A stretch of DNA of 64,000 nucleotides from Senegalimassilia anaerobia JC110 (lineage in GTDB: Bacteria; Actinomycetota; Coriobacteriia; Coriobacteriales; Eggerthellaceae): contig NZ_HE611014.1 of NCBI RefSeq assembly GCF_000236865.1, forward strand, positions 127,820 to 191,819, written 5' to 3'. The notes under the pieces were generated by a model. It was not told where the DNA came from and did not search any database. It saw only the letters and a list, made by a program, of their open reading frames with translations. Of the stretch, positions 1-64,000 are shown in pieces. Positions within the stretch are counted from its first letter, which is position 1, and each line of letters starts with the position of its first letter. Both the position numbers and the translations under genes were made by a program.

Positions 1-990
1 GCGCTTGCCGGCAACGTGGGCGCAGCGGTGGTCATGGACCCGAAGACCGGCGCCATCCTGGCGCTTGCCAGCGCGCCCACCTACGATGCCGCGGACTTCG
101 AGCAGGTGATCGCGCAGGCGAACTCCGGCACGGCCGAGACCTCGCTGATCAACCGCGCCACGGGCACGCTGTACGCGCCCGGCTCCACGTTCAAGATGGT
201 CACCTTGGCCACGGCGATCGAGGACGACGTGGCAAGCGAGTCCACCACGTTCTCGTCTCCGGGAACCATCACCATCGGCAACGCCAGCGTGTCGAACTTC
301 AACAAGACCAGCTACGGCACGCAAACGCTCGAACAGGCCACATGGTGGTCGGCGAACACCGTCTACGGCCAGCTGGGCGTGCAGATGGGCGCCGATAAGC
401 TGGTGGAAGGCGCCGAGCGCTTCGGGTTCAACCAGGACCTGGACTTCCCCATCGTCATGTATACGTCGCTCATGGCCGACCCGAGCGAGATGACCGAATG
501 GGAAACCGCCTGGGCCGCCGCCGGCGAGCCGGTGAACCCCATGAACCATGAAAGCCCCGCCGGCCCGCAGGCCACCGTGCTGCAGATGGCCATGGTGGGA
601 AGCGCCATCGCCAACGATGGCGTGGAAATGAAGCCCTACCTGGTGGATGGCGTGTACAACGCCAACGGCCAGCGCAGCTTCACGGCACAGCCCGAGAAAC
701 TGCGCACCTCCATCAGCGCAGACACCGCAAAGCGCGTCCGCGATATCCTCAAGGGCGTTGTCAAGCAAGGCACCGGCACCGCCGCGCAGATCAACGGCGT
801 GGAAGTGGCCGGCAAGACGGGCACGGCCGAGAAGGCCAACAGCAACGACAGCTGGTTCGTGGGCATGGCGCCCGCAGACAACGCCGGCGTGGTGGTTGCC
901 GTGGTCATCGAGGACGGCGACGAAGGCGTGGGCACCCAGAAGGCTCATGACATCTTGCAAACAGCTTTGGAAGTTCAGGGGCTTATATAG
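1..990 (+). CDS. pbpA: Class B penicillin-binding protein transpeptidase (5' end outside window)
   Basis: C-terminal part of a peptidoglycan D,D-transpeptidase; the frame is open from base 1, so the N-terminal membrane anchor and dimerisation domain lie outside the window. All three active-site motifs are visible: SxxK as STFK (bases 184-195, nucleophile Ser), SxN as SAN (349-357) and KTG (814-822). It acts outside the membrane, cross-linking glycan strands with lipid II-derived peptides. The stop lies 74 bases before pknB on the same strand, matching the actinobacterial pbpA-pknB arrangement in which the PASTA kinase regulates cell-wall synthesis. Family assignment is firm. The pbpA symbol rests on context and could be another class B PBP such as ftsI. 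Confidence 0.9.
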   Translation, partial: ALAGNVGAAVVMDPKTGAILALASAPTYDAADFEQVIAQANSGTAETSLINRATGTLYAPGSTFKMVTLATAIEDDVASESTTFSSPGTITIGNASVSNFNKTSYGTQTLEQATWWSANTVYGQLGVQMGADKLVEGAERFGFNQDLDFPIVMYTSLMADPSEMTEWETAWAAAGEPVNPMNHESPAGPQATVLQMAMVGSAIANDGVEMKPYLVDGVYNANGQRSFTAQPEKLRTSISADTAKRVRDILKGVVKQGTGTAAQINGVEVAGKTGTAEKANSNDSWFVGMAPADNAGVVVAVVIEDGDEGVGTQKAHDILQTALEVQGLI

Positions 991-1064
991 AAAAAGTATG
1001 CTGAGCGGGGTACTATGGGTTTTACTCAAATTCCGCCCAGCATGTGACCTAAAGGAGTTCAAAC

Positions 1065-3107
1065 GTGACCGGAAACATGATCGGCAGGGTGTTCAACAAC
1101 CGCTACCAAATCACCGAGCGCATCGGCATCGGCGGCATGGCCGAGGTGTACCGTGCACAAGACAACGTCTTGGGTCGTTTGGTAGCAGTGAAGGTCATGC
1201 TGCCCCAATATGCCGCAGATGAAAGCTTCACGCAGCGCTTCAAGCAGGAAGCCGCTAGCGCCGCCAACCTGCAAAGCCCCTACATCGTCAACGTGTACGA
1301 CTGGGGCCAGGACGAGGGCACGTACTACATCGTCATGGAATACGTGCGCGGCTCCGACCTGAAGACCGCCATCAACCAGCGCGGCGCCATCAACCAGCGC
1401 AAGGTCGCCGAGATCGGCAGCCAGGTATGCCAGGCGCTCTCCGTCGCCCACGGCCTCGACATCATTCATCGCGACATCAAGCCGCAGAACATCATGGTGC
1501 AGCCCGACGGCAACGTGAAGGTCATGGACTTCGGCATCGCACGCGCGAAGAACTCCACGAAGGAGCAGACCTCCAGCGTGCTGGGCACCGCTCACTATAT
1601 CTCCCCCGAGCAGGCGCAGGGCAAGGAGCTCACCGCCGCCAGCGACATCTACTCGCTCGGCATCGTGCTGTACGAGTCCGCCACGGGCAAGCTGCCCTTC
1701 GACGGCCCCGATGCGGTCAGCGTCGCCATGAAGCAGGTTCAGGACGAGCCCGTGCCGCCGCGCGAGCTCAACCCTGAGATCGACCCCTCCCTTGAGGCTA
1801 TCATCCTCAAGGCCATGTCGAAGAACCCCATGGAGCGCTTCGCAACTGCCAAGGACATGCGCTCTGCCCTGAACGATTACCTGGCCGGCCGACCCGTCGC
1901 CCTGGGCGCGGGCTTCACCGGCGCGCAAACGCAGATCATGGGCGGCGTGCCCAACATCGGCCCCATGCCCGACGGCACTGCGGTCATGCCCGCAGTGGGC
2001 GGCGCCAACCAGCACGGCGGCAGCTCGCAGAACCATTCGTATATGTCGGACAACACGGCGCCGAAGAAGAAGGGCAGGAAGGTTGCCGCTATAGTGGCTG
2101 CCGTCGCAGCCGTGGTCGCGCTTATCGCCATCGCCGCGTTCGCCCTGGGTGGAAACAGCGATTCCGGCGAGCAGATCGAGGTCCCAGACGTAACCGGCCA
2201 GACGCTCGACCAGGCGAAGTCCGCCATCCAATCCGCCGGCTTCAAGGTAGGCAACGTCACGCAGTCCTACTCCGACAGCGTCGATTCGGGCAAGGTTATC
2301 AGCCAGGACCCCACCGCCAAGACCAAGAAGGCGAAGGGCTCCACCATCAACCTGACCGTGTCTCAAGGCTCGCAGGAGATAGAGGTTCCCGACCTGGTCG
2401 GTAAAACCGCAGATGAAGCTAAGAAACTGCTGCAAGCCAACGGCTTGAAGTACAAGGCTGGCACCGCGGAATACTCCGACAGCGTCGAGAAGGACCGCAT
2501 CGCGCGCCAGGACGTCGCCGCGGGCTCCAAGGTCGCCAAGGACACCGTGGTCACCTACTACCTGTCGCTCGGCTCCGAGGGCACCAGCGTGCCCGACGTC
2601 GTCGGCCAGACCCGCAGCAGCGCCACCGCAACCCTGAACAACGCCGGTTTCTACGTCACCGTCGACCAGCAGTACTCCGACACCGTCGAAGAGGGCGTCG
2701 TCATCAGCCAGACCCCGTCCAGCGGCAGCAAGCTCAAAGCCGAGGGCACCGTGAACATCGTGGTGTCGAAGGGCAAGGAGAGCAAGGCCGTGAGCGTGCC
2801 CAGCGTCGTCGGCCAGTCCGAGGGCAGCGCCATGACCACGCTCAACAACGCGGGCTTCAAGGTGACCACCGAGTACCAGGCCAGCAGCTCCGTCTCCTCG
2901 GGCAACGTCATCAGCCAGACGCCCACCAGCGGCACCGAGCTCGATCCCGGCAAGACCGTGCACCTGGTCATCAGCACGGGTTCCGGCAGCTCTACCAACG
3001 GCGGCTCCGGCAACAACAACTCCACCAACGGCGGCTCCGGCAACAACAGCACGAACGGCGGCGGCTCCAGCTCCAACACCAACGGAGGCAGCAGCTCCAG
3101 CAACTAA
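1065..3107 (+). CDS. pknB: PASTA-domain Ser/Thr protein kinase PknB
   Basis: Transmembrane eukaryotic-type Ser/Thr kinase of 680 aa that senses muropeptides or lipid II outside the cell and phosphorylates division and wall-synthesis proteins. The kinase domain (about 12-275) has the glycine loop GIGGMAEVY, the ATP-binding Lys43 in AVKVM, the catalytic HRD at 135-137 and DFG at 155-157. One membrane helix at about 340-362 follows a basic stretch. Four extracellular PASTA repeats begin near 371, each opening with a VPDV/VPSV-type motif. The C-terminus is a Gly/Ser/Asn/Thr-rich tail of about 40 residues. Start is GTG 1065 with AAAGGAG at 1051-1057. A hairpin terminator follows, so pbpA-pknB ends a transcript here. 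Confidence 0.95.
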   Translation: MTGNMIGRVFNNRYQITERIGIGGMAEVYRAQDNVLGRLVAVKVMLPQYAADESFTQRFKQEAASAANLQSPYIVNVYDWGQDEGTYYIVMEYVRGSDLKTAINQRGAINQRKVAEIGSQVCQALSVAHGLDIIHRDIKPQNIMVQPDGNVKVMDFGIARAKNSTKEQTSSVLGTAHYISPEQAQGKELTAASDIYSLGIVLYESATGKLPFDGPDAVSVAMKQVQDEPVPPRELNPEIDPSLEAIILKAMSKNPMERFATAKDMRSALNDYLAGRPVALGAGFTGAQTQIMGGVPNIGPMPDGTAVMPAVGGANQHGGSSQNHSYMSDNTAPKKKGRKVAAIVAAVAAVVALIAIAAFALGGNSDSGEQIEVPDVTGQTLDQAKSAIQSAGFKVGNVTQSYSDSVDSGKVISQDPTAKTKKAKGSTINLTVSQGSQEIEVPDLVGKTADEAKKLLQANGLKYKAGTAEYSDSVEKDRIARQDVAAGSKVAKDTVVTYYLSLGSEGTSVPDVVGQTRSSATATLNNAGFYVTVDQQYSDTVEEGVVISQTPSSGSKLKAEGTVNIVVSKGKESKAVSVPSVVGQSEGSAMTTLNNAGFKVTTEYQASSSVSSGNVISQTPTSGTELDPGKTVHLVISTGSGSSTNGGSGNNNSTNGGSGNNSTNGGGSSSNTNGGSSSSN

Positions 3108-3140
3108 AACCAACGGCAAGCGTCTCCCGTTTGCCTCATA

Positions 3141-3171
3141 AAGAAAGGATCCCGCTTGGGGTCCTTTCTTT
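3141..3171 (+). terminator. Terminator after pknB
   Basis: Arms AAGAAAGGATCCC and GGGGTCCTTTCTT pair with one wobble around a 4-base loop. The 3' arm supplies a T-rich run. Confidence 0.8.
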
Positions 3172-3404
3172 ATGCCCGGAATCGATCACAGTCGGCTTTC
3201 ACATTTATAGGGCGGAGCGAGTCTGACCCAGAGCCCCCGGAGCAAGATGAACAGGGGGCAGAGGTGCGTTCACGACAACAGACACGTCACCGAAGGGTTA
3301 AATGTGAACATACCCCCATCCCCTGTTCAGTCGCCCTGCCGTGTTCGCTAGCGGCGCCCAGCATCGCTAATCGCAAAAAATTTGATATTGGCCGAAATTA
3401 GGTG

Positions 3405-3433
3405 TTGACTCATCGCCGTTATACACGCATAAT
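3405..3433 (+). promoter_or_regulatory. Promoter of the tRNA-Arg pair
   Basis: TTGACT at 3405-3410, a 17-base spacer and CATAAT at 3428-3433, 21 bases before the first tRNA. The rest of the 3172-3453 gap shows no gene. Confidence 0.7.
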
Positions 3434-3453
3434 AATCGTTGCTGTTTCGATGT

Positions 3454-3530
3454 GCGCCGTTACCTCAGCTGGATAGAGGGACTGACTACGAATCAGTACG
3501 TCGGGGGTTCGAATCCCTCACGGCGCACCA
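3454..3530 (+). tRNA. tRNA-Arg (ACG), copy 1
   Basis: A 77-nt cloverleaf with acceptor GCGCCGT/ACGGCGC, D-arm CCTC/GAGG, anticodon stem ACTGA/TCAGT with loop CTACGAA (anticodon ACG, read as ICG for CGU/CGC/CGA), T-loop TTCGAAT and encoded CCA. Identical to the copy 101 bases downstream. Confidence 0.97.
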
Positions 3531-3554
3531 CTTTAACAGCGCGTTTGACAATGT

Positions 3555-3631
3555 GCGCCGTTACCTCAGCTGGATAGAGGGACTGACTACGAATCAGTAC
3601 GTCGGGGGTTCGAATCCCTCACGGCGCACCA
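3555..3631 (+). tRNA. tRNA-Arg (ACG), copy 2
   Basis: Base-for-base identical to the preceding tRNA-Arg, including the encoded CCA, with 24 bases between them. The last bases before each copy (ATGT) are also shared. Probably transcribed as one precursor from the upstream promoter. Confidence 0.97.
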
Positions 3632-3645
3632 CTTAGCTTGAAATT

Positions 3646-3679
3646 CCGCAATGGCTCCACCGAGCACATGCGGTTTTTT
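3646..3679 (+). terminator. Terminator after tRNA-Arg pair
   Basis: Short stem CCGCA/TGCGG followed by T6 at 3674-3679. The loop is long (18 bases), so confidence is moderate. Confidence 0.55.
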
Positions 3680-3916
3680 GTTTTGTAGGCCAAAGAAAGG
3701 AACCCTGTTGAAGGTTCGAAAACCGAAACCTCACAGTATGTAGCCTTCCTTCGACTCCTCCCTTACGCTGGCAGCCGAAGGAGCAGGCTGCAGCGCGCTC
3801 TCGTTTGATAGAAGCTTTACGTGCCCATAACGCCATTACCGCATGGCGGACGTAGCATTATCCGGCACCTGTAAAAGCCCCTGCCGAACGCGAGCATGGA
3901 CAGTAAGGGAATCATC

Positions 3917-5269
3917 ATGCTCTATCTCTCTCAAATGCTGGGAAAACCGGTGGTCGACTGCACCGGTGAGAAAATCGGCACCGTATCTGACCTCGCCATC
4001 TCCACGGGCGAGGTGTTTCCGCGTATCACCAGCCTAGCCTTCCAAGGCCCGGGCAAGATCCCATTCATGATCTCATGGCGCAAGTACGTCGACGAATTCG
4101 ACGACGACGGCCTCACCCTGCAGGTCGAAGCGCATGATATCCGCTTCAGCTATCTGCAGCCCGACGAGGTGCTGCTCGCACGCGATCTTATGAACCGCCA
4201 GATCGTCGACACGCAGGGCCTGAAGGTCGTGCGTGTAAACGACCTGAAGCTTTCCGTATCCGGCTCCCAGCTTCGCTTGCTTGGCGCCGAGGTGGGCGTC
4301 CGCGGCATCCTGCGCGGCCTTGCTCCCTGGATCGAGCGCTCGGTGGTCTCCGTCGCCAAGGTCTTCGGCAAGAAGATCGACGAGCAGATCATCGCGTGGA
4401 ACTATATGGATCTGCTGGACCGCGACCTGTCCGAGGTGCAGCTATCCGTCACCCACAAGCGCTTGGACGAGCTGCACCCCGCCGACGTCGCGGACATTTT
4501 GGAGCAACTGGACCCGCAGCAGCGCGCAAACGTGTTCGAGCACCTCGACGACGCCCAGGCAACCGAGGCCATCTCGGAGATGGAGGACGAATACCAGTCC
4601 GACTTCATCGAAAGCTTGGACAACAAGCAGGCCGCTAACGTGCTGGGTAACATGGACCCGGACGACGCAGCCGACATCGTGCGCGACCTGTCCTACGAGC
4701 GCGCCGAAACGCTCCTGCGCCTTATGGGCGTGGAAGACGCAACGGAGATCCGCCGCCTGCTCGGCTACAAGGACGGCACCGCCGGCGGCATGATGACCAC
4801 GCAGTTCGTATCCGTCGCCGATACTGACACCGTCGGGCACGCCATCGAGGTGCTTCGCGAGCTTCCGGAGGACCATCCTTCCGTCCACTTCGTATACGTG
4901 CTGGATGAATACGACAAGCTGGTTGGCGTCTGCTCGCTGCGCACCTTGGTGCTCACCGATGATAAAACGCCCATGTCGAAGTGCATGTACGACGACCTGA
5001 TCACCGCAACGCCGGATGAAACCGAAGAGGACGTCTCCGCCGACATCTTCAAGTACGACCTGACCGCCATGCCCGTCGTGGACGAGCACGGCACGCTGCT
5101 TGGCATCGTCACCGTCGACGACGCCTGGGATGCCATCGAGGACGACGTCAGCAGCGACAAAACGAAAACTTCCGTTTGGAAGTGGGTAGGCATTGCGACC
5201 GGTGCCGTGATCTTCTTGATCCTCTACACCCTTGTCGTACTGCAAATCGCAGGATTCCATTGGAGGTAA
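3917..5269 (+). CDS. PRC-barrel / MgtE-N / CBS-pair protein with one C-terminal TM helix (putative Mg2+ sensor)
   Basis: A 450-aa protein built like the cytosolic half of the MgtE magnesium channel but without its five-helix pore. From the N-terminus: a PRC-barrel-like segment (about 1-80) and a possible second one (88-125); an acidic MgtE-N superhelix (about 185-285, repeats such as HPADVADILEQLDP and MDPDDAADIV); the MgtE-type linker into two CBS domains (TAGGMMTTQFV at about 288 onward; second CBS about 355-408); one membrane helix at 422-445. The frame also opens at ATG 3896, but AAGGGA at 3905-3910 fits ATG 3917. The stop is 3 bases before the NRMT transporter and overlaps its ribosome site, so the two are translationally coupled. 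Inferred role: Mg2+-responsive regulator of that transporter. No M-box riboswitch was recognised in 3680-3916. Confidence 0.85.
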   Translation: MLYLSQMLGKPVVDCTGEKIGTVSDLAISTGEVFPRITSLAFQGPGKIPFMISWRKYVDEFDDDGLTLQVEAHDIRFSYLQPDEVLLARDLMNRQIVDTQGLKVVRVNDLKLSVSGSQLRLLGAEVGVRGILRGLAPWIERSVVSVAKVFGKKIDEQIIAWNYMDLLDRDLSEVQLSVTHKRLDELHPADVADILEQLDPQQRANVFEHLDDAQATEAISEMEDEYQSDFIESLDNKQAANVLGNMDPDDAADIVRDLSYERAETLLRLMGVEDATEIRRLLGYKDGTAGGMMTTQFVSVADTDTVGHAIEVLRELPEDHPSVHFVYVLDEYDKLVGVCSLRTLVLTDDKTPMSKCMYDDLITATPDETEEDVSADIFKYDLTAMPVVDEHGTLLGIVTVDDAWDAIEDDVSSDKTKTSVWKWVGIATGAVIFLILYTLVVLQIAGFHWR

Positions 5270-5272
5270 GCC

Positions 5273-6655
5273 GTGGTTTTGAAGCAGAACGGCAAGACCG
5301 GGCGCGTTGCCGACATCGATTCACATAACCCGTTAGAGCGCAGCAGCTTCCACACCGGCGAGGCTACGCTGTCCGCCGAACAGCTTGCGGAAAAGCAGGC
5401 GCTCGAGCAAACCGGCGGCTCCAGCAAGCAGAAAAGCAAACTGCTGCTCATCTTGGCCGCCATGGGCCCGGGCATCGTCACGGCCATGGCCGGCAACGAT
5501 GCCGGCGGCATCTCAACCTACTCGACCGTTGGCGCGCAGTTCGGCTTCGCCACGCTGTGGGTCATCCCTATCATGTGCGTGCTGCTCATCGTGGTGGAAA
5601 TGACCGCCGCGAAGATGGGCGCCGTCACCGGCAAGGGCTTCGCCGCGCTCATCCGCGAATCCTTTGGCATCAGGCTCACGGCGCTGGCCATGCTCGCGCT
5701 GCTCATCGGCAACGTTTGCACCACGTTCTCCGAGTTCGCAGGCATCGCCTCGGGCATGGAGATGTTCGGCGTATCGAAATACATCGCCGTGCCCGTCGCC
5801 GCGATCGCCGTGTGGCTGCTCATCGTAGGAGGCAGCTACAAACGCGTGGAGAAAGTGTTCCTCATCTTGTCGCTAGTGTTCCTTACCTACGTGATCGCGG
5901 CGTTCTTGGCGCAGCCGAACTGGGAGAATGCCGCCATCAACACCATCGTTCCCCATGTGGTGTACCAGCAAAGCTTCGTTTCACTGGTCATATCCATGAT
6001 CGGCACCACCATTGCGCCCTGGATGATGTTCTTCAACCAGAGCAACGTGGTTGAGAAGGGCATCAAGCCCGACGAGCTGTTCACGCAGAAGGTCGATGTG
6101 GTCTCCGGCACCGTAGCTGCTTGCTTGGTCGCGTGGTTCATCATCGTCACCACGGGCACTGTGCTGTATCCGCAGGGAATCGTCATCAGCGACGCCGCCG
6201 ACGCGGCTGCTGCGCTGGCACCGTTCGCGGGCAAATATGCTGAGGCCCTGTTCGCCATCGGCCTGATCGCCGCATCGTTCTTGGCTGCATGCGTGCTTCC
6301 GCTGACCACGGCGTTCGTCATCTGCGAGGCATTCGGCTGGGAGGCCGGCGTGTCCTTCAAGTGGAAGGAAGCGCCGCTGTTCAAGAGCATCTTCACGTTC
6401 GTCATCGCGTTCTCGGCCGTCATCGTGCTCATCCCGAACATCGACCTTATGGGCGTCATGCTCATGGCTCAGTTCATCAACGGCCTGGTACTGCCGGTGC
6501 TGCTGGTGTTCATGGCGCTGATCTCGTCGGATAAGCGCGTCATGGGCAAGTTCAAGTCCGGCCGCGTGACGAAGGTACTCATCTGGGTCACCGTGGGCAT
6601 CGTCTCCGTGCTTACCGCGATTTTGCTGGTTATGCAGGTGTTTGGGATCGGGTAG
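5273..6655 (+). CDS. SLC11/NRAMP-family transporter of the NRMT (Mg2+) type
   Basis: A 460-aa LeuT-fold divalent-metal transporter with about eleven membrane helices after a polar N-terminus of about 55 residues. The canonical NRAMP DPGN motif of helix 1 reads D76-A-G-G79, and the MPHN motif of helix 6 reads A248-P-W-M251. Loss of the helix-1 Asn and of the helix-6 Met, which ligates transition metals, is the hallmark of NRAMP-related magnesium transporters characterised from Eggerthella lenta, so Mg2+ (perhaps also Mn2+) is the likely substrate. Start is GTG 5273 with GGAGGTAA overlapping the upstream stop. The 3' end overlaps the convergent Rrf2 gene by 26 bases. Family is certain; substrate is inferred from the two motifs. 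Confidence 0.93.
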   Translation: MVLKQNGKTGRVADIDSHNPLERSSFHTGEATLSAEQLAEKQALEQTGGSSKQKSKLLLILAAMGPGIVTAMAGNDAGGISTYSTVGAQFGFATLWVIPIMCVLLIVVEMTAAKMGAVTGKGFAALIRESFGIRLTALAMLALLIGNVCTTFSEFAGIASGMEMFGVSKYIAVPVAAIAVWLLIVGGSYKRVEKVFLILSLVFLTYVIAAFLAQPNWENAAINTIVPHVVYQQSFVSLVISMIGTTIAPWMMFFNQSNVVEKGIKPDELFTQKVDVVSGTVAACLVAWFIIVTTGTVLYPQGIVISDAADAAAALAPFAGKYAEALFAIGLIAASFLAACVLPLTTAFVICEAFGWEAGVSFKWKEAPLFKSIFTFVIAFSAVIVLIPNIDLMGVMLMAQFINGLVLPVLLVFMALISSDKRVMGKFKSGRVTKVLIWVTVGIVSVLTAILLVMQVFGIG

Positions 6656-7076
6656 AACCGGAAGCGGTGTCGGATTCTTTGCCGTGGATGCGTTCGATCA
6701 TATTCTGAAGGGTGATTGAGGACATGTACTCCTCCATTTCGCGTTCGACCGCGGAACATGCAGCAGTGATGTCCTGCAGCAGATCGCTCGCATCCTCCGC
6801 TTCCTTGCGCTCCGCTCGCAGACGGTCGTTCTGCAGCGCGTTAAAGATGTCGAGCATGCTGATTTCGGAAGCGTCCTTCGCAAGGCTATAGCCGCCGTTT
6901 TTGCCCGGGCGCGCATGGACGATCCCGGCATTGCGCAGCAGCTGCGCCAGCTGGATCAGATAATCGCGCGGAATGGACATCTCATCGGCCACCTCGCGAG
7001 ACGAGCATATCGAGCCCTTTTCCGCTAGATACAACACCGCGCGCATCCCATATTCGACCGAAGCCTTGAAGTGCAC
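6630..7076 (-). CDS. Rrf2-family transcriptional regulator
   Basis: Winged-helix repressor of about 148 aa. Visible family features are VEYGMRAVLYLAE at the N-terminus, the recognition-helix region SREVADEMSIPRDYL and the wing RPGKNGGYSL. I chose GTG 7076, which has GAGGGA just upstream and gives the usual Rrf2 length; the frame also extends to ATG 7130 (166 aa). Only one Cys (in ITAACSAVE) remains where Fe-S Rrf2 proteins (IscR, NsrR) carry three, so an Fe-S sensor is unlikely. It is divergent from the folate gene downstream and convergent with the NRMT gene. Ligand and targets are unknown. Confidence 0.88.
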   Translation of the reverse strand: MHFKASVEYGMRAVLYLAEKGSICSSREVADEMSIPRDYLIQLAQLLRNAGIVHARPGKNGGYSLAKDASEISMLDIFNALQNDRLRAERKEAEDASDLLQDITAACSAVEREMEEYMSSITLQNMIERIHGKESDTASGSTRSQTPA

Positions 7077-7331
7077 CGTTTCCCTCGTTCCTATTTCGTG
7101 TTCGATGTTCCAAGCGGGGACGGATGACATGCACCTTCCCTGTTTTCTTCGTCAACGAAATCCCTGGTCATCTGCTATAGAGGCTTGCGCAAACACATTG
7201 GAGCCCAGTGCATCGCGATTTCGCGCCCATGCTGAGGCGGTGGGCGGTGAAGCGATGCCTGCCGGAGCCTCGGCTGGGTGCACCGCCGCCTCGTTTCCTC
7301 GTTGTTGTCATAGCCATCGCCAGACCCAACG

Positions 7332-7347
7332 AGTATGCTTACATACT
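7332..7347. promoter_or_regulatory. Inverted repeat between Rrf2 gene and folate gene (possible operator)
   Basis: Perfect repeat AGTATG-CTTA-CATACT, 82 bases before the 5-FCL start, inside the roughly 350-base divergent spacer. Its size suits a winged-helix dimer, so the divergent Rrf2 protein is the obvious candidate. Nothing else was recognised in 7077-7428; no 6S-like or folate-riboswitch fold was recognised. Confidence 0.35.
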
Positions 7348-7428
7348 AGCGCAAGCGATAATCCTCTACTTTATTGCTATGCTTTTTCACACGATGCTGA
7401 GATTTCGTCCATTTTCAAGGAATACGAT

Positions 7429-8052
7429 ATGACTTTGAAACAAGATACGCGGGCTTCGGTTCTCGCCCGACGCAAAGCGATTCCCGATGCCGAGCGCAAA
7501 GAGAAGAGCCTCCTCATCTGCGAGCGATTCCTTGCGGAAATCGACCTTTGGTTGGCAAGTTGCGAGCATTCCGAAGCTTCCGCCAAGCAGCTGCGCATCG
7601 CCGCTTACGAGCCTATGAGCAGCGAAGTCGACGTGCACCCTCTGCTATTTGCGGCATATGAACGCGGCTGGGAGGTGTTTCTGCCCTGCATGGCCAAGGA
7701 TACGTCGGATGCATCGGCGCGCATGGTGTTCTTCCCTATCGAGCAGAACCATCTGACCAAGCAGCGCCCCGCCTTCCTCGACCATCCCGCTCGCCCTTAC
7801 CTGCTTGGCGACCTGCATGCCCAAGGCTGGCGAGAAGCCGATGAGCAGCTGTTCGACATCGCCGTTATCCCCCTGGTTGCCTTCGACAGCGGCCTCATGC
7901 GTCTCGGGTACGGCGGCGGGAATTACGACCGGTTCCTTCCCAAGCTGCGCGATGACTGCTTCGTGGCCGGCGTGGCATTCGAAGAGCAGCGCGTCGACCG
8001 CGTGCCCACCGAACCTCACGACCTTCCACTCCCCCGCATCTTCTCGGCATAA
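7429..8052 (+). CDS. 5-formyltetrahydrofolate cyclo-ligase
   Basis: A 207-aa enzyme (5-FCL/MTHFS family) that uses ATP to convert 5-formyl-THF to 5,10-methenyl-THF in the cytosol, recovering one-carbon folate for purine and Met synthesis. The family signature is present near the C-terminus as RLGYGGGNYDRFL, and the N-terminal basic ATP-binding part as LARRKAIPDAERKEKS. The open frame runs upstream to 6973, but AAGGA at 7417-7421 and the family length fix ATG 7429. A bidirectional terminator separates it from the convergent antiporter gene. Confidence 0.92.
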   Translation: MTLKQDTRASVLARRKAIPDAERKEKSLLICERFLAEIDLWLASCEHSEASAKQLRIAAYEPMSSEVDVHPLLFAAYERGWEVFLPCMAKDTSDASARMVFFPIEQNHLTKQRPAFLDHPARPYLLGDLHAQGWREADEQLFDIAVIPLVAFDSGLMRLGYGGGNYDRFLPKLRDDCFVAGVAFEEQRVDRVPTEPHDLPLPRIFSA

Positions 8053-8084
8053 AAAACGAGGACTCCCAACGGAGCCCTCGTTTT
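8053..8084. terminator. Bidirectional terminator between 5-FCL and NhaC genes
   Basis: Arms AAAACGAGGACTCC and GGAGCCCTCGTTTT pair with one mismatch. A-tract and T-tract flanks let it serve both convergent genes. Confidence 0.85.
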
Positions 8085-8126
8085 CGCATTCTTGCCACTT
8101 TTGCGACTTGCGCCGCGCATCGGCGT

Positions 8127-9782
8127 TTATTTCTTCATGCCGATGTTGGACTTGTGCAGGATCTTCACCGTAACCACGATGAGCACCGCACCTAGCACCA
8201 GGGAAATCCAGGGATTGCCCGTGAAGCCGGCAACGATATAGCACACGAAGCAGACGACCATGACGGTAGTCGCGTACGGCAGCTGCGTGGCCACGTGACG
8301 CAGGTGGTTGCACTTCGCGCCCGCGGACGACAGGATGGTGGTGTCCGAGATCGGCGAGATATGGTCACCATACACGGCACCTGCCAGCGTTGCGCCCACG
8401 GCAACCAGGAACAGCGGATCGCCCTCGTTGAACACGCCGACGACGATGGGCAGGATCAGCGCGATGGTGCCCCAGCTCGTGCCCATGGCGAAGCCGATGA
8501 AGCCGGCCACCAGGAAGATGATGCACGGCAGGATGGCCAAGCTCACACCCAGGCTGTTCAGGAAGCTGCTCACGAAGTCGCCCGTGCCGAGCATGTAACG
8601 GCAGCAACCGCCCAAGCTCCATGCCAGCACCAAGATCATAATGGCGCCGACCATGGAGCGCACGCCCTCGGAGACGCTCTCCACAAAACCGCTCAGCGTG
8701 GTCAGGCCGCGGGGTAGGAACATGGCGCCGGCAACGCACAGGGCCACCGTAGCGCCGATGCACAGGCCGCCGACCGGGTTCTCGCCGACAGCGGTGGCGA
8801 AGTCGACGCCCTCGAAGAAGCCGCCCGTGTACATCATGCCCAGGATCGAGAAGAAGATCAGCACCAGGATAGGCACGATCAAGTCGTAGACCTTGCCCTT
8901 CTCGGAGATGTCAAGGCCCTTGTACTCGTCGATGGCTGCGGATGCGGACTGCTCGATATCGGCCTGCTCGGTCACGACCGATTCCAGGTTCGTATGGTCG
9001 TCGGGATCGGCTTCAGCCTGATCGGAAAGGCCCATGGTGGACAGCTTCTCCAGCAGCTTGCCTCCCTCGGCAGCAGCGCCCTCGGAGGTCTTCGCCTCCG
9101 CCTCGGCAGCGCGCATCGGACCGTAATCGTTCTTGTTCGTGATCAGCATGAAGAACACGAAGAAGATGGTGAGCAGCGCGTAGAAGTTGTACGGGATGGA
9201 CTGCACGAACGTGGTGAAGCCGTCGTCTCCCAAGTAACCGCCGACCGCAACGGCCCACGAGGACACCGGCGCGATGATGCAGACCGGGGCTGCCGTGGAG
9301 TCGATGATCCAGGCCAGCTTCTCATGGCTGACGTGGAAGCGATCGGTCACGGGGCGCATGACCGCGCCGACCGTCAAGCAGTTAAAGTAGTCGTCGACGA
9401 AGATGATGATGCCCAGCAAGCCGGTGAGCACCTGCGCGGCGCGCGCGTTCTTGATATGGGTGGACACCCACTCGGCATAAGCGCGGCTGCCGCCCGCCGT
9501 GGCGATGACCACGGTCAGCGCGCCCAACAACGCAAGGAACAACAGCAACGCCCCATTATCGGCGATCTGCAGCGCCATTGCGTTCGGCACATCGGTGAAT
9601 GCCGTGACCAGCTGATCGACGCCGACACCGTTGAGGGTGAACTGGTAGATGACCATGCCGACGAATACGCCGATGGTCAGCGACGAGTACACCTCTTTGG
9701 TTATGAGCGCCAGAGCCAACGCCAGCAACGGCGGCACGATAGACCAAGCGCCGGTGCTGATAAGCTCGAAAGCCTCTTCCAT
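8127..9782 (-). CDS. NhaC-family Na+/H+ antiporter
   Basis: A 551-aa polytopic membrane protein of the NhaC family, exchanging Na+ for H+ (some relatives exchange malate/lactate). Strings of hydrophobic helices carry family-typical stretches such as IIIFVDDYFNCLTVGAVMRPV and, near the C-terminus, FAMGTSWGT and YGDHISPISDTTI. A long hydrophilic acidic loop (about residues 230-290) splits the two halves. The frame extends upstream through a parS site; ATG 9782 is chosen because AAAGGGAAGGGA lies just before it. It follows another Na+-coupled carrier on the same strand, but a terminator lies between them. Confidence 0.88.
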   Translation of the reverse strand: MEEAFELISTGAWSIVPPLLALALALITKEVYSSLTIGVFVGMVIYQFTLNGVGVDQLVTAFTDVPNAMALQIADNGALLLFLALLGALTVVIATAGGSRAYAEWVSTHIKNARAAQVLTGLLGIIIFVDDYFNCLTVGAVMRPVTDRFHVSHEKLAWIIDSTAAPVCIIAPVSSWAVAVGGYLGDDGFTTFVQSIPYNFYALLTIFFVFFMLITNKNDYGPMRAAEAEAKTSEGAAAEGGKLLEKLSTMGLSDQAEADPDDHTNLESVVTEQADIEQSASAAIDEYKGLDISEKGKVYDLIVPILVLIFFSILGMMYTGGFFEGVDFATAVGENPVGGLCIGATVALCVAGAMFLPRGLTTLSGFVESVSEGVRSMVGAIMILVLAWSLGGCCRYMLGTGDFVSSFLNSLGVSLAILPCIIFLVAGFIGFAMGTSWGTIALILPIVVGVFNEGDPLFLVAVGATLAGAVYGDHISPISDTTILSSAGAKCNHLRHVATQLPYATTVMVVCFVCYIVAGFTGNPWISLVLGAVLIVVTVKILHKSNIGMKK

Positions 9783-9873
9783 TTCCCTTCCCTTTCTCCA
9801 TAAGGTCCTCAAAGTCCATTGCGAATCAGTATACAAGTGCAACGGTCGAACCGCACCAGGATTCCGCCGGAGG

Positions 9874-9889
9874 GGTTTCACGTGAAACA
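9874..9889. promoter_or_regulatory. parS site 1 (ParB-binding)
   Basis: GGTTTCACGTGAAACA. It differs from the other ten sites only in the first base; the inner 14-base palindrome is intact. It lies 92 bases upstream of the antiporter start. Confidence 0.85.
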
Positions 9890-9963
9890 AAAGGAATAGG
9901 TTGTCGGGAGGCGGGTTCTCCACCCGGTCGACGTACGTCCAGGATATCGAACGCAACTATATA

Positions 9964-10001
9964 AAGAAGCGACGGACGATACGCTTCGTCCGCCGCTTCT
10001 T
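9964..10001 (-). terminator. Terminator after the Na+/solute symporter
   Basis: A 16-base-arm hairpin with one mismatch and a 6-base loop. It is T-rich on the minus-strand side and lies downstream of the symporter gene. Confidence 0.75.
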
Positions 10002-10061
10002 CGCGGGCATCAGGTTTTACGCGCTGCATCTCAGCCGTAGCTGCAAACCGTAATCGAAAGG

Positions 10062-11615
10062 CTATTCCGCGCCCTTGCGTTCCACGGCCAGCTCATGCTG
10101 GTATTCGCGGTCGATGGCGCCCTCGGGGCTCGGCGGGTTCACCTCGAAGGGAACGGACTTGGTGAACAGGCTGACCACCGGCACGATGATCAAAGACAGC
10201 AGCATGGCCAGGGCGCCGCAGTTGATGGGGCTGGCGATCAGCGGCGTGCCCATCAGCGTGAGCACCATGTTCCCGCTGGTCAGGCACACGCCAACGATGA
10301 AACTGCACCACACGGCGGCCTTGGAGATGCGCCCAGAGTACAGACCCCACAGGAACGGGCCGAGGAACGCGCCGGCAAGCGCACCCCAGGAGATGCCCAT
10401 GAGCTGCGCGATGAACGTGATGGAGGAGTTGTACTGCACCAACGCCAGCGCTGCGGACACGATGATGAACACCACGATAAGGACGCGCATCCAGCCGAGC
10501 TTGCTCTGCTCGCTCATCTTCTTCACCACGTTGCCCTGCAGAAGGTCGAGCGTCAGCGTGGAGGACGAGGTCAGAACCAGCGAAGACAGCGTGGACATGC
10601 TGGCGGACAGCACGAGCACGATCACGATGCCGATGAGGATATCGGGCAAGGTGGACAGCATAGTCGGGATGATGGAGTCGTACACCGGAATGCCGGTAGG
10701 GCCGATCTCGATCTTATCGGCGTACAGGCGGCCGAAACCACCCAGGAAGTAGCTGCCGCCGGCAACCACGAACGCGAACAGCGTGGAGATGATGGCACCC
10801 TGCTTCACCGCCGGGCCGGATTTGATGGCGTAGAACTTCTGCACCATCTGCGGCAAACCCCAGGTGCCAAGGCTGGTCAGCACCACCACGCCGAGCAGGT
10901 TGAACAGGTCAGGGCCGAACATGCTCACGAACGGGCCGGCCATCTGCGAACCCTCGGCCGGGATCTGGGACAGCGTGGTGATGGCCTCGCTGAAGCCGCC
11001 GTTGTTCAGGATGACCGCCGCGATGACCGCAACGATGCCGAACAGCATGACGATGCCCTGCAGGAAGTCGTTCATAACGGTTGCCATGTAACCGCCCAGA
11101 ACCACGTATAGGCACGTGATGACGGCCATGCCGATGACGCACACCTCGTAAGGAAGGCCGAACGCCATGCCGAACAGGCGGGACAGGCCGTTGTACACGC
11201 TTGCGGTGTACGGGATCAGGAACACGAAGATGATCGCCGCGCTGGCAATGCGCAGGCCCTTGGACTTGAAGCGCTTGCCGAAGAACTCGGGCATGGTGGT
11301 GGCGCCCAGGCGATGCGTCATCTCACGCGTGCGCGGACCGAGCACCCACCAGGCCAAAAGACTACCGAGGATGGCGTTGCCGATGCCGGCCCACACGGCG
11401 GCGATGCCGTATTTCCAACCGAACTGGCCGGCATAGCCGACGAACACCACGGCGGAGAAGTAGCTGGTGCCGTACGCGAATGCGCTCATCCAGGGGCCGA
11501 CGTTGCGCCCGCCCAGAACGAAGCCGTCGACGCTCGTGGTGGTGCGGCGGCAGTACAAGCCGACGCCAACCGCCACGCCGACGAAAATCAAAACCATGCA
11601 GATTTTTGCGACCAT
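10062..11615 (-). CDS. Sodium:solute symporter (SSS family)
   Basis: A 517-aa transporter with about thirteen helices of the PutP/PanF/SSS family, moving an organic solute with Na+. Helix 1 is followed by the family-typical stretch FVLGGRNVGPWMSAFAYG and by AVVFVGYAGQFG. ATG 11615 has AAAGGA upstream; the frame runs further to 11744 without a ribosome site. Substrate cannot be told from sequence: proline, pantothenate, monocarboxylates and others are known in the family. The neighbouring aryl-CoA ligase and indolepyruvate oxidoreductase make an amino acid or arylacetate possible, but this is only context. Confidence 0.88.
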   Translation of the reverse strand: MVAKICMVLIFVGVAVGVGLYCRRTTTSVDGFVLGGRNVGPWMSAFAYGTSYFSAVVFVGYAGQFGWKYGIAAVWAGIGNAILGSLLAWWVLGPRTREMTHRLGATTMPEFFGKRFKSKGLRIASAAIIFVFLIPYTASVYNGLSRLFGMAFGLPYEVCVIGMAVITCLYVVLGGYMATVMNDFLQGIVMLFGIVAVIAAVILNNGGFSEAITTLSQIPAEGSQMAGPFVSMFGPDLFNLLGVVVLTSLGTWGLPQMVQKFYAIKSGPAVKQGAIISTLFAFVVAGGSYFLGGFGRLYADKIEIGPTGIPVYDSIIPTMLSTLPDILIGIVIVLVLSASMSTLSSLVLTSSSTLTLDLLQGNVVKKMSEQSKLGWMRVLIVVFIIVSAALALVQYNSSITFIAQLMGISWGALAGAFLGPFLWGLYSGRISKAAVWCSFIVGVCLTSGNMVLTLMGTPLIASPINCGALAMLLSLIIVPVVSLFTKSVPFEVNPPSPEGAIDREYQHELAVERKGAE

Positions 11616-11815
11616 GATCGTTCCTTTACCGATCGATATCGTGTAGACCGTGGAATCTTCCCTATTCGGAAAGCAGCTGTCCCTCGTCAAGGACACGGCT
11701 GGGCAAGCGAACGCATCTGAATCGCCCAACCCGGAAACGCACACGGCACAAGCCCGAGTTCGCTGCGAACATACGCCACGTCTAACGGACGCACGCAGCG
11801 GCTAAGCCCCGTGTG

Positions 11816-11995
11816 CTACAGATATCGATAGGAATAATAATAGGAAGGAAGGCAGGGCTTCGTCGCACCGCATTCACCGGTGGTCTTACCCGCAAAAGAC
11901 ATCGTTTGGACTTCGAAGGCGCACAGCATGGCAGCCAGCTCAGCGGGCTGCTGAGCGCTGCGGGATGCGGCGATATGTCCGTTCACGATGCTCAT
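11816..11995 (-). CDS. Possible small Cys/Tyr-rich protein (59 aa)
   Basis: A short frame starting at ATG 11995, between paaK and the symporter. The product opens MSIVNGHIAASR and ends in a distinctive tail with two Cys, Pro and a Tyr-Tyr-Tyr run (GATKPCLPSYYYSYRYL). No clear ribosome site is visible and no family was recognised. It is listed because the ordered C-terminus looks unlike random translation and because nothing else explains this 500-base gap. Could be non-coding. Confidence 0.3.
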   Translation of the reverse strand: MSIVNGHIAASRSAQQPAELAAMLCAFEVQTMSFAGKTTGECGATKPCLPSYYYSYRYL

Positions 11996-12089
11996 GGGCG
12001 CTACTCTACCACAGTCAAGTGCTTTTCCCTTCAGGATTTTCCTGAACGGTAACATTATTTCCTAGCAAAGAGGTTCGTATTAGAAACAA

Positions 12090-12116
12090 CGAAGCCGGGC
12101 ACGTGGCCCGGCTTCG
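12090..12116 (-). terminator. Terminator after the PaaK-type ligase
   Basis: Arms GAAGCCGGGC and GCCCGGCTTC with a 5-base loop and a short T-rich tract on the minus strand. Confidence 0.8.
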
Positions 12117-12142
12117 CTTTCGTTCAACTTGTTTGCAAGCTT

Positions 12143-13384
12143 TTAGTAACGGGAGTCGAAGATGCGCTTCGACTTCTTCTCGCTGCGCGGCAGCTCACCC
12201 ATGGGAACGCCCTTCGCCTCGGGGGTGCAGCCGATCTTCGCCTTGAAGATCGCCGCCAACTGCTGTTCGCATCGCTCGCGCTCCTCGCCCTCAAGCGGCG
12301 TCTCGAACAGCACGGTGAGCACATCGCGGCCGTTGATGGCCTCGATCATCACCTGATACTCGGACGATGCGCCGTCGGTGAACTGCAGCACCTCCTCAAT
12401 CTGGGAGGGGAACATGTTGCAGCCCTTCACTTTGACCATGTCGTCGGTGCGGCCCGTCAGGATGTCGATACGCGGATGGTGGCTGCCGAACTTGCACTTG
12501 CAGTCGCCGGGGATGATGCACGTAAGGTCGTGCGTGCGGTAGCGGATGAGCGGCGCGCCCTCCTTGCGCAGCGTGGTGAGCACCAGCTCGCCCACTTCGC
12601 CGTCAGGCAGCTGCTCGCCGGTTTTCGGGTCGACGATCTCGCAGTACACGTAGTCTTCCCAAATGTGCATGCCGTGATGCTCTTCGCAGGAGATGCCGAT
12701 GCCCGGGCCGTAGATCTCGGTCAAACCGTAGATGTCGAAGATTTCGATACCAAGTTCGTTGGCGATACGCTGACGCATCTTCTCACTCCAGCGCTCGGAT
12801 CCGATGACGCCCTTGCGCAGGTCGAGCTTATCGCGCAGGCCACGCTTCTCGATCTCCTCGGCAAGCAGCAGCGCATAGCTGGACGTGCCCGTGATGACGG
12901 TGGAATGCAGATCCTGCATCATCTGCAGCTGTTTTTCGGTGTTGCCGGGACCCATGGGGATGGCCATGGCGCCCAAGCGCTCACAGCCCAGCTGGAAGCC
13001 GATGCCGGCAGTCCATAAACCGTAACCAGGGGTGATCTGAATGCGGTCGGTGTTCGTGATGCCCGCCGTCTCGTAGCAGCGCGCGAACATGGTGGCCCAA
13101 TCGTCGACGTCCTTCTGCGTGTAGGGAATGACGACCGGAGTGCCCGTGGTGCCCGAGGAGCTGTGGATGCGGACGATCTTCTCGTCCGGCACCGCCTGCA
13201 GTCCCAACGGGTATGCCTCGCGCAAATCGGCCTTTTCCGAGAACGGCAGCTTCTCGAAATCTTCCTGGGTCCGCACATCGGACAGATCGATGTCCTTGAA
13301 TTTACGGGCGTAGAAGGCCGATCGGTCCTTCAGGGTTTTGAACTGCTCTTTGATGATCTCAAGCTGCTCCGGCTTCATTTGCAT
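12143..13384 (-). CDS. paaK: Phenylacetate--CoA ligase family protein (AMP-forming)
   Basis: A 413-aa adenylate-forming enzyme of the PaaK type, activating an arylacetate (phenyl-, hydroxyphenyl- or indoleacetate) to its CoA thioester through an acyl-AMP. Motifs: ATP loop SSSGTTGTPVVIPYT near residue 75, adenylation motif YGLTEIYGPG, the hinge-type motif TGRTDDMVKVKG, and a small C-terminal domain ending KKSKRIFDSRY. ATG 13384 has AAGGGA 7 bases upstream. The ior genes on the same strand make arylacetyl-CoA from aromatic 2-oxo acids, so both probably serve aromatic amino-acid oxidation. A strong terminator between them and a separate promoter suggest two transcripts. Confidence 0.9.
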   Translation of the reverse strand: MQMKPEQLEIIKEQFKTLKDRSAFYARKFKDIDLSDVRTQEDFEKLPFSEKADLREAYPLGLQAVPDEKIVRIHSSSGTTGTPVVIPYTQKDVDDWATMFARCYETAGITNTDRIQITPGYGLWTAGIGFQLGCERLGAMAIPMGPGNTEKQLQMMQDLHSTVITGTSSYALLLAEEIEKRGLRDKLDLRKGVIGSERWSEKMRQRIANELGIEIFDIYGLTEIYGPGIGISCEEHHGMHIWEDYVYCEIVDPKTGEQLPDGEVGELVLTTLRKEGAPLIRYRTHDLTCIIPGDCKCKFGSHHPRIDILTGRTDDMVKVKGCNMFPSQIEEVLQFTDGASSEYQVMIEAINGRDVLTVLFETPLEGEERERCEQQLAAIFKAKIGCTPEAKGVPMGELPRSEKKSKRIFDSRY

Positions 13385-13593
13385 AGTATGCTCCCTTGTT
13401 CAAATGGCTTGTTTCTTTTTATTCATGCTGCGTGAGGAAAAGTGCGTAGGCGCTTCAAGCCCGAAAAGGCTGCGGGAAAGCACGGCAAATCGGCCCCAAG
13501 CCTTACAGGTCTTGAAGCTAAAGCCATCGACCAGCCAACGCGATGCGCGCGGCTGAGGAGAAGTGGATGTCGAATACCGAAGTCATACTGGTC

Positions 13594-13621
13594 ATTGTAG
13601 GCCAAACCAAACCGCAAGCAA
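13594..13621 (-). promoter_or_regulatory. Candidate promoter for paaK
   Basis: On the minus strand TTGCTT, a 16-base spacer and TACAAT. It implies a leader of about 200 bases (13385-13590) containing the distant inverted repeat GCTTCAAG/CTTGAAGC; no known riboswitch was recognised in it. Confidence 0.45.
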
Positions 13622-13633
13622 CCCCCAAAACCG

Positions 13634-13662
13634 GCAACGGGACCGATTTGCGGTCCCGTTGC
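13634..13662 (-). terminator. Terminator of the iorA-iorB operon
   Basis: Perfect 12-base arms GCAACGGGACCG/CGGTCCCGTTGC with a 5-base loop. Minus-strand continuation is CCGGTTTT. Confidence 0.85.
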
Positions 13663-13685
13663 TTGCAATGCAGGGTTTTGCGGTG

Positions 13686-14282
13686 CTACTCCCCTACCGC
13701 CACGTTGATGGCTTGCAGGTTCATATCCACGAAGCGCGGCTTAACGCAAGCCGCGATCGCCGCGCGAAGGTCTTCGACATCGATGGGCACGCATCCCGTT
13801 TGCAAGGCCTTGGCAAGCAGCAGGCTGTTAAGTACCTTGCGGCTGCCAGCCGCTTTCGTAAGCGCGGCATCGTCGACGGGCACGAGCTTCGCCTGAGTGC
13901 CCGCCAGAGCGCGCTCCATGTTCGCGATCACGTCGCTGGCGCGATACGGGTTCTTCGATAGCGCCGCCGTGACCGGCTGAACCGCTGTGGTGGCGAACAC
14001 CAGCGTCCCCGCAGGGGCAAGATAAGGCAGCACACGCGCGGCCTCGGCCGGCTCGAACGCGATGATCAGATCGGCGGTACCCCGGCTGACCAGGGGCGCA
14101 TGCACCTGCTCGCCCTTGTTGCCGATGCGCACATGCGACACCACGTTGCCGCCGCGCTGCGCCATGCCGATGGTCTCTGCCGTGCGCACCTGCCAGCCCT
14201 TTTCCAAAGCGGCCTGGGCAAGCACCTTCGCAGCCAGAACGGTTCCCTGACCGCCTACGCCCGTGAGCAGGATATTCAGCAT
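13686..14282 (-). CDS. iorB: Indolepyruvate:ferredoxin oxidoreductase, beta subunit
   Basis: A 198-aa gamma-type subunit of 2-oxoacid:ferredoxin oxidoreductase. With IorA it oxidatively decarboxylates indolepyruvate and other aryl pyruvates to aryl-acetyl-CoA, reducing ferredoxin. The family opening GVGGQGTVLAAKVLA is present, as is the AQRGG motif typical of this subunit. ATG 14282 is one base from the iorA stop, so expression is coupled. The frame extends further upstream inside iorA, but only the short start gives the conserved N-terminus. Confidence 0.93.
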   Translation of the reverse strand: MLNILLTGVGGQGTVLAAKVLAQAALEKGWQVRTAETIGMAQRGGNVVSHVRIGNKGEQVHAPLVSRGTADLIIAFEPAEAARVLPYLAPAGTLVFATTAVQPVTAALSKNPYRASDVIANMERALAGTQAKLVPVDDAALTKAAGSRKVLNSLLLAKALQTGCVPIDVEDLRAAIAACVKPRFVDMNLQAINVAVGE

Positions 14283-14283
14283 G

Positions 14284-16236
14284 CTAGGCCTCCTTCTTCT
14301 CGCTTGCGGCGGATGCGGCGTCGACCACGGAGATGCAGTCGAACGGGCACACCTGTGTGCACAGCCCGCACCCGTTGCACTGGCCGGCGTCGATGAACGC
14401 CTGACCACGCTCCCCGCTTTTCGGGCCGCGCGCATCGGTGTCGAAGCCGATGCCGGGACACCCGATCTCGGTGATGCACTTCTTGCAACCCGTACAACGC
14501 TGAGCGTCCAACACCACGGGAGCGGCCGGCTTGAACAGCTGCACGCAGGGGCTTTCGAACATGATGGCGGAAGGTCCCTCGAAATCAATCGCCTCACGCG
14601 CAGCGTCGATGGACTGCTGTAGGTTCAACGGATCGGCGTGCACGATGCACTCGAAGCCCACGGCCTTCAACACGGCTTCAATGGAAACCGGCTTGCGACG
14701 CTCGCCCATCAGCGTCACGCCCGTGCCCGGATGCGGCTGGCTGCCCGTCATGGCGGTGGTGGCGTTGTCGAGCACGCACAGCGTGAAGTCGTGGCCGTTG
14801 TACACGGCGTTCACGATTCCCGGCAAACCGCTTGCGAAGAACGTCGAGTCGCCGACGAACGCCAAGGCCTTCTTCTGCGGCTCGACCACCGAGAAGCCCT
14901 GCGCCATGGTGATGCCGGCGCCCATGCACAGACAGGTGTCCACCGCATCGAGCGGCATGGCGTTGCCCAGCGTGTAGCATCCGATGTCGCCGCAGAACAC
15001 GGCAGGCTTCTTACCCAGCGCGCGCTTCACGGCGTAGAAGCTGCCGCGGTGCGGGCAGCCCGGGCACAGCACCGGCGGGCGGACCGGGAGAGGCTGCTTG
15101 GGGTCGGCATTGTCGTAGGTTGTCGCTTCTTCCGCCTCGGCCAACTCGGGGACGCCGAGGTAGACGGCCAGACGGGCAAGGATGTCGTCGACGTCGTTCT
15201 CGCCGCGATCGCGCGCTTCACCCGTCAGCTTGCCGTGCGTGTTGTACTCGGCATGCGTCCTGCCCGCGAACGCCAGCAACTCGTCTTCGAGCACGTGATC
15301 GAGCTCTTCAAGCACGAGCACATCGGCAAGCCCCTTGGTGAACTCGGCGCACGTGCGCTCAGGGAACGGGAAGGGAGTGCCCACCTGCCAGAAACGATAT
15401 GCCGGCAGCTGCACGCCTCGCTCGTTCGCACGCTCCTCGAGCAAACGAAGGGCCTCGAGCGCATAAGCGGCCGACACGCCGCCCGCAACGATGCCATGAC
15501 GGGTGAGCTGGCCGGCCACGCGTCGCTCGTCGACGGGATTGAATGCGCTCAAAACCGGGTTCGTCGAGTAATCGACGGCAATCGCGCGCAGGCGCTCGTT
15601 GATTTCCCCATGGCCCTCATAGGCGCGCTTCGGGAAGATGACCCAACGCGGGCCGCGCTCGAAGCCCTCCTCGGGGATGGGTTTGGCGTGCGTTTCCTCG
15701 GCAACGTCGAAGAACGTGGAAGCATGGCACACACGCGTGGTGGGGCGTACGATGACCGGCGTCTTATAGCGCTCCGAAAGCTCGAACGCCGCCTTCATCA
15801 TGTCGAAACCCTGATCGGGCGTTGCCGGGTCGAGCACCGGCACCTTGGCGAAGTTGCCGAACCTGCGCGTATCCTGCTCGGTCTGCGACGAGATGGGACC
15901 GGGGTCGTCGGCCACGAACAGAACCGTGCCGCCCTTCACTCCCACGTAGTTCAAGCTCATCAGCGGATCGCTTGCCACGTTCAGGCCCACCTGCTTGCAA
16001 GTGAACAGCGTGCGCGCTCCGCAATACGATGCGCCTGCCAGCAGCTCGAGCGCGCTTTTCTCGTTCGTGGACCACTCCACATGGATGCCCTGAGCAGCGC
16101 CGGAAGCATGCAGCTTCGCCACGGTTTCCGTCACCTCGGACGACGGCGTCCCGGGATAGCCCGCAACAACGCGCACCCCCGCCTCAAGTGCGGCATGGGC
16201 GAACGCCTCGTTGCCCATAAGCAGTTTCTTCGTCAT
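14284..16236 (-). CDS. iorA: Indolepyruvate:ferredoxin oxidoreductase, alpha subunit
   Basis: A 650-aa catalytic subunit. The N-terminal pyrimidine-binding domain opens MTKKLLMGNEAFAHAALEAG and is followed by the GYPGTPSSE motif. The TPP-binding domain lies in the second half (CPGCPHRG, then GDIGCYTLG and the GAGITMAQG stretch). The C-terminus carries two [4Fe-4S] ferredoxin motifs, CTGCKKCITEIGC and CNGCGLCTQVC. Start is ATG 16236 after GGGGAAAC; the frame extends upstream through a parS palindrome, so a longer start is unlikely. It is an anaerobic enzyme delivering reduced ferredoxin. Confidence 0.95.
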   Translation of the reverse strand: MTKKLLMGNEAFAHAALEAGVRVVAGYPGTPSSEVTETVAKLHASGAAQGIHVEWSTNEKSALELLAGASYCGARTLFTCKQVGLNVASDPLMSLNYVGVKGGTVLFVADDPGPISSQTEQDTRRFGNFAKVPVLDPATPDQGFDMMKAAFELSERYKTPVIVRPTTRVCHASTFFDVAEETHAKPIPEEGFERGPRWVIFPKRAYEGHGEINERLRAIAVDYSTNPVLSAFNPVDERRVAGQLTRHGIVAGGVSAAYALEALRLLEERANERGVQLPAYRFWQVGTPFPFPERTCAEFTKGLADVLVLEELDHVLEDELLAFAGRTHAEYNTHGKLTGEARDRGENDVDDILARLAVYLGVPELAEAEEATTYDNADPKQPLPVRPPVLCPGCPHRGSFYAVKRALGKKPAVFCGDIGCYTLGNAMPLDAVDTCLCMGAGITMAQGFSVVEPQKKALAFVGDSTFFASGLPGIVNAVYNGHDFTLCVLDNATTAMTGSQPHPGTGVTLMGERRKPVSIEAVLKAVGFECIVHADPLNLQQSIDAAREAIDFEGPSAIMFESPCVQLFKPAAPVVLDAQRCTGCKKCITEIGCPGIGFDTDARGPKSGERGQAFIDAGQCNGCGLCTQVCPFDCISVVDAASAASEKKEA

Positions 16237-16277
16237 ATGTTTCCCCGCTTCAAAGCCTGGTTTCAGGAATCGCCCCC

Positions 16278-16303
16278 TTCGTTGTTTCACGTGAAACAAC
16301 GAA
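16278..16303. promoter_or_regulatory. parS site 2, within a 26-base perfect palindrome
   Basis: Core TGTTTCACGTGAAACA at 16283-16298. Five more bases on each side (TTCGT/ACGAA) extend the symmetry. It lies 47 bases upstream of the iorA start. Confidence 0.9.
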
Positions 16304-16337
16304 GAAAGAATCGTCTTGATACCTGTTCATGATAGCA

Positions 16338-16367
16338 AAAGGGCGACAGGTTGCCCCGTCGCCCTTT
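16338..16367 (-). terminator. Terminator after purE
   Basis: Perfect arms AAAGGGCGAC/GTCGCCCTTT with a 10-base loop and TTTT on the minus strand, between the purE stop and iorA. Confidence 0.85.
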
Positions 16368-16382
16368 CGCAAGTGGCCGGCT

Positions 16383-16853
16383 TTACGCCTCGGCCATGGC
16401 CTTCTTCATATCGATGATCTTCTGACGAGCGCCGTCGCAGCCGGTGCCCATGATCTGCACTGCCAAGATGGCCGCGTTCTTCGCGCCGTTGATGGCAACG
16501 GTGGCAACCGGCACGCCGGAAGGCATCTGCACCATGGACAGCAGCGAGTCCAGGCCGCCAAGGTCGCTCGTCTTCATGGGAACAGCGATAACCGGGTCGG
16601 GGGTGTAAGCGGCAACCACGCCACCCAGATGAGCCGCCTTGCCGGCAGCGGCGATGATGACCTTGATGCCTCGTTCATACGCAGTGGAGGCCCACTCATG
16701 CACCTCGGCAGGCTTACGGTGCGCGCTGGCAACCTTCACCTCGTACGGGACGCCGAACTCCTCAAGCTGCTTCATGCAAGGTTCCATAGCGGGCATATCG
16801 CTTTCGGAACCCATGATGATGCCGATGACGGGATTCTTGTGATCGCAAGACAT
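16383..16853 (-). CDS. purE: N5-carboxyaminoimidazole ribonucleotide mutase
   Basis: A 156-aa class I PurE converting N5-CAIR to CAIR in purine synthesis (cytosolic, usually octameric). The phosphate-binding GSESDMP, the conserved SAHRKP loop and the GxAAHLGG stretch are all present. AAAGGG precedes ATG 16853. It is separated from purD and purA by tRNA-Phe and the HemN-like gene, so the purine genes here are near each other but not one operon. Confidence 0.95.
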
Positions 16854-17145
16854 TTCGCAACCCTTTCAACACGTGATTTGCTTTCCAAGGCAGTGTAACG
16901 CGGATGCAGGAGCATTGGGAAAACCGCACGCAAATTATGGGAGACCGAAACATGCCAAAGCCAAGGAAGCAAAATCGTGAAAGCGGAGTCGGAGCAGAAC
17001 TCCAGCTAGCATGAGAGCTTGCCAACTACGGAACAGTAGACTCAAAGCAGGTCCGGGCAACGGGTTCGGAAATATGAAACCGGTAATGCGAGACTCGAGT
17101 AACAGGTACGGAATGACGAGACTCGAGCAGCAGGTCCAGAAAGCA
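16854..17145. other. Non-coding spacer upstream of purE
   Basis: No gene is supported. It contains an imperfect direct repeat: CGAGACTCGAG occurs at 17089-17099 and again 28 bases later, each followed by a CAGGT-type stretch, with a weaker third copy upstream (TAGACTCAAAGCAGGTCC). Function unknown. Confidence 0.5.
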
Positions 17146-17177
17146 ACAAGCCCGATGGCTTTCACCATCGGGCTTGT
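17146..17177 (-). terminator. Terminator after tRNA-Phe
   Basis: Perfect 13-base arms ACAAGCCCGATGG/CCATCGGGCTTGT with a 6-base loop, 8 bases past the tRNA end. Confidence 0.8.
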
Positions 17178-17185
17178 AAAGTTCA

Positions 17186-17261
17186 TGGTGGTCGGAGGGG
17201 GACTTGAACCCTCGGCACGGGGATTTTCAGTCCCCTGCTCTACCAACTGAGCTACCCGACC
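17186..17261 (-). tRNA. tRNA-Phe (GAA)
   Basis: A 76-nt cloverleaf on the minus strand with acceptor GGTCGGG/TCCGACC, D-loop AGTTGGTAGA, anticodon loop CTGAAAA (GAA), T-loop TTCAAGT and encoded CCA. Confidence 0.97.
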
Positions 17262-17291
17262 AGAAGTCGTTCGTTGCGAACGCGAGTTAGT

Positions 17292-17320
17292 ATATTACGG
17301 CAGCAAGCGCTTTTCGTCAA
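17292..17320 (-). promoter_or_regulatory. Promoter of tRNA-Phe
   Basis: Minus strand TTGACG, 17-base spacer, TAATAT, about 30 bases before the tRNA 5' end. Confidence 0.7.
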
Positions 17321-17389
17321 CCCCGATTCCGAACTTTTTTGAGATACGTTCCCCTTCTCAGGAAATCGCTCCCAAGGTCGACCGGCCCA

Positions 17390-18718
17390 TTACTTGCACT
17401 CAGCGCAGCCGCTGCCGAACAGCAGCTCCTTCTCCTCGCCGGGAAGCGCGGCACGAGCCTGGTCGCGCAAGTTGTTCACGCCGATGAAGAACTGGCGCAT
17501 CATGACGACCAGCAGATAACGGCCCTTCGGGGTCAACGTCAGCTCGTCGGCGTTATCGGTGGCGAACGCGCCCGAGGCCTTCATGAACGCCATCTCCACC
17601 GGCAGGCCGACCTCCACCGAGCAGCCGAAGTCCTTCTTGAACTGGCGCTTATCCAGGCGCAGACCGAACAGCTGCATCATGAAGCGGTAACGCATGCGAT
17701 CGCGCTTGCTGAAGGTGGTTTTGCCCATAATGGACATGTGACCCGCCTCGATGCACTTATTGTAATCCTTCACGCTGAAGGTGTTCACGTACAGGTTGCT
17801 GCCCAGATAGGTGATGCCGCCGCTGCCGATGGCTGGATACTCCTCATAGTCGACCACGTACTCGTCGATCATGGCGTCCTCGCCGGCAGCCGACGTGTTC
17901 CTCTTGTTGAACGTCCACGCCGAACCGTGCTCGAACAGGTGCAAGGGACCGCCCGTCAGCAATTCGCTGATGATCTCGTAGAACTTCTGCTCGCGGGCGT
18001 AGTCCACCTTGCCCACGGTGCGGGCCAGGCTGCGCTCGACCGACGGCGATGCCATAAGCGGGTAGAACGTGGTCTGTGTGCAACCGCTCTCGATGACGCG
18101 CTCGATGTCGTTGATCAGGATGTCCTCGGTTTGCGCCGGGAAGTTGAAAATCATGTCCGCGTTCATGGACACGAAGTACGGGCTGGCATCCTGGATGCGC
18201 TCGAGGATTTCCTGGCCACAGCCGTACTTGTCGTAGCGGTCCATCTGCTTGAGCAGGCCGTCGTCGAAGCTTTGCACGCCCACGGACAGGCGCTGCACGC
18301 GGCCCTGCAGCTTGTCCAGATAGCTGGGAATCAGGTGGTTCGGGTTCGTCTCGCCTGAAACCTCCTGGATATTGAACAGCTCGCGCGCCTGGTCGATGGT
18401 GTCGCACAGCTCATCGATCATGATGGTGGGGGTGCCGCCTCCAATGTAGACGCTGTCGAAGTCGTAGCCCAAATCCTTCAGCATGCGCATCTCTTTGCGC
18501 ATATTCTCGAAGTACGGGCGGGCACGCTCCTCGCTGAACGGGAACCTGTTGAAGCTGCAGTACGGGCACAGACGCTCGCAGAACGGCACGTGCATGTACA
18601 GCATATAGCGTTTCCCCTGCTCAGGTGCAGGCATCATCACCTCATCGGTGGGCTTGAGCTTCAGGTACTGGTTCGTGCATTGGCGAACCACGTTCGTAAG
18701 CAGGCGCTCTGACAGCAT
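17390..18718 (-). CDS. Coproporphyrinogen III oxidase-like radical SAM protein
   Basis: A 442-aa HemN/HemW-type radical SAM protein. The [4Fe-4S]-SAM motif is CERLCPYC (CxxxCxxC) near residue 47, followed by the SAM-binding GGGTPT at about 93 and the GETNPNHL strand. A C-terminal HemN-type domain follows, and the protein ends with Cys residues (SGCAECK). Family members include oxygen-independent coproporphyrinogen oxidase, the heme chaperone HemW and the anaerobic heme-degrading HutW/ChuW type; I cannot decide between them. AAAGGAG precedes ATG 18718. The promoter appears to sit inside a perfect inverted repeat, so tight regulation, for example by heme or iron, is possible. Confidence 0.85.
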   Translation of the reverse strand: MLSERLLTNVVRQCTNQYLKLKPTDEVMMPAPEQGKRYMLYMHVPFCERLCPYCSFNRFPFSEERARPYFENMRKEMRMLKDLGYDFDSVYIGGGTPTIMIDELCDTIDQARELFNIQEVSGETNPNHLIPSYLDKLQGRVQRLSVGVQSFDDGLLKQMDRYDKYGCGQEILERIQDASPYFVSMNADMIFNFPAQTEDILINDIERVIESGCTQTTFYPLMASPSVERSLARTVGKVDYAREQKFYEIISELLTGGPLHLFEHGSAWTFNKRNTSAAGEDAMIDEYVVDYEEYPAIGSGGITYLGSNLYVNTFSVKDYNKCIEAGHMSIMGKTTFSKRDRMRYRFMMQLFGLRLDKRQFKKDFGCSVEVGLPVEMAFMKASGAFATDNADELTLTPKGRYLLVVMMRQFFIGVNNLRDQARAALPGEEKELLFGSGCAECK

Positions 18719-18748
18719 GTACGCGCGCTCCTTTTCTCGTCCTAGTGA

Positions 18749-18776
18749 AAACGGTAGGAATTATATCCTACCGTTT
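18749..18776 (-). promoter_or_regulatory. Inverted repeat with a -10 box in its centre
   Basis: Minus strand AAACGGTAGGA-TATAAT-TCCTACCGTTT: perfect 11-base arms around a consensus -10 hexamer. It lies 30 bases before the HemN-like gene and 55 bases past purD. It can be read as an operator over the promoter or as a purD terminator (TTTTC follows on the minus strand); both could be true. Confidence 0.6.
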
Positions 18777-18831
18777 CAGTCTCATATAATCTCGACGAAA
18801 GCTTCGCTCCTCGTGCACGAAAGGCGAGGCC

Positions 18832-20124
18832 TTACTCCCAGGCTCCGCGGCCTGCGGCAGCCTTCGCGCCGATGTCGGAGCGCAGCTGCTTGCCCTCGAA
18901 GTTGATGACGTCGCAGGCCTCGTAGGCCTTCGCACGGGCATCGTCGAACGTCTTGCCCAGCGCGACCACGTTCAGCACACGGCCGCCGGCGGTGACGAGC
19001 TCGCCATCGGCGTTGCGAGCGGTGCCGGCGTGGAACACCGTCACGCCATCCATGGCCTCGGCATCCTCAACGCCTAGGATGACCTTGCCCTTCTCGTACT
19101 TGCCCGGGTAGCCGGCGGAAGCCAGCACCACGCACACAGCCCACTGGTCATCCCACTCGAGTTCGATGTCGTCGGGACGGCCTTCGGCCACGGCCATCAT
19201 GACATCGACCAGGTCGGTCTTCAGGCGCGGCAGGACGACCTGCGTCTCGGGATCGCCGAAACGGGCGTTGTACTCCAGCACCTTCGGGCCCTCGGGCGTC
19301 AGCATGAAGCCACCGTAGAGCACGCCGCGGTAATCGTTCTTGAAGGGCTCGCGCGCCGTTGCGGCTGCGGCAACCCGCATCATGTGCGTCATGTTCGCCA
19401 GCTCCTCATCGGTGACGATGGGCACCGGGGAGTACACGCCCATGCCGCCCGTGTTCGGGCCGCGGTCGCCATCGAAGGCGCGCTTGTGGTCCTGGGCGGT
19501 TGCCATGCAGTGAGCCTTACCGCCGGAGACAAACGCGAGCAGCGAGCACTCCGGGCCGGTCAGGCACTCCTCCACAACAACCTTGGAGCCCGCGGAGCCG
19601 AACGCCCCGTCGAAGCAGCTGCGCACGGCGTCCTCGGCAACCTCGATGTTGTCGGCGACCACGACGCCTTTGCCGGCGGCCAGGCCGTCGGCCTTCACGA
19701 CGACGGGGGCGCCCAGCTCATGCACGTACGCAAGCGCCGGCTCAAGCTCGGTGAAGCTGCCATAGCGAGCCGTGGGGATGCCGTTGGCCTGCATGAACTC
19801 CTTGCTGTACGTCTTGCTGCCCTCGAGCTGCGCACCCTGCGCATCGGGGCCGAAGACCGCCACGCCGGCTTCGCGCAGCACGTCGGCCACGCCCGCCACC
19901 AACGGCGCTTCCGGGCCGATGACCACCAGGTCGATGGCGTTGCCCTTCACGAACTCCAGGACGGCCTGGCCGTCCTCGGCGTTCAGACCCGCCACGTTCT
20001 GCGCGACGGAGTCCGTCCCGCCGTTGCCCGGGGCCGCGTACAGGTTGTCGGTACGGGGGGATTTCGCCAAGGCCCACGCAATGGCGTGCTCACGGCCGCC
20101 GCCGCCCAAAACCAAGATGTTCAT
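18832..20124 (-). CDS. purD: Phosphoribosylamine--glycine ligase
   Basis: A 430-aa ATP-grasp enzyme joining glycine to phosphoribosylamine (GAR synthetase, purine synthesis step 2). The N-terminus [14 protein letters not shown], the ATP-grasp lysine strand [17 protein letters not shown] and the metal-site stretch [11 protein letters not shown] are all present. GGAGGG lies upstream of ATG 20124. It is 123 bases downstream of purA on the same strand, with a weak hairpin (TGCGGG...CCCGCA, 20166-20197) between them, so co-transcription is possible but not certain. Confidence 0.96.
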
Positions 20125-20247
20125 GTAACTAACCCTCCATTTCCAGCTCTCGGATAATATGCGTGTGCGGGACCGCAGATTCATGCAGCCCCGCACGGGA
20201 TTCGCTTCGCTATTCAGTGACAGCAGTCCATCGAGTTTATCGGCGTC

Positions 20248-21558
20248 TTACCAGCCGCGCATGATGGTCTGATCGCGATCGGGGCCGACGGCCACGATGC
20301 TGATGGGCACGCCCACCTTCTTCTCGAGATACTCCACGTAGCTCTTGGCGTTCTCCGGCAGCTCGTCGAACGTGCGACAGGCGGTGATGTCCTCGCCCTT
20401 CCAGCCGGGCAGCTCCTCGTATACGGGCTTGGCGTGGAACAGCACGCTTTGCTGCATGGGGAAGTAATCGTAACGCTCGCCATTGCACTCGTAAGCCACG
20501 CACACCTTGATGGTGTCGAAGGCGGAAAGCACATCGAGCTTGGTCAGAGCCACATCGGTCAGGCCGTTGACGTCGGCAGCGTAGCGCGCGATGACGGCGT
20601 CGAACCAGCCGCAGCGGCGCTTGCGGCCGGTGGTCACGCCGTACTCATGGCCGACCTGGCACAGCGTCTCGCCTTCCTCGGCCTCAAGGCCTTCGCCGCC
20701 GTCCTCGGCGTACGTCAGCTCGGTGGGGAAAGGACCGCCGCCGACGCGGGTGATGTAGGCCTTCTGGATGCCCAGCACGCGGTCGATGTTGACCGGGCCC
20801 ACGCCCGAACCGGTAGCGGCGCCGCCGGCGCAGCAGGAAGAGGACGTGACGTAGGGGTACGTGCCATGGTCGATGTCGAGCAGCGTGCCCTGCGCGCCCT
20901 CGAACAGGATGGACTTGCCCTCACGCACGGCATTGTTCAGCATCTGGCTGGTCTCGGCCATATACGGCTTGAGGATGCGGGCGTACGGCAGGTACTCCTC
21001 GCAGATCTCCTCGACCGTGTAGGTGTGCAGGCCGTAGATCTTCTCCAGGATGGCGTTCTTCTGGATAAGCGCCGTCTCGACCTTCAAGCGGAAGATCTTC
21101 TCGTCCATGAGGTCCTGGATGCGGATACCCTTGCGAGCAACCTTGTCCTGGTAGCACGGGCCGATGCCGCGCTTGGTGGTGCCGATCTTGTGATCGCCCA
21201 GGCTCTTCTCGTCGGCGCCATCAAGATCCTTGTGGTACGGCATGATGACATGCGCGTCGCAGCTGATCTTGAGGTTCTTGCAGGAGATGCCCTCAGCCTC
21301 GAGCATGGCCATTTCCTTGACCAGCACGCCGGGATCCACCACCACGCCGTTGCCGATGACGGGAATGGCGTTCTCGTACATGACGCCGGAGGGCATCAGG
21401 TGAAGCGCCAGCTTCTTGTCGCCGTGGATAACGGTATGGCCTGCGTTGTTGCCGCCCTGATAACGGACGACGTAATCGTATTCGCTAGCAATGAGATCGG
21501 TGATCTTGCCTTTGCCTTCGTCGCCCCATTGGGCGCCAACCAGAACGGTGCTGGGCAT
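20248..21558 (-). CDS. purA: Adenylosuccinate synthetase
   Basis: A 436-aa enzyme using GTP to condense IMP and aspartate to adenylosuccinate, the first committed AMP step. The P-loop-like [11 protein letters not shown] opens the protein, followed by GGNNAGHT. The catalytic region [17 protein letters not shown], the substrate loop [12 protein letters not shown] and the C-terminal GPDRDQT are also present. AAAGGA precedes ATG 21558. It follows the YhaN-like gene by 45 bases, so it may be read through from that operon. Confidence 0.96.
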
Positions 21559-21603
21559 GTGTGCGCATCCTTTCGATAACAGTGTCGCAACCCTCACAGT
21601 GTA

Positions 21604-23781
21604 CTACAGAACCACTTCGGTAAGGCCCGGATCGGCCACGCGCATGGTTTCAACGATTTCTTCATGGCAGGTCAGCAAAATGACCTGGCGATGGCGCGCC
21701 AGCTGGGCCAACGCCTTCGCCGCGCCCGCGCGGCGCTGGGAATCGAAGTTCACCAGGATGTCGTCCGCGATGATGGGAACGGCGCGTCCCACGTTGTCGG
21801 CGGTGACGAGCAGCGCGATGCGCAACGCCAGATACAGCTGCTGGCACGTTCCCAGCGACAGGTGCACGGGCTCGCGCACGGTGCGCAGCGCATCGGTCAC
21901 CTGAAGTCGGCCATCGGCGCTCATGGACACCTTCACCCACTTGCCCTCGGTCATCAGGCTGAGCAGCTCGCTTGCGCGGGCATACACCTCGGGCTGGCTT
22001 TTGCTCTCCCACGACGCTATGGCCGCCTCGAGCATATGGCGCGCCAGCAGCAGCTTCGCGAACTCCATGGCAGCCTCGTCGCGGCGCGTTTTGAGCTGCT
22101 GGGCCTCGAGCTTCAGCTCATCGAAGCTGCGCTCGCCCTTCGCCTGGGAAAGCAGCTGGCGAAGCTCGCCGTAGCGGCGGTTCAGGTGCTCGCTCGTCTC
22201 CATCAGGCCCTCGCGCTGGCGCGTCTTGCGCGCGATGAAGGCGTCCACGGCCTCGAGCGTGCCGCGTTCGCGGCGCATGCCGATCTCCGCGTACAGGCTC
22301 TCGCGCATCTCGCGGGCCTTCCCAAGCGAATCCTCCAACGCCGTGCGGCGCGACACGAGCGCCTGCTTGCGCTGCATGTACAGGGCGTTCTCCGCGCGGA
22401 CGTCCTTCGCCTCGTCGAGCAGCGCGCGAGCATGGCGCAGGGAGTCTTTCGCTTCGGAAAGCCCCATGGCGGCAAGATCGTCCTGCACGGCTTGGCGTTG
22501 ATGCTCCTGCTCGGCCAGGCATGCTTCCAGCTTCTTCTTGTCCTGCAGCATGACCCAGTGCCGGTCTTGAACGCGTTGGGAGCGTTCGTCGCCTTTCCTG
22601 CCCGGCTTGAACAGCATGATCAGCGAGGCCGCGGCGAGCACCACCGCCACCAGCACCAGGAAAAATCCCAGCGCGGTGAACGACAGGCTGGTTATCTCGC
22701 GGCCATGCATGAACAGCGGGATGCCCGCGAACATGAAGGCCACGGGCAGCGCCACGGAAAGGCCGATCTGCACACGCTGCTGACGGCGTGCGCGGATGGC
22801 CTCGTTTTGCTCGTCTTGGGTCTCGAGCATCGCCTCGTAGGCCGCCCTGGAAGTTGCGTAGTTGTCGCGCGCCAGGTCGACGGCGTGCTCCGACTTCGCC
22901 TCCTGGACGGCAAGCGCCTCGATGCGGTCACGCAGATGGCGCTCCTCGGTAGCCGTGATGCCCGCCAGCTCTTCGGGATGTTCGCGCTGCGCCAGCCTAT
23001 GCTCGCAGCGCAGGCTCTCCTCCTGAGCACGCAGATCGGCGATCTTCTCCTGCAGCTCGACCTCGTCCGCCTCGGTCTTCTCCAGCGTTTTGCGGTTCGC
23101 CTTCAGCGTCTCGATGGCGGTGTTCAAGTCGCCGATCTTCGCCAGCAGCTCATCGCGTTGCGGCTTCAGCTCGGCGAACTCGCGATCCTCGCGCTTCAGA
23201 CGCTCCACGCGGTCGGATTCGGCGGCGATGCGACGGCGCAGCTCATCCTGCTCCGATTCGAGCTTCACCAGCGATTTCTCGGATGCCGCAGCCCTTGAGG
23301 TGAACTGCGCCAGGCGCTCTTGCAGCGCGGTCAGCGCATGCGCCGGGGAAGCCCCCGTTCCGGATCCGGCCGTGAGCAGCTTGGCCGTCACGTCGGTGGT
23401 GTTGCGCAGCTGGCGCAGCTCGTCGCTGGTCAAGCTGAACATGGTGCGGTACGTTTCGCGGTCGATGTCGTCGGCGACCGACGCGTCACCCTGCAGCCCA
23501 TCGGCGTTGCGGATGCGCGAGGCCTGCGACGCCTCCGAGCCGTCCTCGTTGGCGAAGAACAGCGTTCCCGCACGTTCCGCGTTATCGGGCTTGTAAGTGT
23601 TGCGCTGACCGCGCGCCTCTTCCCAACCGAACAAGACGCCGCCGACGAACTGGGCAAACGTAGTCTTGCCGGCCTCGTTGCGGCCGAACACCACGTTCAT
23701 GCCCGGCCCGAACGGCCCGATCAGGCGGTTGGAGAACGCGCCGAACGCGTCCATCTTGATATGTTCCAGATACTTGCCCAC
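21604..23781 (-). CDS. YhaN/SbcC-like AAA ATPase with internal membrane helices
   Basis: A 725-aa SMC-type ATPase. The N-terminal Walker A GRNEAGKTT (33-41) and the C-terminal signature LSLGTCQQLYLALR with Walker B-like VPIIADDILVNFD form the split nucleotide-binding head. Long coiled coils run between them. Two hydrophobic segments interrupt the coil at about 338-358 and 366-392, as in the Bacillus YhaN type and unlike SbcC or Rad50. With the overlapping upstream phosphoesterase it should form an Mre11-Rad50-like nuclease, here perhaps membrane-tethered. GTG start; TAGTG overlap with the upstream stop shows translational coupling. Confidence 0.85.
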   Translation of the reverse strand: MGKYLEHIKMDAFGAFSNRLIGPFGPGMNVVFGRNEAGKTTFAQFVGGVLFGWEEARGQRNTYKPDNAERAGTLFFANEDGSEASQASRIRNADGLQGDASVADDIDRETYRTMFSLTSDELRQLRNTTDVTAKLLTAGSGTGASPAHALTALQERLAQFTSRAAASEKSLVKLESEQDELRRRIAAESDRVERLKREDREFAELKPQRDELLAKIGDLNTAIETLKANRKTLEKTEADEVELQEKIADLRAQEESLRCEHRLAQREHPEELAGITATEERHLRDRIEALAVQEAKSEHAVDLARDNYATSRAAYEAMLETQDEQNEAIRARRQQRVQIGLSVALPVAFMFAGIPLFMHGREITSLSFTALGFFLVLVAVVLAAASLIMLFKPGRKGDERSQRVQDRHWVMLQDKKKLEACLAEQEHQRQAVQDDLAAMGLSEAKDSLRHARALLDEAKDVRAENALYMQRKQALVSRRTALEDSLGKAREMRESLYAEIGMRRERGTLEAVDAFIARKTRQREGLMETSEHLNRRYGELRQLLSQAKGERSFDELKLEAQQLKTRRDEAAMEFAKLLLARHMLEAAIASWESKSQPEVYARASELLSLMTEGKWVKVSMSADGRLQVTDALRTVREPVHLSLGTCQQLYLALRIALLVTADNVGRAVPIIADDILVNFDSQRRAGAAKALAQLARHRQVILLTCHEEIVETMRVADPGLTEVVL

Positions 23782-25067
23782 TAGCGCTCTTCCCCTTGCG
23801 ACAGCATATCGAGCACCAGATCCTCGGCCTGCTCAGACAGCTTCCCCACCTTGCCGGCACAGCTCGACGGCATCTGCAGCCCTCGATCGAGGAATTCCTG
23901 CTGCAGAAAGGAGATCTGCTCCTCGGGAAGGGACCGCTGCGTCTCGGCGACGCGCAAAAAAACCGCCGGGAACAGTCCTTCCTCACGCAGGGCCTGCTTA
24001 TCGCGCGGTTCCTGCGTTTCGTCAACCATGGTGTCGCAGAAGAACGACGCATACGAATCGTTCACGTGCTTGCGCAGGTCCTCGAGCACATCGGGACGGG
24101 AAAGCACCTCGTGAAGCGCGGTCGTGCCCGTCAACGCGATGCGCGAGATCATCTCCTCGCAATGCGCCTTGCCGTTCGCCCGGAACAGCTCCCGGATGAT
24201 CAGGTCGCTGATCTCGGGCAACGTAGTGCAGTCGGACACGTCGACGCGCAGGCGCTGCCATACCACGCTTGCCGTGGGGATGAATTCAAGCTGCGGGACC
24301 GCGCCTTCGGAAAGCGTGACCAGCTGCGCTCCGCGCGGGCCCGTTTCCTTGATGTCGCGCCCCTGGATGCACCCCGAGAACGCAATGCGGGGACCATCCT
24401 CGCCAGGGTGGATGTATCGCATATGGATATGCCCACATGCCCAGTAATCCATGCCGGCGGAAAGCAGCACCGAGGGGTTGACCGGCGCTTTCACGGGGTC
24501 GAGGTTCAACCCGGTATGCAGCATGCCGATGGCGAAGGGAGCCTGCGCGACGTCAGGTTCGCGCTGCTGAAGGGCTGCAAGCGCCGCATCGCGCGTGATG
24601 CCGTCGGCGATGCATTCATCTATCGGCCACGATTGGTTGTAGTATCCGCGGCCGCCGATGATGCAAAGCGGCTTGCCGTTGCGCCTGAACAGCTCGAAAC
24701 CCGGCTTGTCCGCCGGCAGCATGTGGGCGTTCTCCGGCAAGGAAAACGCGCTTTGCTGCCAAGAGGTATAAGGGTCATGGTTGCCCGTGATCAGGTACAC
24801 CGGGATTCCCGCTTTTCCCAGCGTGCGCATGCCCTCGAAGAATCGCAGGTAGTCGCCGTATGACGCGCGCGACGCATCGAACACGTCGCCCGAGATGACC
24901 ACGAAGTCCACCTTACGGGAGACTGCCGTGTCTATGACGCGATCGAACGCTTCCGCGATGGCCTGCACCAATCGGGCAGCCCACGCAGGCGACACCTTGG
25001 CAAGGCCGCGGAAAGGCGCACCAAGGTGAAGATCGGCGGTGTGGAGGAATGTCAGGCTCTCAGTCAT
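23781..25067 (-). CDS. YhaO/SbcD-like metallophosphoesterase (DNA repair exonuclease)
   Basis: A 428-aa calcineurin-like nuclease. The metal-site motifs are visible in order: LHTADLHLG (DxH), VVISGDVFD (GD), ITGNHDPY (GNHD) and later WACGHIHMRY (GHxH). It ends in a capping region of about 150 residues, as in Mre11/SbcD. It is the partner of the YhaN-like ATPase, whose GTG start shares a base with this stop. The pair follows dnaB by 35 bases, linking helicase and end-processing genes in one transcript. Confidence 0.88.
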   Translation of the reverse strand: MTESLTFLHTADLHLGAPFRGLAKVSPAWAARLVQAIAEAFDRVIDTAVSRKVDFVVISGDVFDASRASYGDYLRFFEGMRTLGKAGIPVYLITGNHDPYTSWQQSAFSLPENAHMLPADKPGFELFRRNGKPLCIIGGRGYYNQSWPIDECIADGITRDAALAALQQREPDVAQAPFAIGMLHTGLNLDPVKAPVNPSVLLSAGMDYWACGHIHMRYIHPGEDGPRIAFSGCIQGRDIKETGPRGAQLVTLSEGAVPQLEFIPTASVVWQRLRVDVSDCTTLPEISDLIIRELFRANGKAHCEEMISRIALTGTTALHEVLSRPDVLEDLRKHVNDSYASFFCDTMVDETQEPRDKQALREEGLFPAVFLRVAETQRSLPEEQISFLQQEFLDRGLQMPSSCAGKVGKLSEQAEDLVLDMLSQGEER

Positions 25068-25102
25068 AGCTTCAGTTTACCCCGGCCCCGTCGTTGCGTG
25101 CG

Positions 25103-26515
25103 CTACATATAGTCGGGAACGCGCGAATCGTCGATGAAGTCCATGAAGCGGGTGTATTCCGCGTTGAAGGCGAGCGTGATATCGCGCGTGGGACCGTTGC
25201 GGTGCTTGGCGACGATCAGCTCTGCCGTGCCCAGGTCGGGACGGTCCTCGCTTTCCGCCTCCATCTCGTCCATGCTTCGGTCGATGAACATGACGATGTC
25301 GGCGTCCTGCTCGATAGCGCCGGATTCACGCAGGTCGGACAGCATCGGGCGCTTCTTACCGCGCATCTCCACGGCACGGGAGAGCTGCGACAGCGCGATG
25401 ACGGGCATGTCCATTTCCTTGGCGAGCACCTTCAGGCCACGGGAAATCTCAGCGACCTCGACGGCGCGGTTGCCGTCACGGCGCGCCTGCGGCGGCTGCA
25501 TCAGCTGCAGGTAGTCGACGATGATCAGGCCCTTTTCGGCGTCGCGCAGCTCACGGCGCGCCTTCGCGCGCAACTCCAGGATGGAAAGCGCCGGCGTGTC
25601 GTCGAACTCGATTTTCAGTTTAGAAAGGTTGCTGGATGCCTCGATGATGGCCGCCCAATCCGCATCCTGCACCTGGCCGGCGCGCAGCTTCGACAAGCTC
25701 ACGCGCGCCTCGGATGCGAGAACACGTTGCACTAGCTGGGAGGCGCTCATTTCCAGCGACAGAAACGCCACGGTAGCGCCCAATTTCGCCGCGCTCGTGC
25801 ACAAGTTCAGGGCGAAGGCCGTCTTGCCGACACCAGGACGTGCTGCAAGGATGACCAGGTCGCCGCCGCGAAAGCCGTGGAACAGGTCGTCAACGTCCTT
25901 GAAGCCCGATGCGACGCCCGAGATCTTGTTCTCCTGCGCCGCCATCTCCTGTAGTTCCTCGAAGGCGTCGACCAGCAACGTATCGATGCCCGTGAATGCG
26001 CTGGACACACGCTTCTCCGTGACCGCGAACAGCGTTTTCTCCGCCTGCTCCACGACAACGCCAAGGTCATCAGGAGCATCGTAGGCAAGCGAGCGGATTT
26101 CCCCGGATGCACGGATCAAATCGCGCAGGATGGAGGTGCGCTTGACGATTTCAACATGATTCTGCCAATTGACCAGGGCGAACGAATTGCTGGCAAGCTC
26201 CAGGATGTACGCCTGGCCGCCAACGGCTTCCAACTGCCCCGTTGCCTTCAGGTTATCGGCAACTGAGATCTGGTCGAGGGGGATATGGCGCGTGTAAAGA
26301 TCGAGCATAGCCTCGAAAATGCGCTGATGGGCGGCTCGATAGAAGTTATCGGGGATGAGTTTTGCGGCAACATCCTCGATGGCCTCCTGGTTGAGCAGGC
26401 ACGCTGCTAACACCGACTTCTCGGCTTCTATGTTCTGGGGCTCCATTTTGCGGATCGAGGAGCTCTCAGGCGCCTCAGGGGCAAAATCAGGATTATAGGG
26501 AACGTCAACGGGCAT
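25103..26515 (-). CDS. dnaB: Replicative DNA helicase
   Basis: A 470-aa hexameric 5'-3' helicase unwinding the fork. The N-terminal helical domain is at about 20-130; the RecA-like C-terminal domain has Walker A ARPGVGKTAFALN near 210 and the Walker B-type IIVDYLQLM. Other DnaB signatures are SLEMS and LSQLSRAVE. No intein interrupts it. Several ATGs lie in frame; ATG 26515 is preferred because GAAAGG stands 9 bases before it. With DciA encoded at 41.6-42.2 kb and no DnaC or DnaI in view, loading is probably DciA-assisted. Confidence 0.96.
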   Translation of the reverse strand: MPVDVPYNPDFAPEAPESSSIRKMEPQNIEAEKSVLAACLLNQEAIEDVAAKLIPDNFYRAAHQRIFEAMLDLYTRHIPLDQISVADNLKATGQLEAVGGQAYILELASNSFALVNWQNHVEIVKRTSILRDLIRASGEIRSLAYDAPDDLGVVVEQAEKTLFAVTEKRVSSAFTGIDTLLVDAFEELQEMAAQENKISGVASGFKDVDDLFHGFRGGDLVILAARPGVGKTAFALNLCTSAAKLGATVAFLSLEMSASQLVQRVLASEARVSLSKLRAGQVQDADWAAIIEASSNLSKLKIEFDDTPALSILELRAKARRELRDAEKGLIIVDYLQLMQPPQARRDGNRAVEVAEISRGLKVLAKEMDMPVIALSQLSRAVEMRGKKRPMLSDLRESGAIEQDADIVMFIDRSMDEMEAESEDRPDLGTAELIVAKHRNGPTRDITLAFNAEYTRFMDFIDDSRVPDYM

Positions 26516-26644
26516 GCTGCTCATCCTTTCTTGTATCCGGTTTATCATACCGCACTCAGAGTTGCGCCATGGATGCCGCAGGACGTCAACCGAACACCAA
26601 CATCAAGCATTGGAGAACAACCTGATTCGAAGCCTGAAATAGAA

Positions 26645-26674
26645 AAATCCCCCACACAAACGTATGGGGGATTT
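26645..26674 (-). terminator. Terminator of the rpsF-ssb-rpsR-rplI operon
   Basis: Perfect arms AAATCCCCCA/TGGGGGATTT, followed on the minus strand by a run of T. Confidence 0.88.
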
Positions 26675-26698
26675 GCTAGTTCGCTTTAAAGCGCTGAG

Positions 26699-27226
26699 TT
26701 ATTCAGCGGCCTCTTCAGCAGCAGCCTCCTCGGCGACAACCTCGGTCTCGGCCTCTTCGGCCTCTTCCTCGGCAGCAACCTCGTCGATGCCCACCAGCAG
26801 CGTGACCGTGGCCTTGATGTCACGGTAGATGGAGATGACGACCTCGTGCTGGCCGGCGGTCTTGATGGCCTTGCCAGCCTCGACGCGACGGCGGTCGATC
26901 TCCACGCCCAGAGCCTCCTTGATGGCCTCGGCGATCTGGGTGGCGGTAACGGAGCCGAACAGCTGGCCCTCTTCGCCGACCTTCGCGTCGACCTTCACGG
27001 AAGCACCGTCGAGCACGGACTTCAGCTTGTCAGCATCGGCCAGGCGAGTAGCCTCGCGCTTGGCGATGTTGTTCTTGCGCATCTCCAGCTGCTTCAGGTT
27101 GCCCTTCGTAGCCAGGATGGCGATGCCCTGCGGCATCAGGTAGTTGTTGGCAAAACCGGGGGCCACGTCCACGACGTCGCCTTCGCCGCCCTTGCCCTTG
27201 AGCTCTTGGAGCAGGATGACTTTCAT
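26699..27226 (-). CDS. rplI: 50S ribosomal protein L9
   Basis: A 175-aa large-subunit protein. N-terminal domain MKVILLQELKGKG, the GFANNYLMPQGIA motif and the C-terminal globular domain are normal. Beyond the usual end (about 148 residues) there is a tail of roughly 27 residues made almost only of Glu, Ala, Val and Thr. A perfect AGGAGG lies before ATG 27226. Last gene of the S6-Ssb-S18-L9 operon. Confidence 0.97.
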   Translation of the reverse strand: MKVILLQELKGKGGEGDVVDVAPGFANNYLMPQGIAILATKGNLKQLEMRKNNIAKREATRLADADKLKSVLDGASVKVDAKVGEEGQLFGSVTATQIAEAIKEALGVEIDRRRVEAGKAIKTAGQHEVVISIYRDIKATVTLLVGIDEVAAEEEAEEAETEVVAEEAAAEEAAE

Positions 27227-27241
27227 GGTTCCTCCTTGCGC

Positions 27242-27502
27242 CTAGCGATTGCGGCGGTCGCCGCGGCCGCTAATTGCGGGAACCGCGTAGGGCATCAGAG
27301 CCATCTCGCGAGCGCGCTTCACGGCGTTCGCGATGTCACGCTGGTGCTGGGTGCAGGCACCCGTCACGCGGCGCGGCTTGATCTTCCCGCGGTCGGTAAC
27401 ATACTTGCGCAGCATCTGAGTATCTTTGTAGTCGATGTACTCCGCGTCCTCTTTGCAGAACTGGCAGTACTTGCGACGAGGCTGCTTCGCGTAGTCGGAC
27501 AT
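27242..27502 (-). CDS. rpsR: 30S ribosomal protein S18
   Basis: An 86-aa small-subunit protein that pairs with S6. It has the zinc-ribbon type start with YCQFC, and the RNA-binding [22 protein letters not shown] segment with another Cys, so it is a Cys-containing S18 rather than the Cys-free paralogue. GAGGT precedes ATG 27502. Confidence 0.97.
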
Positions 27503-27520
27503 TTGGTAAACCTCTTTCGC

Positions 27521-27988
27521 TTAAAACGGGATGTCTTCGTCGTAAACCGAAGCAGAGGCATCTACGATCGGAGCTGCAACGGGAGCGGCCATCGGAGCGG
27601 GCTGCGGGGCATAACCTGCGGTCATGCTGTTGTCGTAACCCTGGTTGGCGTTGTTGCCGTTGCGGCTGGACATGAACTCCAACTCGTCGACGATCACTTC
27701 AAGCTTGCTGCGGCGCTGACCATCGCGCTCCCACGAGCTGTAACGAAGCTTGCCCTCGATGGCCACTTTCGTGCCCTTCGTAAGGTAGGGCTGCAGCTTC
27801 TCGCCACGGGTGCCGAACATGGTGCAGTCGACGAAGTTCGGGTAATCCTCCCATTCGCCGGTCTGCTGGTTCTTGCGTCGGTCATTGACCGCAACGCCGA
27901 ACCCCAGGATGGCCATACCGCTTTGCGTGGAACGAATTTCGGCGTCGCGCGTAAGATTTCCGCTGATCATGACACGATTGATGCTCAT
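27521..27988 (-). CDS. ssb: Single-stranded DNA-binding protein
   Basis: A 155-aa OB-fold protein opening MSINRVMISGNLTRD, with a Gln/Ala/Pro/Met-rich linker and the conserved acidic tip DEDIPF that docks repair and replication partners. AGAGGTAG precedes ATG 27988. It sits between rpsF and rpsR as in most bacteria. Confidence 0.97.
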   Translation of the reverse strand: MSINRVMISGNLTRDAEIRSTQSGMAILGFGVAVNDRRKNQQTGEWEDYPNFVDCTMFGTRGEKLQPYLTKGTKVAIEGKLRYSSWERDGQRRSKLEVIVDELEFMSSRNGNNANQGYDNSMTAGYAPQPAPMAAPVAAPIVDASASVYDEDIPF

Positions 27989-28037
27989 GTGTATCTACCT
28001 CTTCTCATGCTGGGACCTTGTGGGCCCCTACGTAATC

Positions 28038-28331
28038 CTATTCGCGGTCGGTGCGCTTCACGATCATGTGGCGAACAACGACATCAGAGATGCGCAGCAC
28101 GCGATCGAGTTCTGCAACCTCGGCGGGATCAGCGTGGAAATCGATGAGGGTGTAGACACCGTCGGTCAGACCATTGATCTCGTAAGCGAGTTTACGCTTG
28201 CCCCACTCGTCAACGTTGTCGACGGAACCCTCAGCGGACGTGATAATGCCCTGGATACGATTCATCGTATTTGCACGGGTTTCCTCGTCGGTAGACGGAG
28301 CAATAATAAACAGCAGTTCGTAAGCCTTCAT
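28038..28331 (-). CDS. rpsF: 30S ribosomal protein S6
   Basis: A 97-aa protein beginning MKAYELLFIIAP and containing WGKRKLAYEI. The AAAGGAGGTGA ribosome site fixes ATG 28331; the open frame runs 48 bases further without support. First gene of the operon; a hairpin leader that may bind the S6-S18 dimer lies just upstream. Confidence 0.97.
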   Translation of the reverse strand: MKAYELLFIIAPSTDEETRANTMNRIQGIITSAEGSVDNVDEWGKRKLAYEINGLTDGVYTLIDFHADPAEVAELDRVLRISDVVVRHMIVKRTDRE

Positions 28332-28356
28332 CAGCTCACCTCCTTTGGACTTTACG

Positions 28357-28387
28357 GCCCCGGGCTGGTGAAGGCACACACCGGGGC
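28357..28387 (-). promoter_or_regulatory. Candidate S6:S18-binding leader hairpin
   Basis: On the minus-strand RNA an outer GCCCC/GGGGC stem and an inner GGUG/CACC stem are separated by an asymmetric AGCCC bulge on the 3' side, 26 bases before the rpsF start. C-rich bulged stems of this kind upstream of rpsF are known S6:S18 autoregulation sites. Assignment is by position and shape only. Confidence 0.4.
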
Positions 28388-28572
28388 AGGAATTAGCCTG
28401 ACTATATTATCAAGCCCAATTCCCTAATGCCAGCCTTTCACCTTGCTTTCTTCCTTCTGCACCGTTTCAACATATCGCCGCACCTCAGACAGCAGGCCCC
28501 TGCTCCACAGCCCGCCATCTGCCCGCATCCCCAACTATAGGCACGCCATCTTGCAGAACCCTTGTCGAAATG

Positions 28573-28615
28573 GCGAAGGCGGTTCACCTGAACCTTGCAG
28601 GTGAACCGCCTTCGC
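28573..28615. repeat. 18-base-arm perfect inverted repeat
   Basis: Arms GCGAAGGCGGTTCACCTG and CAGGTGAACCGCCTTCGC with a 7-base loop. It lies 166 bases past the unknown acidic-protein gene and could end its transcript, but no T-run follows on either strand. The rest of 28388-28781 shows no gene. Confidence 0.7.
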
Positions 28616-28781
28616 GTCTATCGCCAGCCTATTAGCTTGATGGACAAGCTTGCTAATCTTACCGATCTCGCACTATCGGATATTTCGAACAGCATGCTTC
28701 TGAAAGAGCAAAATGCTTGGCACATGGAAAGCCCCGTCCTCGGATTCGCAACCTCTATTGGGCGAACTCGAGTTATTTGGG

Positions 28782-29324
28782 CTATTCCTCTTCGGAACCC
28801 TCGTCCACCGCTTCGAACTCGGTCTCGTCCTCTGCGGTGTACTTCTCGTCGATCTCATCGTCGCTGTACTCGCCCGGGGCCTTCAGAGCGATCATGAAGT
28901 TCGGGGCCTCGCCGATATACGCCGGCTCGTCCTCGAACTCAACGGTGCCGTCCTCGGAGCATTCGTACAGATAGCCCACAGCGAAACCCTTATCTGCGCC
29001 GGGCACGCCGCCCTCGGCGATAAGAGCATCCTTCGCACCCTCATCAACCTCGACGTAACCGTCGTAGCAGAGCGCATAAGCTTGCGCGCCCTGGGCATGC
29101 TGCACCGTATGGCGAGCTGCGTTGAAACACGCCTCCACAGACTCGCCTGGATGGTTCTCAATGAACAGGTTCTCCTTGACCGCCAGCGCGGTGAAGGGAA
29201 CAACTTCGTTGCTCTGGGACAGCTTCTGCTTCGCCTCATCCAGCGAGAACAGCAGCACCTTCTCCAAGATTTCGGGGATCTCGGGAACTTCGTTATCCTG
29301 ATTTTCAACAACGCGATCTGCCAT
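28782..29324 (-). CDS. Conserved-looking acidic protein of unknown function (180 aa)
   Basis: Not recognised. Translation opens MADRVVENQDNEVPEIPE; a middle part with mixed hydrophobic and polar residues (LLFSLDEAKQKL, VVPFTALAVKENLF, AYALCYDGYVEVDEG) looks like a folded alpha/beta domain, and the C-terminal third is very acidic and Glu-rich. No signal peptide or membrane helix. AAAGGA before ATG 29324 and a normal codon pattern support a real gene. It may share a region with the MarR gene upstream (134-base gap), which contains a large hairpin. Confidence 0.75.
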   Translation of the reverse strand: MADRVVENQDNEVPEIPEILEKVLLFSLDEAKQKLSQSNEVVPFTALAVKENLFIENHPGESVEACFNAARHTVQHAQGAQAYALCYDGYVEVDEGAKDALIAEGGVPGADKGFAVGYLYECSEDGTVEFEDEPAYIGEAPNFMIALKAPGEYSDDEIDEKYTAEDETEFEAVDEGSEEE

Positions 29325-29352
29325 TGCCGTATCCTTTCGATTCTTTACAATG

Positions 29353-29408
29353 CGAAAGCCACGCCCCCGCATGCATTTCATGATGCATCCAGTGTAGCGT
29401 GGCTTTCG
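29353..29408. repeat. Nested inverted repeat upstream of the acidic-protein gene
   Basis: Outer perfect arms CGAAAGCCACGC/GCGTGGCTTTCG enclose an inner repeat ATGCAT...ATGCAT. It ends 29 bases before the downstream start, so it is either a terminator for the MarR gene or a leader structure. Confidence 0.6.
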
Positions 29409-29457
29409 ACCTACGATATCGTTGTTGCAACGAACCGCTGAAAATCCGCGTTCAGGT

Positions 29458-29931
29458 TTAGCGACGATGACGCTTGCGGCGCACCTTATAACCCTTCTTC
29501 TTGCCGCAGATGCCCTTATCCTTCATCGCCAGGATCAGCTTCTCGGTGATGGCGTCAAGCTGGGCGACCTCTTCGGCGCTCAAGCAGGAGATGATGTCCT
29601 CGGCGGTCTTATCGTTGGCTGCAATGCGCTTCTCGGCAAGCTCGCGACCAAGATCAGTCAGCTTCACCGCGTAGGTGCGCGGCTGATCTGCCGACTCGAT
29701 GGTCACATAACCGTTGCGCTCAGCCTTCTTCACGATGTCCTTAAGGTTGCTGCGGTTCATGCCAAGCGTCTTGGTGAGATCGCGCTGCGTAGCGCCATCG
29801 TCAACCAGCAGGGCCTGAAGCAGTGCGCCCTGACCGCGCTTGAAGCTCTTCGGACCGTTCTTGCGGAACGCCAGGCGTACAAGCTTGTTCGCTTTCTTCA
29901 TCTGAGCCAAAGACTTTGCGGCTTCGTTCAT
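29458..29931 (-). CDS. MarR-family transcriptional regulator
   Basis: A 157-aa winged-helix protein. The recognition region reads ATQRDLTKTLGMNRSNLKDIVKKAERNG (described here in parts: helix ATQRDLTKTLGM, then NRSNLKDIV), followed by the wing (YVTIESADQPRTYAV) and a C-terminal dimerisation helix. It ends in a strongly basic tail (KKKGYKVRRKRHRR), unusual for MarR. AAAGGAAT precedes ATG 29931. A parS site lies 74 bases upstream, near a TATACT -10 box. Ligand unknown. Confidence 0.8.
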   Translation of the reverse strand: MNEAAKSLAQMKKANKLVRLAFRKNGPKSFKRGQGALLQALLVDDGATQRDLTKTLGMNRSNLKDIVKKAERNGYVTIESADQPRTYAVKLTDLGRELAEKRIAANDKTAEDIISCLSAEEVAQLDAITEKLILAMKDKGICGKKKGYKVRRKRHRR

Positions 29932-30004
29932 GGTGATTCCTTTCTATACCGATAAGGTAAGGCAATCTTCGAATAACGTGAGTATACGAGTGTTGCCTGT
30001 ACAG

Positions 30005-30020
30005 TGTTTCACGTGAAACA
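30005..30020. promoter_or_regulatory. parS site 3
   Basis: TGTTTCACGTGAAACA, 74 bases upstream of the MarR-family gene and close to its likely promoter. Confidence 0.9.
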
Positions 30021-30178
30021 TCGTTATCCATAAACACTCCGTGGATTACTATTTCCCCAGGTTATATTTATATCTATGATTATTCATGAATAAGATTCTT
30101 TCTTGAAAATCCCAAAGCAATAGCGCAACTGCCTGGGAAATGAAAAAGCCCCTGCATTTGCAAGGGCTTCAAGTTTCC

Positions 30179-30271
30179 TGGCGGAGGAGGAGGGATTCGA
30201 ACCCTCGTCACCGGGGTTTCCGGTGAAACGGTTTTCGAGACCGCCGCATTCAACCACTCTGCCACCCCTCC
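30179..30271 (-). tRNA. tRNA-Ser (CGA)
   Basis: A 93-nt class II tRNA with acceptor GGAGGGG/CTCCTCC, anticodon loop CTCGAAA (CGA, codon UCG), a long variable arm with the TCACCGG...CCGGTGA stem, T-loop TTCGAAT, discriminator G and encoded CCA. Confidence 0.96.
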
Positions 30272-30347
30272 GCATGGGGTGGGTCGGCTGGGTATTTATG
30301 CCGACCTATAAAAAAGGCGTTACCGTAAAGGTTCCGCCGGGATAATC

Positions 30348-30439
30348 TGGCGGAGAGATGGGGATTCGAACCCCAGATACGCTTTTGGCGTATACACGAT
30401 TTCCAATCGTGCACCTTCGGCCAGCTCGGTCATCTCTCC
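30348..30439 (-). tRNA. tRNA-Ser (GGA)
   Basis: A 92-nt class II tRNA with acceptor GGAGAGA/TCTCTCC, anticodon loop TTGGAAA (GGA, codons UCC/UCU), long variable arm (ATACGCC...GGCGTAT type), discriminator G and encoded CCA. It lies 76 bases upstream of the other tRNA-Ser on the same strand. Confidence 0.96.
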
Positions 30440-30512
30440 GCTTGCTTACAGCCTGCATTGCTTTCACGTTTTCTCTCGTGCGCTCATGCAGCGGTTAGGT
30501 ATTTTACACTAT

Positions 30513-31328
30513 CTAGTACGAACTCACAAGAGAAAAATACTCATTGTTTTTGCCATTTTTCGCAACTTGCAGCGGAACATCGAACAGCGAGCTCATCATC
30601 TGGTCGGTCAGCATATCCTCTTTCGCCCCATCAGCGAACAGCTTTCCCTCTCTGACCAGGACCAAACGTTTAATCTCGGGGATGATATCCTCCGGATAGT
30701 GGGTAATCAGCACGATACCCTTGCCCGCCTTTGCAAGGTCGCGCATGCTCGAACGCACATAGTACATACCTTCCGGGTCCAGCCCCGTGCACGGCTCGTC
30801 AAGCAGCAGCGTGCTCGGATCGTGCACGAGGGCGCGAGCGAAGAGCACGCGGCGCGCCTGGCCGCTCGACATGGTCATGATGTCCTGATCTGCAAGCTTC
30901 GCCACACCCAGCATCTCCATAGCGTCAAGCGCCTTCGCATGCGTGCGCTCATCCGGGTGGACGTGACGCGGAAGTCCGAGCGTGCCGAACAGACCGCCTT
31001 CCACGATATCCACAGCAGGTAGATGGACGTTGATCTGCGCCTGCATGGTGGACGACACGATTCCCAGCGTTTTGCGCACATCCACCAACGTCGCACGCGG
31101 GTTGCCGTTGAACTTCACCGGAGGCTGCTCACGGTACAACGGCATCACCTCCCTGGTGATCAGCTTCACGAACGTCGATTTGCCGGCGCCGTTCGGACCC
31201 AAAAGCGCGATGTTCTCCCCTTTTGCAAGCAGGAACTTATCAACGTGCAGGATTGTACGGCCCGCTCGCACGACCTCGGCGTCGTTGAGCTCGAACAAGG
31301 GCTGCACTTCGGTGTTTTCTTCGCTCAT
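30513..31328 (-). CDS. ABC transporter ATP-binding protein (lone ATPase)
   Basis: A 271-aa ABC ATPase: Walker A GPNGAGKST, Q-loop region SSTMQAQINV, signature MSSGQARR, Walker B LLLDEPCTGLD and switch His in LITHYPED. No permease or binding-protein gene is adjacent, so partners lie elsewhere or it has a non-transport role as in the ModF/YlmA-like group. AAGGAATG precedes ATG 31328; a longer start six codons up lacks support. Confidence 0.88.
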   Translation of the reverse strand: MSEENTEVQPLFELNDAEVVRAGRTILHVDKFLLAKGENIALLGPNGAGKSTFVKLITREVMPLYREQPPVKFNGNPRATLVDVRKTLGIVSSTMQAQINVHLPAVDIVEGGLFGTLGLPRHVHPDERTHAKALDAMEMLGVAKLADQDIMTMSSGQARRVLFARALVHDPSTLLLDEPCTGLDPEGMYYVRSSMRDLAKAGKGIVLITHYPEDIIPEIKRLVLVREGKLFADGAKEDMLTDQMMSSLFDVPLQVAKNGKNNEYFSLVSSY

Positions 31329-31349
31329 ACACCCATTCCTTCCCAAACG

Positions 31350-31383
31350 AAGAAGGGAACCCGTTGAGACGGGTTCCCTTCTT
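31350..31383 (-). terminator. Terminator after the parvulin lipoprotein gene
   Basis: Perfect 15-base arms AAGAAGGGAACCCGT/ACGGGTTCCCTTCTT with a 4-base loop; T-rich beyond on the minus strand. Confidence 0.85.
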
Positions 31384-31409
31384 ATACTTGCTTCACGCGC
31401 CCCTGCAGG

Positions 31410-32624
31410 CTAGTTTGCCGAAGACTTTCCCTCAGCGTCGGCCGCGCTGGCAGAGCTGTCAGCGGAACCATCGGTGCTGGCGGAGGCATCTCCGTCCGTC
31501 GAGTCGGCAGCCGAAACGTTGGTATCGGCGCTATCGGTGCTGTTGGGATCTTCGGTCTGATACTTCGACATGTCAACGTCATAAGGCAGGCCGGAAGGCA
31601 TGTCGTTGATCTTGAGGTCGGAAGATTCCTTCTTCTCAGTCAGCCAGTTCTGGTAGTTCGTGGTCTGACCCTGAGACTGCAGCGACTGCTTGATGGTCTC
31701 CTGCCACTCGGAGGGGATCTGGTCGAGGCTGGTGATCTTCACCGTCTCGGTGCCGTCGTCGGCCTTCTCCTTCGGAGCGTTGTACACGTCGGTGCACTTG
31801 ATGATGTGGATGCCGTAGCTGCTGGTAACCAAACCGCTGACCTGGTCTTTTTCGAGGCCGCTCAGCGCATCCGTGTATTCCTGCACAAACGAGCTGGTCT
31901 TATCCCAACCCACATCGCCGCCAGCGTCCTTGGAACCTGTGTCCTTGGAGTACTGCTTGGCAGCCTCGGCGAAGTCGAGCTCGCCGGAGTTGATCTTGTT
32001 CAGCACGTCCTGAGCGGTTGCCTCGTCATCGGAATCGAACAGGATGTGGCTGGAACGCTTGGCTCCATCGTAGGCGCTGGCGTACATCTGCGCATACTGA
32101 AGCATATCGTCGTTGGAAGGCTCCTCGCTGGAGGTAAAGGTGTTGTAGAGCTCCTTGGCCTTCAGCTGCAGCTCAATCTCGGAACGATACTCGTCCTCGG
32201 TCATGCCAGCTTGCTCGAGAGCAGACTGCCACTTCTCGTCGCTGTCGTAGTTGGACTTCATCTTGTCGACATAGCTATCGACTTCAGAGCTGTCGACGGT
32301 AACGCCCTTTTCCTCGGCACCGGAGTTGATGAGCTCGCGTGTGACGTACGTGTTGATGATCTGCTCGCGCACGCCTGCCGGATCGGTGCCCATCTGAGCC
32401 AGGTAATTGCCCCAAGAATCCTCGTCGGTCAGACCCTGCTGCTCGCGAACGCTTTGGATATAGTCGGTAACCGTGTCCTCGTAGATTTCGGTACCGTTGA
32501 TGGTGGCGGCCACCGCGCCCGAACCGGAGTTCTGGTTATTGCTGGAGCAGCCGGCAACGCCCATGACGCACGCCGCCGAAAGACCCATCGCGCAAACCGT
32601 TGAGATAATGCGAGATGCCTTCAT
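31410..32624 (-). CDS. Parvulin-type peptidyl-prolyl isomerase lipoprotein (PrsA/SurA-like)
   Basis: A 404-aa exported foldase. The signal peptide MKASRIISTVCAMGL ends in the lipobox VAGC with lipidated Cys26. A SurA-N-like helical region is followed by a PpiC rotamase domain at about 200-305 (RSSHILFDSDDEA, the DAGGDVGWDK loop, SSYGIHIIKC). A Ser/Asp/Ala-rich tail of about 60 residues ends the protein. GAGGAAGGG precedes ATG 32624; the frame runs 79 codons further upstream but would destroy the signal peptide. It acts at the outer face of the membrane helping secreted proteins fold. Confidence 0.92.
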   Translation of the reverse strand: MKASRIISTVCAMGLSAACVMGVAGCSSNNQNSGSGAVAATINGTEIYEDTVTDYIQSVREQQGLTDEDSWGNYLAQMGTDPAGVREQIINTYVTRELINSGAEEKGVTVDSSEVDSYVDKMKSNYDSDEKWQSALEQAGMTEDEYRSEIELQLKAKELYNTFTSSEEPSNDDMLQYAQMYASAYDGAKRSSHILFDSDDEATAQDVLNKINSGELDFAEAAKQYSKDTGSKDAGGDVGWDKTSSFVQEYTDALSGLEKDQVSGLVTSSYGIHIIKCTDVYNAPKEKADDGTETVKITSLDQIPSEWQETIKQSLQSQGQTTNYQNWLTEKKESSDLKINDMPSGLPYDVDMSKYQTEDPNSTDSADTNVSAADSTDGDASASTDGSADSSASAADAEGKSSAN

Positions 32625-32799
32625 AAAACCCTTCCTCAAACGCATGAAACCGCTGGACAGACGCGTCCCACGGTCAAATCGAATGCCTCGTGCGTATTTT
32701 CCCACACGGCGGAATTCGCCTTTCTTCCAGCACAATATGCCCATGCAGGATTCACAGGAGCTGGGCTTTCCTACAGCATTCGGGGTACTTCCCCATAAG

Positions 32800-32825
32800 A
32801 AAAGGCGGCCCGGAGGCCGCCTTTT
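32800..32825 (-). terminator. Terminator after typA
   Basis: Perfect arms AAAAGGCGGCC/GGCCGCCTTTT with a 4-base loop, 87 bases past the typA stop on the minus strand. Confidence 0.85.
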
Positions 32826-32911
32826 GGGGTTCAAGCTGATTCCGTCGCGCCTTGCCGACACTCAATCGAACCACGCTCGAATGTGAAGTCGATGCGAAAA
32901 CGGCTTTTGCG

Positions 32912-34723
<1,812 letters not shown>

Positions 34724-34732
34724 ACGGGTGTG

Positions 34733-35293
34733 CTACTCCTCTTCAGATTCTTGCGCGATCTTGCGCTCTTCCCTATTCAATTCGTCAATATGCTCGGTAA
34801 GCGTGTTGATGGAACGTTGCGATGATACCACCTGGACAATGCCCCAGATGGCTGCAGTGCCGGCTATGGCGGCAACCACACCGAACAACCCAAAAGGACG
34901 TCGGCCGCAGAACAGGGCCACCAACCCGCCGATAGCCGCCATGCCAAGGCCGTTGCGACGTTCGTCGTATACCGCATCGCGTTGACGCACCAGCTGCGTC
35001 CGGGCCGCGGCTATGCCGGCAAGACGGGCATCGACATCGTCATAGGCCGCACGCGCCGAACGCGCCGAAGCCGAGGAGCCGCCCGCTTTCCTGCGGCCCT
35101 TGGACGATGTCAGGAAATCGTAGGCCTCTTGCAGATTCTTAAACTGCTCGGTTGCCCGGTCTTGCAGCTTTTTATCGGTGGCGAAGCGGTCGGGATGCAA
35201 GATCTGCGCCGTTTCGCGATAAGCGGTCTTGATATCCTCGTCAGTAGCGTCCTCATCCAATCCCAAGGCACGCAATGCTTCCAGACGGTTCAT
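34733..35293 (-). CDS. J-domain membrane protein
   Basis: A 186-aa DnaJ-type co-chaperone. The J domain at 1-65 has the essential HPD in ILHPDRFAT. A Ser/Ala/Arg-rich linker follows, then two hydrophobic helices at about 115-152 and a charged helical tail (LTEHIDELNREERK). The Gly/Phe and zinc domains of DnaJ proper are missing, so this recruits DnaK to the membrane or another fixed site. GCGAGGTG precedes ATG 35293. Confidence 0.85.
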   Translation of the reverse strand: MNRLEALRALGLDEDATDEDIKTAYRETAQILHPDRFATDKKLQDRATEQFKNLQEAYDFLTSSKGRRKAGGSSASARSARAAYDDVDARLAGIAAARTQLVRQRDAVYDERRNGLGMAAIGGLVALFCGRRPFGLFGVVAAIAGTAAIWGIVQVVSSQRSINTLTEHIDELNREERKIAQESEEE

Positions 35294-35338
35294 GACACCT
35301 CGCTTATCAGCTCGACCATTTCCTGCCCCGATACGAAA

Positions 35339-35395
35339 GCAGGCCCGTTTCCGGACCTGCGGGCAAAAAAAATGCAGGCCCGTTTCCGGACCTGC
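35339..35395 (-). terminator. Duplicated 22-base hairpin, terminator after tRNA-Ala
   Basis: The 22-base hairpin at 35339-35360 recurs exactly at 35374-35395 (arms GCAGGCCCG/CGGACCTGC with one wobble). On the minus strand the copy nearer the tRNA is followed by eight T residues. Confidence 0.85.
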
Positions 35396-35408
35396 AAATA
35401 ATCTTAAA

Positions 35409-35484
35409 TGGTGGAGGTTAGGGGGATCGAACCCCTGACCTCAGGCTTGCAAAGCCCGCGCTCTCCCAGCTGAGCTAAACCCCC
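35409..35484 (-). tRNA. tRNA-Ala (TGC)
   Basis: A 76-nt cloverleaf on the minus strand with acceptor GGGGGTT/AACCTCC (one G-U), anticodon loop TTTGCAA (TGC), T-loop TTCGATC and encoded CCA. Confidence 0.97.
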
Positions 35485-35504
35485 AACTCGCACTTTACAA
35501 TAAT

Positions 35505-35544
35505 AAACGCTCCACCGGCAAACTCGGCTCACGGTGGAGCGTTT
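35505..35544 (-). terminator. Hairpin between tRNA-Ile and tRNA-Ala
   Basis: Perfect 13-base arms AAACGCTCCACCG/CGGTGGAGCGTTT with a 14-base loop. The minus-strand tail is only partly T-rich (TTATTATTG), so it may be a processing signal or a partial terminator. Confidence 0.6.
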
Positions 35545-35555
35545 ATCGCAAATAC

Positions 35556-35632
<77 letters not shown>

Positions 35633-35651
35633 CTTCGAAAAGTGCTCGTTT

Positions 35652-35681
35652 ATTATAACCAGGTCTTCCAAGAATGGTCAA
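35652..35681 (-). promoter_or_regulatory. Promoter of tRNA-Ile/tRNA-Ala
   Basis: Minus strand TTGACC, 18-base spacer, TATAAT, 20 bases before the tRNA-Ile 5' end. Confidence 0.8.
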
Positions 35682-35837
35682 GAAGAATTTTCAACTTTTT
35701 GAAAAATTATTTCCAACCGCTGTTTTACAGAAGAAACCGCAGGTCAGAGCCGTATTCACGAGTATAATCCCTTATAAAGAAGCTTCTGAAGGGCTCGATA
35801 TTATATATGAGCGAATCGCTTATAGTTAGGAGCAGGA

Positions 35838-36347
35838 TTGGTTCCCATCGCCGTGCAAAAGATCATTATCGGAAGCGCACCGGGCCTTTCCATCCTTGTG
35901 CTGCAGCCTATCGAGGAGAGCCCCGTGCCTGGCATATCGCGCATCGTGCCCATTATGGTGGGCGCCTCCGAAGCGGCTCAGCTGCACTTGGCTGTCACGC
36001 ATACCAAGGTTGCACGCCCCACGACGCACGACCTGCTGCTCGACGCCCTCACCAACCTTGATGCAAGCGTCGACCACGTCCTTATCGACAAGGTGAAGGG
36101 ATCGCTGTTTTTCGCGAAGCTCACGCTGAGCCAGCACGGGAGGCTCATCGAGCTGGACGCCCGCCCCAGTGACGCTCTGTCCCTTGCTTTGCGCGAAGAT
36201 GCCCCGCTCTATGTCAACGAGGACGTCCTAGAGCGTGCTTCGTACCCCTACATCGTTCGAAAGCCCATCGAGGACGAGTCCGCCGAAGAGGAACTCGAGG
36301 AGTTCCGCTCGTTCCTGGAGGACCTCGACCCAAAGGACTTCTCGTAG
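35838..36347 (+). CDS. Bifunctional nuclease family protein (BFN/DUF151)
   Basis: A 169-aa protein of the DUF151 family, whose studied plant members show DNase and RNase activity. Family landmarks are PIMVGASEAAQL, RPTTHDLLLDAL, the strand SLFFAKLTL and, most clearly, ARPSDALSLALREDAPLYV. A short acidic tail follows. The start is TTG 35838 with AGGAG at 35828-35832; GTG 35853 is the alternative. It stands alone on the plus strand between tRNA-Ile and gyrA. Physiological role in bacteria is unsettled. Confidence 0.85.
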   Translation: MVPIAVQKIIIGSAPGLSILVLQPIEESPVPGISRIVPIMVGASEAAQLHLAVTHTKVARPTTHDLLLDALTNLDASVDHVLIDKVKGSLFFAKLTLSQHGRLIELDARPSDALSLALREDAPLYVNEDVLERASYPYIVRKPIEDESAEEELEEFRSFLEDLDPKDFS

Positions 36348-36417
36348 CACTGCAGCGACCACCATACCCGCAGACCGACACTCCACGCGATCACCCAGCC
36401 CAACCGCACCCTCCTAC

Positions 36418-36443
36418 TGAGATGTTTCACGTGAAACATCTCA
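36418..36443. promoter_or_regulatory. parS site 4, within a 26-base perfect palindrome
   Basis: Core TGTTTCACGTGAAACA at 36423-36438, flanked symmetrically by TGAGA/TCTCA. Apart from this and the gyrA terminator, 36348-36733 holds nothing I recognise. Confidence 0.9.
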
Positions 36444-36677
36444 TGCTGCCATCGAATCACTAAGCCCCATATCACCTTGATTGGTTTCCGAGCTTGCTGC
36501 AATCCGCTCGAAGATCTTAAAACTCGCATCCGGTATAAGCCTTATCGGAAAGCAAGGTGGGTATTGGCTATCACCCAATCGAATCATGTTTCCTATTCGA
36601 GCATGCCGCTTCCCCTCCTTGCGCTCCCCGCAACGCCACACCCCGCGCTGCTGTACGGCAACATGCCCATGCAACAG

Positions 36678-36704
36678 AAAAGCCGCCCCTTGCGGAGCGG
36701 CTTT
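36678..36704 (-). terminator. Terminator after gyrA
   Basis: Arms AAAGCCGCCCC/GGAGCGGCTTT with one mismatch, a TTGC loop, and TTTTCT on the minus strand. Confidence 0.75.
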
Positions 36705-36733
36705 CTCTATTGTTTGCGTATGCCTGAAGCTGG

Positions 36734-39466
36734 CTACTCTTCCATCTCGTCGATGGACGACTCGTCCAGCTCTTCGGCGCCATCGGCATTTGCGGCGCAT
36801 TTCTTCTTGCCGTGGGCGGCGATGGCGACGGCGGTCACGCGATCATCCTCGGCAACGTTCATGACGCGGACGCCCTGCGTGGAGCGGCCGAGCTCGGAGA
36901 TGCCCTCGACGGGAGTGCGCACCACGACGCCCTCCTCGGACATGATCATGATCTCATCGTCGGCACCGACGATCTTCATGGCAGCCAACAAGCCCTTCTT
37001 CTCCGTCATGGTGATGGTGAAGACGCCCTGACCGCCGCGATGGTGCGACGGATACTCGGAGATGGGCGTACGCTTGCCGTACCCCTTCTCGGTGATGACG
37101 AACAGATCGGTCTCGGGGCGAGCGATCTCCATGCCGAGCACCTTGGCATCGGCCGGCGCGTTCATGCCGCGCACACCCATGGTGCCGCGGCCCATGGCGC
37201 GCACTTCGTCCTCGGGCCACATGATGGCCTTGCCGGCGGACGACACCATGATGACGTTCTCGCCCTGAGCCACGCGGCGCACGCTGATAAGGCGGTCGCC
37301 GTCCTTGAGGTTGATGGCGATAAGGCCGTCACGGCGCGTACGGTCGTACTGCTCCATGGACGTCTTCTTCACCATGCCGTGCTCGGTGGCGAACATAAGG
37401 TATTCGTCGGTCGGGAAGTCCTTCGTCGCGATGACGGCGCTGATGGTCTCGCCCTTCTCGAGCGGCAACAGGTTCACGATGGCCGTGCCGCGCGCATGAC
37501 GGGATGCCTCGGGCAGCTCGTAGACCTTCAGACGATATACCTTGCCCTTCGTTGAGAAGAACAGCATGAAGGAGTGCGTGGACGCGACGAACAGGTGCTC
37601 GACGTAGTCGTTATCCTTCAAGTTCACCGCCTGCATGCCCTTGCCGCCGCGCTTCTGCTGACGGTACGTGGCAACGGGCAGGCGCTTGACGTAGCCGGCC
37701 TTCGTGACCGTGACCACCATGCTCTCCTCGGCGATGAGGTCTTCGACGTCCAAGTCCTTGGCGGCATCGGAGAGCTGCGTTCTGCGGGGGGTGTCGAACT
37801 TCTTCTTGATCTCCTGCAGCTCCTCCTTGATGATGTCGCGCACCAGCTGAGGGTCGGAGAGCACGCGGTTGTAGTACGCAATCTTCTCGCGCAGCTCTTC
37901 CAACTCGGACTGGATCTTCTCGCGCTCTAAACCGGTCAGGCGGCGCAGGCGCATCTCCAGGATGGCCGTGGTCTGCTTGTCGGTCAGGCCGAAGCGCTCG
38001 GTCAGTCGAGCCGCCGCCTCCTTGTCGGTTTGCGAGGAGCGGATGATGCTGATGACCTCGTCGATGTGGTCGAGTGCAACCACATAGCCTTCCAGGATAT
38101 GGGCGCGCTCCTCGGCTTTGGAGAGCTCGTAGCGCGTACGACGCACGATAACGTCTTCCTGGTGGGCGATGTAGTAGTGCAGCGTCTCCTTCAGAGAGAG
38201 CACGCGGGGCACGCCGTCGACGAGCGCCAACATGATGACGCCGAAGCCCACCTGCAGCTGCGTGTGCTTATACAGCTTGTTGAGCACCACCTGCGGGATG
38301 GCGTCCTTCTTCAGCTCGATGATGATGTCGATGCCGTGGCGGTCGGCGCCGTCATGGATGTTCGAGATCTCGGGAAGCTTCTTCTCGCGAACCAGCTCGC
38401 CGAGCTTCTCAAGCAGGCGCTGACGGTTCACCTGGTACGGGATCTCCGTGACCACGATGGAGCTCTTGCCGTTCTTGCCCTCTTCGATCTTGCACTTCGC
38501 GCGCACGGTAAGGCTGCCGCGACCCGTTTCATAGGCGTCCAGGATGCCCTTCTTGCCCATGATGATGCCGCCGGTCGGGAAATCAGGACCGGGAAGTGCC
38601 GTCATAAGCTCGGCGGTGGTCACCTCGGGGTTGTCGAGCATCATGCACGTGGCGTCGATGGTCTCGCCAAGGTTATGCGGCGGGATGTTGGTGGCCATGC
38701 CAACGGCGATGCCGTTGGAGCCGTTGACCAGCAGGCTGGGGAAACGCGCGGGCAGGACCGTGGGTTCTTCCAGGCTTTCGTCATAGTTGGGCTGGAAGTC
38801 AACCGTTTCCTTGTCGAGATCGCGCAGCAGCTCCATGGCCGCCTTGCCCAGACGCGCCTCGGTGTAACGCATTGCTGCTGCCGAGTCGCCGTCGATGGAG
38901 CCGAAGTTGCCATGGCCGTCGATAAGCGGCACACGCATGCTGAACGGCTGGGCCAAGCGCACCATGGTGTCGTACACGGCGGAGTCGCCGTGCGGGTGAT
39001 ACTTGCCGATAACGTCGCCGACGGTACGGGCCGACTTCATATGCGGACGGTTCGGCGTATAGCCGGACTCGTTCATGGCGTACAGGATGCGGCGGTGGAC
39101 CGGCTTCAGGCCATCGCGCACGTCGGGCAGGGCGCGGCTGACGATGACGCTCATGGAGTACTCCAGGAACGAAGAAGCCATCTCCTTGCCCAGATATGCC
39201 GCGCGAACGGTGGTCCCCTCGCCGCCATTTGCGTCCTCGATGATGGAGCCGTGGGGGTTGGCGACGGTAGACATGTCGATAAGCGAGCGGGCCTTGTCCT
39301 CTTCGGACACCGGGCCCGACGTTACCGTATGGCCGGGCTCGGGCTGCTCGACGTCCTGCTCGCCGGCGTCCGCCGCGCCTTCCTCGGCGGCATCGACCAG
39401 GCGCTTCAGGTCGTCGGGAAGCTCCTCGCCGCCCTGACCATCGCGGTTGTCAGTGTTATCTGCCAT
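36734..39466 (-). CDS. gyrA: DNA gyrase subunit A
   Basis: A 910-aa breakage-reunion subunit. Catalytic Tyr201 lies in [10 protein letters not shown]. The quinolone region reads [11 protein letters not shown], with Ser162 and Asp166 at the positions of E. coli Ser83 and Asp87, so the unmutated form. The C-terminal beta-pinwheel carries the GyrA-box motif QQKRGGKGM. About 79 residues precede the usual N-terminus, an acidic low-complexity stretch; the protein is therefore longer than most GyrA. AGGAG before ATG 39466 overlaps the gyrB stop region (9-base gap). Confidence 0.97.
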
Positions 39467-39475
39467 TCAATTCTC

Positions 39476-41449
<1,974 letters not shown>

Positions 41450-41576
41450 CTAGTATTGAATGTTTCGATTCCGGATGGTTCTGGAACCTAGTAATTCTAT
41501 CACAACGCGTCTTGGCACCGGGGCTCTCCACGCCCTTTACAGGCCTTCAGATGCCTTCTAAGGCATGATTTTCGCT

Positions 41577-42167
41577 CTAAAGACCACTTTTGCCGTTTTT
41601 TGAGCTTCCCGGCTTTCCGCTTGCCTCCAAGGCTTTCAAAATTGATTCCCTGAGGCGCTTGTCCTCAACGCCGGCAGCCTGCTCACGCAAACGGGCCGCG
41701 GCCTCCGAGCTGATGAGCGGCTCCGGGGTGCGCGCAGCCTGTGCCGCCTGCTGCGCGGCGCGCGCAGCCTCCTCGCGAAACGGGTGGCGGGCCTTCATGT
41801 CGAAGCGGGCAGGCTTGATGGAGAACAGGGCCACATGCTCGCCCTGCTCGTTGAGGCGGATCTTGAGCATCTCCTGACGGGCATCGATATCCGAGCGGAT
41901 CATGGCATCATCGCAATACACCACGAGCAGGGTCTTGCCCGCGGGCACACGCGCTGCCATGGGGTCGTTGGCCTGCTCGGGCTTCATGATGTACACGCCG
42001 TTGGTATGGTCGAGCACCAGTGACGCCGAATCGCGATACACGGCCTCCACGGCGCACTTCCAGCGCACGTGCACCTCCGCAACGCGCTGGGAACGCGCCG
42101 CCTGCGCGCCGGAGGCGCCAAGGCTTTGCAGCAATTGCCGCAGCCCGCTGCCGAGATCGGCCATCAT
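41577..42167 (-). CDS. dciA: DciA/DUF721-family protein
   Basis: A 196-aa protein in the standard DUF721 position between recF and gyrB. DciA is the helicase operator that loads DnaB in bacteria without DnaC or DnaI. The domain occupies about 25-125 (RVAEVHVRWKCAVEAVY, then KTLLVVYCDDAMIRSDI, RQEMLKIRLNEQ). An Ala/Arg/Gln/Glu-rich C-terminal part follows. Two ATGs are adjacent (42167, 42164); both overlap the recF stop in ATGATG. Identification is by domain and synteny. Confidence 0.8.
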   Translation of the reverse strand: MMADLGSGLRQLLQSLGASGAQAARSQRVAEVHVRWKCAVEAVYRDSASLVLDHTNGVYIMKPEQANDPMAARVPAGKTLLVVYCDDAMIRSDIDARQEMLKIRLNEQGEHVALFSIKPARFDMKARHPFREEAARAAQQAAQAARTPEPLISSEAAARLREQAAGVEDKRLRESILKALEASGKPGSSKNGKSGL

Positions 42168-43288
42168 TCACCGTCCTTCCGCTCAAGGGGCAAGCGCACG
42201 ACGCGGGCCGCCGCGAGCAGATCCTCGTCGAAATACGCCAGATTCGCTGTGGTTATAAACGTTTGGATATCCCCTGAGACGAACTTCACCAACGCACGGC
42301 GGCGCTGCTCGTCGAGCTCGCTCATCACATCGTCGAGCAGCAGCACCGGCTGCTGGCCCAGAAGGTCGCAGATAAGCGTGACTTCCGCCAGCTTGAACGC
42401 CAGCACCGCCGAGCGCTGCTGGCCCTGGCTTCCGTATACGCCCACCGGACGCCCTTCGACGAAGAACTCGATGCGGTCGGCATGGGGTCCCACCAGCGCG
42501 CGGTGGCGGGCGCGCTCTTGCGCCATCGACGCCGCAAGAGCCGCGGCGAAACGTTCGCGAGCCTCGTCGCGATCGAGCGTTTCGCCGGCATCGAGCCATT
42601 CGCCCTCGGCAAGCCACGACGGCGCATAACGGGCCGACAGCGTTTCCCGGCTCCCCACGATCTCGGCGTAATAGCTTGCCATGGACGCTGCCAGCTTGCC
42701 GAACAGGGCCGCCCGATAGCACACCAGCTGAGCACCGCAGGTGACCATCAGGTCGTTCAAGCTTTCCAGTAAAAGCGGCGACGCTTCGTCTTTCAGCAAC
42801 GAGTTCTTGTGACGCAGCACCTTGTCGAAGTCTCGGCGTATCAGGTAATGGTTGCGCGAAAGCTGCGACCCCACGGCGTCGAGCGCGTTGCGGCGGGTGG
42901 TACCCGAACCCTTCGCCAGGTTCAGATCGTCAGGAGTGAACGTGACCGAGGGGATGACGCCCTTCAGGTCCGCCGTACGCTTTTGCTTGCCGTTGAGGGT
43001 GAACCGGCGTTTGCCCGCCTCGATCGTCAGGCCCAGCTCCAGCAACCTGTTCCCGTCGGCGGCGGTTGCATGCAGGCGCGCAAAATCGGCGCCATCGCGC
43101 ACAAGCTGCACTCCGGTGGGATTTCTGAACGACGTTTGCGCCGTAAGCAGCTGAATCCCTTCCACGACGTTGGTTTTACCGACGGCATTGGGCCCCACCA
43201 GCACGGTCAGGGGCCCGATGTCGCTCAAGTGGAAATGCTCATAGCTGCGGAAATCGTCGAACGCAACATCTTTGACGCGAAGGCTCAT
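42164..43288 (-). CDS. recF: DNA replication and repair protein RecF
   Basis: A 374-aa SMC-like ATPase acting with RecO and RecR to load RecA at gaps. It has the typical N-terminus (VKDVAFDDFRSYEHF), Walker A GPNAVGKTN, the signature region GSQGQQRSAVLAFKLAE and Walker B VLLLDDVMSELD. ATG 43288 follows GAAGG. It overlaps the dciA start by 4 bases and follows dnaN by 15. Confidence 0.96.
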   Translation of the reverse strand: MSLRVKDVAFDDFRSYEHFHLSDIGPLTVLVGPNAVGKTNVVEGIQLLTAQTSFRNPTGVQLVRDGADFARLHATAADGNRLLELGLTIEAGKRRFTLNGKQKRTADLKGVIPSVTFTPDDLNLAKGSGTTRRNALDAVGSQLSRNHYLIRRDFDKVLRHKNSLLKDEASPLLLESLNDLMVTCGAQLVCYRAALFGKLAASMASYYAEIVGSRETLSARYAPSWLAEGEWLDAGETLDRDEARERFAAALAASMAQERARHRALVGPHADRIEFFVEGRPVGVYGSQGQQRSAVLAFKLAEVTLICDLLGQQPVLLLDDVMSELDEQRRRALVKFVSGDIQTFITTANLAYFDEDLLAAARVVRLPLERKDGE

Positions 43289-43303
43289 GCAACGCCTTCG
43301 TTG

Positions 43304-44404
43304 TTAGGAAATGCGCACAGGCATGACCAGGTACAGGAAGTTCTCGCCTTCGCCGGCTTTGAAGATGCCCGGTTTCATACCCGACTGGACTTCCAGGAAC
43401 ACGTCATCGGTGTTCACCGAACCCAAGCCGTCGAGCACGTACGCGTAGTTGAAGGCGATCTCGACGTTGTCACCCTCGCCCTGGCACGCCAGCGTTTCCT
43501 GAGCGCTGCCCACATCCTGGGCGGCGGCGGAAAGCTGCACGGTCTGGCTTTCCACGTCGATGGCGAACTTCACCGGCGAGCTTTGCTGACCCAGAATCGA
43601 CGTACGCTTCACGCCGGAGACAAGGTGGCTCACGTTGAGGCGAACGCGCGTCGCGTAGGAATCGGGCAGCAGCTGACGATAGTTCGGGAAATTGCCCTCG
43701 ATGCGGCGGTTGATGAACACGGTGTCGTGATAGGTGACCACGATCTGGTTCTCCGCCAAGGCGATGGTCAGCGGGTCGTCCGTACGCGTCAGGGAGGCAA
43801 GCTCCTGCAGGAACGAGCCGGAGATAACGGCCTGGAAGCCCTCGGCCGCGGGCTCGCCAAGCTGGGCCTCAGTGATGGCGAGGCGATAGGAGTCGGTTGC
43901 CACCATCTTCAGCGTTTCGCCCTCGAACGTGATGAGCACGCCGGTGAGGATGGCGCGGCTCTCGTCCTTGGAAACTACGCGCGCCACGCGCTTGACCATG
44001 GACGAGAATTGGGAGAACGGGATGGAGATAGCCTGCTGGGTATCAACATGAGGGAATCCCGGGAAGTCCTCGGCATCCAACGTCTTGATGGAGAACGAAG
44101 AAGCGTCGCACGTGATGACGGCGGAATCCTCGCCCGTTTCAACATGCACGGCGGCGTCGGGCAGGTTCTTCACGATGTCGAAGAACAGCTTGCCGGGAAA
44201 TACCGAGCGGCCCTCCTCTTCCACCAAGGCAGGGATGGTGAATTGAATGGACAGCTCCAAGTCGGTTGCCTGCAGCGTCAGGTTGTCGTTATGGGCATCA
44301 AGATAGATACCCGAAAGAATGGGCAGCGTGGAACGGGTGGCAATGCCCTTGAGCACAACGGCGAGCGCATCCTGCAGTTCCGATTGGTTGATGCTGAATT
44401 TCAC
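43304..44404 (-). CDS. dnaN: DNA polymerase III beta sliding clamp
   Basis: A 366-aa ring clamp with the three-fold repeated domain. Landmarks are SINQSELQDALAVVLKG at the start, TLPILSGIYLDA and the C-terminal FLYLVMPVRIS. The start is GTG 44404 with AGAGGAG just upstream; the frame reads 17 codons further without a ribosome site. It is separated from dnaA by 364 bases carrying the proposed DNA-unwinding element and a parS site. Confidence 0.96.
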   Translation of the reverse strand: MKFSINQSELQDALAVVLKGIATRSTLPILSGIYLDAHNDNLTLQATDLELSIQFTIPALVEEEGRSVFPGKLFFDIVKNLPDAAVHVETGEDSAVITCDASSFSIKTLDAEDFPGFPHVDTQQAISIPFSQFSSMVKRVARVVSKDESRAILTGVLITFEGETLKMVATDSYRLAITEAQLGEPAAEGFQAVISGSFLQELASLTRTDDPLTIALAENQIVVTYHDTVFINRRIEGNFPNYRQLLPDSYATRVRLNVSHLVSGVKRTSILGQQSSPVKFAIDVESQTVQLSAAAQDVGSAQETLACQGEGDNVEIAFNYAYVLDGLGSVNTDDVFLEVQSGMKPGIFKAGEGENFLYLVMPVRIS

Positions 44405-44460
44405 TGGCTCCTCTTTCCTTTTACGTAAGACGTTGCTCCATGATAGATGGTTCATGCAAC

Positions 44461-44688
44461 GTTGTTATTTATCTTCAATGCTTTTCTTTTAATAATAGGT
44501 TTTTGAATAGTAGTAATAATAAGCGCGGTGGAAATGTTGAGAACTCGCAAAACTCCATGTCATCCTTGAAAAGTAATTCAACTTCGAATGTGGGTTGCCT
44601 GTTCCCTCCATCCACCGCGATTATTGACTACATTATCTTTCCCCTTGAGTTCGATGGTTTTCGCCATGTTTTACGATGTTTATCCCCA
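44461..44688. other. oriC, downstream part: AT-rich element, DnaA-trios and DnaA boxes
   Basis: AT-rich tract at about 44460-44507, then five DnaA-trio units TAGTAGTAATAATAA at 44508-44522, GC-rich GCGCG, and box-like GGTGGAAAT (44527-44535) and GTTGAGAAC (44536-44544). A further box, TTATCCCCA (one mismatch to TTATCCACA), is at 44680-44688. This is the order trio, GC spacer, boxes seen in the Bacillus unwinding region. Confidence 0.65.
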
Positions 44689-44727
44689 TGTTTTCCCGAA
44701 TCCTTTAAAGTGCCTGGTCAACCTGGT

Positions 44728-44743
44728 TGTTTCACGTGAAACA
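44728..44743. promoter_or_regulatory. parS site 5
   Basis: TGTTTCACGTGAAACA, 25 bases past the dnaA stop in the dnaA-dnaN spacer. Confidence 0.9.
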
Positions 44744-44768
44744 TTGCGTTTTTCTCGATGGTGTTGCG

Positions 44769-46520
44769 TTATAGCTCGCGAATGATCTGCCTGAGCGCTT
44801 CCATCTCCTCGCGGGCTACGCGGTTCTCCTTCATCTTCGCCTCGATGTTGCCCACCGAATACATGATGGTCGAGTGGTCCCTGTTGAACTTCTTCCCAAT
44901 GTCCCCATAGGGGATGTCGAGCAGTTGTCGGCACAAGTAAATGGCGGTTTGGCGTGCGTGGGCGATGTTGCGCGTCCTCTTTTTTCCCACGATGTCGGTG
45001 TGACTGACCTTGAAGAAGTCCTCCGTCACCTTCAGGATATCGTCTGCTGTGAGCCTTTTGCTGGGGCCGCCTGAGAAGTGGTTCTCCAGCAGTTTGCGCA
45101 CGTCGGCCACGGTGATGTCCGAGCCTTCCCCGCATTTCATCTTGACGATGACGTTGGTCACCGCGCTTTTTAACTCTCGGATGTTCGATCCTGAACTCTC
45201 GGCGATGCATATCTGTACGTCTTCGGGCATGTTGATAGGCCCGGATTGCTCCATATCCTCGTATTCGCGGATGAAGCTTTTGACGATGCTCAGCTTGGTC
45301 TCGATCTCGGGCGGCTGGATGTCGAATGTGCCGCCGGAGTTGAAGCGCGTTTTGTAGCGTTCGTCGATGTCGATGTTCTTCGGCGCGCGGTCGGCGGAGA
45401 GCACGACTTGTTTGCCTTGGCTTGTCAGCTTGTTGAATATCTGGAACATGATGTCGAGCGTCTGCTTCTTGCCCTGCAGCTGCTGGACGTCGTCGACGAG
45501 GAGGACGTCTGCTTCCTCGTAGTACATCTTGAAATTCTTGTAGCTGGACTTCTCCGTGTCGTGCGCCGCTGATGCGTCCATGTAGTCCTCGAGCAGCTCG
45601 TTCGAGTCTTTGTAGACAACCTGCAGGTTGGGCATGTTGCTGTTGATGTAGTTCTGTATGGCCCGAAGCAGATGCGTCTTGCCCAGGCCCGACCTTCCGT
45701 AGATGAACAACGGGTTCAGATGCGGTTTGCCCGGGGTTTCGGCAACGGAGACGGCCATGGAATACGCCATGCGGTTCGAGTCGCCGATGACGAAGTTCTC
45801 GAACGTGAGCGTCGAGGTGACGGAGTTGTTCGGCGCAGGTTGACCGGTCTCGCCGCTATCGGTCGAGATGGCCTGCAGGGCGGGATCTTCCGGGTTGGGA
45901 GCAACGGGTGTCGGAGCAGCTTGTTGCCCCGGTGCGCTTGCGGGAGCAGCAACGGGGGCAGCGGTTGCTGCTCCCGTTGCGGTAGCCGGTGCTGCAATGG
46001 AGACAGGCGCCGGGGCTGCCGGCTGGCCGGGGTTGGGCTGCGCTGTCGTTTGGGCCTGCATCGCGGCCGGCGCTTCGGTTGCCTGCATCGCCGCCGCTGC
46101 GGGGACTGTTTGCTGCGCGGCGGCGGGATCGGCTGCTGCCGTGGCGGTGGTTTGCGCTGTCGCTTGCGGCGCGGGCGAGGGGGCTGCGACCGGCGCCGCG
46201 GCGGTCGGCATGGCCGGCGCTGCGGCAGGAGCGGGTGCAGCTTGCGGTACAGGAGCCTGCGATTCGTCGATGCCGATGAGCACGTCGAAAGGCACCCCGC
46301 GAATCTCTTCGAGCGCGCGCTTGATGCAGTCGATGTAATGGCGTTCGATGAAGTTCTTGATGAATTCCGTATTAGCGGTCAGCATCATGAACCCGTCGCT
46401 TGCGGCTTGGGGAAATAGCTGGCTGAACAGCGCATCCACCTGGGGGCCTATGATGCCCTCGTAGCTTTTGACGCGGCTGCATACCTCCGCCCATAGCTGA
46501 TTGATTTCTTCCGTGTTCAT
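44769..46520 (-). CDS. dnaA: Chromosomal replication initiator protein DnaA
   Basis: A 583-aa AAA+ initiator. Domain I is at 1-85 (MNTEEINQLWAEV). Domain II is a very long Ala/Pro/Gln/Thr-rich linker at about 88-235. Domain III has Walker A GRSGLGKTH near 275, LLVDDVQQLQGK and the sensor arginine regions. Domain IV carries the DNA-binding signature FNRDHSTIMYS. Start is ATG 46520 with GAAGG 7 bases before it; ATG 46538 lacks a ribosome site. A DnaA-box-like motif upstream suggests autoregulation. Confidence 0.97.
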   Translation of the reverse strand: MNTEEINQLWAEVCSRVKSYEGIIGPQVDALFSQLFPQAASDGFMMLTANTEFIKNFIERHYIDCIKRALEEIRGVPFDVLIGIDESQAPVPQAAPAPAAAPAMPTAAAPVAAPSPAPQATAQTTATAAADPAAAQQTVPAAAAMQATEAPAAMQAQTTAQPNPGQPAAPAPVSIAAPATATGAATAAPVAAPASAPGQQAAPTPVAPNPEDPALQAISTDSGETGQPAPNNSVTSTLTFENFVIGDSNRMAYSMAVSVAETPGKPHLNPLFIYGRSGLGKTHLLRAIQNYINSNMPNLQVVYKDSNELLEDYMDASAAHDTEKSSYKNFKMYYEEADVLLVDDVQQLQGKKQTLDIMFQIFNKLTSQGKQVVLSADRAPKNIDIDERYKTRFNSGGTFDIQPPEIETKLSIVKSFIREYEDMEQSGPINMPEDVQICIAESSGSNIRELKSAVTNVIVKMKCGEGSDITVADVRKLLENHFSGGPSKRLTADDILKVTEDFFKVSHTDIVGKKRTRNIAHARQTAIYLCRQLLDIPYGDIGKKFNRDHSTIMYSVGNIEAKMKENRVAREEMEALRQIIREL

Positions 46521-46576
46521 AAGCAGGCCTTCGATCATACGCGTACAGGTGTGTTCGCCTTACGCGGTTTCGGTTC

Positions 46577-46585
46577 GTTGAAAAC
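46577..46585. promoter_or_regulatory. DnaA-box-like site upstream of dnaA
   Basis: GTTGAAAAC, the reverse complement of the GTTTTCAAC-type motif repeated in the oriC region, 57 bases before the dnaA start. Probable autoregulatory site. Confidence 0.5.
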
Positions 46586-46601
46586 TGATTGCCGCCGTGT
46601 T

Positions 46602-47738
46602 TTACAGCAGCTGCGCAACCTGGATGCCCAGGTTCGTGAGCATGCGCTTTTTGCCGGACATTTTTAAAAGCCCGATGCCTTCCAGCTTTTTCAGCGTGTT
46701 ATGCACGCTCGACTGCGCCGCTCCGGTCAGTTTGACCACGTCCGATACGCCCAGTACCCCTTCTTTCAGGTAGATGACGAGGAAGTCCTTCTCGCGCTGG
46801 GACAGGGACGCGATGATCGGCTGCGCATCCACCGGCGCGGGCTGGATTTGCGGTTGCTGTTGCATTTGCTGGCCGTAGGGGTAGCCCATCGGTTGCTGGA
46901 TGGGTGCCTGCATGTAGCCTTGCTGAGCAGCCGGCGCGTATCCGGGTTGCGCGAACTGTTGCGGGGCTGCATATGCCACCTGCGGAGCCTGCTGGTATGC
47001 CTGCATAGGCGGCTGGGCCGCAAACCCCGGTGCATATTGAGCCGAAGGCTGAGCGTATGCGGGCTGGGCGTTGTATGCGAGTTCGTGATCCTCCTCGGCG
47101 ATTCGGTAGCGCGGCGCCGTGGGCTCGGGATGCTCTGCGTCCTCGTCCTCCTCGACGTGGTCGATCTCAAGCTCCTTGGGAAGCTGCGGATTGCTGCCGT
47201 TTGCGCTGATGGTGACTACCGATCCGGTGCCGAGGTTGTCTTCGATGCTGATGGTGCCGTGGGTGAAGTCAAGGTATTCCTTCACGATGGGGAGGCCCGA
47301 CCCCACGCCGCGGATGTAGCTTTTCATGGGCTCGATGGCGGAGGTGAATCCGGGCAGTTGCGCGCGGTCTTTGCAAGCGATGCCCGGCCCTTGGTCCGCG
47401 AAACGGATGGTGCAGCCGTGATCGAGGATGGATACCGTAGCTTCCTGGAATCGTGCGTGTATGAAGTTTTCCGAAACCTCGCGGATAACCGTATAGGGAA
47501 TGGTGCCGCCTGCCGCCTGCGATTGCTGGTATACGTTCGTTGCCAGGCTTTCGATGAATTCGCCGGTGGGAGCGGGCTGGATTTCAGTGACACGCGGCGC
47601 GCTCAGCAAGTTGTCGTATAGGGCGATGCGTGCAACCGAATTCACGTGAGTGAAGTCGAAACCCTCATCATCGTTGTTTTCAGGCGATTCCTGATGCTGT
47701 TCTTGCTCGCTCATCTGCGCTTTTACCGCTTTCCACAT
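46602..47738 (-). CDS. GHKL-type ATPase fused to a winged-helix domain
   Basis: A 378-aa protein encoded between dnaA and the oriC clusters. The ATPase part (about 35-180) has the N-box EVSENFIHA (87-95), G1 box DQGPGIA (115-121), G2 box GVGSGLPIV (144-152) and GTGS (170-173), as in histidine kinases and the anti-sigma kinases SpoIIAB and RsbW. There is no phospho-accepting His domain and no membrane helix. A roughly 100-residue Gln/Pro/Ala/Tyr-rich linker leads to a winged-helix DNA-binding domain at about 310-375 (LSQREKDFLVIYL, GAAQSSVHNTLKKLEGIG). ATG 47738 is used, but ATG 47714 is equally possible; neither has a good ribosome site. Function unknown; a nucleotide-switched regulator at the origin is the natural guess. 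Confidence 0.85.
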   Translation of the reverse strand: MWKAVKAQMSEQEQHQESPENNDDEGFDFTHVNSVARIALYDNLLSAPRVTEIQPAPTGEFIESLATNVYQQSQAAGGTIPYTVIREVSENFIHARFQEATVSILDHGCTIRFADQGPGIACKDRAQLPGFTSAIEPMKSYIRGVGSGLPIVKEYLDFTHGTISIEDNLGTGSVVTISANGSNPQLPKELEIDHVEEDEDAEHPEPTAPRYRIAEEDHELAYNAQPAYAQPSAQYAPGFAAQPPMQAYQQAPQVAYAAPQQFAQPGYAPAAQQGYMQAPIQQPMGYPYGQQMQQQPQIQPAPVDAQPIIASLSQREKDFLVIYLKEGVLGVSDVVKLTGAAQSSVHNTLKKLEGIGLLKMSGKKRMLTNLGIQVAQLL

Positions 47739-48730
47739 TCGTCGTTTTCCAAAGTTTTACACATTTTCGGGAAAAATCCTTGAAAAGTGTACCCTCTTTT
47801 CCCATCGAATTCCATTCAACTGGGCAAATTCCGGAATCGAATGTGGAAAAATCACTTTCGATTGAAAGTTTTTCACAACGATGAACTCATTGTTTCCTTG
47901 GTTTTCCACTTTCTATTCAAAGATTGTTGAAAACTGGAATGAAAACTCGAATAAGTGTGAAAAGTAGAGGTGCAAAGGTTTTCGACATTGTTGAAATTCC
48001 AGGTTGTTCCGACCCGTTCCGATGGCTTTTTTCAACTGCTGAGAGGATTTTGCTGCAGGATTCGGAAAGCACCAGGTCAGTTGAGCATTCCGATGAAAAG
48101 CATTCTGATAGTGCCATAAAGAACGGAAAAATGCCTGTTCAGAAGCGTGTTGAAAACTATGCACATGATTAATTGCCTGGTCAAGCGCTTGCCTGCTTAC
48201 GGTTTTGAGCGATTGAAAACCGCACGTTTCGATATTTTTCCACAGCGATTTTCGAATGAATTCCAAGTTTTCAACGTTTTCCACAATCGCCTGAATCGCT
48301 CAATGATGAGAGATAAGTTTTTTCAGCCGTTAGGTGCGGATTTTGGGGTGCGTTTCCTTCTTTTCCCGAGCATCGATCGGTCGCAAGGTCCGTTTTCGTT
48401 GAATGTCGTTTCATTACCCGCCTTGGTTTTCCACTGCTATCCCCTCATGTGTTGAGGGTAGGTGCTGCTGGTGATGGTGGAGCGTGCTTCTCGCGCGATT
48501 TCCCTCGGGTTGCCGAAAGTGCCTCCGTTAGATGAAGATGATTTGGCGTCCCCAAGCAACATAAAGGGGAATCCCTTTTCGATTTTTCCCTTACCGGTGC
48601 GTTTGAGCCGCCGAAAAGATATCCCCACTAGATGTTGCGACCCATGTTTTCGATCCCCCAATGAATTGTTGAAAGCAACGTTTTCTAGTGCGCTGGCAAT
48701 ATTGTGGAAAACTTCGTGTTTTCGCAGGTG
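47739..48730. other. oriC, upstream part: AT-rich region with DnaA-box clusters
   Basis: About 1.1 kb without a credible gene between the GHKL gene and rpmH. TTTTCCACA boxes at 48236-48244 and 48277-48285 (plus) and 47842-47850 and 48713-48721 (minus). Related TTTTCAACA copies are at 47925-47933 and 48148-48156 (minus) and TTTTCAACG at 48268-48276. TTTTCCACT is at 47902-47910 and TTTTTCACA at 47869-47877. Base composition is clearly AT-richer than the flanking genes. Confidence 0.85.
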
Positions 48731-48786
48731 GGCTTTCATAATGTGGGTATCTTGTGCATCGGTTGGCATATATAGGTAAAAACCTT

Positions 48787-48814
48787 TTGACAGTCGGGCC
48801 GTTCCGGTTATACT
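48787..48814 (+). promoter_or_regulatory. Promoter of rpmH-rnpA
   Basis: TTGACA at 48787-48792, 16-base spacer, TATACT at 48809-48814, 35 bases before the rpmH start. Confidence 0.85.
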
Positions 48815-48849
48815 CAACAAGTTGCTCTAAACCATGAAAGGGAAACGAT

Positions 48850-48984
48850 ATGAAGCGCACCTATCAACCTAACACTCGTAAGCGTGCCAAGTGCCACGGC
48901 TTCCGTGCCCGCATGGCAACCAAGGGCGGCCGCAAGGTTCTGGCTGCTCGCCGTGCTAAGGGTCGTAAGCGTCTCTGCGTGTAA
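48850..48984 (+). CDS. rpmH: 50S ribosomal protein L34
   Basis: A 44-aa basic protein, [14 protein letters not shown] at the start, with [16 protein letters not shown] and [19 protein letters not shown] precedes ATG 48850. It opens the right-arm operon running outward from the origin, with rnpA 11 bases further on. Confidence 0.98.
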
Positions 48985-48995
48985 AGAGTATTCGA

Positions 48996-49322
48996 TTGGA
49001 GACTATCAAGTCCAAAGCGGACATCTCCGATCTGTTCTCTAGCGGAAAGCGCCTGCGTACACCGTACCTTACGCTCATAGTGTTACCAGCGAAGCAGCAC
49101 GGCCTTCACGGTCGTGTTGCTTTTATTGCAGGAAAAAAGTCCGGTAACGCTGTATGGCGTAATAGCGCAAAACGTCGAATGAGAGCTATTTGCCATGAGC
49201 TGGGCGGCCCATTCCCGAATCTCGATGTGATATTTCTCGCGAAGTCGGGTATTTGCCGCGCTAAGTATAGTAAAGTGCTCGAAACATGCGACGAAGCGCT
49301 GAAACGCGCTGGAATTCGGTAG
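48996..49322 (+). CDS. rnpA: Ribonuclease P protein component
   Basis: A 108-aa protein cofactor of RNase P for tRNA 5' maturation. The family motif is GKKSGNAVWRNSAKRRMR, slightly diverged from the usual GNAVxRNRxKR. The start is TTG 48996 with AAAGAG upstream. The position right after rpmH is universal. Confidence 0.95.
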   Translation: METIKSKADISDLFSSGKRLRTPYLTLIVLPAKQHGLHGRVAFIAGKKSGNAVWRNSAKRRMRAICHELGGPFPNLDVIFLAKSGICRAKYSKVLETCDEALKRAGIR

Positions 49323-49334
49323 GGTCTGATTGGA

Positions 49335-49568
49335 ATGAAGAAAGGTTTCGGAAGCATACCGTGTAAGGTGGCTATGTTTCTCATTACCTTTTATAGGGCG
49401 GCGATCTCGCCTATGTTCCCGTCGTGCTGCCGTTTTACCCCGACGTGCTCGGAATACGGGCTCATCGCGTTTCAACGCTACGGTTTCGCAAAGGGCTTAA
49501 GGCTGACGGTAAAACGTATTCTACGGTGTCGACCTGGAGGGCCGCACGGCTACGATCCCGTTCCGTAA
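49335..49568 (+). CDS. yidD: Membrane protein insertion efficiency factor YidD
   Basis: A 77-aa protein with an amphipathic N-terminal helix ([17 protein letters not shown]) and the family Cys motifs [13 protein letters not shown] and ILRCRPGG. It assists YidC. ATG 49335 lies 12 bases after rnpA; yidC follows. Confidence 0.94.
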
Positions 49569-49622
49569 GGGCGGGGCTTCAGCCGGCGGCTTTTTGTCGG
49601 TTAAAGGAAGGAAAACCATAGT

Positions 49623-50414
49623 ATGTGGGAAGTGTTCAAGAACTGGATATTCGACATCATCCAATTCTTCTTTGGCTTCTGCCAAGACTGGGGCTTGGCT
49701 ATCATCATCGTGACCATCATCTTCCGTGTGCTTATCTCCCCGTTGATGCATAAGCAGACGAAGTCTTCTTATCAGATGCAGAAGGTTCAGCCTCTGATGC
49801 AGGAGATTCAGACGAAGTACGCCAACGACCCGCAGCGCATGCAGGAGGAGATGCAGAAGCTTTACGCTGATGCTAAGTTCAACCCCTTGGCCGGCTGCCT
49901 CCCCATGCTCCTGCAGATGCCTATCTTCATCGCCCTGTTCCAGGTGCTGCGTGAGATGCCGAACTATTTGGGTTCCGACGAGGGCTATCAGTTCTTCAAT
50001 CTGGTTCCCAACCTGGTTATGACGCCGTCCGGTGCGGTTGCTGGCGGCTTCGGCACGTTCCTTCCGTACCTCATCCTCATGGTCGTGTTCGCCGGCGCTA
50101 CGTTCCTGCCCATGATCTTGATGCAGATGGGCCAGAAGGATAACCCGCAGCGCAACCAGACCATGATCATGGCTGGCGTCATGAGCTTGTTCATGCTGTG
50201 GATCAGCTGGAGCTCCCCCGCTGGCGTTCTTCTGTTCTGGGGTGTTTCCTCCATCATCGGCGTGTGCCAGCAGCAGATCTCCATGCGCCTCATGAAGAAG
50301 CGCGATGCTGAGAAGGAGGAGACCATCGAGGTGAAGCCGATCGAGGTCGACGTTACCCGTAAGGCTAAGAAGCCGCGTCCGAAGAAGAAGGACACCTCCA
50401 AAAAGCACGCTTAA
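49623..50414 (+). CDS. yidC: Membrane protein insertase YidC
   Basis: A 263-aa Gram-positive type YidC/OxaI with five membrane helices. The conserved Arg of the hydrophilic groove is in IIFRVLISPL, the cytosolic hairpin contains QMQKVQPLMQEIQ, and LAGCLPMLLQMPIF is the family core. The lysine-rich C-terminal tail (KAKKPRPKKKD) suits ribosome contact. There is no lipobox. It inserts membrane proteins alone or with SecYEG. The ribosome site AAAGGAAGG is about 12 bases upstream. Confidence 0.95.
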   Translation: MWEVFKNWIFDIIQFFFGFCQDWGLAIIIVTIIFRVLISPLMHKQTKSSYQMQKVQPLMQEIQTKYANDPQRMQEEMQKLYADAKFNPLAGCLPMLLQMPIFIALFQVLREMPNYLGSDEGYQFFNLVPNLVMTPSGAVAGGFGTFLPYLILMVVFAGATFLPMILMQMGQKDNPQRNQTMIMAGVMSLFMLWISWSSPAGVLLFWGVSSIIGVCQQQISMRLMKKRDAEKEETIEVKPIEVDVTRKAKKPRPKKKDTSKKHA

Positions 50415-50430
50415 TCGATTTTGCGTAATG

Positions 50431-50462
50431 GTGCGCGGTGTTTCACGTGAAACACCGCGCAC
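50431..50462. promoter_or_regulatory. parS site 6, within a 32-base perfect palindrome
   Basis: Core TGTTTCACGTGAAACA at 50439-50454, with eight further symmetric bases on each side (GTGCGCGG/CCGCGCAC). It lies between yidC and khpB and would fold as a strong RNA hairpin in a read-through transcript. Confidence 0.92.
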
Positions 50463-50490
50463 TGTGGTTTTTAGTACTAAGGAGCTGCAA

Positions 50491-51030
50491 ATGGCAGAAG
50501 AAGAGAACGTGGAATTGACCGCAGAAGAGGCTCAAGACGCCCAGGTCGAACAAGACGGCATCAGCGACGAGGATCTTGATCGCATCGCGGATACCGCCAT
50601 CGCAACCATCCAGGATATCCTAAAGCACTTCGATGTCGGCGAGGTCACCATTGACGAGTACGAAGGCGATGAAGGCGAGCTTATTCTCGATATCACCGGT
50701 GACGATCTGGCTGTTCTCATCGGCCGCCATGGTAAGACCCTTGATGCGTTGCAGTTCCTGGTGTCCGCCATTACCGTTCGCACCATGGGCTTCCGTTATC
50801 CCGTTATCGTCGATGTTGAGGGCTACAAGAATCGTCAGCGAGAGAAGCTCGAGTCCATCGCTCGTAATGCTGCCGCAAAGGCTGCCAAGCAACATCGCAG
50901 CGTGAAGCTTCGCCCCATGACTCCGTACGAGCGTCGCATCGTGCATATCGCGCTTCGTGATGATGAGCGCGTCGAGACGGCATCTGAGGGAGAGGGCTCC
51001 GCGCGCCACGTTGTGGTTGTTCCGCTCTAG
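50491..51030 (+). CDS. khpB: KhpB/Jag RNA-binding protein
   Basis: A 179-aa protein with a KH-like domain (GDDLAVLIGRHGKTLDALQ) and an R3H domain (RPMTPYERRIVHIALRDD). The N-terminal Jag domain of firmicute homologues is absent and replaced by an acidic stretch. KhpA-KhpB binds RNA and influences cell elongation and division. AAGGAG precedes ATG 50491. A terminator follows. Confidence 0.92.
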   Translation: MAEEENVELTAEEAQDAQVEQDGISDEDLDRIADTAIATIQDILKHFDVGEVTIDEYEGDEGELILDITGDDLAVLIGRHGKTLDALQFLVSAITVRTMGFRYPVIVDVEGYKNRQREKLESIARNAAAKAAKQHRSVKLRPMTPYERRIVHIALRDDERVETASEGEGSARHVVVVPL

Positions 51031-51076
51031 GTAGTTGCTTCTATTTGGCTCTTGGCTGATATCTCGGGAACCTATC

Positions 51077-51110
51077 AGGCCGCATCTTCGGATGCGGCCT
51101 CTTTGTTTTT
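51077..51110 (+). terminator. Terminator after khpB
   Basis: Perfect arms AGGCCGCATC/GATGCGGCCT around a TTCG tetraloop, then CTTTGTTTTT. Confidence 0.92.
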
Positions 51111-51161
51111 CAAGGGGTTCGTATCCTTGGAGTCCGATATGCTGCATGAAGGGCTAAAGTA

Positions 51162-51177
51162 TGTTTCACGTGAAACA
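51162..51177. promoter_or_regulatory. parS site 7
   Basis: TGTTTCACGTGAAACA, 21 bases before the rsmG start, just upstream of its ribosome site. Confidence 0.9.
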
Positions 51178-51198
51178 ACAGGATAGAAGGAACGGTTC

Positions 51199-51840
51199 AT
51201 GCACGAGGACTTGCTCAAGCGACATTTGGAGTTGGTTATCGAAGCCAACAAAACCACGAACATCACGCGTATCTCTTCTTGGGAAGATGGCATGGTGCTT
51301 CATGTGCAGGATTCCCTGCTTGGCCTTGATGCTTTGAACGCTTGTCCTGAAGGCCGCTATGCCGATATTGGTACGGGTGCGGGTTATCCCGGTATTCCGC
51401 TTGCCATTGAAACCGGTAGACCCACGTTGCTGGTCGACTCCGTTCAAAAGAAGGTTCAGATCCTTGATGGCTTCATCGAGGAACTGGGGCTTGACAACGT
51501 ATCCACGTACGCCGGCCGCATTGAGGACCTTGGTCGCGAGCAGGCTGGGCAATTTGCTGCGATTAGTGCTCGGGCATTGTCGAAGCTGTCCGTTTTGCTG
51601 GAGCTCTCTTCCCCGCTGCTGAAGATGGGCGGCCGTCTCATCTGCTTCAAGGCCCTCGTTGAGCAAGATGAGCTTGATCACGCTCGCGTCGTCGGCAAGC
51701 AGGTTGGTATGGAACTGGTAGACGATCAGACCTACGAGCTTGATGATTACTCTCGTCGAATTCTGTGCTATGAGAAGATTGCTAAGCCGAAGCTGAAGCT
51801 GCCTCGCAGAACCGGTTTGGCTCAGAAAAAGCCGCTGTAG
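51199..51840 (+). CDS. rsmG: 16S rRNA (guanine-527-N7)-methyltransferase
   Basis: A 213-aa Rossmann methyltransferase using SAM. The SAM-binding loop is ADIGTGAGYPGIPLA and the family motifs VDSVQKKVQIL and ISARALSKLSVLLE are present. ATG 51199 follows AAGGAACGG. The usual position is upstream of parAB. Confidence 0.95.
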   Translation: MHEDLLKRHLELVIEANKTTNITRISSWEDGMVLHVQDSLLGLDALNACPEGRYADIGTGAGYPGIPLAIETGRPTLLVDSVQKKVQILDGFIEELGLDNVSTYAGRIEDLGREQAGQFAAISARALSKLSVLLELSSPLLKMGGRLICFKALVEQDELDHARVVGKQVGMELVDDQTYELDDYSRRILCYEKIAKPKLKLPRRTGLAQKKPL

Positions 51841-51846
51841 CGATAT

Positions 51847-51880
51847 AAGCCGTTCCCGATATTGTAGGGGCGGCTTTTTT
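51847..51880 (+). terminator. Terminator after rsmG
   Basis: AAGCCG..CCC pairs with GGG.CGGCTT, followed by TTTTTTCTT. Confidence 0.75.
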
Positions 51881-51993
51881 CTTATCGAGGTTTCGTTGAT
51901 TTCCGTTCAAAAGTCCCTATTGTGGGTTGGGGTTTTATACGCGTGAAACGAAACACGGTATACTAGCGTCTGAAACCATGAAAGGGGGTTCCT

Positions 51994-52995
51994 GTGGGAT
52001 TTTTCGACGGCCTCAGGAAGGATAAAAAGCAAGCTGAGCCGGTTCAGCAGGAACAACGCGTACAGGAAGATACCGTTGAGGATGAGATAGCCATCGAGCA
52101 CATCGAAGTGGTCGAGCGCGACCCTCATAACTCAACCGAACTCGAGCCGCAGCCTGTTGAATCTCGCCCCGAAATCGAGCCTACGCCCATTCGCTCCTAC
52201 CGCGATAAGAAGCCGGTGAAGCATGTGGTTGGCCAGACGAAGATCATGGCCATCATCAACCAGAAGGGCGGTGTGGGTAAGTCCACCACTGCAATCAACC
52301 TTTCCGCCGCGCTTGGCGAGATGGGCAAGCAGGTGCTTCTTGTCGACCTTGATCCTCAGGGTAATTCCTCAAGCGGCCTTGGAGTTGAGAAGAGCCAGGT
52401 GCAGAATTGCATCTACGATGTGCTGCTCAACGATGTTCCTGTCGAAGAGGTTATCATCCCCGATGTGTGCGAGGGTTTGGACTTGGTTCCGGCGACCATC
52501 AACCTTGCCGGCGCGGAAGTCGAGCTGGTTTCCGAGATGGCGCGCGAGAATCGTCTTAAGGATGCCATCGGGGCTCTTCGCGGTAAATATGATTACATCT
52601 TCATTGATTGCCCCCCTTCCCTGGGCTTGCTGACGGTTAACGCCCTAGTTGCCGCCGACAAGCTGCTTATCCCTATTCAGTGCGAGTTCTATGCATTGGA
52701 AGGTGTGACAAAACTCCTTGATTCAATGAAACGTGTCAAAACTCGCTTGAATCCCACGTTGGATATCTACGGCGTTCTTATGACCATGTACGACGGTCGA
52801 ACCACGCTGTCCCGCCAAGTGGTCGAGGAGGTGCGCAGCTATTTCGGGCGATTGGTATTCGAGACGCTGATTCCCCGTACCGTAAAGCTTTCCGAGGCTC
52901 CTAGCTTCGGTCAACCGATAACCCTGTACGACCCTTCGGGCAAGGGTGCCCAGTCGTATATGAGTCTTGCTAAGGAAGTGATTGCCCGTGGCTAG
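51994..52995 (+). CDS. parA: Chromosome partitioning ATPase ParA (Soj)
   Basis: A 333-aa deviant-Walker ATPase. The core starts at about residue 83; its P-loop is KGGVGKST at 91-98, with VDLDPQGNSS and DCPPSLGLLT following. The first 80 residues are an extra acidic, Glu/Pro/Val-rich extension that begins with a short amphipathic MGFFDGLRKDKK, absent from most Soj proteins. Start is GTG 51994 after AAAGGGGG. It forms nucleotide-dependent gradients that pull ParB-parS complexes. The parB start overlaps the stop. Confidence 0.95.
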   Translation: MGFFDGLRKDKKQAEPVQQEQRVQEDTVEDEIAIEHIEVVERDPHNSTELEPQPVESRPEIEPTPIRSYRDKKPVKHVVGQTKIMAIINQKGGVGKSTTAINLSAALGEMGKQVLLVDLDPQGNSSSGLGVEKSQVQNCIYDVLLNDVPVEEVIIPDVCEGLDLVPATINLAGAEVELVSEMARENRLKDAIGALRGKYDYIFIDCPPSLGLLTVNALVAADKLLIPIQCEFYALEGVTKLLDSMKRVKTRLNPTLDIYGVLMTMYDGRTTLSRQVVEEVRSYFGRLVFETLIPRTVKLSEAPSFGQPITLYDPSGKGAQSYMSLAKEVIARG

Positions 52996-54163
52996 GAATG
53001 GTCGTGGTGGTCTTGGTCGTGGTCTGAACTCGTTGTTGGGCGGTGCCTATGAGGAGGCTATTCCTCAGGAGGAGCCGCAACGTGTGCGCGTGGATGTCGA
53101 GCAGCCGCAGCAGCCCCAACCGAAGCCTCAGCCCGAACGTGAAGTGATTCGCGAGACTGTTCCTGCGCAAAAGTCGCCTGAGCCCCGGACGGCTCGCGAA
53201 GCCGTTCCCTCCTCCTATGAGGAGCAGGAGCCCGAGTCGATCGTTGAAAACGGCGTTGAGGTCACCATCAAGGGAGTTGCCCAGCGTGCTGCCCGTCCTG
53301 CTGTCCAGGAAGTGATTGAGCGCGCGGTAACGCCTTCTGCTGCTGTGCAAAACGACGGCGATGCGCAATCTCGCGAAGTGAACGAAGTGGACATCAACGC
53401 GATTGCCCCTAACCCCGATCAGCCTCGTACGAATTTCAAGCGCGAGGAGCTGGAGGAGCTTTCCGCTTCTATCCAAAAAGACGGGCTTTTGCAGCCGATT
53501 CTGGTACGTCCGCTTGAGGATGGCACGTATCAGATCATCGCCGGCGAGCGTCGTTGGCAGGCATCGAAGCTGGCAGGTTTGCACCAAGTGCCTATTCGAG
53601 TTAAAGAAGCTAGCGACGACAAGGCTCTGGAGCTTGCGCTTATTGAGAACATCCAGCGTTCTGATCTTAATCCCATTGAGGAAGCGTACGGCTATCGCCG
53701 CATGATGGAACGATTGAACATGACGCAGGCTGAGGTTGCTCAGGCGATGTCGAAAGGTCGTTCCACGGTTGCGAATGCATTGCGTTTGCTGGAGCTTCCC
53801 GAGGAAGCCCAACAGTTGCTGTTCGAGGAGAAGATTACCGCCGGTCACGCACGAGCTATCCTTTCCATCCCCACGAAAGAAGGACGCGAGCGCCTGACGC
53901 GTAAGCTGGTTGAGGAAAAGCTGTCTGTTCGCGAAGCTGAGGCTTTGGCACGCTTGTTCTCCGGAAAGAAAAATGAGAACGCTAAGCCGAAGACTCCTAT
54001 GCCGAAGGAATACCGAAAGGTTGCCCGTACGCTTAAGGATGTTCTGGATACGCCGGTTAAGGTGAAATCCGTCAACGGCAAGAATAAGATTGAAATTGAA
54101 TTTAAGGACGAAGACGATCTTGAGCGTCTGTTCAAGGGTATTCTTGCTTCGAACCTCGCATAA
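52988..54163 (+). CDS. parB: Chromosome partitioning protein ParB (Spo0J)
   Basis: A 391-aa CTP-dependent parS-binding clamp. The N-terminus ARNGRGGLGRGLNSLL is the ParA-stimulating peptide. A low-complexity Gln/Pro/Glu stretch of about 110 residues follows. The CTPase domain contains NPDQPRTNF, GERRWQA (186 onward) and ENIQRSDLNP. The helix-turn-helix for parS is at about 246-270 (MTQAEVAQAMSKGRSTVAN), and a C-terminal dimer domain ends it. GTG 52988 overlaps the parA stop; TTG 52982 is also in frame. Confidence 0.96.
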   Translation: MARNGRGGLGRGLNSLLGGAYEEAIPQEEPQRVRVDVEQPQQPQPKPQPEREVIRETVPAQKSPEPRTAREAVPSSYEEQEPESIVENGVEVTIKGVAQRAARPAVQEVIERAVTPSAAVQNDGDAQSREVNEVDINAIAPNPDQPRTNFKREELEELSASIQKDGLLQPILVRPLEDGTYQIIAGERRWQASKLAGLHQVPIRVKEASDDKALELALIENIQRSDLNPIEEAYGYRRMMERLNMTQAEVAQAMSKGRSTVANALRLLELPEEAQQLLFEEKITAGHARAILSIPTKEGRERLTRKLVEEKLSVREAEALARLFSGKKNENAKPKTPMPKEYRKVARTLKDVLDTPVKVKSVNGKNKIEIEFKDEDDLERLFKGILASNLA

Positions 54164-54187
54164 GGGATTTCTCTTTTCAAGCAAAGT

Positions 54188-54223
54188 AAACGAGTCGACG
54201 CATTCATCGCCGGCTCGTTTTTT
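54188..54223 (+). terminator. Terminator after parB
   Basis: AAACGAG/CTCGTTT arms with a 19-base loop, then T6. The rest of 54224-54403 holds nothing recognised. Confidence 0.7.
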
Positions 54224-54403
54224 ATTTGACGAGTGATTACGCATTCGTTGCCGTCACCAGCGCCGAAGGAGTCAGGGGTATATTGGATTGTCGGTCTGAT
54301 AACCCGATGGATATCGCGCGCTTTTGATTTAGGGGTTTGCGCCATTATGAGCAAGCGCGTCTTTTGTTCTCGGTTGTTTGAGCGGGTATGTTTATGAAAA
54401 GGA

Positions 54404-54449
54404 AACCTCCCGATGCTTTCGGTGATATCCAAGAAAGCATCGGGAGGTT
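54404..54449 (-). terminator. Terminator after rlmN
   Basis: Perfect 17-base arms AACCTCCCGATGCTTTC/GAAAGCATCGGGAGGTT with a 12-base loop. The minus-strand continuation is TTCCTTTTC. Confidence 0.8.
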
Positions 54450-54543
54450 GTGAGGCTATGAAACCAGTTTGTGCTGTCTTTGCAAATGCGATAAGGCATC
54501 AATTTCTACCGTTTGCGGGGCCCGCACTTGATAAGCGCACTTG

Positions 54544-55581
54544 CTATCGTCCGTTCGTGAACGTGTTCTTCAGCTGTCCGCAGGCGCCGGCGATATCGGA
54601 TCCCCTGGAATCTCGCAACGTGGTCTCTATCCCGTGACGGCCTGTTTCGGCGATCCATTTGTCGATGGTTTTGGAAGCGCTTGGCTTATACGGTGATTCA
54701 GGGATCGAGTTAATCGGAATCAGGTTTATATGGCAAAGCAATCCCTTGCAGAAGTCCAGCAGTGCCGTCAGGTCCGCATCGGTGTCGTTAACGCCATCGG
54801 TCATGATGTATTCGAACGTGACGCGACGATTTGTTTTCTCGATATAACGCAGCAGGCTTTGCTTAAGCTTTGGCAAGGGGAAACCACTGGTTTTGGGCAT
54901 CAGCTCAAGGCGTACATCCTGTCGTGCTGCATGAAGGGACACGGCAAGCGTGAACTGCTCGGGCTCTTCCGCGAATCGGTCGATTCCAGGAATGATGCCG
55001 CACGTGGAGATGCAGATGTGACGCGCTCCGATACCCAAGCCTTTTTCGTCGTTGATGATGCGCAGCGCGCCCAAGACGTTGTCGTAGTTCAGCAGCGGTT
55101 CGCCCTGTCCCATACCGACGACATTGGTCACGCGACGCCCCATAAGGCGCTGTACTGTGACGATCTGATCGACAATCTCGCCTGCGGTTAAATTGCGCGT
55201 AAGGCCTTCTTTCCCTGTTGCGCAAAACGCGCACGCCATAGGGCAGCCAGCTTGCGTGGAAAAGCAGACCGTAAGACGGTCGCCATTGCGCGATGGGATG
55301 GCAACGGTTTCAACGCATACGCCGTCGTGGTATTCCAGGAGCAGCTTATGGGTGCCGTCGTTGGAAACGGCCTCCTCTAGCACGCTTGGCACGTACAATG
55401 GATACTCCTCGGAAAGCTGAGCTCGAAGCTTAGCGGGCAGGTTGGTCATATCGTCATAGCTTTGAGCGCCTTTGCTGTAGAGCCACTCGTAAAGCTGTTT
55501 TGCGCGAAAGGATGGTTGACCGAGCTCCTTCATAAGGGAAGCCAGGTCGCTTTGAGTGAGGTTTTTGATTGGTGTATTCAT
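54544..55581 (-). CDS. rlmN: 23S rRNA (adenine-2503-C2)-methyltransferase RlmN
   Basis: A 345-aa radical SAM methylase acting on A2503 of 23S rRNA and A37 of some tRNAs. The cluster motif is CPMACAFC near residue 110. GMGQGEPLLNY is the SAM-contact strand, and a Cys near the C-terminus in GACGQL is the methyl-carrying residue. Two ATGs are in frame (55590, 55581). No Shine-Dalgarno precedes either; a TATAAT box ends 7 bases before ATG 55581, so this start and a leaderless mRNA are proposed. Confidence 0.94.
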   Translation of the reverse strand: MNTPIKNLTQSDLASLMKELGQPSFRAKQLYEWLYSKGAQSYDDMTNLPAKLRAQLSEEYPLYVPSVLEEAVSNDGTHKLLLEYHDGVCVETVAIPSRNGDRLTVCFSTQAGCPMACAFCATGKEGLTRNLTAGEIVDQIVTVQRLMGRRVTNVVGMGQGEPLLNYDNVLGALRIINDEKGLGIGARHICISTCGIIPGIDRFAEEPEQFTLAVSLHAARQDVRLELMPKTSGFPLPKLKQSLLRYIEKTNRRVTFEYIMTDGVNDTDADLTALLDFCKGLLCHINLIPINSIPESPYKPSASKTIDKWIAETGRHGIETTLRDSRGSDIAGACGQLKNTFTNGR

Positions 55582-55588
55582 GCGGGTC

Positions 55589-55594
55589 ATTATA
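55589..55594 (-). promoter_or_regulatory. -10 box of rlmN, directly upstream of the start codon
   Basis: Minus strand TATAAT, then 7 bases, then ATG 55581. The parS site fills the spacer and no good -35 is visible. Transcription would begin at or one base before the start codon. Confidence 0.6.
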
Positions 55595-55596
55595 CC

Positions 55597-55612
55597 TGTT
55601 TCACGTGAAACA
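55597..55612. promoter_or_regulatory. parS site 8, inside the rlmN promoter
   Basis: TGTTTCACGTGAAACA, 2 bases upstream of the rlmN -10 box and within the divergent rlmN-ddl spacer. Confidence 0.92.
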
Positions 55613-55654
55613 TCAGCGCTTACCTTGCATGCTGTGAAGCCCGTGTGCGGGTTT

Positions 55655-55663
55655 TGCTATACT
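55655..55663 (+). promoter_or_regulatory. Extended -10 promoter of ddl
   Basis: TGCTATACT, 36 bases before the ddl start. No matching -35 was found, as usual for extended -10 promoters. Confidence 0.55.
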
Positions 55664-55699
55664 GCAGCAATACGATCTCTAAAGGAGAAAGAAGGAGTC

Positions 55700-56653
55700 A
55701 TGTCTTCAAGTATCGATCCTCGTTCTTGTCGTGTTGCTCTTTTGTGCGGCGGCAAAAGCAACGAGCGTGAAATTTCCTTGGCATCCGGTAAGGGTGCTCG
55801 CGAAGCTTTGGAGACGGCGGGTTTTTCCGTCACTGATATCGATCCGGCGAACAAGGAAGACCTGAAGCGTTTGATCGAGGAACCGTTCGACGTGGCGTTC
55901 CTCTGCCTGCATGGCAAATATGGCGAAGACGGTACGGTGCAGGGTTTGCTCGATATCGTCGGTATCCCTTACACGTGCTCTGGCGTGTGGTCGAGCGCGC
56001 TTGCCATGGACAAGGTGAAGGCAAAGGTCTTTTACGAGCGCGAGGGTATCCCCACTCCTCCGTCCTTGACGGTTAACAAGGGTGACAAGGTTGATATCCA
56101 GCAGGTCATCTCGTCTATGGGTGAGAAGGTTGTTGTGAAGCCCGGTACCGAGGGCAGCGCTATCGGCGTGTTCATCGTAGAGGGCGCGGAAGCCATCGAA
56201 GAGGCTTTGCAGAAAGCGCTCGATATCGATGATGAGGTGCTTATCGAGCGTTATATCAAGGGTCGTGAATTCACTGTTGCTGTTCTGGGGAACCATGAGC
56301 CGAAGGCTATGCCCGTTATCGAAATCGTTCCCAAGAGCGATTTCTATGACTTTGAGTCGAAGTATGCCGTGGGCGGCTCTCAGCATATCTGCCCTGCGCG
56401 CATCCCCGACGATGTGACGAAGGTTATGCAGCGCGAGGCGGAAAACGCTCATAAAGCGCTCTCGTGCAGCGGCACCTCTCGCACTGACTTCATCTTGGAA
56501 GACAACGGTGATTGCTGGGCGTTGGAGACGAACACCATTCCCGGCATGACAGCAACGTCCCTTCTTCCCGATGCCGCTCGTGCTGCAGGCATGACCTTCC
56601 CTGAGTTGTGCACCAAGCTTATCGAGCTTGCTTTGGAAGAGCCTGTGCGATAA
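55700..56653 (+). CDS. ddl: D-alanine--D-alanine ligase
   Basis: A 317-aa ATP-grasp enzyme making the D-Ala-D-Ala end of the wall peptide. Landmarks are CGGKSNEREISLASG, LCLHGKYGEDGTVQGLLD, the ATP lysine in VVKPGTEGSAIGV, and ALETNTIPGMTATSLLP. The omega-loop has KYAVGG with the Tyr expected of true D-Ala ligases rather than D-Ala-D-Lac ligases. ATG 55700 follows GAAGGAG. The open frame extends to 55556 across parS and lacks support. Confidence 0.95.
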   Translation: MSSSIDPRSCRVALLCGGKSNEREISLASGKGAREALETAGFSVTDIDPANKEDLKRLIEEPFDVAFLCLHGKYGEDGTVQGLLDIVGIPYTCSGVWSSALAMDKVKAKVFYEREGIPTPPSLTVNKGDKVDIQQVISSMGEKVVVKPGTEGSAIGVFIVEGAEAIEEALQKALDIDDEVLIERYIKGREFTVAVLGNHEPKAMPVIEIVPKSDFYDFESKYAVGGSQHICPARIPDDVTKVMQREAENAHKALSCSGTSRTDFILEDNGDCWALETNTIPGMTATSLLPDAARAAGMTFPELCTKLIELALEEPVR

Positions 56654-56820
56654 ACGGGTTTGCGGAACAAGTTTGTTGGGCAGTCGATTGAATTAGTCGT
56701 CTTTTCATAAACAGGCGACCTAAAACAATTCAGCGCACCCCTGAGAAATGGATTTCGTTGGATACAGAATACGTGGCAAACAGAAATGGATGCCATTAGA
56801 CAAAGGATGCATGGCAAACA

Positions 56821-56861
56821 GAGGGGGCTGATTCCGGAAGTGTTCCGGGGGCAGCCCCCTC
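56821..56861 (+). terminator. Hairpin downstream of ddl
   Basis: Perfect arms GAGGGGGCTG/CAGCCCCCTC with a GGAA/TTCC inner pairing. No strong T-run follows. It lies 167 bases past ddl and is probably its terminator. Confidence 0.6.
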
Positions 56862-57125
56862 TTGCTGTAGCTTGGCACCATGCGATGCTCTAACGGATTG
56901 TATAGCGTTAAGATTGATTTGGAGGATGGGCTCTTATTCGTAGAGCAGGCCATCATGCCATCCGTTGATTTAAGAGTTGACCTCGATGCGGGGATTTAAG
57001 ATCGAATAATCTTCCAAAAAACTTTATGTCGTCCTATGACAGGATGAACTCCGTAGTGTCGAGCGAACCCTTGAAATATCCTTTAAGAAAGCCATTGGCC
57101 AACGAAGTTTAGTGAAAGGGTGTAT
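56862..57125. other. Spacer without recognised features
   Basis: No supported gene, RNA or repeat. Just before it, GGCAAACAGA occurs twice (near 56775 and 56813). Confidence 0.5.
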
Positions 57126-57770
57126 CTAAAACAACCTGCAGCTTTTTAAGCCGAACACCACCAATGCGACCAATGCTAGCAAGAATGCCCAGCTGATCAA
57201 AAAACAGCCCTTGTTCCCTTCCCTGCTCTTTTGAACCATCAAGTCGGTAAAGCCCCGGGATTTCTTGAGGATGGCGGTATGGCTGTCGCCCTTGGGCATA
57301 TCAGCTCGCTGCGAAGGCTGCCAGGTTCCATGGGAATCAAGAATCGATTGCACACCTTGATTCTTGATGTCGATACGCGGGCGTATGCCTTGTGCAAGCG
57401 ATTTCATGGTCGTTCGCATAAAAGTATCGAAATCCGATTGATGTACCTTGTCGTAGCAGAAGATTGCGACTTCGCCCCAATAGAAACCCGGTTCCGGCTG
57501 ATCGGTGAAGGCGACGAACGACAAGACAGCATGCATTTCCCAGTTTTTGGCGGCAAGCAAGTTGAGTTTATGGGACGTTTGCTCGTCGAGGTAGCCTAGA
57601 GTATCGCCATAATCGTTCACGACCCATGCGCGTGTTTGGCCTTCCAAGGGCTTGAACTCGATATTGAAAACGTCGCCGATGATGCAATTCGATCCAAGCA
57701 GAATCGCCGCATCTTTCTTTGAAGTGGTGTTAAAGCGGGCATATGCGCCGAAATAGCAATCAGGCAGCAT
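57126..57770 (-). CDS. Unknown protein with a C-terminal membrane anchor (214 aa)
   Basis: Not assigned. The soluble part opens MLPDCYFGAYARFN; a central stretch (VVNDYGDTLGYLDEQTSHKL, then MHAVLSFVAF) faintly resembles the HIRAN-type fold, which I cannot confirm. The C-terminus has one hydrophobic helix (FLISWAFLLALVALVVFGL) followed by only KSCRLF, so the protein is tail-anchored with its domain in the cytosol. TAGGAG precedes ATG 57770. It is divergent from the DinG gene, with a perfect inverted repeat between them. Confidence 0.7.
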   Translation of the reverse strand: MLPDCYFGAYARFNTTSKKDAAILLGSNCIIGDVFNIEFKPLEGQTRAWVVNDYGDTLGYLDEQTSHKLNLLAAKNWEMHAVLSFVAFTDQPEPGFYWGEVAIFCYDKVHQSDFDTFMRTTMKSLAQGIRPRIDIKNQGVQSILDSHGTWQPSQRADMPKGDSHTAILKKSRGFTDLMVQKSREGNKGCFLISWAFLLALVALVVFGLKSCRLF

Positions 57771-57827
57771 GGGGTCTCCTATCTGAAATGAAGTGAAAAA
57801 AGCGTAACACAAACGAAGAACCGGAAT

Positions 57828-57851
57828 AGCCGGCATCCATCGATGCCGGCT
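57828..57851. repeat. Inverted repeat between divergent genes
   Basis: AGCCGGCATC-CATC-GATGCCGGCT, perfect 10-base arms, in the 155-base divergent spacer. Operator or transcript-end structure; no T-run. Confidence 0.5.
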
Positions 57852-57925
57852 GACTTACAATAAGAAGGTTACAAAGTGATAGAAGCAAACATGGAAGCAT
57901 CCATGTGGGAGATAAGGAATATGCC

Positions 57926-60900
57926 GTGCGTGGTGATTTGCTCGCGTATATCAGTGATGGAACCCCTCAGGCGATCGTCGATCGCTATGCATCGCTTGCT
58001 GATGCTTCGAAAGAAAGCGATTACGGTGAGCTTGACCGCGATATCGTCGTTATAGACACCGAGACAACCGGCTTCTCGTTCAATCACGATGAGTTGACGC
58101 AGATTGCGGCCGCCCGCATGGATAAGGGCGAGATAGTCGATTGGTTTGTGACGTTCGTAAACCCCGGAAAGCCTATTCCGGAAGATGTTGCTCATCTGAC
58201 CAATATTCACGATGAGGATGTTGCCGACGCTCCTTCTCCGGAAGAGGCGCTTGCGCAGCTCGCCGAGTTCGTTGGTGATTCGAAGCTTGTGGCCCATAAT
58301 GCCGCCTTCGATCGCACCTTCACCACGCGACATCCAAGCGGCTATCCTTTGCTGGAGAACACCTGGCTTGACTCCTTGGATCTTGCTCGCATTGCTCTTC
58401 CCCGCTTGAAATCTCATCGACTTATCGACCTGGTTCGCACCTTCGGGGCACCGGTTTCCACGCATCGCGCAGACGATGACGTTGCGGCTACGTGTGCCGT
58501 GTTCCGTATTCTGCTGGCTGCGGTGGATGCCATGCCGAAGCCCCTTGTGGCTAAAATCGCATCCCTTGCAACGCCTGAGCAGTGGGAAACCCAGGTTGTT
58601 TTCCAGTACTTCGCCGACCATTCCGGTGATGCTGCTGACATGACGTCCGATGAAGCTGCGTTGGTCGAAGACGCTGCGCGCGACATTGTTTCACGTGAAA
58701 CAAACGAGGGACAGCTCTCATGGGCAACGAGCCAGCTCGATTTGTTCTCGCTGCAATCCATTCGTCGCGATCGTCTTCGCAAGATCGAGAACAGGCCGAA
58801 GGTTGATGCGGATGCGATCGCCTCCGACCCCATGCGCAGCATGGAGTACCCCACTGCCGAGGAGATTGTCAAAGCCTTCAGCCAAGAGGGTCTTGTGGGC
58901 AACTTGTATAAGAATTACGAGCCGCGTGCCGAGCAGCGAGATATGAGCACTTCGGTGCGTGATGCGTTCGCTTCTGGGGACAATCTTGTTGTTGAGGCCG
59001 GAACCGGCGTAGGAAAATCCATGGCGTATCTGGTTCCTTTGGCGCTTACCGCGCAGAGGAACGGCATCACCGTCGGCGTGGCAACTAAAACGAATGCTTT
59101 GCTCGATCAGTTGGTATTCAAAGAGGTTCCCGCGCTTGCGAAGGCATTACGTGTATCCGACCCCGATGCAAAGCCTTTGACGTGTGCACCGTTGAAGGGA
59201 TTCTCCCACTATCCTTGCCTTCGCAAGATTCGCAGCGTGGTTGATGACGGCGCTGCGATGAAGGAGATTCAGGGCAAAGAGCTGTCGCAGGCCCCTGCGA
59301 TGGCGGCGCTGCTTTCGTTTATCGAGCAAACGGAATACGACGATATCGACGGATTGAAGCTTGACTATCGCTTGCTGCCGCGAAAGGTGATCACGACGAG
59401 CAGCCAGGAATGCCTGCGCCGCAAGTGTCCGTTCTTCGGCAACCTGTGCTTCGTCCACGGGGCGCGCAAGCGTGCCGAAGCTGCGGATATCCTGGTTACC
59501 AATCATAGCCTGCTGTTCTGCGACATGGCCGCTGATGGCGGCCTGCTGCCGCCGGTTCGCTACTGGGCGGTCGATGAGGCCCATGGTGCCGAAAGCGAGG
59601 CGCGCCGTGCTTTTTCCATCGAGCTTGATGCTGAGAATATCCTTCGAGAGGCGCGCCGAGTAGCGGCAGATGATGCTCGTAGGAACGTGTTCTCCCGCGC
59701 GGAGCGCCGTGTGGTCCTGAACGGCGCGAAAGAGGAAAGCGAAACGCTGTTCTATACGCTCACGCAAAAGGGTAAGAGTGCGGGTGAAGCGTATCGTCAG
59801 ACCGCTGAGGCTTTCTGCGCCAGCTTGAAGGGCCTGTTGTTCTTCGACACGAACCGACATGGGCGCGGCTACGAAATCGTAGAGCTGTGGGTGAACAGCG
59901 ATATCCGGAGTTCCGCCACGTTCGGCGATATCGTGGACAAGGGCGTCGCGATGCGGGAATCTGCCGAGAAGCTGATCGCGGCTTGCCAGAATCTGGTGGC
60001 ATATCTTGAAGACATCGAGAACGCAGCCGCGATACAACGCGAGATAGCCGCGATGGCCATTGACTTGAAGGAACAGGTCAATGCAGTGCAGGTGATCCTT
60101 GAGGACCCCAACGAAAGCTATGCGTACGCTGCAACGCTGTGCCGGAAGAAGGACCGCGTCGGCGAAAAGCTGCAAGGTATGCCCGTTAACGTCGGCGGAA
60201 AGCTGAACGATACGCTCTATGCATCTACGCATTCGGTGGTGTTCGCATCGGCAACGCTGTCTGTCAACGGGAGCTTTGATGGCTTCACGAACGCTATGGG
60301 CTTGGGTCAAGGAGAGTTCTCTCCGGTCAAAACCTGCCAGCTTGATTCCAGCTATGACTTCGATAAGAACATGACGGTGTACGTTGTGGCCGATATGCCC
60401 GAGCCGAACGAGCCTAGCTATATGGCCACCCTGCAAAAGTTCCTTGTTGAGGCGCATAAAGCGCAGCAAGGTTCGATGCTCACGCTGTTCACAAACCGTC
60501 GCGAGATGGAGCGTTGCTTCGACTATGTTCAACCTGAACTGAAAAGCGATGATTTGCGCTTGGTGTGCCAGAAGTGGGGCGTGTCGGTGAAGGGCCTGCG
60601 CGATGACTTCCTTGCTGACGAGCACTTGTCGCTGTTCGCGCTGAAAAGCTTCTGGGAAGGGTTCGACGCTCCGGGCGCAACGCTGAAAGGCGTCGTCATC
60701 CCGAAGCTCCCCTTCATGAAACCGACCGATCCGCTCTCTTGCGAGCGTGCGGAACGCGATGACCAAGCTTGGCGACATTATGTGCTGCCCGCGGCGGTGC
60801 TCGAGGTGAAGCAGGCGGCTGGTCGATTGATTCGTCGCGCCGATGACACTGGCGCGCTGATCCTCGCAGATCATAGGTTGGTTTCGAAGAGCTATGGGAA

Positions 60901-60991
60901 GGTGTTCCTGAATTCCTTGCCAAGCAGCAACATCAAGGTGCTGCCCGCCGCTCAAATCGTTGCTGAATTGGCGGCAACGAACCGAGGCTGA
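57926..60991 (+). CDS. DEDDh exonuclease fused to a DinG-type helicase
   Basis: A 1021-aa two-part protein. The N-terminal DnaQ-like 3'-5' exonuclease (about 38-210) has DTETTG, HNAAFDRTF and HRADDDVAAT. The XPD/DinG helicase has Walker A AGTGVGKS near 358 and the DEAH box VDEAHG near 548. Between them, four Cys (near 430, 495, 499 and 508, in HYPC, QEC, RKC and NLC) fit the 4Fe-4S site of DinG and XPD, often lost in firmicute exonuclease-DinG proteins. GTG 57926 is chosen for AAGGA 7 bases upstream; GTG 57905 lacks a site. A parS site lies inside the gene. Likely role: R-loop, G4 or damage processing. Confidence 0.9.
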   Translation: MRGDLLAYISDGTPQAIVDRYASLADASKESDYGELDRDIVVIDTETTGFSFNHDELTQIAAARMDKGEIVDWFVTFVNPGKPIPEDVAHLTNIHDEDVADAPSPEEALAQLAEFVGDSKLVAHNAAFDRTFTTRHPSGYPLLENTWLDSLDLARIALPRLKSHRLIDLVRTFGAPVSTHRADDDVAATCAVFRILLAAVDAMPKPLVAKIASLATPEQWETQVVFQYFADHSGDAADMTSDEAALVEDAARDIVSRETNEGQLSWATSQLDLFSLQSIRRDRLRKIENRPKVDADAIASDPMRSMEYPTAEEIVKAFSQEGLVGNLYKNYEPRAEQRDMSTSVRDAFASGDNLVVEAGTGVGKSMAYLVPLALTAQRNGITVGVATKTNALLDQLVFKEVPALAKALRVSDPDAKPLTCAPLKGFSHYPCLRKIRSVVDDGAAMKEIQGKELSQAPAMAALLSFIEQTEYDDIDGLKLDYRLLPRKVITTSSQECLRRKCPFFGNLCFVHGARKRAEAADILVTNHSLLFCDMAADGGLLPPVRYWAVDEAHGAESEARRAFSIELDAENILREARRVAADDARRNVFSRAERRVVLNGAKEESETLFYTLTQKGKSAGEAYRQTAEAFCASLKGLLFFDTNRHGRGYEIVELWVNSDIRSSATFGDIVDKGVAMRESAEKLIAACQNLVAYLEDIENAAAIQREIAAMAIDLKEQVNAVQVILEDPNESYAYAATLCRKKDRVGEKLQGMPVNVGGKLNDTLYASTHSVVFASATLSVNGSFDGFTNAMGLGQGEFSPVKTCQLDSSYDFDKNMTVYVVADMPEPNEPSYMATLQKFLVEAHKAQQGSMLTLFTNRREMERCFDYVQPELKSDDLRLVCQKWGVSVKGLRDDFLADEHLSLFALKSFWEGFDAPGATLKGVVIPKLPFMKPTDPLSCERAERDDQAWRHYVLPAAVLEVKQAAGRLIRRADDTGALILADHRLVSKSYGKVFLNSLPSSNIKVLPAAQIVAELAATNRG
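58687..58702. promoter_or_regulatory. parS site 9, inside the exonuclease-DinG gene
   Basis: TGTTTCACGTGAAACA, read in frame as IVSRET in the linker between the exonuclease and helicase domains. Confidence 0.92.
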
Positions 60992-61005
60992 ACCTGGCGG
61001 CATAT

Positions 61006-62346
61006 ATGAGAAGACGAGACGATAAAATCGCCCGAGCAGCTCATATCAAAGAGAGGACGCACGGAACGTCCAACGAGATATCGTTCAGCGTTCTCGATGC
61101 TGCTAAATATAAGGAAACAACTCAGCGATTCAGCTTGAGGGATTTGCTCGCTGCCCGTAGGGATGCGAATGCTCAGAGTGTTTCACGTGAAACAGGCGAA
61201 CATGTTTCACGTGAAACATCCGGTCATAAGGCGTCAGTTGGTTCGCACGCTAACGAAAACGGTGCTGGCAGGCGGCGAAGCGGAGTCTGGCTTAAACAGA
61301 AGCAAGCTAAGCAGGCAACCCAACGCAAGAAGGCTCTCCACGCATCAGACTATAGCGAAGAAGCTTCGTCTCAGGCGCCGGCTGCTGCTAAGCGCATGTC
61401 CATCGAAGAGGAGATAGCGCGAAGAAAAGCGCGCCGCCGCAAAGGGAGGATTGCTGCGGTATCCGTGGTGGCAGCTGCCTCTTTGGCAATCGTATCCGTT
61501 GGCGTTTGGGCGTGGCACTGTCAGGTCACCGAGCAGCAAGGTTACGAGTCTGAGCTTATGGATGCGCTGAGACTGGTTTCCGAAGCTGATGAGACCATCT
61601 TGCAAATTGATGCGATAGTGGATGACCCCTTTGCAGCAGAAAGCGAAGGAAAGAGGCAAGATGTTCTTTCCTCCGTCGAGCAAACCAAGCAGTTGCTAGT
61701 CGATGCTGATGGGAAGGCGCGCAACGTTTCGGAAAAGCTATCCGGTCCTTCCGTTCGCGAAGTCGCCAATCAAACGGTTATATCGATAACGGCACGCAAA
61801 GGCATGATAATGCAAGGCATGCAGTTGGTTGAGGCGTCGGAAGATGCTGAGCAGGCGGCGAAGGAATGCGACGCTGCGTGGCAGGTGGTGCTGGACGCGG
61901 ATGCCAGGGTTCGCGAGGCGACAAAACTTGCCGGACGGAACGAGGTCGATGCATCTAGGGAGTGCACCTTGGAAGCGAAGGAAACGTTTTCCAAGAGCCT
62001 GGATCAGCTCAAGACGCTTCAAGCGGATTACCCAACGGCTGATGTTTCACCGCTGATCAAGTATGTGGAAAAGCGGATGGAAGCGATGGATTTGGCCGTG
62101 CAGTCCGATGAGGCTCTCGCCGCGAAAAACAAGGATGAGGCTATTGCGCGAAACGATGCGTATAACGCTGCCGAAGAAGAAGCTGCGACGATGGCTGCAG
62201 CCTTGCCAAGCGACCCGAAGCAATTGGTCAAAGATGCGTATTTCGCAACGTGGGCCGAGGTTATCAGAAGCTATGCCGGACAGCGCGCGGCTGCCGGTAC
62301 CAGTGATGCAGTTATACGTGATTATTTGGGCGCGCAAGGCAAATAG
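61006..62346 (+). CDS. Single-pass membrane protein of unknown function
   Basis: A 446-aa protein. The first 145 residues are polar and very basic (ending ARRKARRRKGR), then one membrane helix at about 149-170 (IAAVSVVAAASLAIVSVGVWAW). The remaining 275 residues are outside and helical, with Ala, Glu, Asp and Lys in coiled-coil-like patterns (for example AAEEEAATMAAALP). Two parS sites lie in the cytosolic part, both translated VSRET. ATG 61006 is 15 bases after the DinG stop, with no clear Shine-Dalgarno, so it is probably coupled to that gene. Family not recognised. Confidence 0.78.
   Translation: MRRRDDKIARAAHIKERTHGTSNEISFSVLDAAKYKETTQRFSLRDLLAARRDANAQSVSRETGEHVSRETSGHKASVGSHANENGAGRRRSGVWLKQKQAKQATQRKKALHASDYSEEASSQAPAAAKRMSIEEEIARRKARRRKGRIAAVSVVAAASLAIVSVGVWAWHCQVTEQQGYESELMDALRLVSEADETILQIDAIVDDPFAAESEGKRQDVLSSVEQTKQLLVDADGKARNVSEKLSGPSVREVANQTVISITARKGMIMQGMQLVEASEDAEQAAKECDAAWQVVLDADARVREATKLAGRNEVDASRECTLEAKETFSKSLDQLKTLQADYPTADVSPLIKYVEKRMEAMDLAVQSDEALAAKNKDEAIARNDAYNAAEEEAATMAAALPSDPKQLVKDAYFATWAEVIRSYAGQRAAAGTSDAVIRDYLGAQGK
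61179..61194. promoter_or_regulatory. parS site 10, inside the membrane-protein gene
   Basis: TGTTTCACGTGAAACA, translated SVSRET. Its start is 24 bases from that of the next site. Confidence 0.92.
61203..61218. promoter_or_regulatory. parS site 11, inside the membrane-protein gene
   Basis: TGTTTCACGTGAAACA, translated HVSRET, in phase with site 10 (24 bases, 8 codons apart). Confidence 0.92.
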
Positions 62347-62401
62347 CGTATACTGCAATCCGTATATGCCTTGCTGTAATTGAGGAACGAAAGGCACAAA
62401 A

Positions 62402-64000
62402 ATGCCGGATATTAAAGAGCATATCGCATACCTGTCGCAGGAGATCGGCGCCCGTCCCGCTGGCACCGAAGAGGAACAGCAGGCTGCGTTGTACATTACC
62501 GAGCAATTCCAGAAGGAAGCAGGCTTGCCTGCTAACATCGAGGATTTCAATGGGGTCGGCGACCCTCATTTGCCTAGCATGATCTGCTGCGGTGCGGCTG
62601 TGGTGCTCGCCTTGCTGTCGTTGATTGTGCCGGTGCTGAGCATCATCGGGGTTATCGGTTGCCTTGCGGCCGTCGGCTTGTTCGCCGCGGAGTATTTGGA
62701 TAAGCCCATCATCTCGAAGCTTCTGGGAAAAGGCGTGAGCCAAAACGTTGTGGCGAAGTACGCCCCCGCAGCGCCTGAGGATGGCGAAGGCGCTCGTCGC
62801 CGAAAGGTGATCCTGGTGGCTCGCTATGACACCGGCAAGGTGCGTGCCGAGCTTGCCGGTCCCACAGCGCAGATCATGCCGCTCGTCGGTAAGGTCTCCT
62901 TTGGTGCAATGGTCGCCCTTCCCGTGCTGTTGCTCATCAAAGGCGTTGCACTGGGTTCTTCCGAAGGTACGCTTACCACGATCTTCACGCTGCTGACCGT
63001 TATCGCCATGCTGCTCACTGCTATCCCGCTGGCTCTTGGTGCGCTACATCAGACTGCTGCTTACAACGAAGGTGCGAATTGCAACGCTTCCGGCGTTGCA
63101 GCTCTGCTTGAGCTGGCTCATCGTGTCGGCGCGGGTCGTGTGAGCGAAGCCGAGATCGCCGAGCGCGAGGACGCCCTGATGCATGGACCGGAGGCTGCGT
63201 ATGAGAGCGGCCTTGTCCCTGAAGGCGCCGAGTTCGTGTATTCCTCCCATCCCCGTTCCTCCATGGAAGACGAGGAGAGCCTTATCGCCGCCAAGGCTGC
63301 GATCTCGGCGTTGTCGGGTAAGCCCGTCGACGGCATGACCGCTGAAGAGGTTGAGCGCAATCTCCAGAAGATCGAGCGACATGATCGCGAGGAAGCTGAA
63401 GAGGAAGCTCGAATGCAGCGCATGGAGGCGCGCGCCATCGAGAGCGCCCGCCGCGATGCCGAGCAGGCTCGTCTTGCGGCAGAGCAGGAGCAGCAGGCTC
63501 TTGAGGCTCAGCAGGCAGAGGAAGCCGAAAAGGCTCAGGCAGAGTTCGAGGCTCAGCAGGCAGCAATGCAGCAGGCGGAGTTCGAGGCCCAGCAAGCAGC
63601 GGCCCAGCAGGCTGCCGCCCAGCAGATGCAGGCCGCCGCGGAGCAACAGCGCGCAGCGCAGGCAAGCGTGCCAGATTGGTATGCCCGCGCTCAGGAGAAG
63701 GCCAAGAAGCCTCGTAACGCCGAGAAGCCGGCGCAACGTTCCCGTTACGCTAGCGCTCTTGATGCGGCGGTCGCCGAAAGCGCCGGTCATTTCGCGAAGG
63801 CGAACAACATCGTGGAGCATGAGCTCGAGCGCTCCTTCGACATCGATCGCGACACCATCCGAGAGGTTCGCGCTCCGCAGTGGGCGACCATCGCGCCCGT
63901 GCAGCCCACGGTGCAGCCTGAGACCGAGCAGTCGGCGGTGAACGCCGCTCCTGTAAACGCTTCCGTGAACGCGGTGTCGGCGGTTGAACAGGCTTCGCAG
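62402..64000 (+). CDS. M28-peptidase-like membrane protein, metal ligands replaced (3' end outside window)
   Basis: The frame is open for 533 codons to the window end. N-terminal MPDIKEHIAYLSQEIGARPAGT and the following helix resemble M28 aminopeptidases. Two pairs of hydrophobic helices interrupt it (about 62575-62700 and 62900-63040). Where M28 enzymes have a His in AHYDS, this has VARYDTG; where they have GANDNASG, it has GANCNASGVAALLELA. Two zinc ligands are thus Arg and Cys, so it is probably not a zinc peptidase. A coiled-coil Gln/Ala/Glu-rich stretch (about 63340-63660) follows. GAAAGG precedes ATG 62402, 56 bases after the previous gene. Confidence 0.78.
   Translation, partial: MPDIKEHIAYLSQEIGARPAGTEEEQQAALYITEQFQKEAGLPANIEDFNGVGDPHLPSMICCGAAVVLALLSLIVPVLSIIGVIGCLAAVGLFAAEYLDKPIISKLLGKGVSQNVVAKYAPAAPEDGEGARRRKVILVARYDTGKVRAELAGPTAQIMPLVGKVSFGAMVALPVLLLIKGVALGSSEGTLTTIFTLLTVIAMLLTAIPLALGALHQTAAYNEGANCNASGVAALLELAHRVGAGRVSEAEIAEREDALMHGPEAAYESGLVPEGAEFVYSSHPRSSMEDEESLIAAKAAISALSGKPVDGMTAEEVERNLQKIERHDREEAEEEARMQRMEARAIESARRDAEQARLAAEQEQQALEAQQAEEAEKAQAEFEAQQAAMQQAEFEAQQAAAQQAAAQQMQAAAEQQRAAQASVPDWYARAQEKAKKPRNAEKPAQRSRYASALDAAVAESAGHFAKANNIVEHELERSFDIDRDTIREVRAPQWATIAPVQPTVQPETEQSAVNAAPVNASVNAVSAVEQASQ

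Follow-up and report, generated by a model that had tools for sequence, protein, structure and literature searches.

Results

A sensor gene and an NRMT-type transporter gene in close succession

The stretch of DNA analysed here, called the window, comprises 64,000 nucleotides of the genome of Senegalimassilia anaerobia JC110. On its plus strand, a gene for a 450-residue protein (3917-5269), hereafter the sensor, is followed after 3 bases by a transporter gene on the same strand. The likely start of the sensor is the ATG at 3917, preceded by AAGGG at 3905-3909, and the TAA stop lies at 5267-5269; an alternative in-frame ATG upstream, at 3896, would give a protein of 457 residues. The sensor begins with a PRC-barrel domain (residues 1-80; 3917-4156), matched by Pfam PRC over residues 2-63 with an E-value of 1.5e-12 and strand-rich in the structural model, and continues with a second region (residues 81-135; 4157-4321), judged PRC-like from reading of the sequence. 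An MgtE_N domain (residues 186-286; 4472-4774; 2.1e-29) and a CBS pair (residues 290-410; 4784-5146; 1.5e-15) follow, and then the equivalent of the MgtE plug helix (5147-5191) and a single hydrophobic helix at the C-terminus, presumed to be a membrane anchor (5192-5254). A Pfam search of the protein gave no match to the MgtE pore domain PF01769. Since this domain is missing and only one hydrophobic helix is present, the sensor is not an MgtE channel.

In the AlphaFold model of the sensor alone, the N and CBS domains were predicted well, the second PRC-like region poorly (pLDDT under 50 at residues 78-126), and the C-terminus formed an unbroken helix from residue 400 to 444. The top structural matches of the modelled N and CBS domains were MgtE structures, with Z around 18 (2yvy), and the relative orientation of the domains differed (rmsd around 13 Å). 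The nearest sensor homologs are from Eggerthellaceae, one of them 93% identical (locus L001).

The transporter gene (5273-6655, plus strand) starts with GTG and encodes a 460-residue protein of the SLC11 family (Pfam Nramp, 2.3e-81); its likely ribosome-binding site, GGAGG at 5262-5266, lies within the 3' end of the sensor gene. Among proteins of solved structure, EleNRMT (7qia) matches it best (E-value 1e-221, 84.6% identity over 410 residues). The helix 1 motif NDAGG (5495-5509, in the context AGNDAGGI) is of the D-A-G-G type of the NRMT clade instead of D-P-G-N, and the helix 6 motif APWM (6014-6025, in TIAPWMMFF) likewise replaces M-P-H. The protein is not a canonical Nramp or MntH, as its motifs differ and it scored 136 bits against PRK00701, whose cut-off is 430. 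The original prediction, made from the letters alone, had described just such a couple, a PRC/MgtE-N/CBS-pair protein with one C-terminal helix and no pore, and 3 bases further an SLC11 gene with D-A-G-G and A-P-W-M motifs; Pfam and the AlphaFold model confirmed the former, and the transporter gene proved to be as described. We think it probable that the pair constitutes a single operon serving the regulated uptake of Mg2+. No M-box riboswitch was found at the window, even at a relaxed threshold, and promoter and terminator scans gave nothing beyond chance.

Several other features of the window were recorded. Two tRNA-Arg(ACG) genes (3454-3530 and 3555-3631) lie directly upstream of the sensor, and tRNA genes also precede the sensor of locus L161. 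The gene of an Rrf2-family regulator on the minus strand (6630-7130) shares the final 26 bases of the NRMT gene. The GyrA reading frame (36737-39466, minus strand) begins about 89 residues ahead of the start of the family model, which may reflect a misassigned start or a genuine extension. The window also includes dnaA, gyrB and dnaB.

The gene pair is conserved in the Actinomycetota sampled and recurs on plasmids

Part of this arrangement is known. Shin et al. (2014, PLoS Genet, PMC4072509) reported that most NrmT genes adjoin a gene homologous to the cytoplasmic domain of MgtE and that many such operons carry an M-box riboswitch, and they proposed that the MgtE-like fragment might act in feedback regulation or as a metal chaperone. 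They describe the same gene pair and had already raised the idea that NrmT is under feedback from the cytoplasm, so the novelty suggested in the original prediction is not supported: the pair was known, and the feedback idea stood as published speculation. The main text of PMC4072509 describes homology to the cytoplasmic domain only and does not mention a PRC-barrel; it also lacks the site conservation, the long form with a dead pore, the PRC-only neighbour and the fusion to MgtA. These four, together with the survey of the pair and the finding that no other known Mg2+ importer was detected in the window's genome, are what is new here. We found no description of an MgtE with a PRC-barrel, of a dead-pore MgtE or of an MgtE_N-MgtA fusion in the open-licence literature.

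In all 66 complete Eggerthellaceae loci, an NRMT gene lies directly downstream of the sensor on the same strand, which argues that the arrangement is not due to chance. Two Eggerthellaceae genomes (G027 and G196; loci L212 and L220) have neither NRMT nor sensor, and their only Nramp carries GPGT/VPY motifs.

We then turned to the phylum. A search of 396 Actinomycetota genomes for MgtE_N and Nramp gave 46 close same-strand pairs among the matches listed, and the loci compared were these linked pairs plus a set of unlinked Nramps. Among the matches listed in this sample, a PRC or PRC-MgtE_N protein neighboured 66 of 67 NRMT-like transporters and all six Nramps of the NDAGG/S-TPYM type, as against none of 17 canonical Nramps and none of three with NDP[SA]G motifs. 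The sole NRMT-like exception sits near a contig end, and the sensor of the same genome lies at another contig end. When pooled, again among the matches listed, 72 of 73 NRMT-type transporters had a PRC-type neighbour compared to 0 of 20 other Nramps (Fisher, 2e-19); the linked loci were chosen for being linked, so the percentages describe this sample only, and relatedness inflates the significance of the Fisher test. The pair is thus strongly conserved in other genomes, as the original prediction required.

The linkage recurs on plasmids. In the four records opened, from Alicyclobacillus, Citrobacter, Leifsonia and Rhodococcus, the sensor adjoins an NRMT-type Nramp in every case, so that plasmid linkage spans Bacillota, Pseudomonadota and Actinomycetota and occurs in both gene orders. 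On the conjugative plasmid pPSV of Citrobacter freundii (locus L282), the two genes lie beside genes for an ArsR regulator, a Tn3 transposase and a P-type ATPase for heavy metals, and a similar match was seen in Serratia (CP068396).

An M-box (RF00380, ykoK) was detected upstream of the sensor-NRMT operons of six relatives (L133, L136, L138, L139, L140 and L141), of which L138 belongs to the same class as the window's organism, and was absent at the other relatives scanned. When regions of the sensor were compared with NRMT by the mirror-tree method, all of them correlated and none stood out, a signal no greater than co-inheritance would give. Five NRMT-like loci (L153, L159, L195, L201 and L203) have Gly in place of the Asp in helix 1 (AGNGASGI and similar) and keep the partner gene.

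A PRC region stays beside NRMT even where the sensor domains do not

Where NRMT is unlinked to MgtE_N, it is adjoined, usually on its downstream side, by a separate PRC-type protein, mostly of 190-220 residues, and the genome encodes a long PRC-MgtE form elsewhere. Such a protein corresponds to the first PRC domain and the second PRC-like region of the sensor taken together. Counting also loci that have a long sensor upstream, PRC-type proteins of this kind, mostly of 190-240 residues, directly adjoin NRMT in L134, L144, L147, L148, L185-L194, L196-L200, L202, L204 and L205. Within the Eggerthellaceae sensors, the second PRC-like region is the best-conserved part (mean 0.93). As the PRC region is constant beside NRMT and most conserved in Eggerthellaceae, we infer that it is the part by which the sensor docks on the transporter.

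These loci also bear on whether the two proteins meet at all. The genes could share an operon for divalent metal homeostasis while the sensor acts on another target, and the many genomes of one clade in which the MgtE_N/CBS part is unlinked to NRMT would fit such an arrangement. However, the unlinked NRMTs of that very clade still adjoin a PRC-only protein, and the linkage recurs on plasmids of three phyla in both gene orders. We therefore regard a shared operon devoid of contact as improbable and retain docking through the PRC region as the preferred reading.

The Mg2+-sensing sites of MgtE are kept

The N domain and CBS pair of the sensor are homologous to those of TtMgtE (PDB 2yvx and 2zy9; PMC5882242); compared to TtMgtE, the sensor has an additional N-terminal PRC region, lacks the pore and is encoded by its own gene. 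Site residues were assigned by alignment to the TtMgtE chains, those of MgtE_N included, with the assignment of sites Mg2 to Mg7 taken from PMC5882242. TtMgtE residues E59, D91 and D95 correspond to E217, D249 and D253 in the MgtE_N domain of the sensor; D226, D247, D250 and E255 correspond to D381, D402, D405 and D410 in the CBS pair; and E258 and D259 correspond to S413 and D414 in the plug-helix equivalent. E255 is a plug-helix acid for which no site assignment was found there. Eight of the nine positions are thus acidic in the window sensor, the exception being E258 (site Mg2), occupied by Ser413. The Mg4 pair, D91/D247, is Asp in all 153 Actinomycetota sequences compared; the Citrobacter plasmid sensor (L282) has Ala at D91 and has lost this Mg4 Asp. 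Among the sensors with one C-terminal helix, the six core sites carry an acidic residue in 99%, compared to 50% for random acidic columns (P=0.0006). That the partner should retain the acidic sites of MgtE had been anticipated, and this was borne out.

The ATP-stacking Phe227 is lost, which might have pointed to a different ligand; this idea was dropped, as Leu also occupies the position in 19 of 22 ordinary MgtE proteins of the same phylum.

The sensor appears to derive from an MgtE with a dead pore

Partners of NRMT fall into three types: soluble proteins of about 415-440 residues (group A), the one-helix form found at the window (group B) and long forms of about 605-700 residues (group C). 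The membrane domain of the long forms is related to that of MgtE. The alignment of the L138 protein to 2yvx extends into the membrane domain, and PF01769 matched above the cut-off in L094, L231 and L240 and just below it in L144; it was not found in several long forms of Coriobacteriales. All 22 ordinary MgtE proteins have the pore Asp, D432, and none of 52 long forms does; the register was checked with an ordinary MgtE against 2yvx, and the most diverged Coriobacteriales forms rest on weak alignment. Of the 35 linked long forms, one retains the conserved Gln of the filter, and none retains the conserved Gly.

Could the long partners nonetheless be working MgtE channels, forming with NRMT two redundant importers, with the short form having merely decayed? 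Their membrane domain is MgtE-related, as the 2yvx and PF01769 matches attest, and the three plug-helix acids are intact in all 52 long forms. The missing pore Asp nevertheless makes a working channel unlikely, the filter Gln and Gly are replaced in nearly all linked forms, and the sensor parts of the short form are highly conserved, unlike what decay would be expected to leave. We consider this alternative highly unlikely.

The plug-helix acids are lost in the soluble form, and the one-helix form is in between. In a tree of the N-CBS core, several deep splits of which have only moderate support, the one-helix form is nested among the long forms, and its nearest outgroup (L066) is long, with a degenerate membrane domain still present. 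Because of this nesting among forms with degenerate pores, the Eggerthellaceae sensor is best read, from sequence comparison, as a pore-dead MgtE trimmed to one helix. Should its pore indeed be dead, the long form would clearly exemplify a channel that came to regulate an unrelated transporter as its subunit.

The original prediction held that a sensor module had been separated from its channel and that it regulates the transporter through a membrane anchor. The separation is well supported, since the acidic sites are kept, the pair is strongly conserved and the partners in sister lineages are MgtE-derived with a degenerate pore. The anchor stood in part: the window protein does have one C-terminal helix, but an anchor is not essential, as many partners are soluble (group A and, within the Eggerthellaceae set, L059) or carry a whole MgtE-like membrane domain.

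A model in which the Mg2+-loaded sensor restrains NRMT

EleNRMT of Eggerthella lenta has been purified and its structure solved, and it carries both Mg2+ and Mn2+ with no coupling to H+ (Ramanadane et al. 2022, eLife, PMC8806188). This protein, 85% identical to the window transporter, was studied alone, and a text search of the paper found no MgtE-like partner. As import is not coupled to protons, Mg2+ would go on entering, driven by the membrane potential, unless a brake were present. The sites of MgtE gate by Mg2+ (PMC5882242), and a comparable gating can be pictured for the pair. High cytosolic Mg2+ would compact the N-CBS unit, as in MgtE, while the tandem PRC region would dock the sensor onto NRMT and the C-terminal helix would hold it at the membrane; docked and compacted, the sensor would keep NRMT inactive. 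The anatomy and the co-occurrence are observed, and on this footing we hold it reasonably probable that contact, docking and inhibition combine in this way, the Mg2+-folded sensor braking NRMT. Among the points against this model are that E258 is Ser in the window sensor, that the soluble partners lack all three plug acids, that the mirror-tree signal does not exceed co-inheritance and that the window has no M-box. A single-chain AlphaFold model of sensor and NRMT, read in frame across the stop codon with 28 in-frame sequences, was uninformative, with a pLDDT of 54 and a pTM of 0.42.

The partner is not an obligate subunit, since NRMT is functional without it both in vitro (PMC8806188) and in vivo (PMC4072509). 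For the Acidobacterium capsulatum pair, co-expression gave no further rescue, and its transporter behaved as a Mn2+ importer (PMC4072509); that experiment scored gain of growth, not braking. A partner that serves as an assembly or stability factor, or as the metal chaperone that Shin et al. (PMC4072509) offered as an alternative, would use its MgtE-like fold for protein contact rather than for feedback. PRC-only neighbours indicate that a role in protein contact does not require the sensor domains, and EleNRMT alone was rather unstable in detergent (PMC8806188). Yet the genomes with a PRC-only neighbour still have a long sensor elsewhere, the acidic sites are kept far above background, and NRMT works alone; we find such a role unlikely and continue to favour a brake.

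Instead of Mg2+, the sensor could also respond to Mn2+ or to a range of divalent ions. The A. capsulatum transporter imports Mn2+ despite its partner, and EleNRMT carries this ion too. Against this, the operons of six relatives are preceded by the M-box, a Mg2+ riboswitch, and MgtE sites respond to Mg2+ (PMC5882242). Moreover, in the genome of S. anaerobia JC110 (99.96% complete), no MgtE pore, CorA or MgtA was detected at the thresholds used. A response to ions other than Mg2+ alone has, in our estimate, a low probability, and Mg2+ remains the ion that we favour. As this genome showed no further family of known Mg2+ importers, the pair may be essential in such Eggerthellaceae. The second Nramp of the genome carries GPGT/VPY motifs and has no PRC-type neighbour. 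A conserved and separable MgtE-type sensor with a candidate docking region bears on the question of what keeps uncoupled import by NRMT from overloading the cell with Mg2+.

The same sensor fused to MgtA

At two loci, L248 (1481-5434) and L249 (1493-5446), both on the minus strand, a single protein of 1318 residues carries the PRC-MgtE_N-CBS sensor at its N-terminus (residues 1-410), followed by a full MgtA-type ATPase, a transporter unrelated to NRMT. The ATPase part scored 1099 and 1077 bits, respectively, against TIGR01524, whose cut-off is 611, and the fusions account for 2 of the 53 MgtA proteins above the cut-off among the matches listed. They suggest that the sensor is transplantable. 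Tentatively, PRC-MgtE_N-CBS might be a portable Mg2+-gating module, which arose from an MgtE with a dead pore but with its plug acids and Mg2+ sites retained, became a regulatory subunit of an SLC11 transporter, was later trimmed to a single helix or a soluble form and was also fused to MgtA; one type of sensor would then control three structurally unrelated Mg2+ importers, if its origin in MgtE is counted. In the tree, the fused sensor falls inside the group of NRMT partners, with a support of 0.74 for the sister relation.
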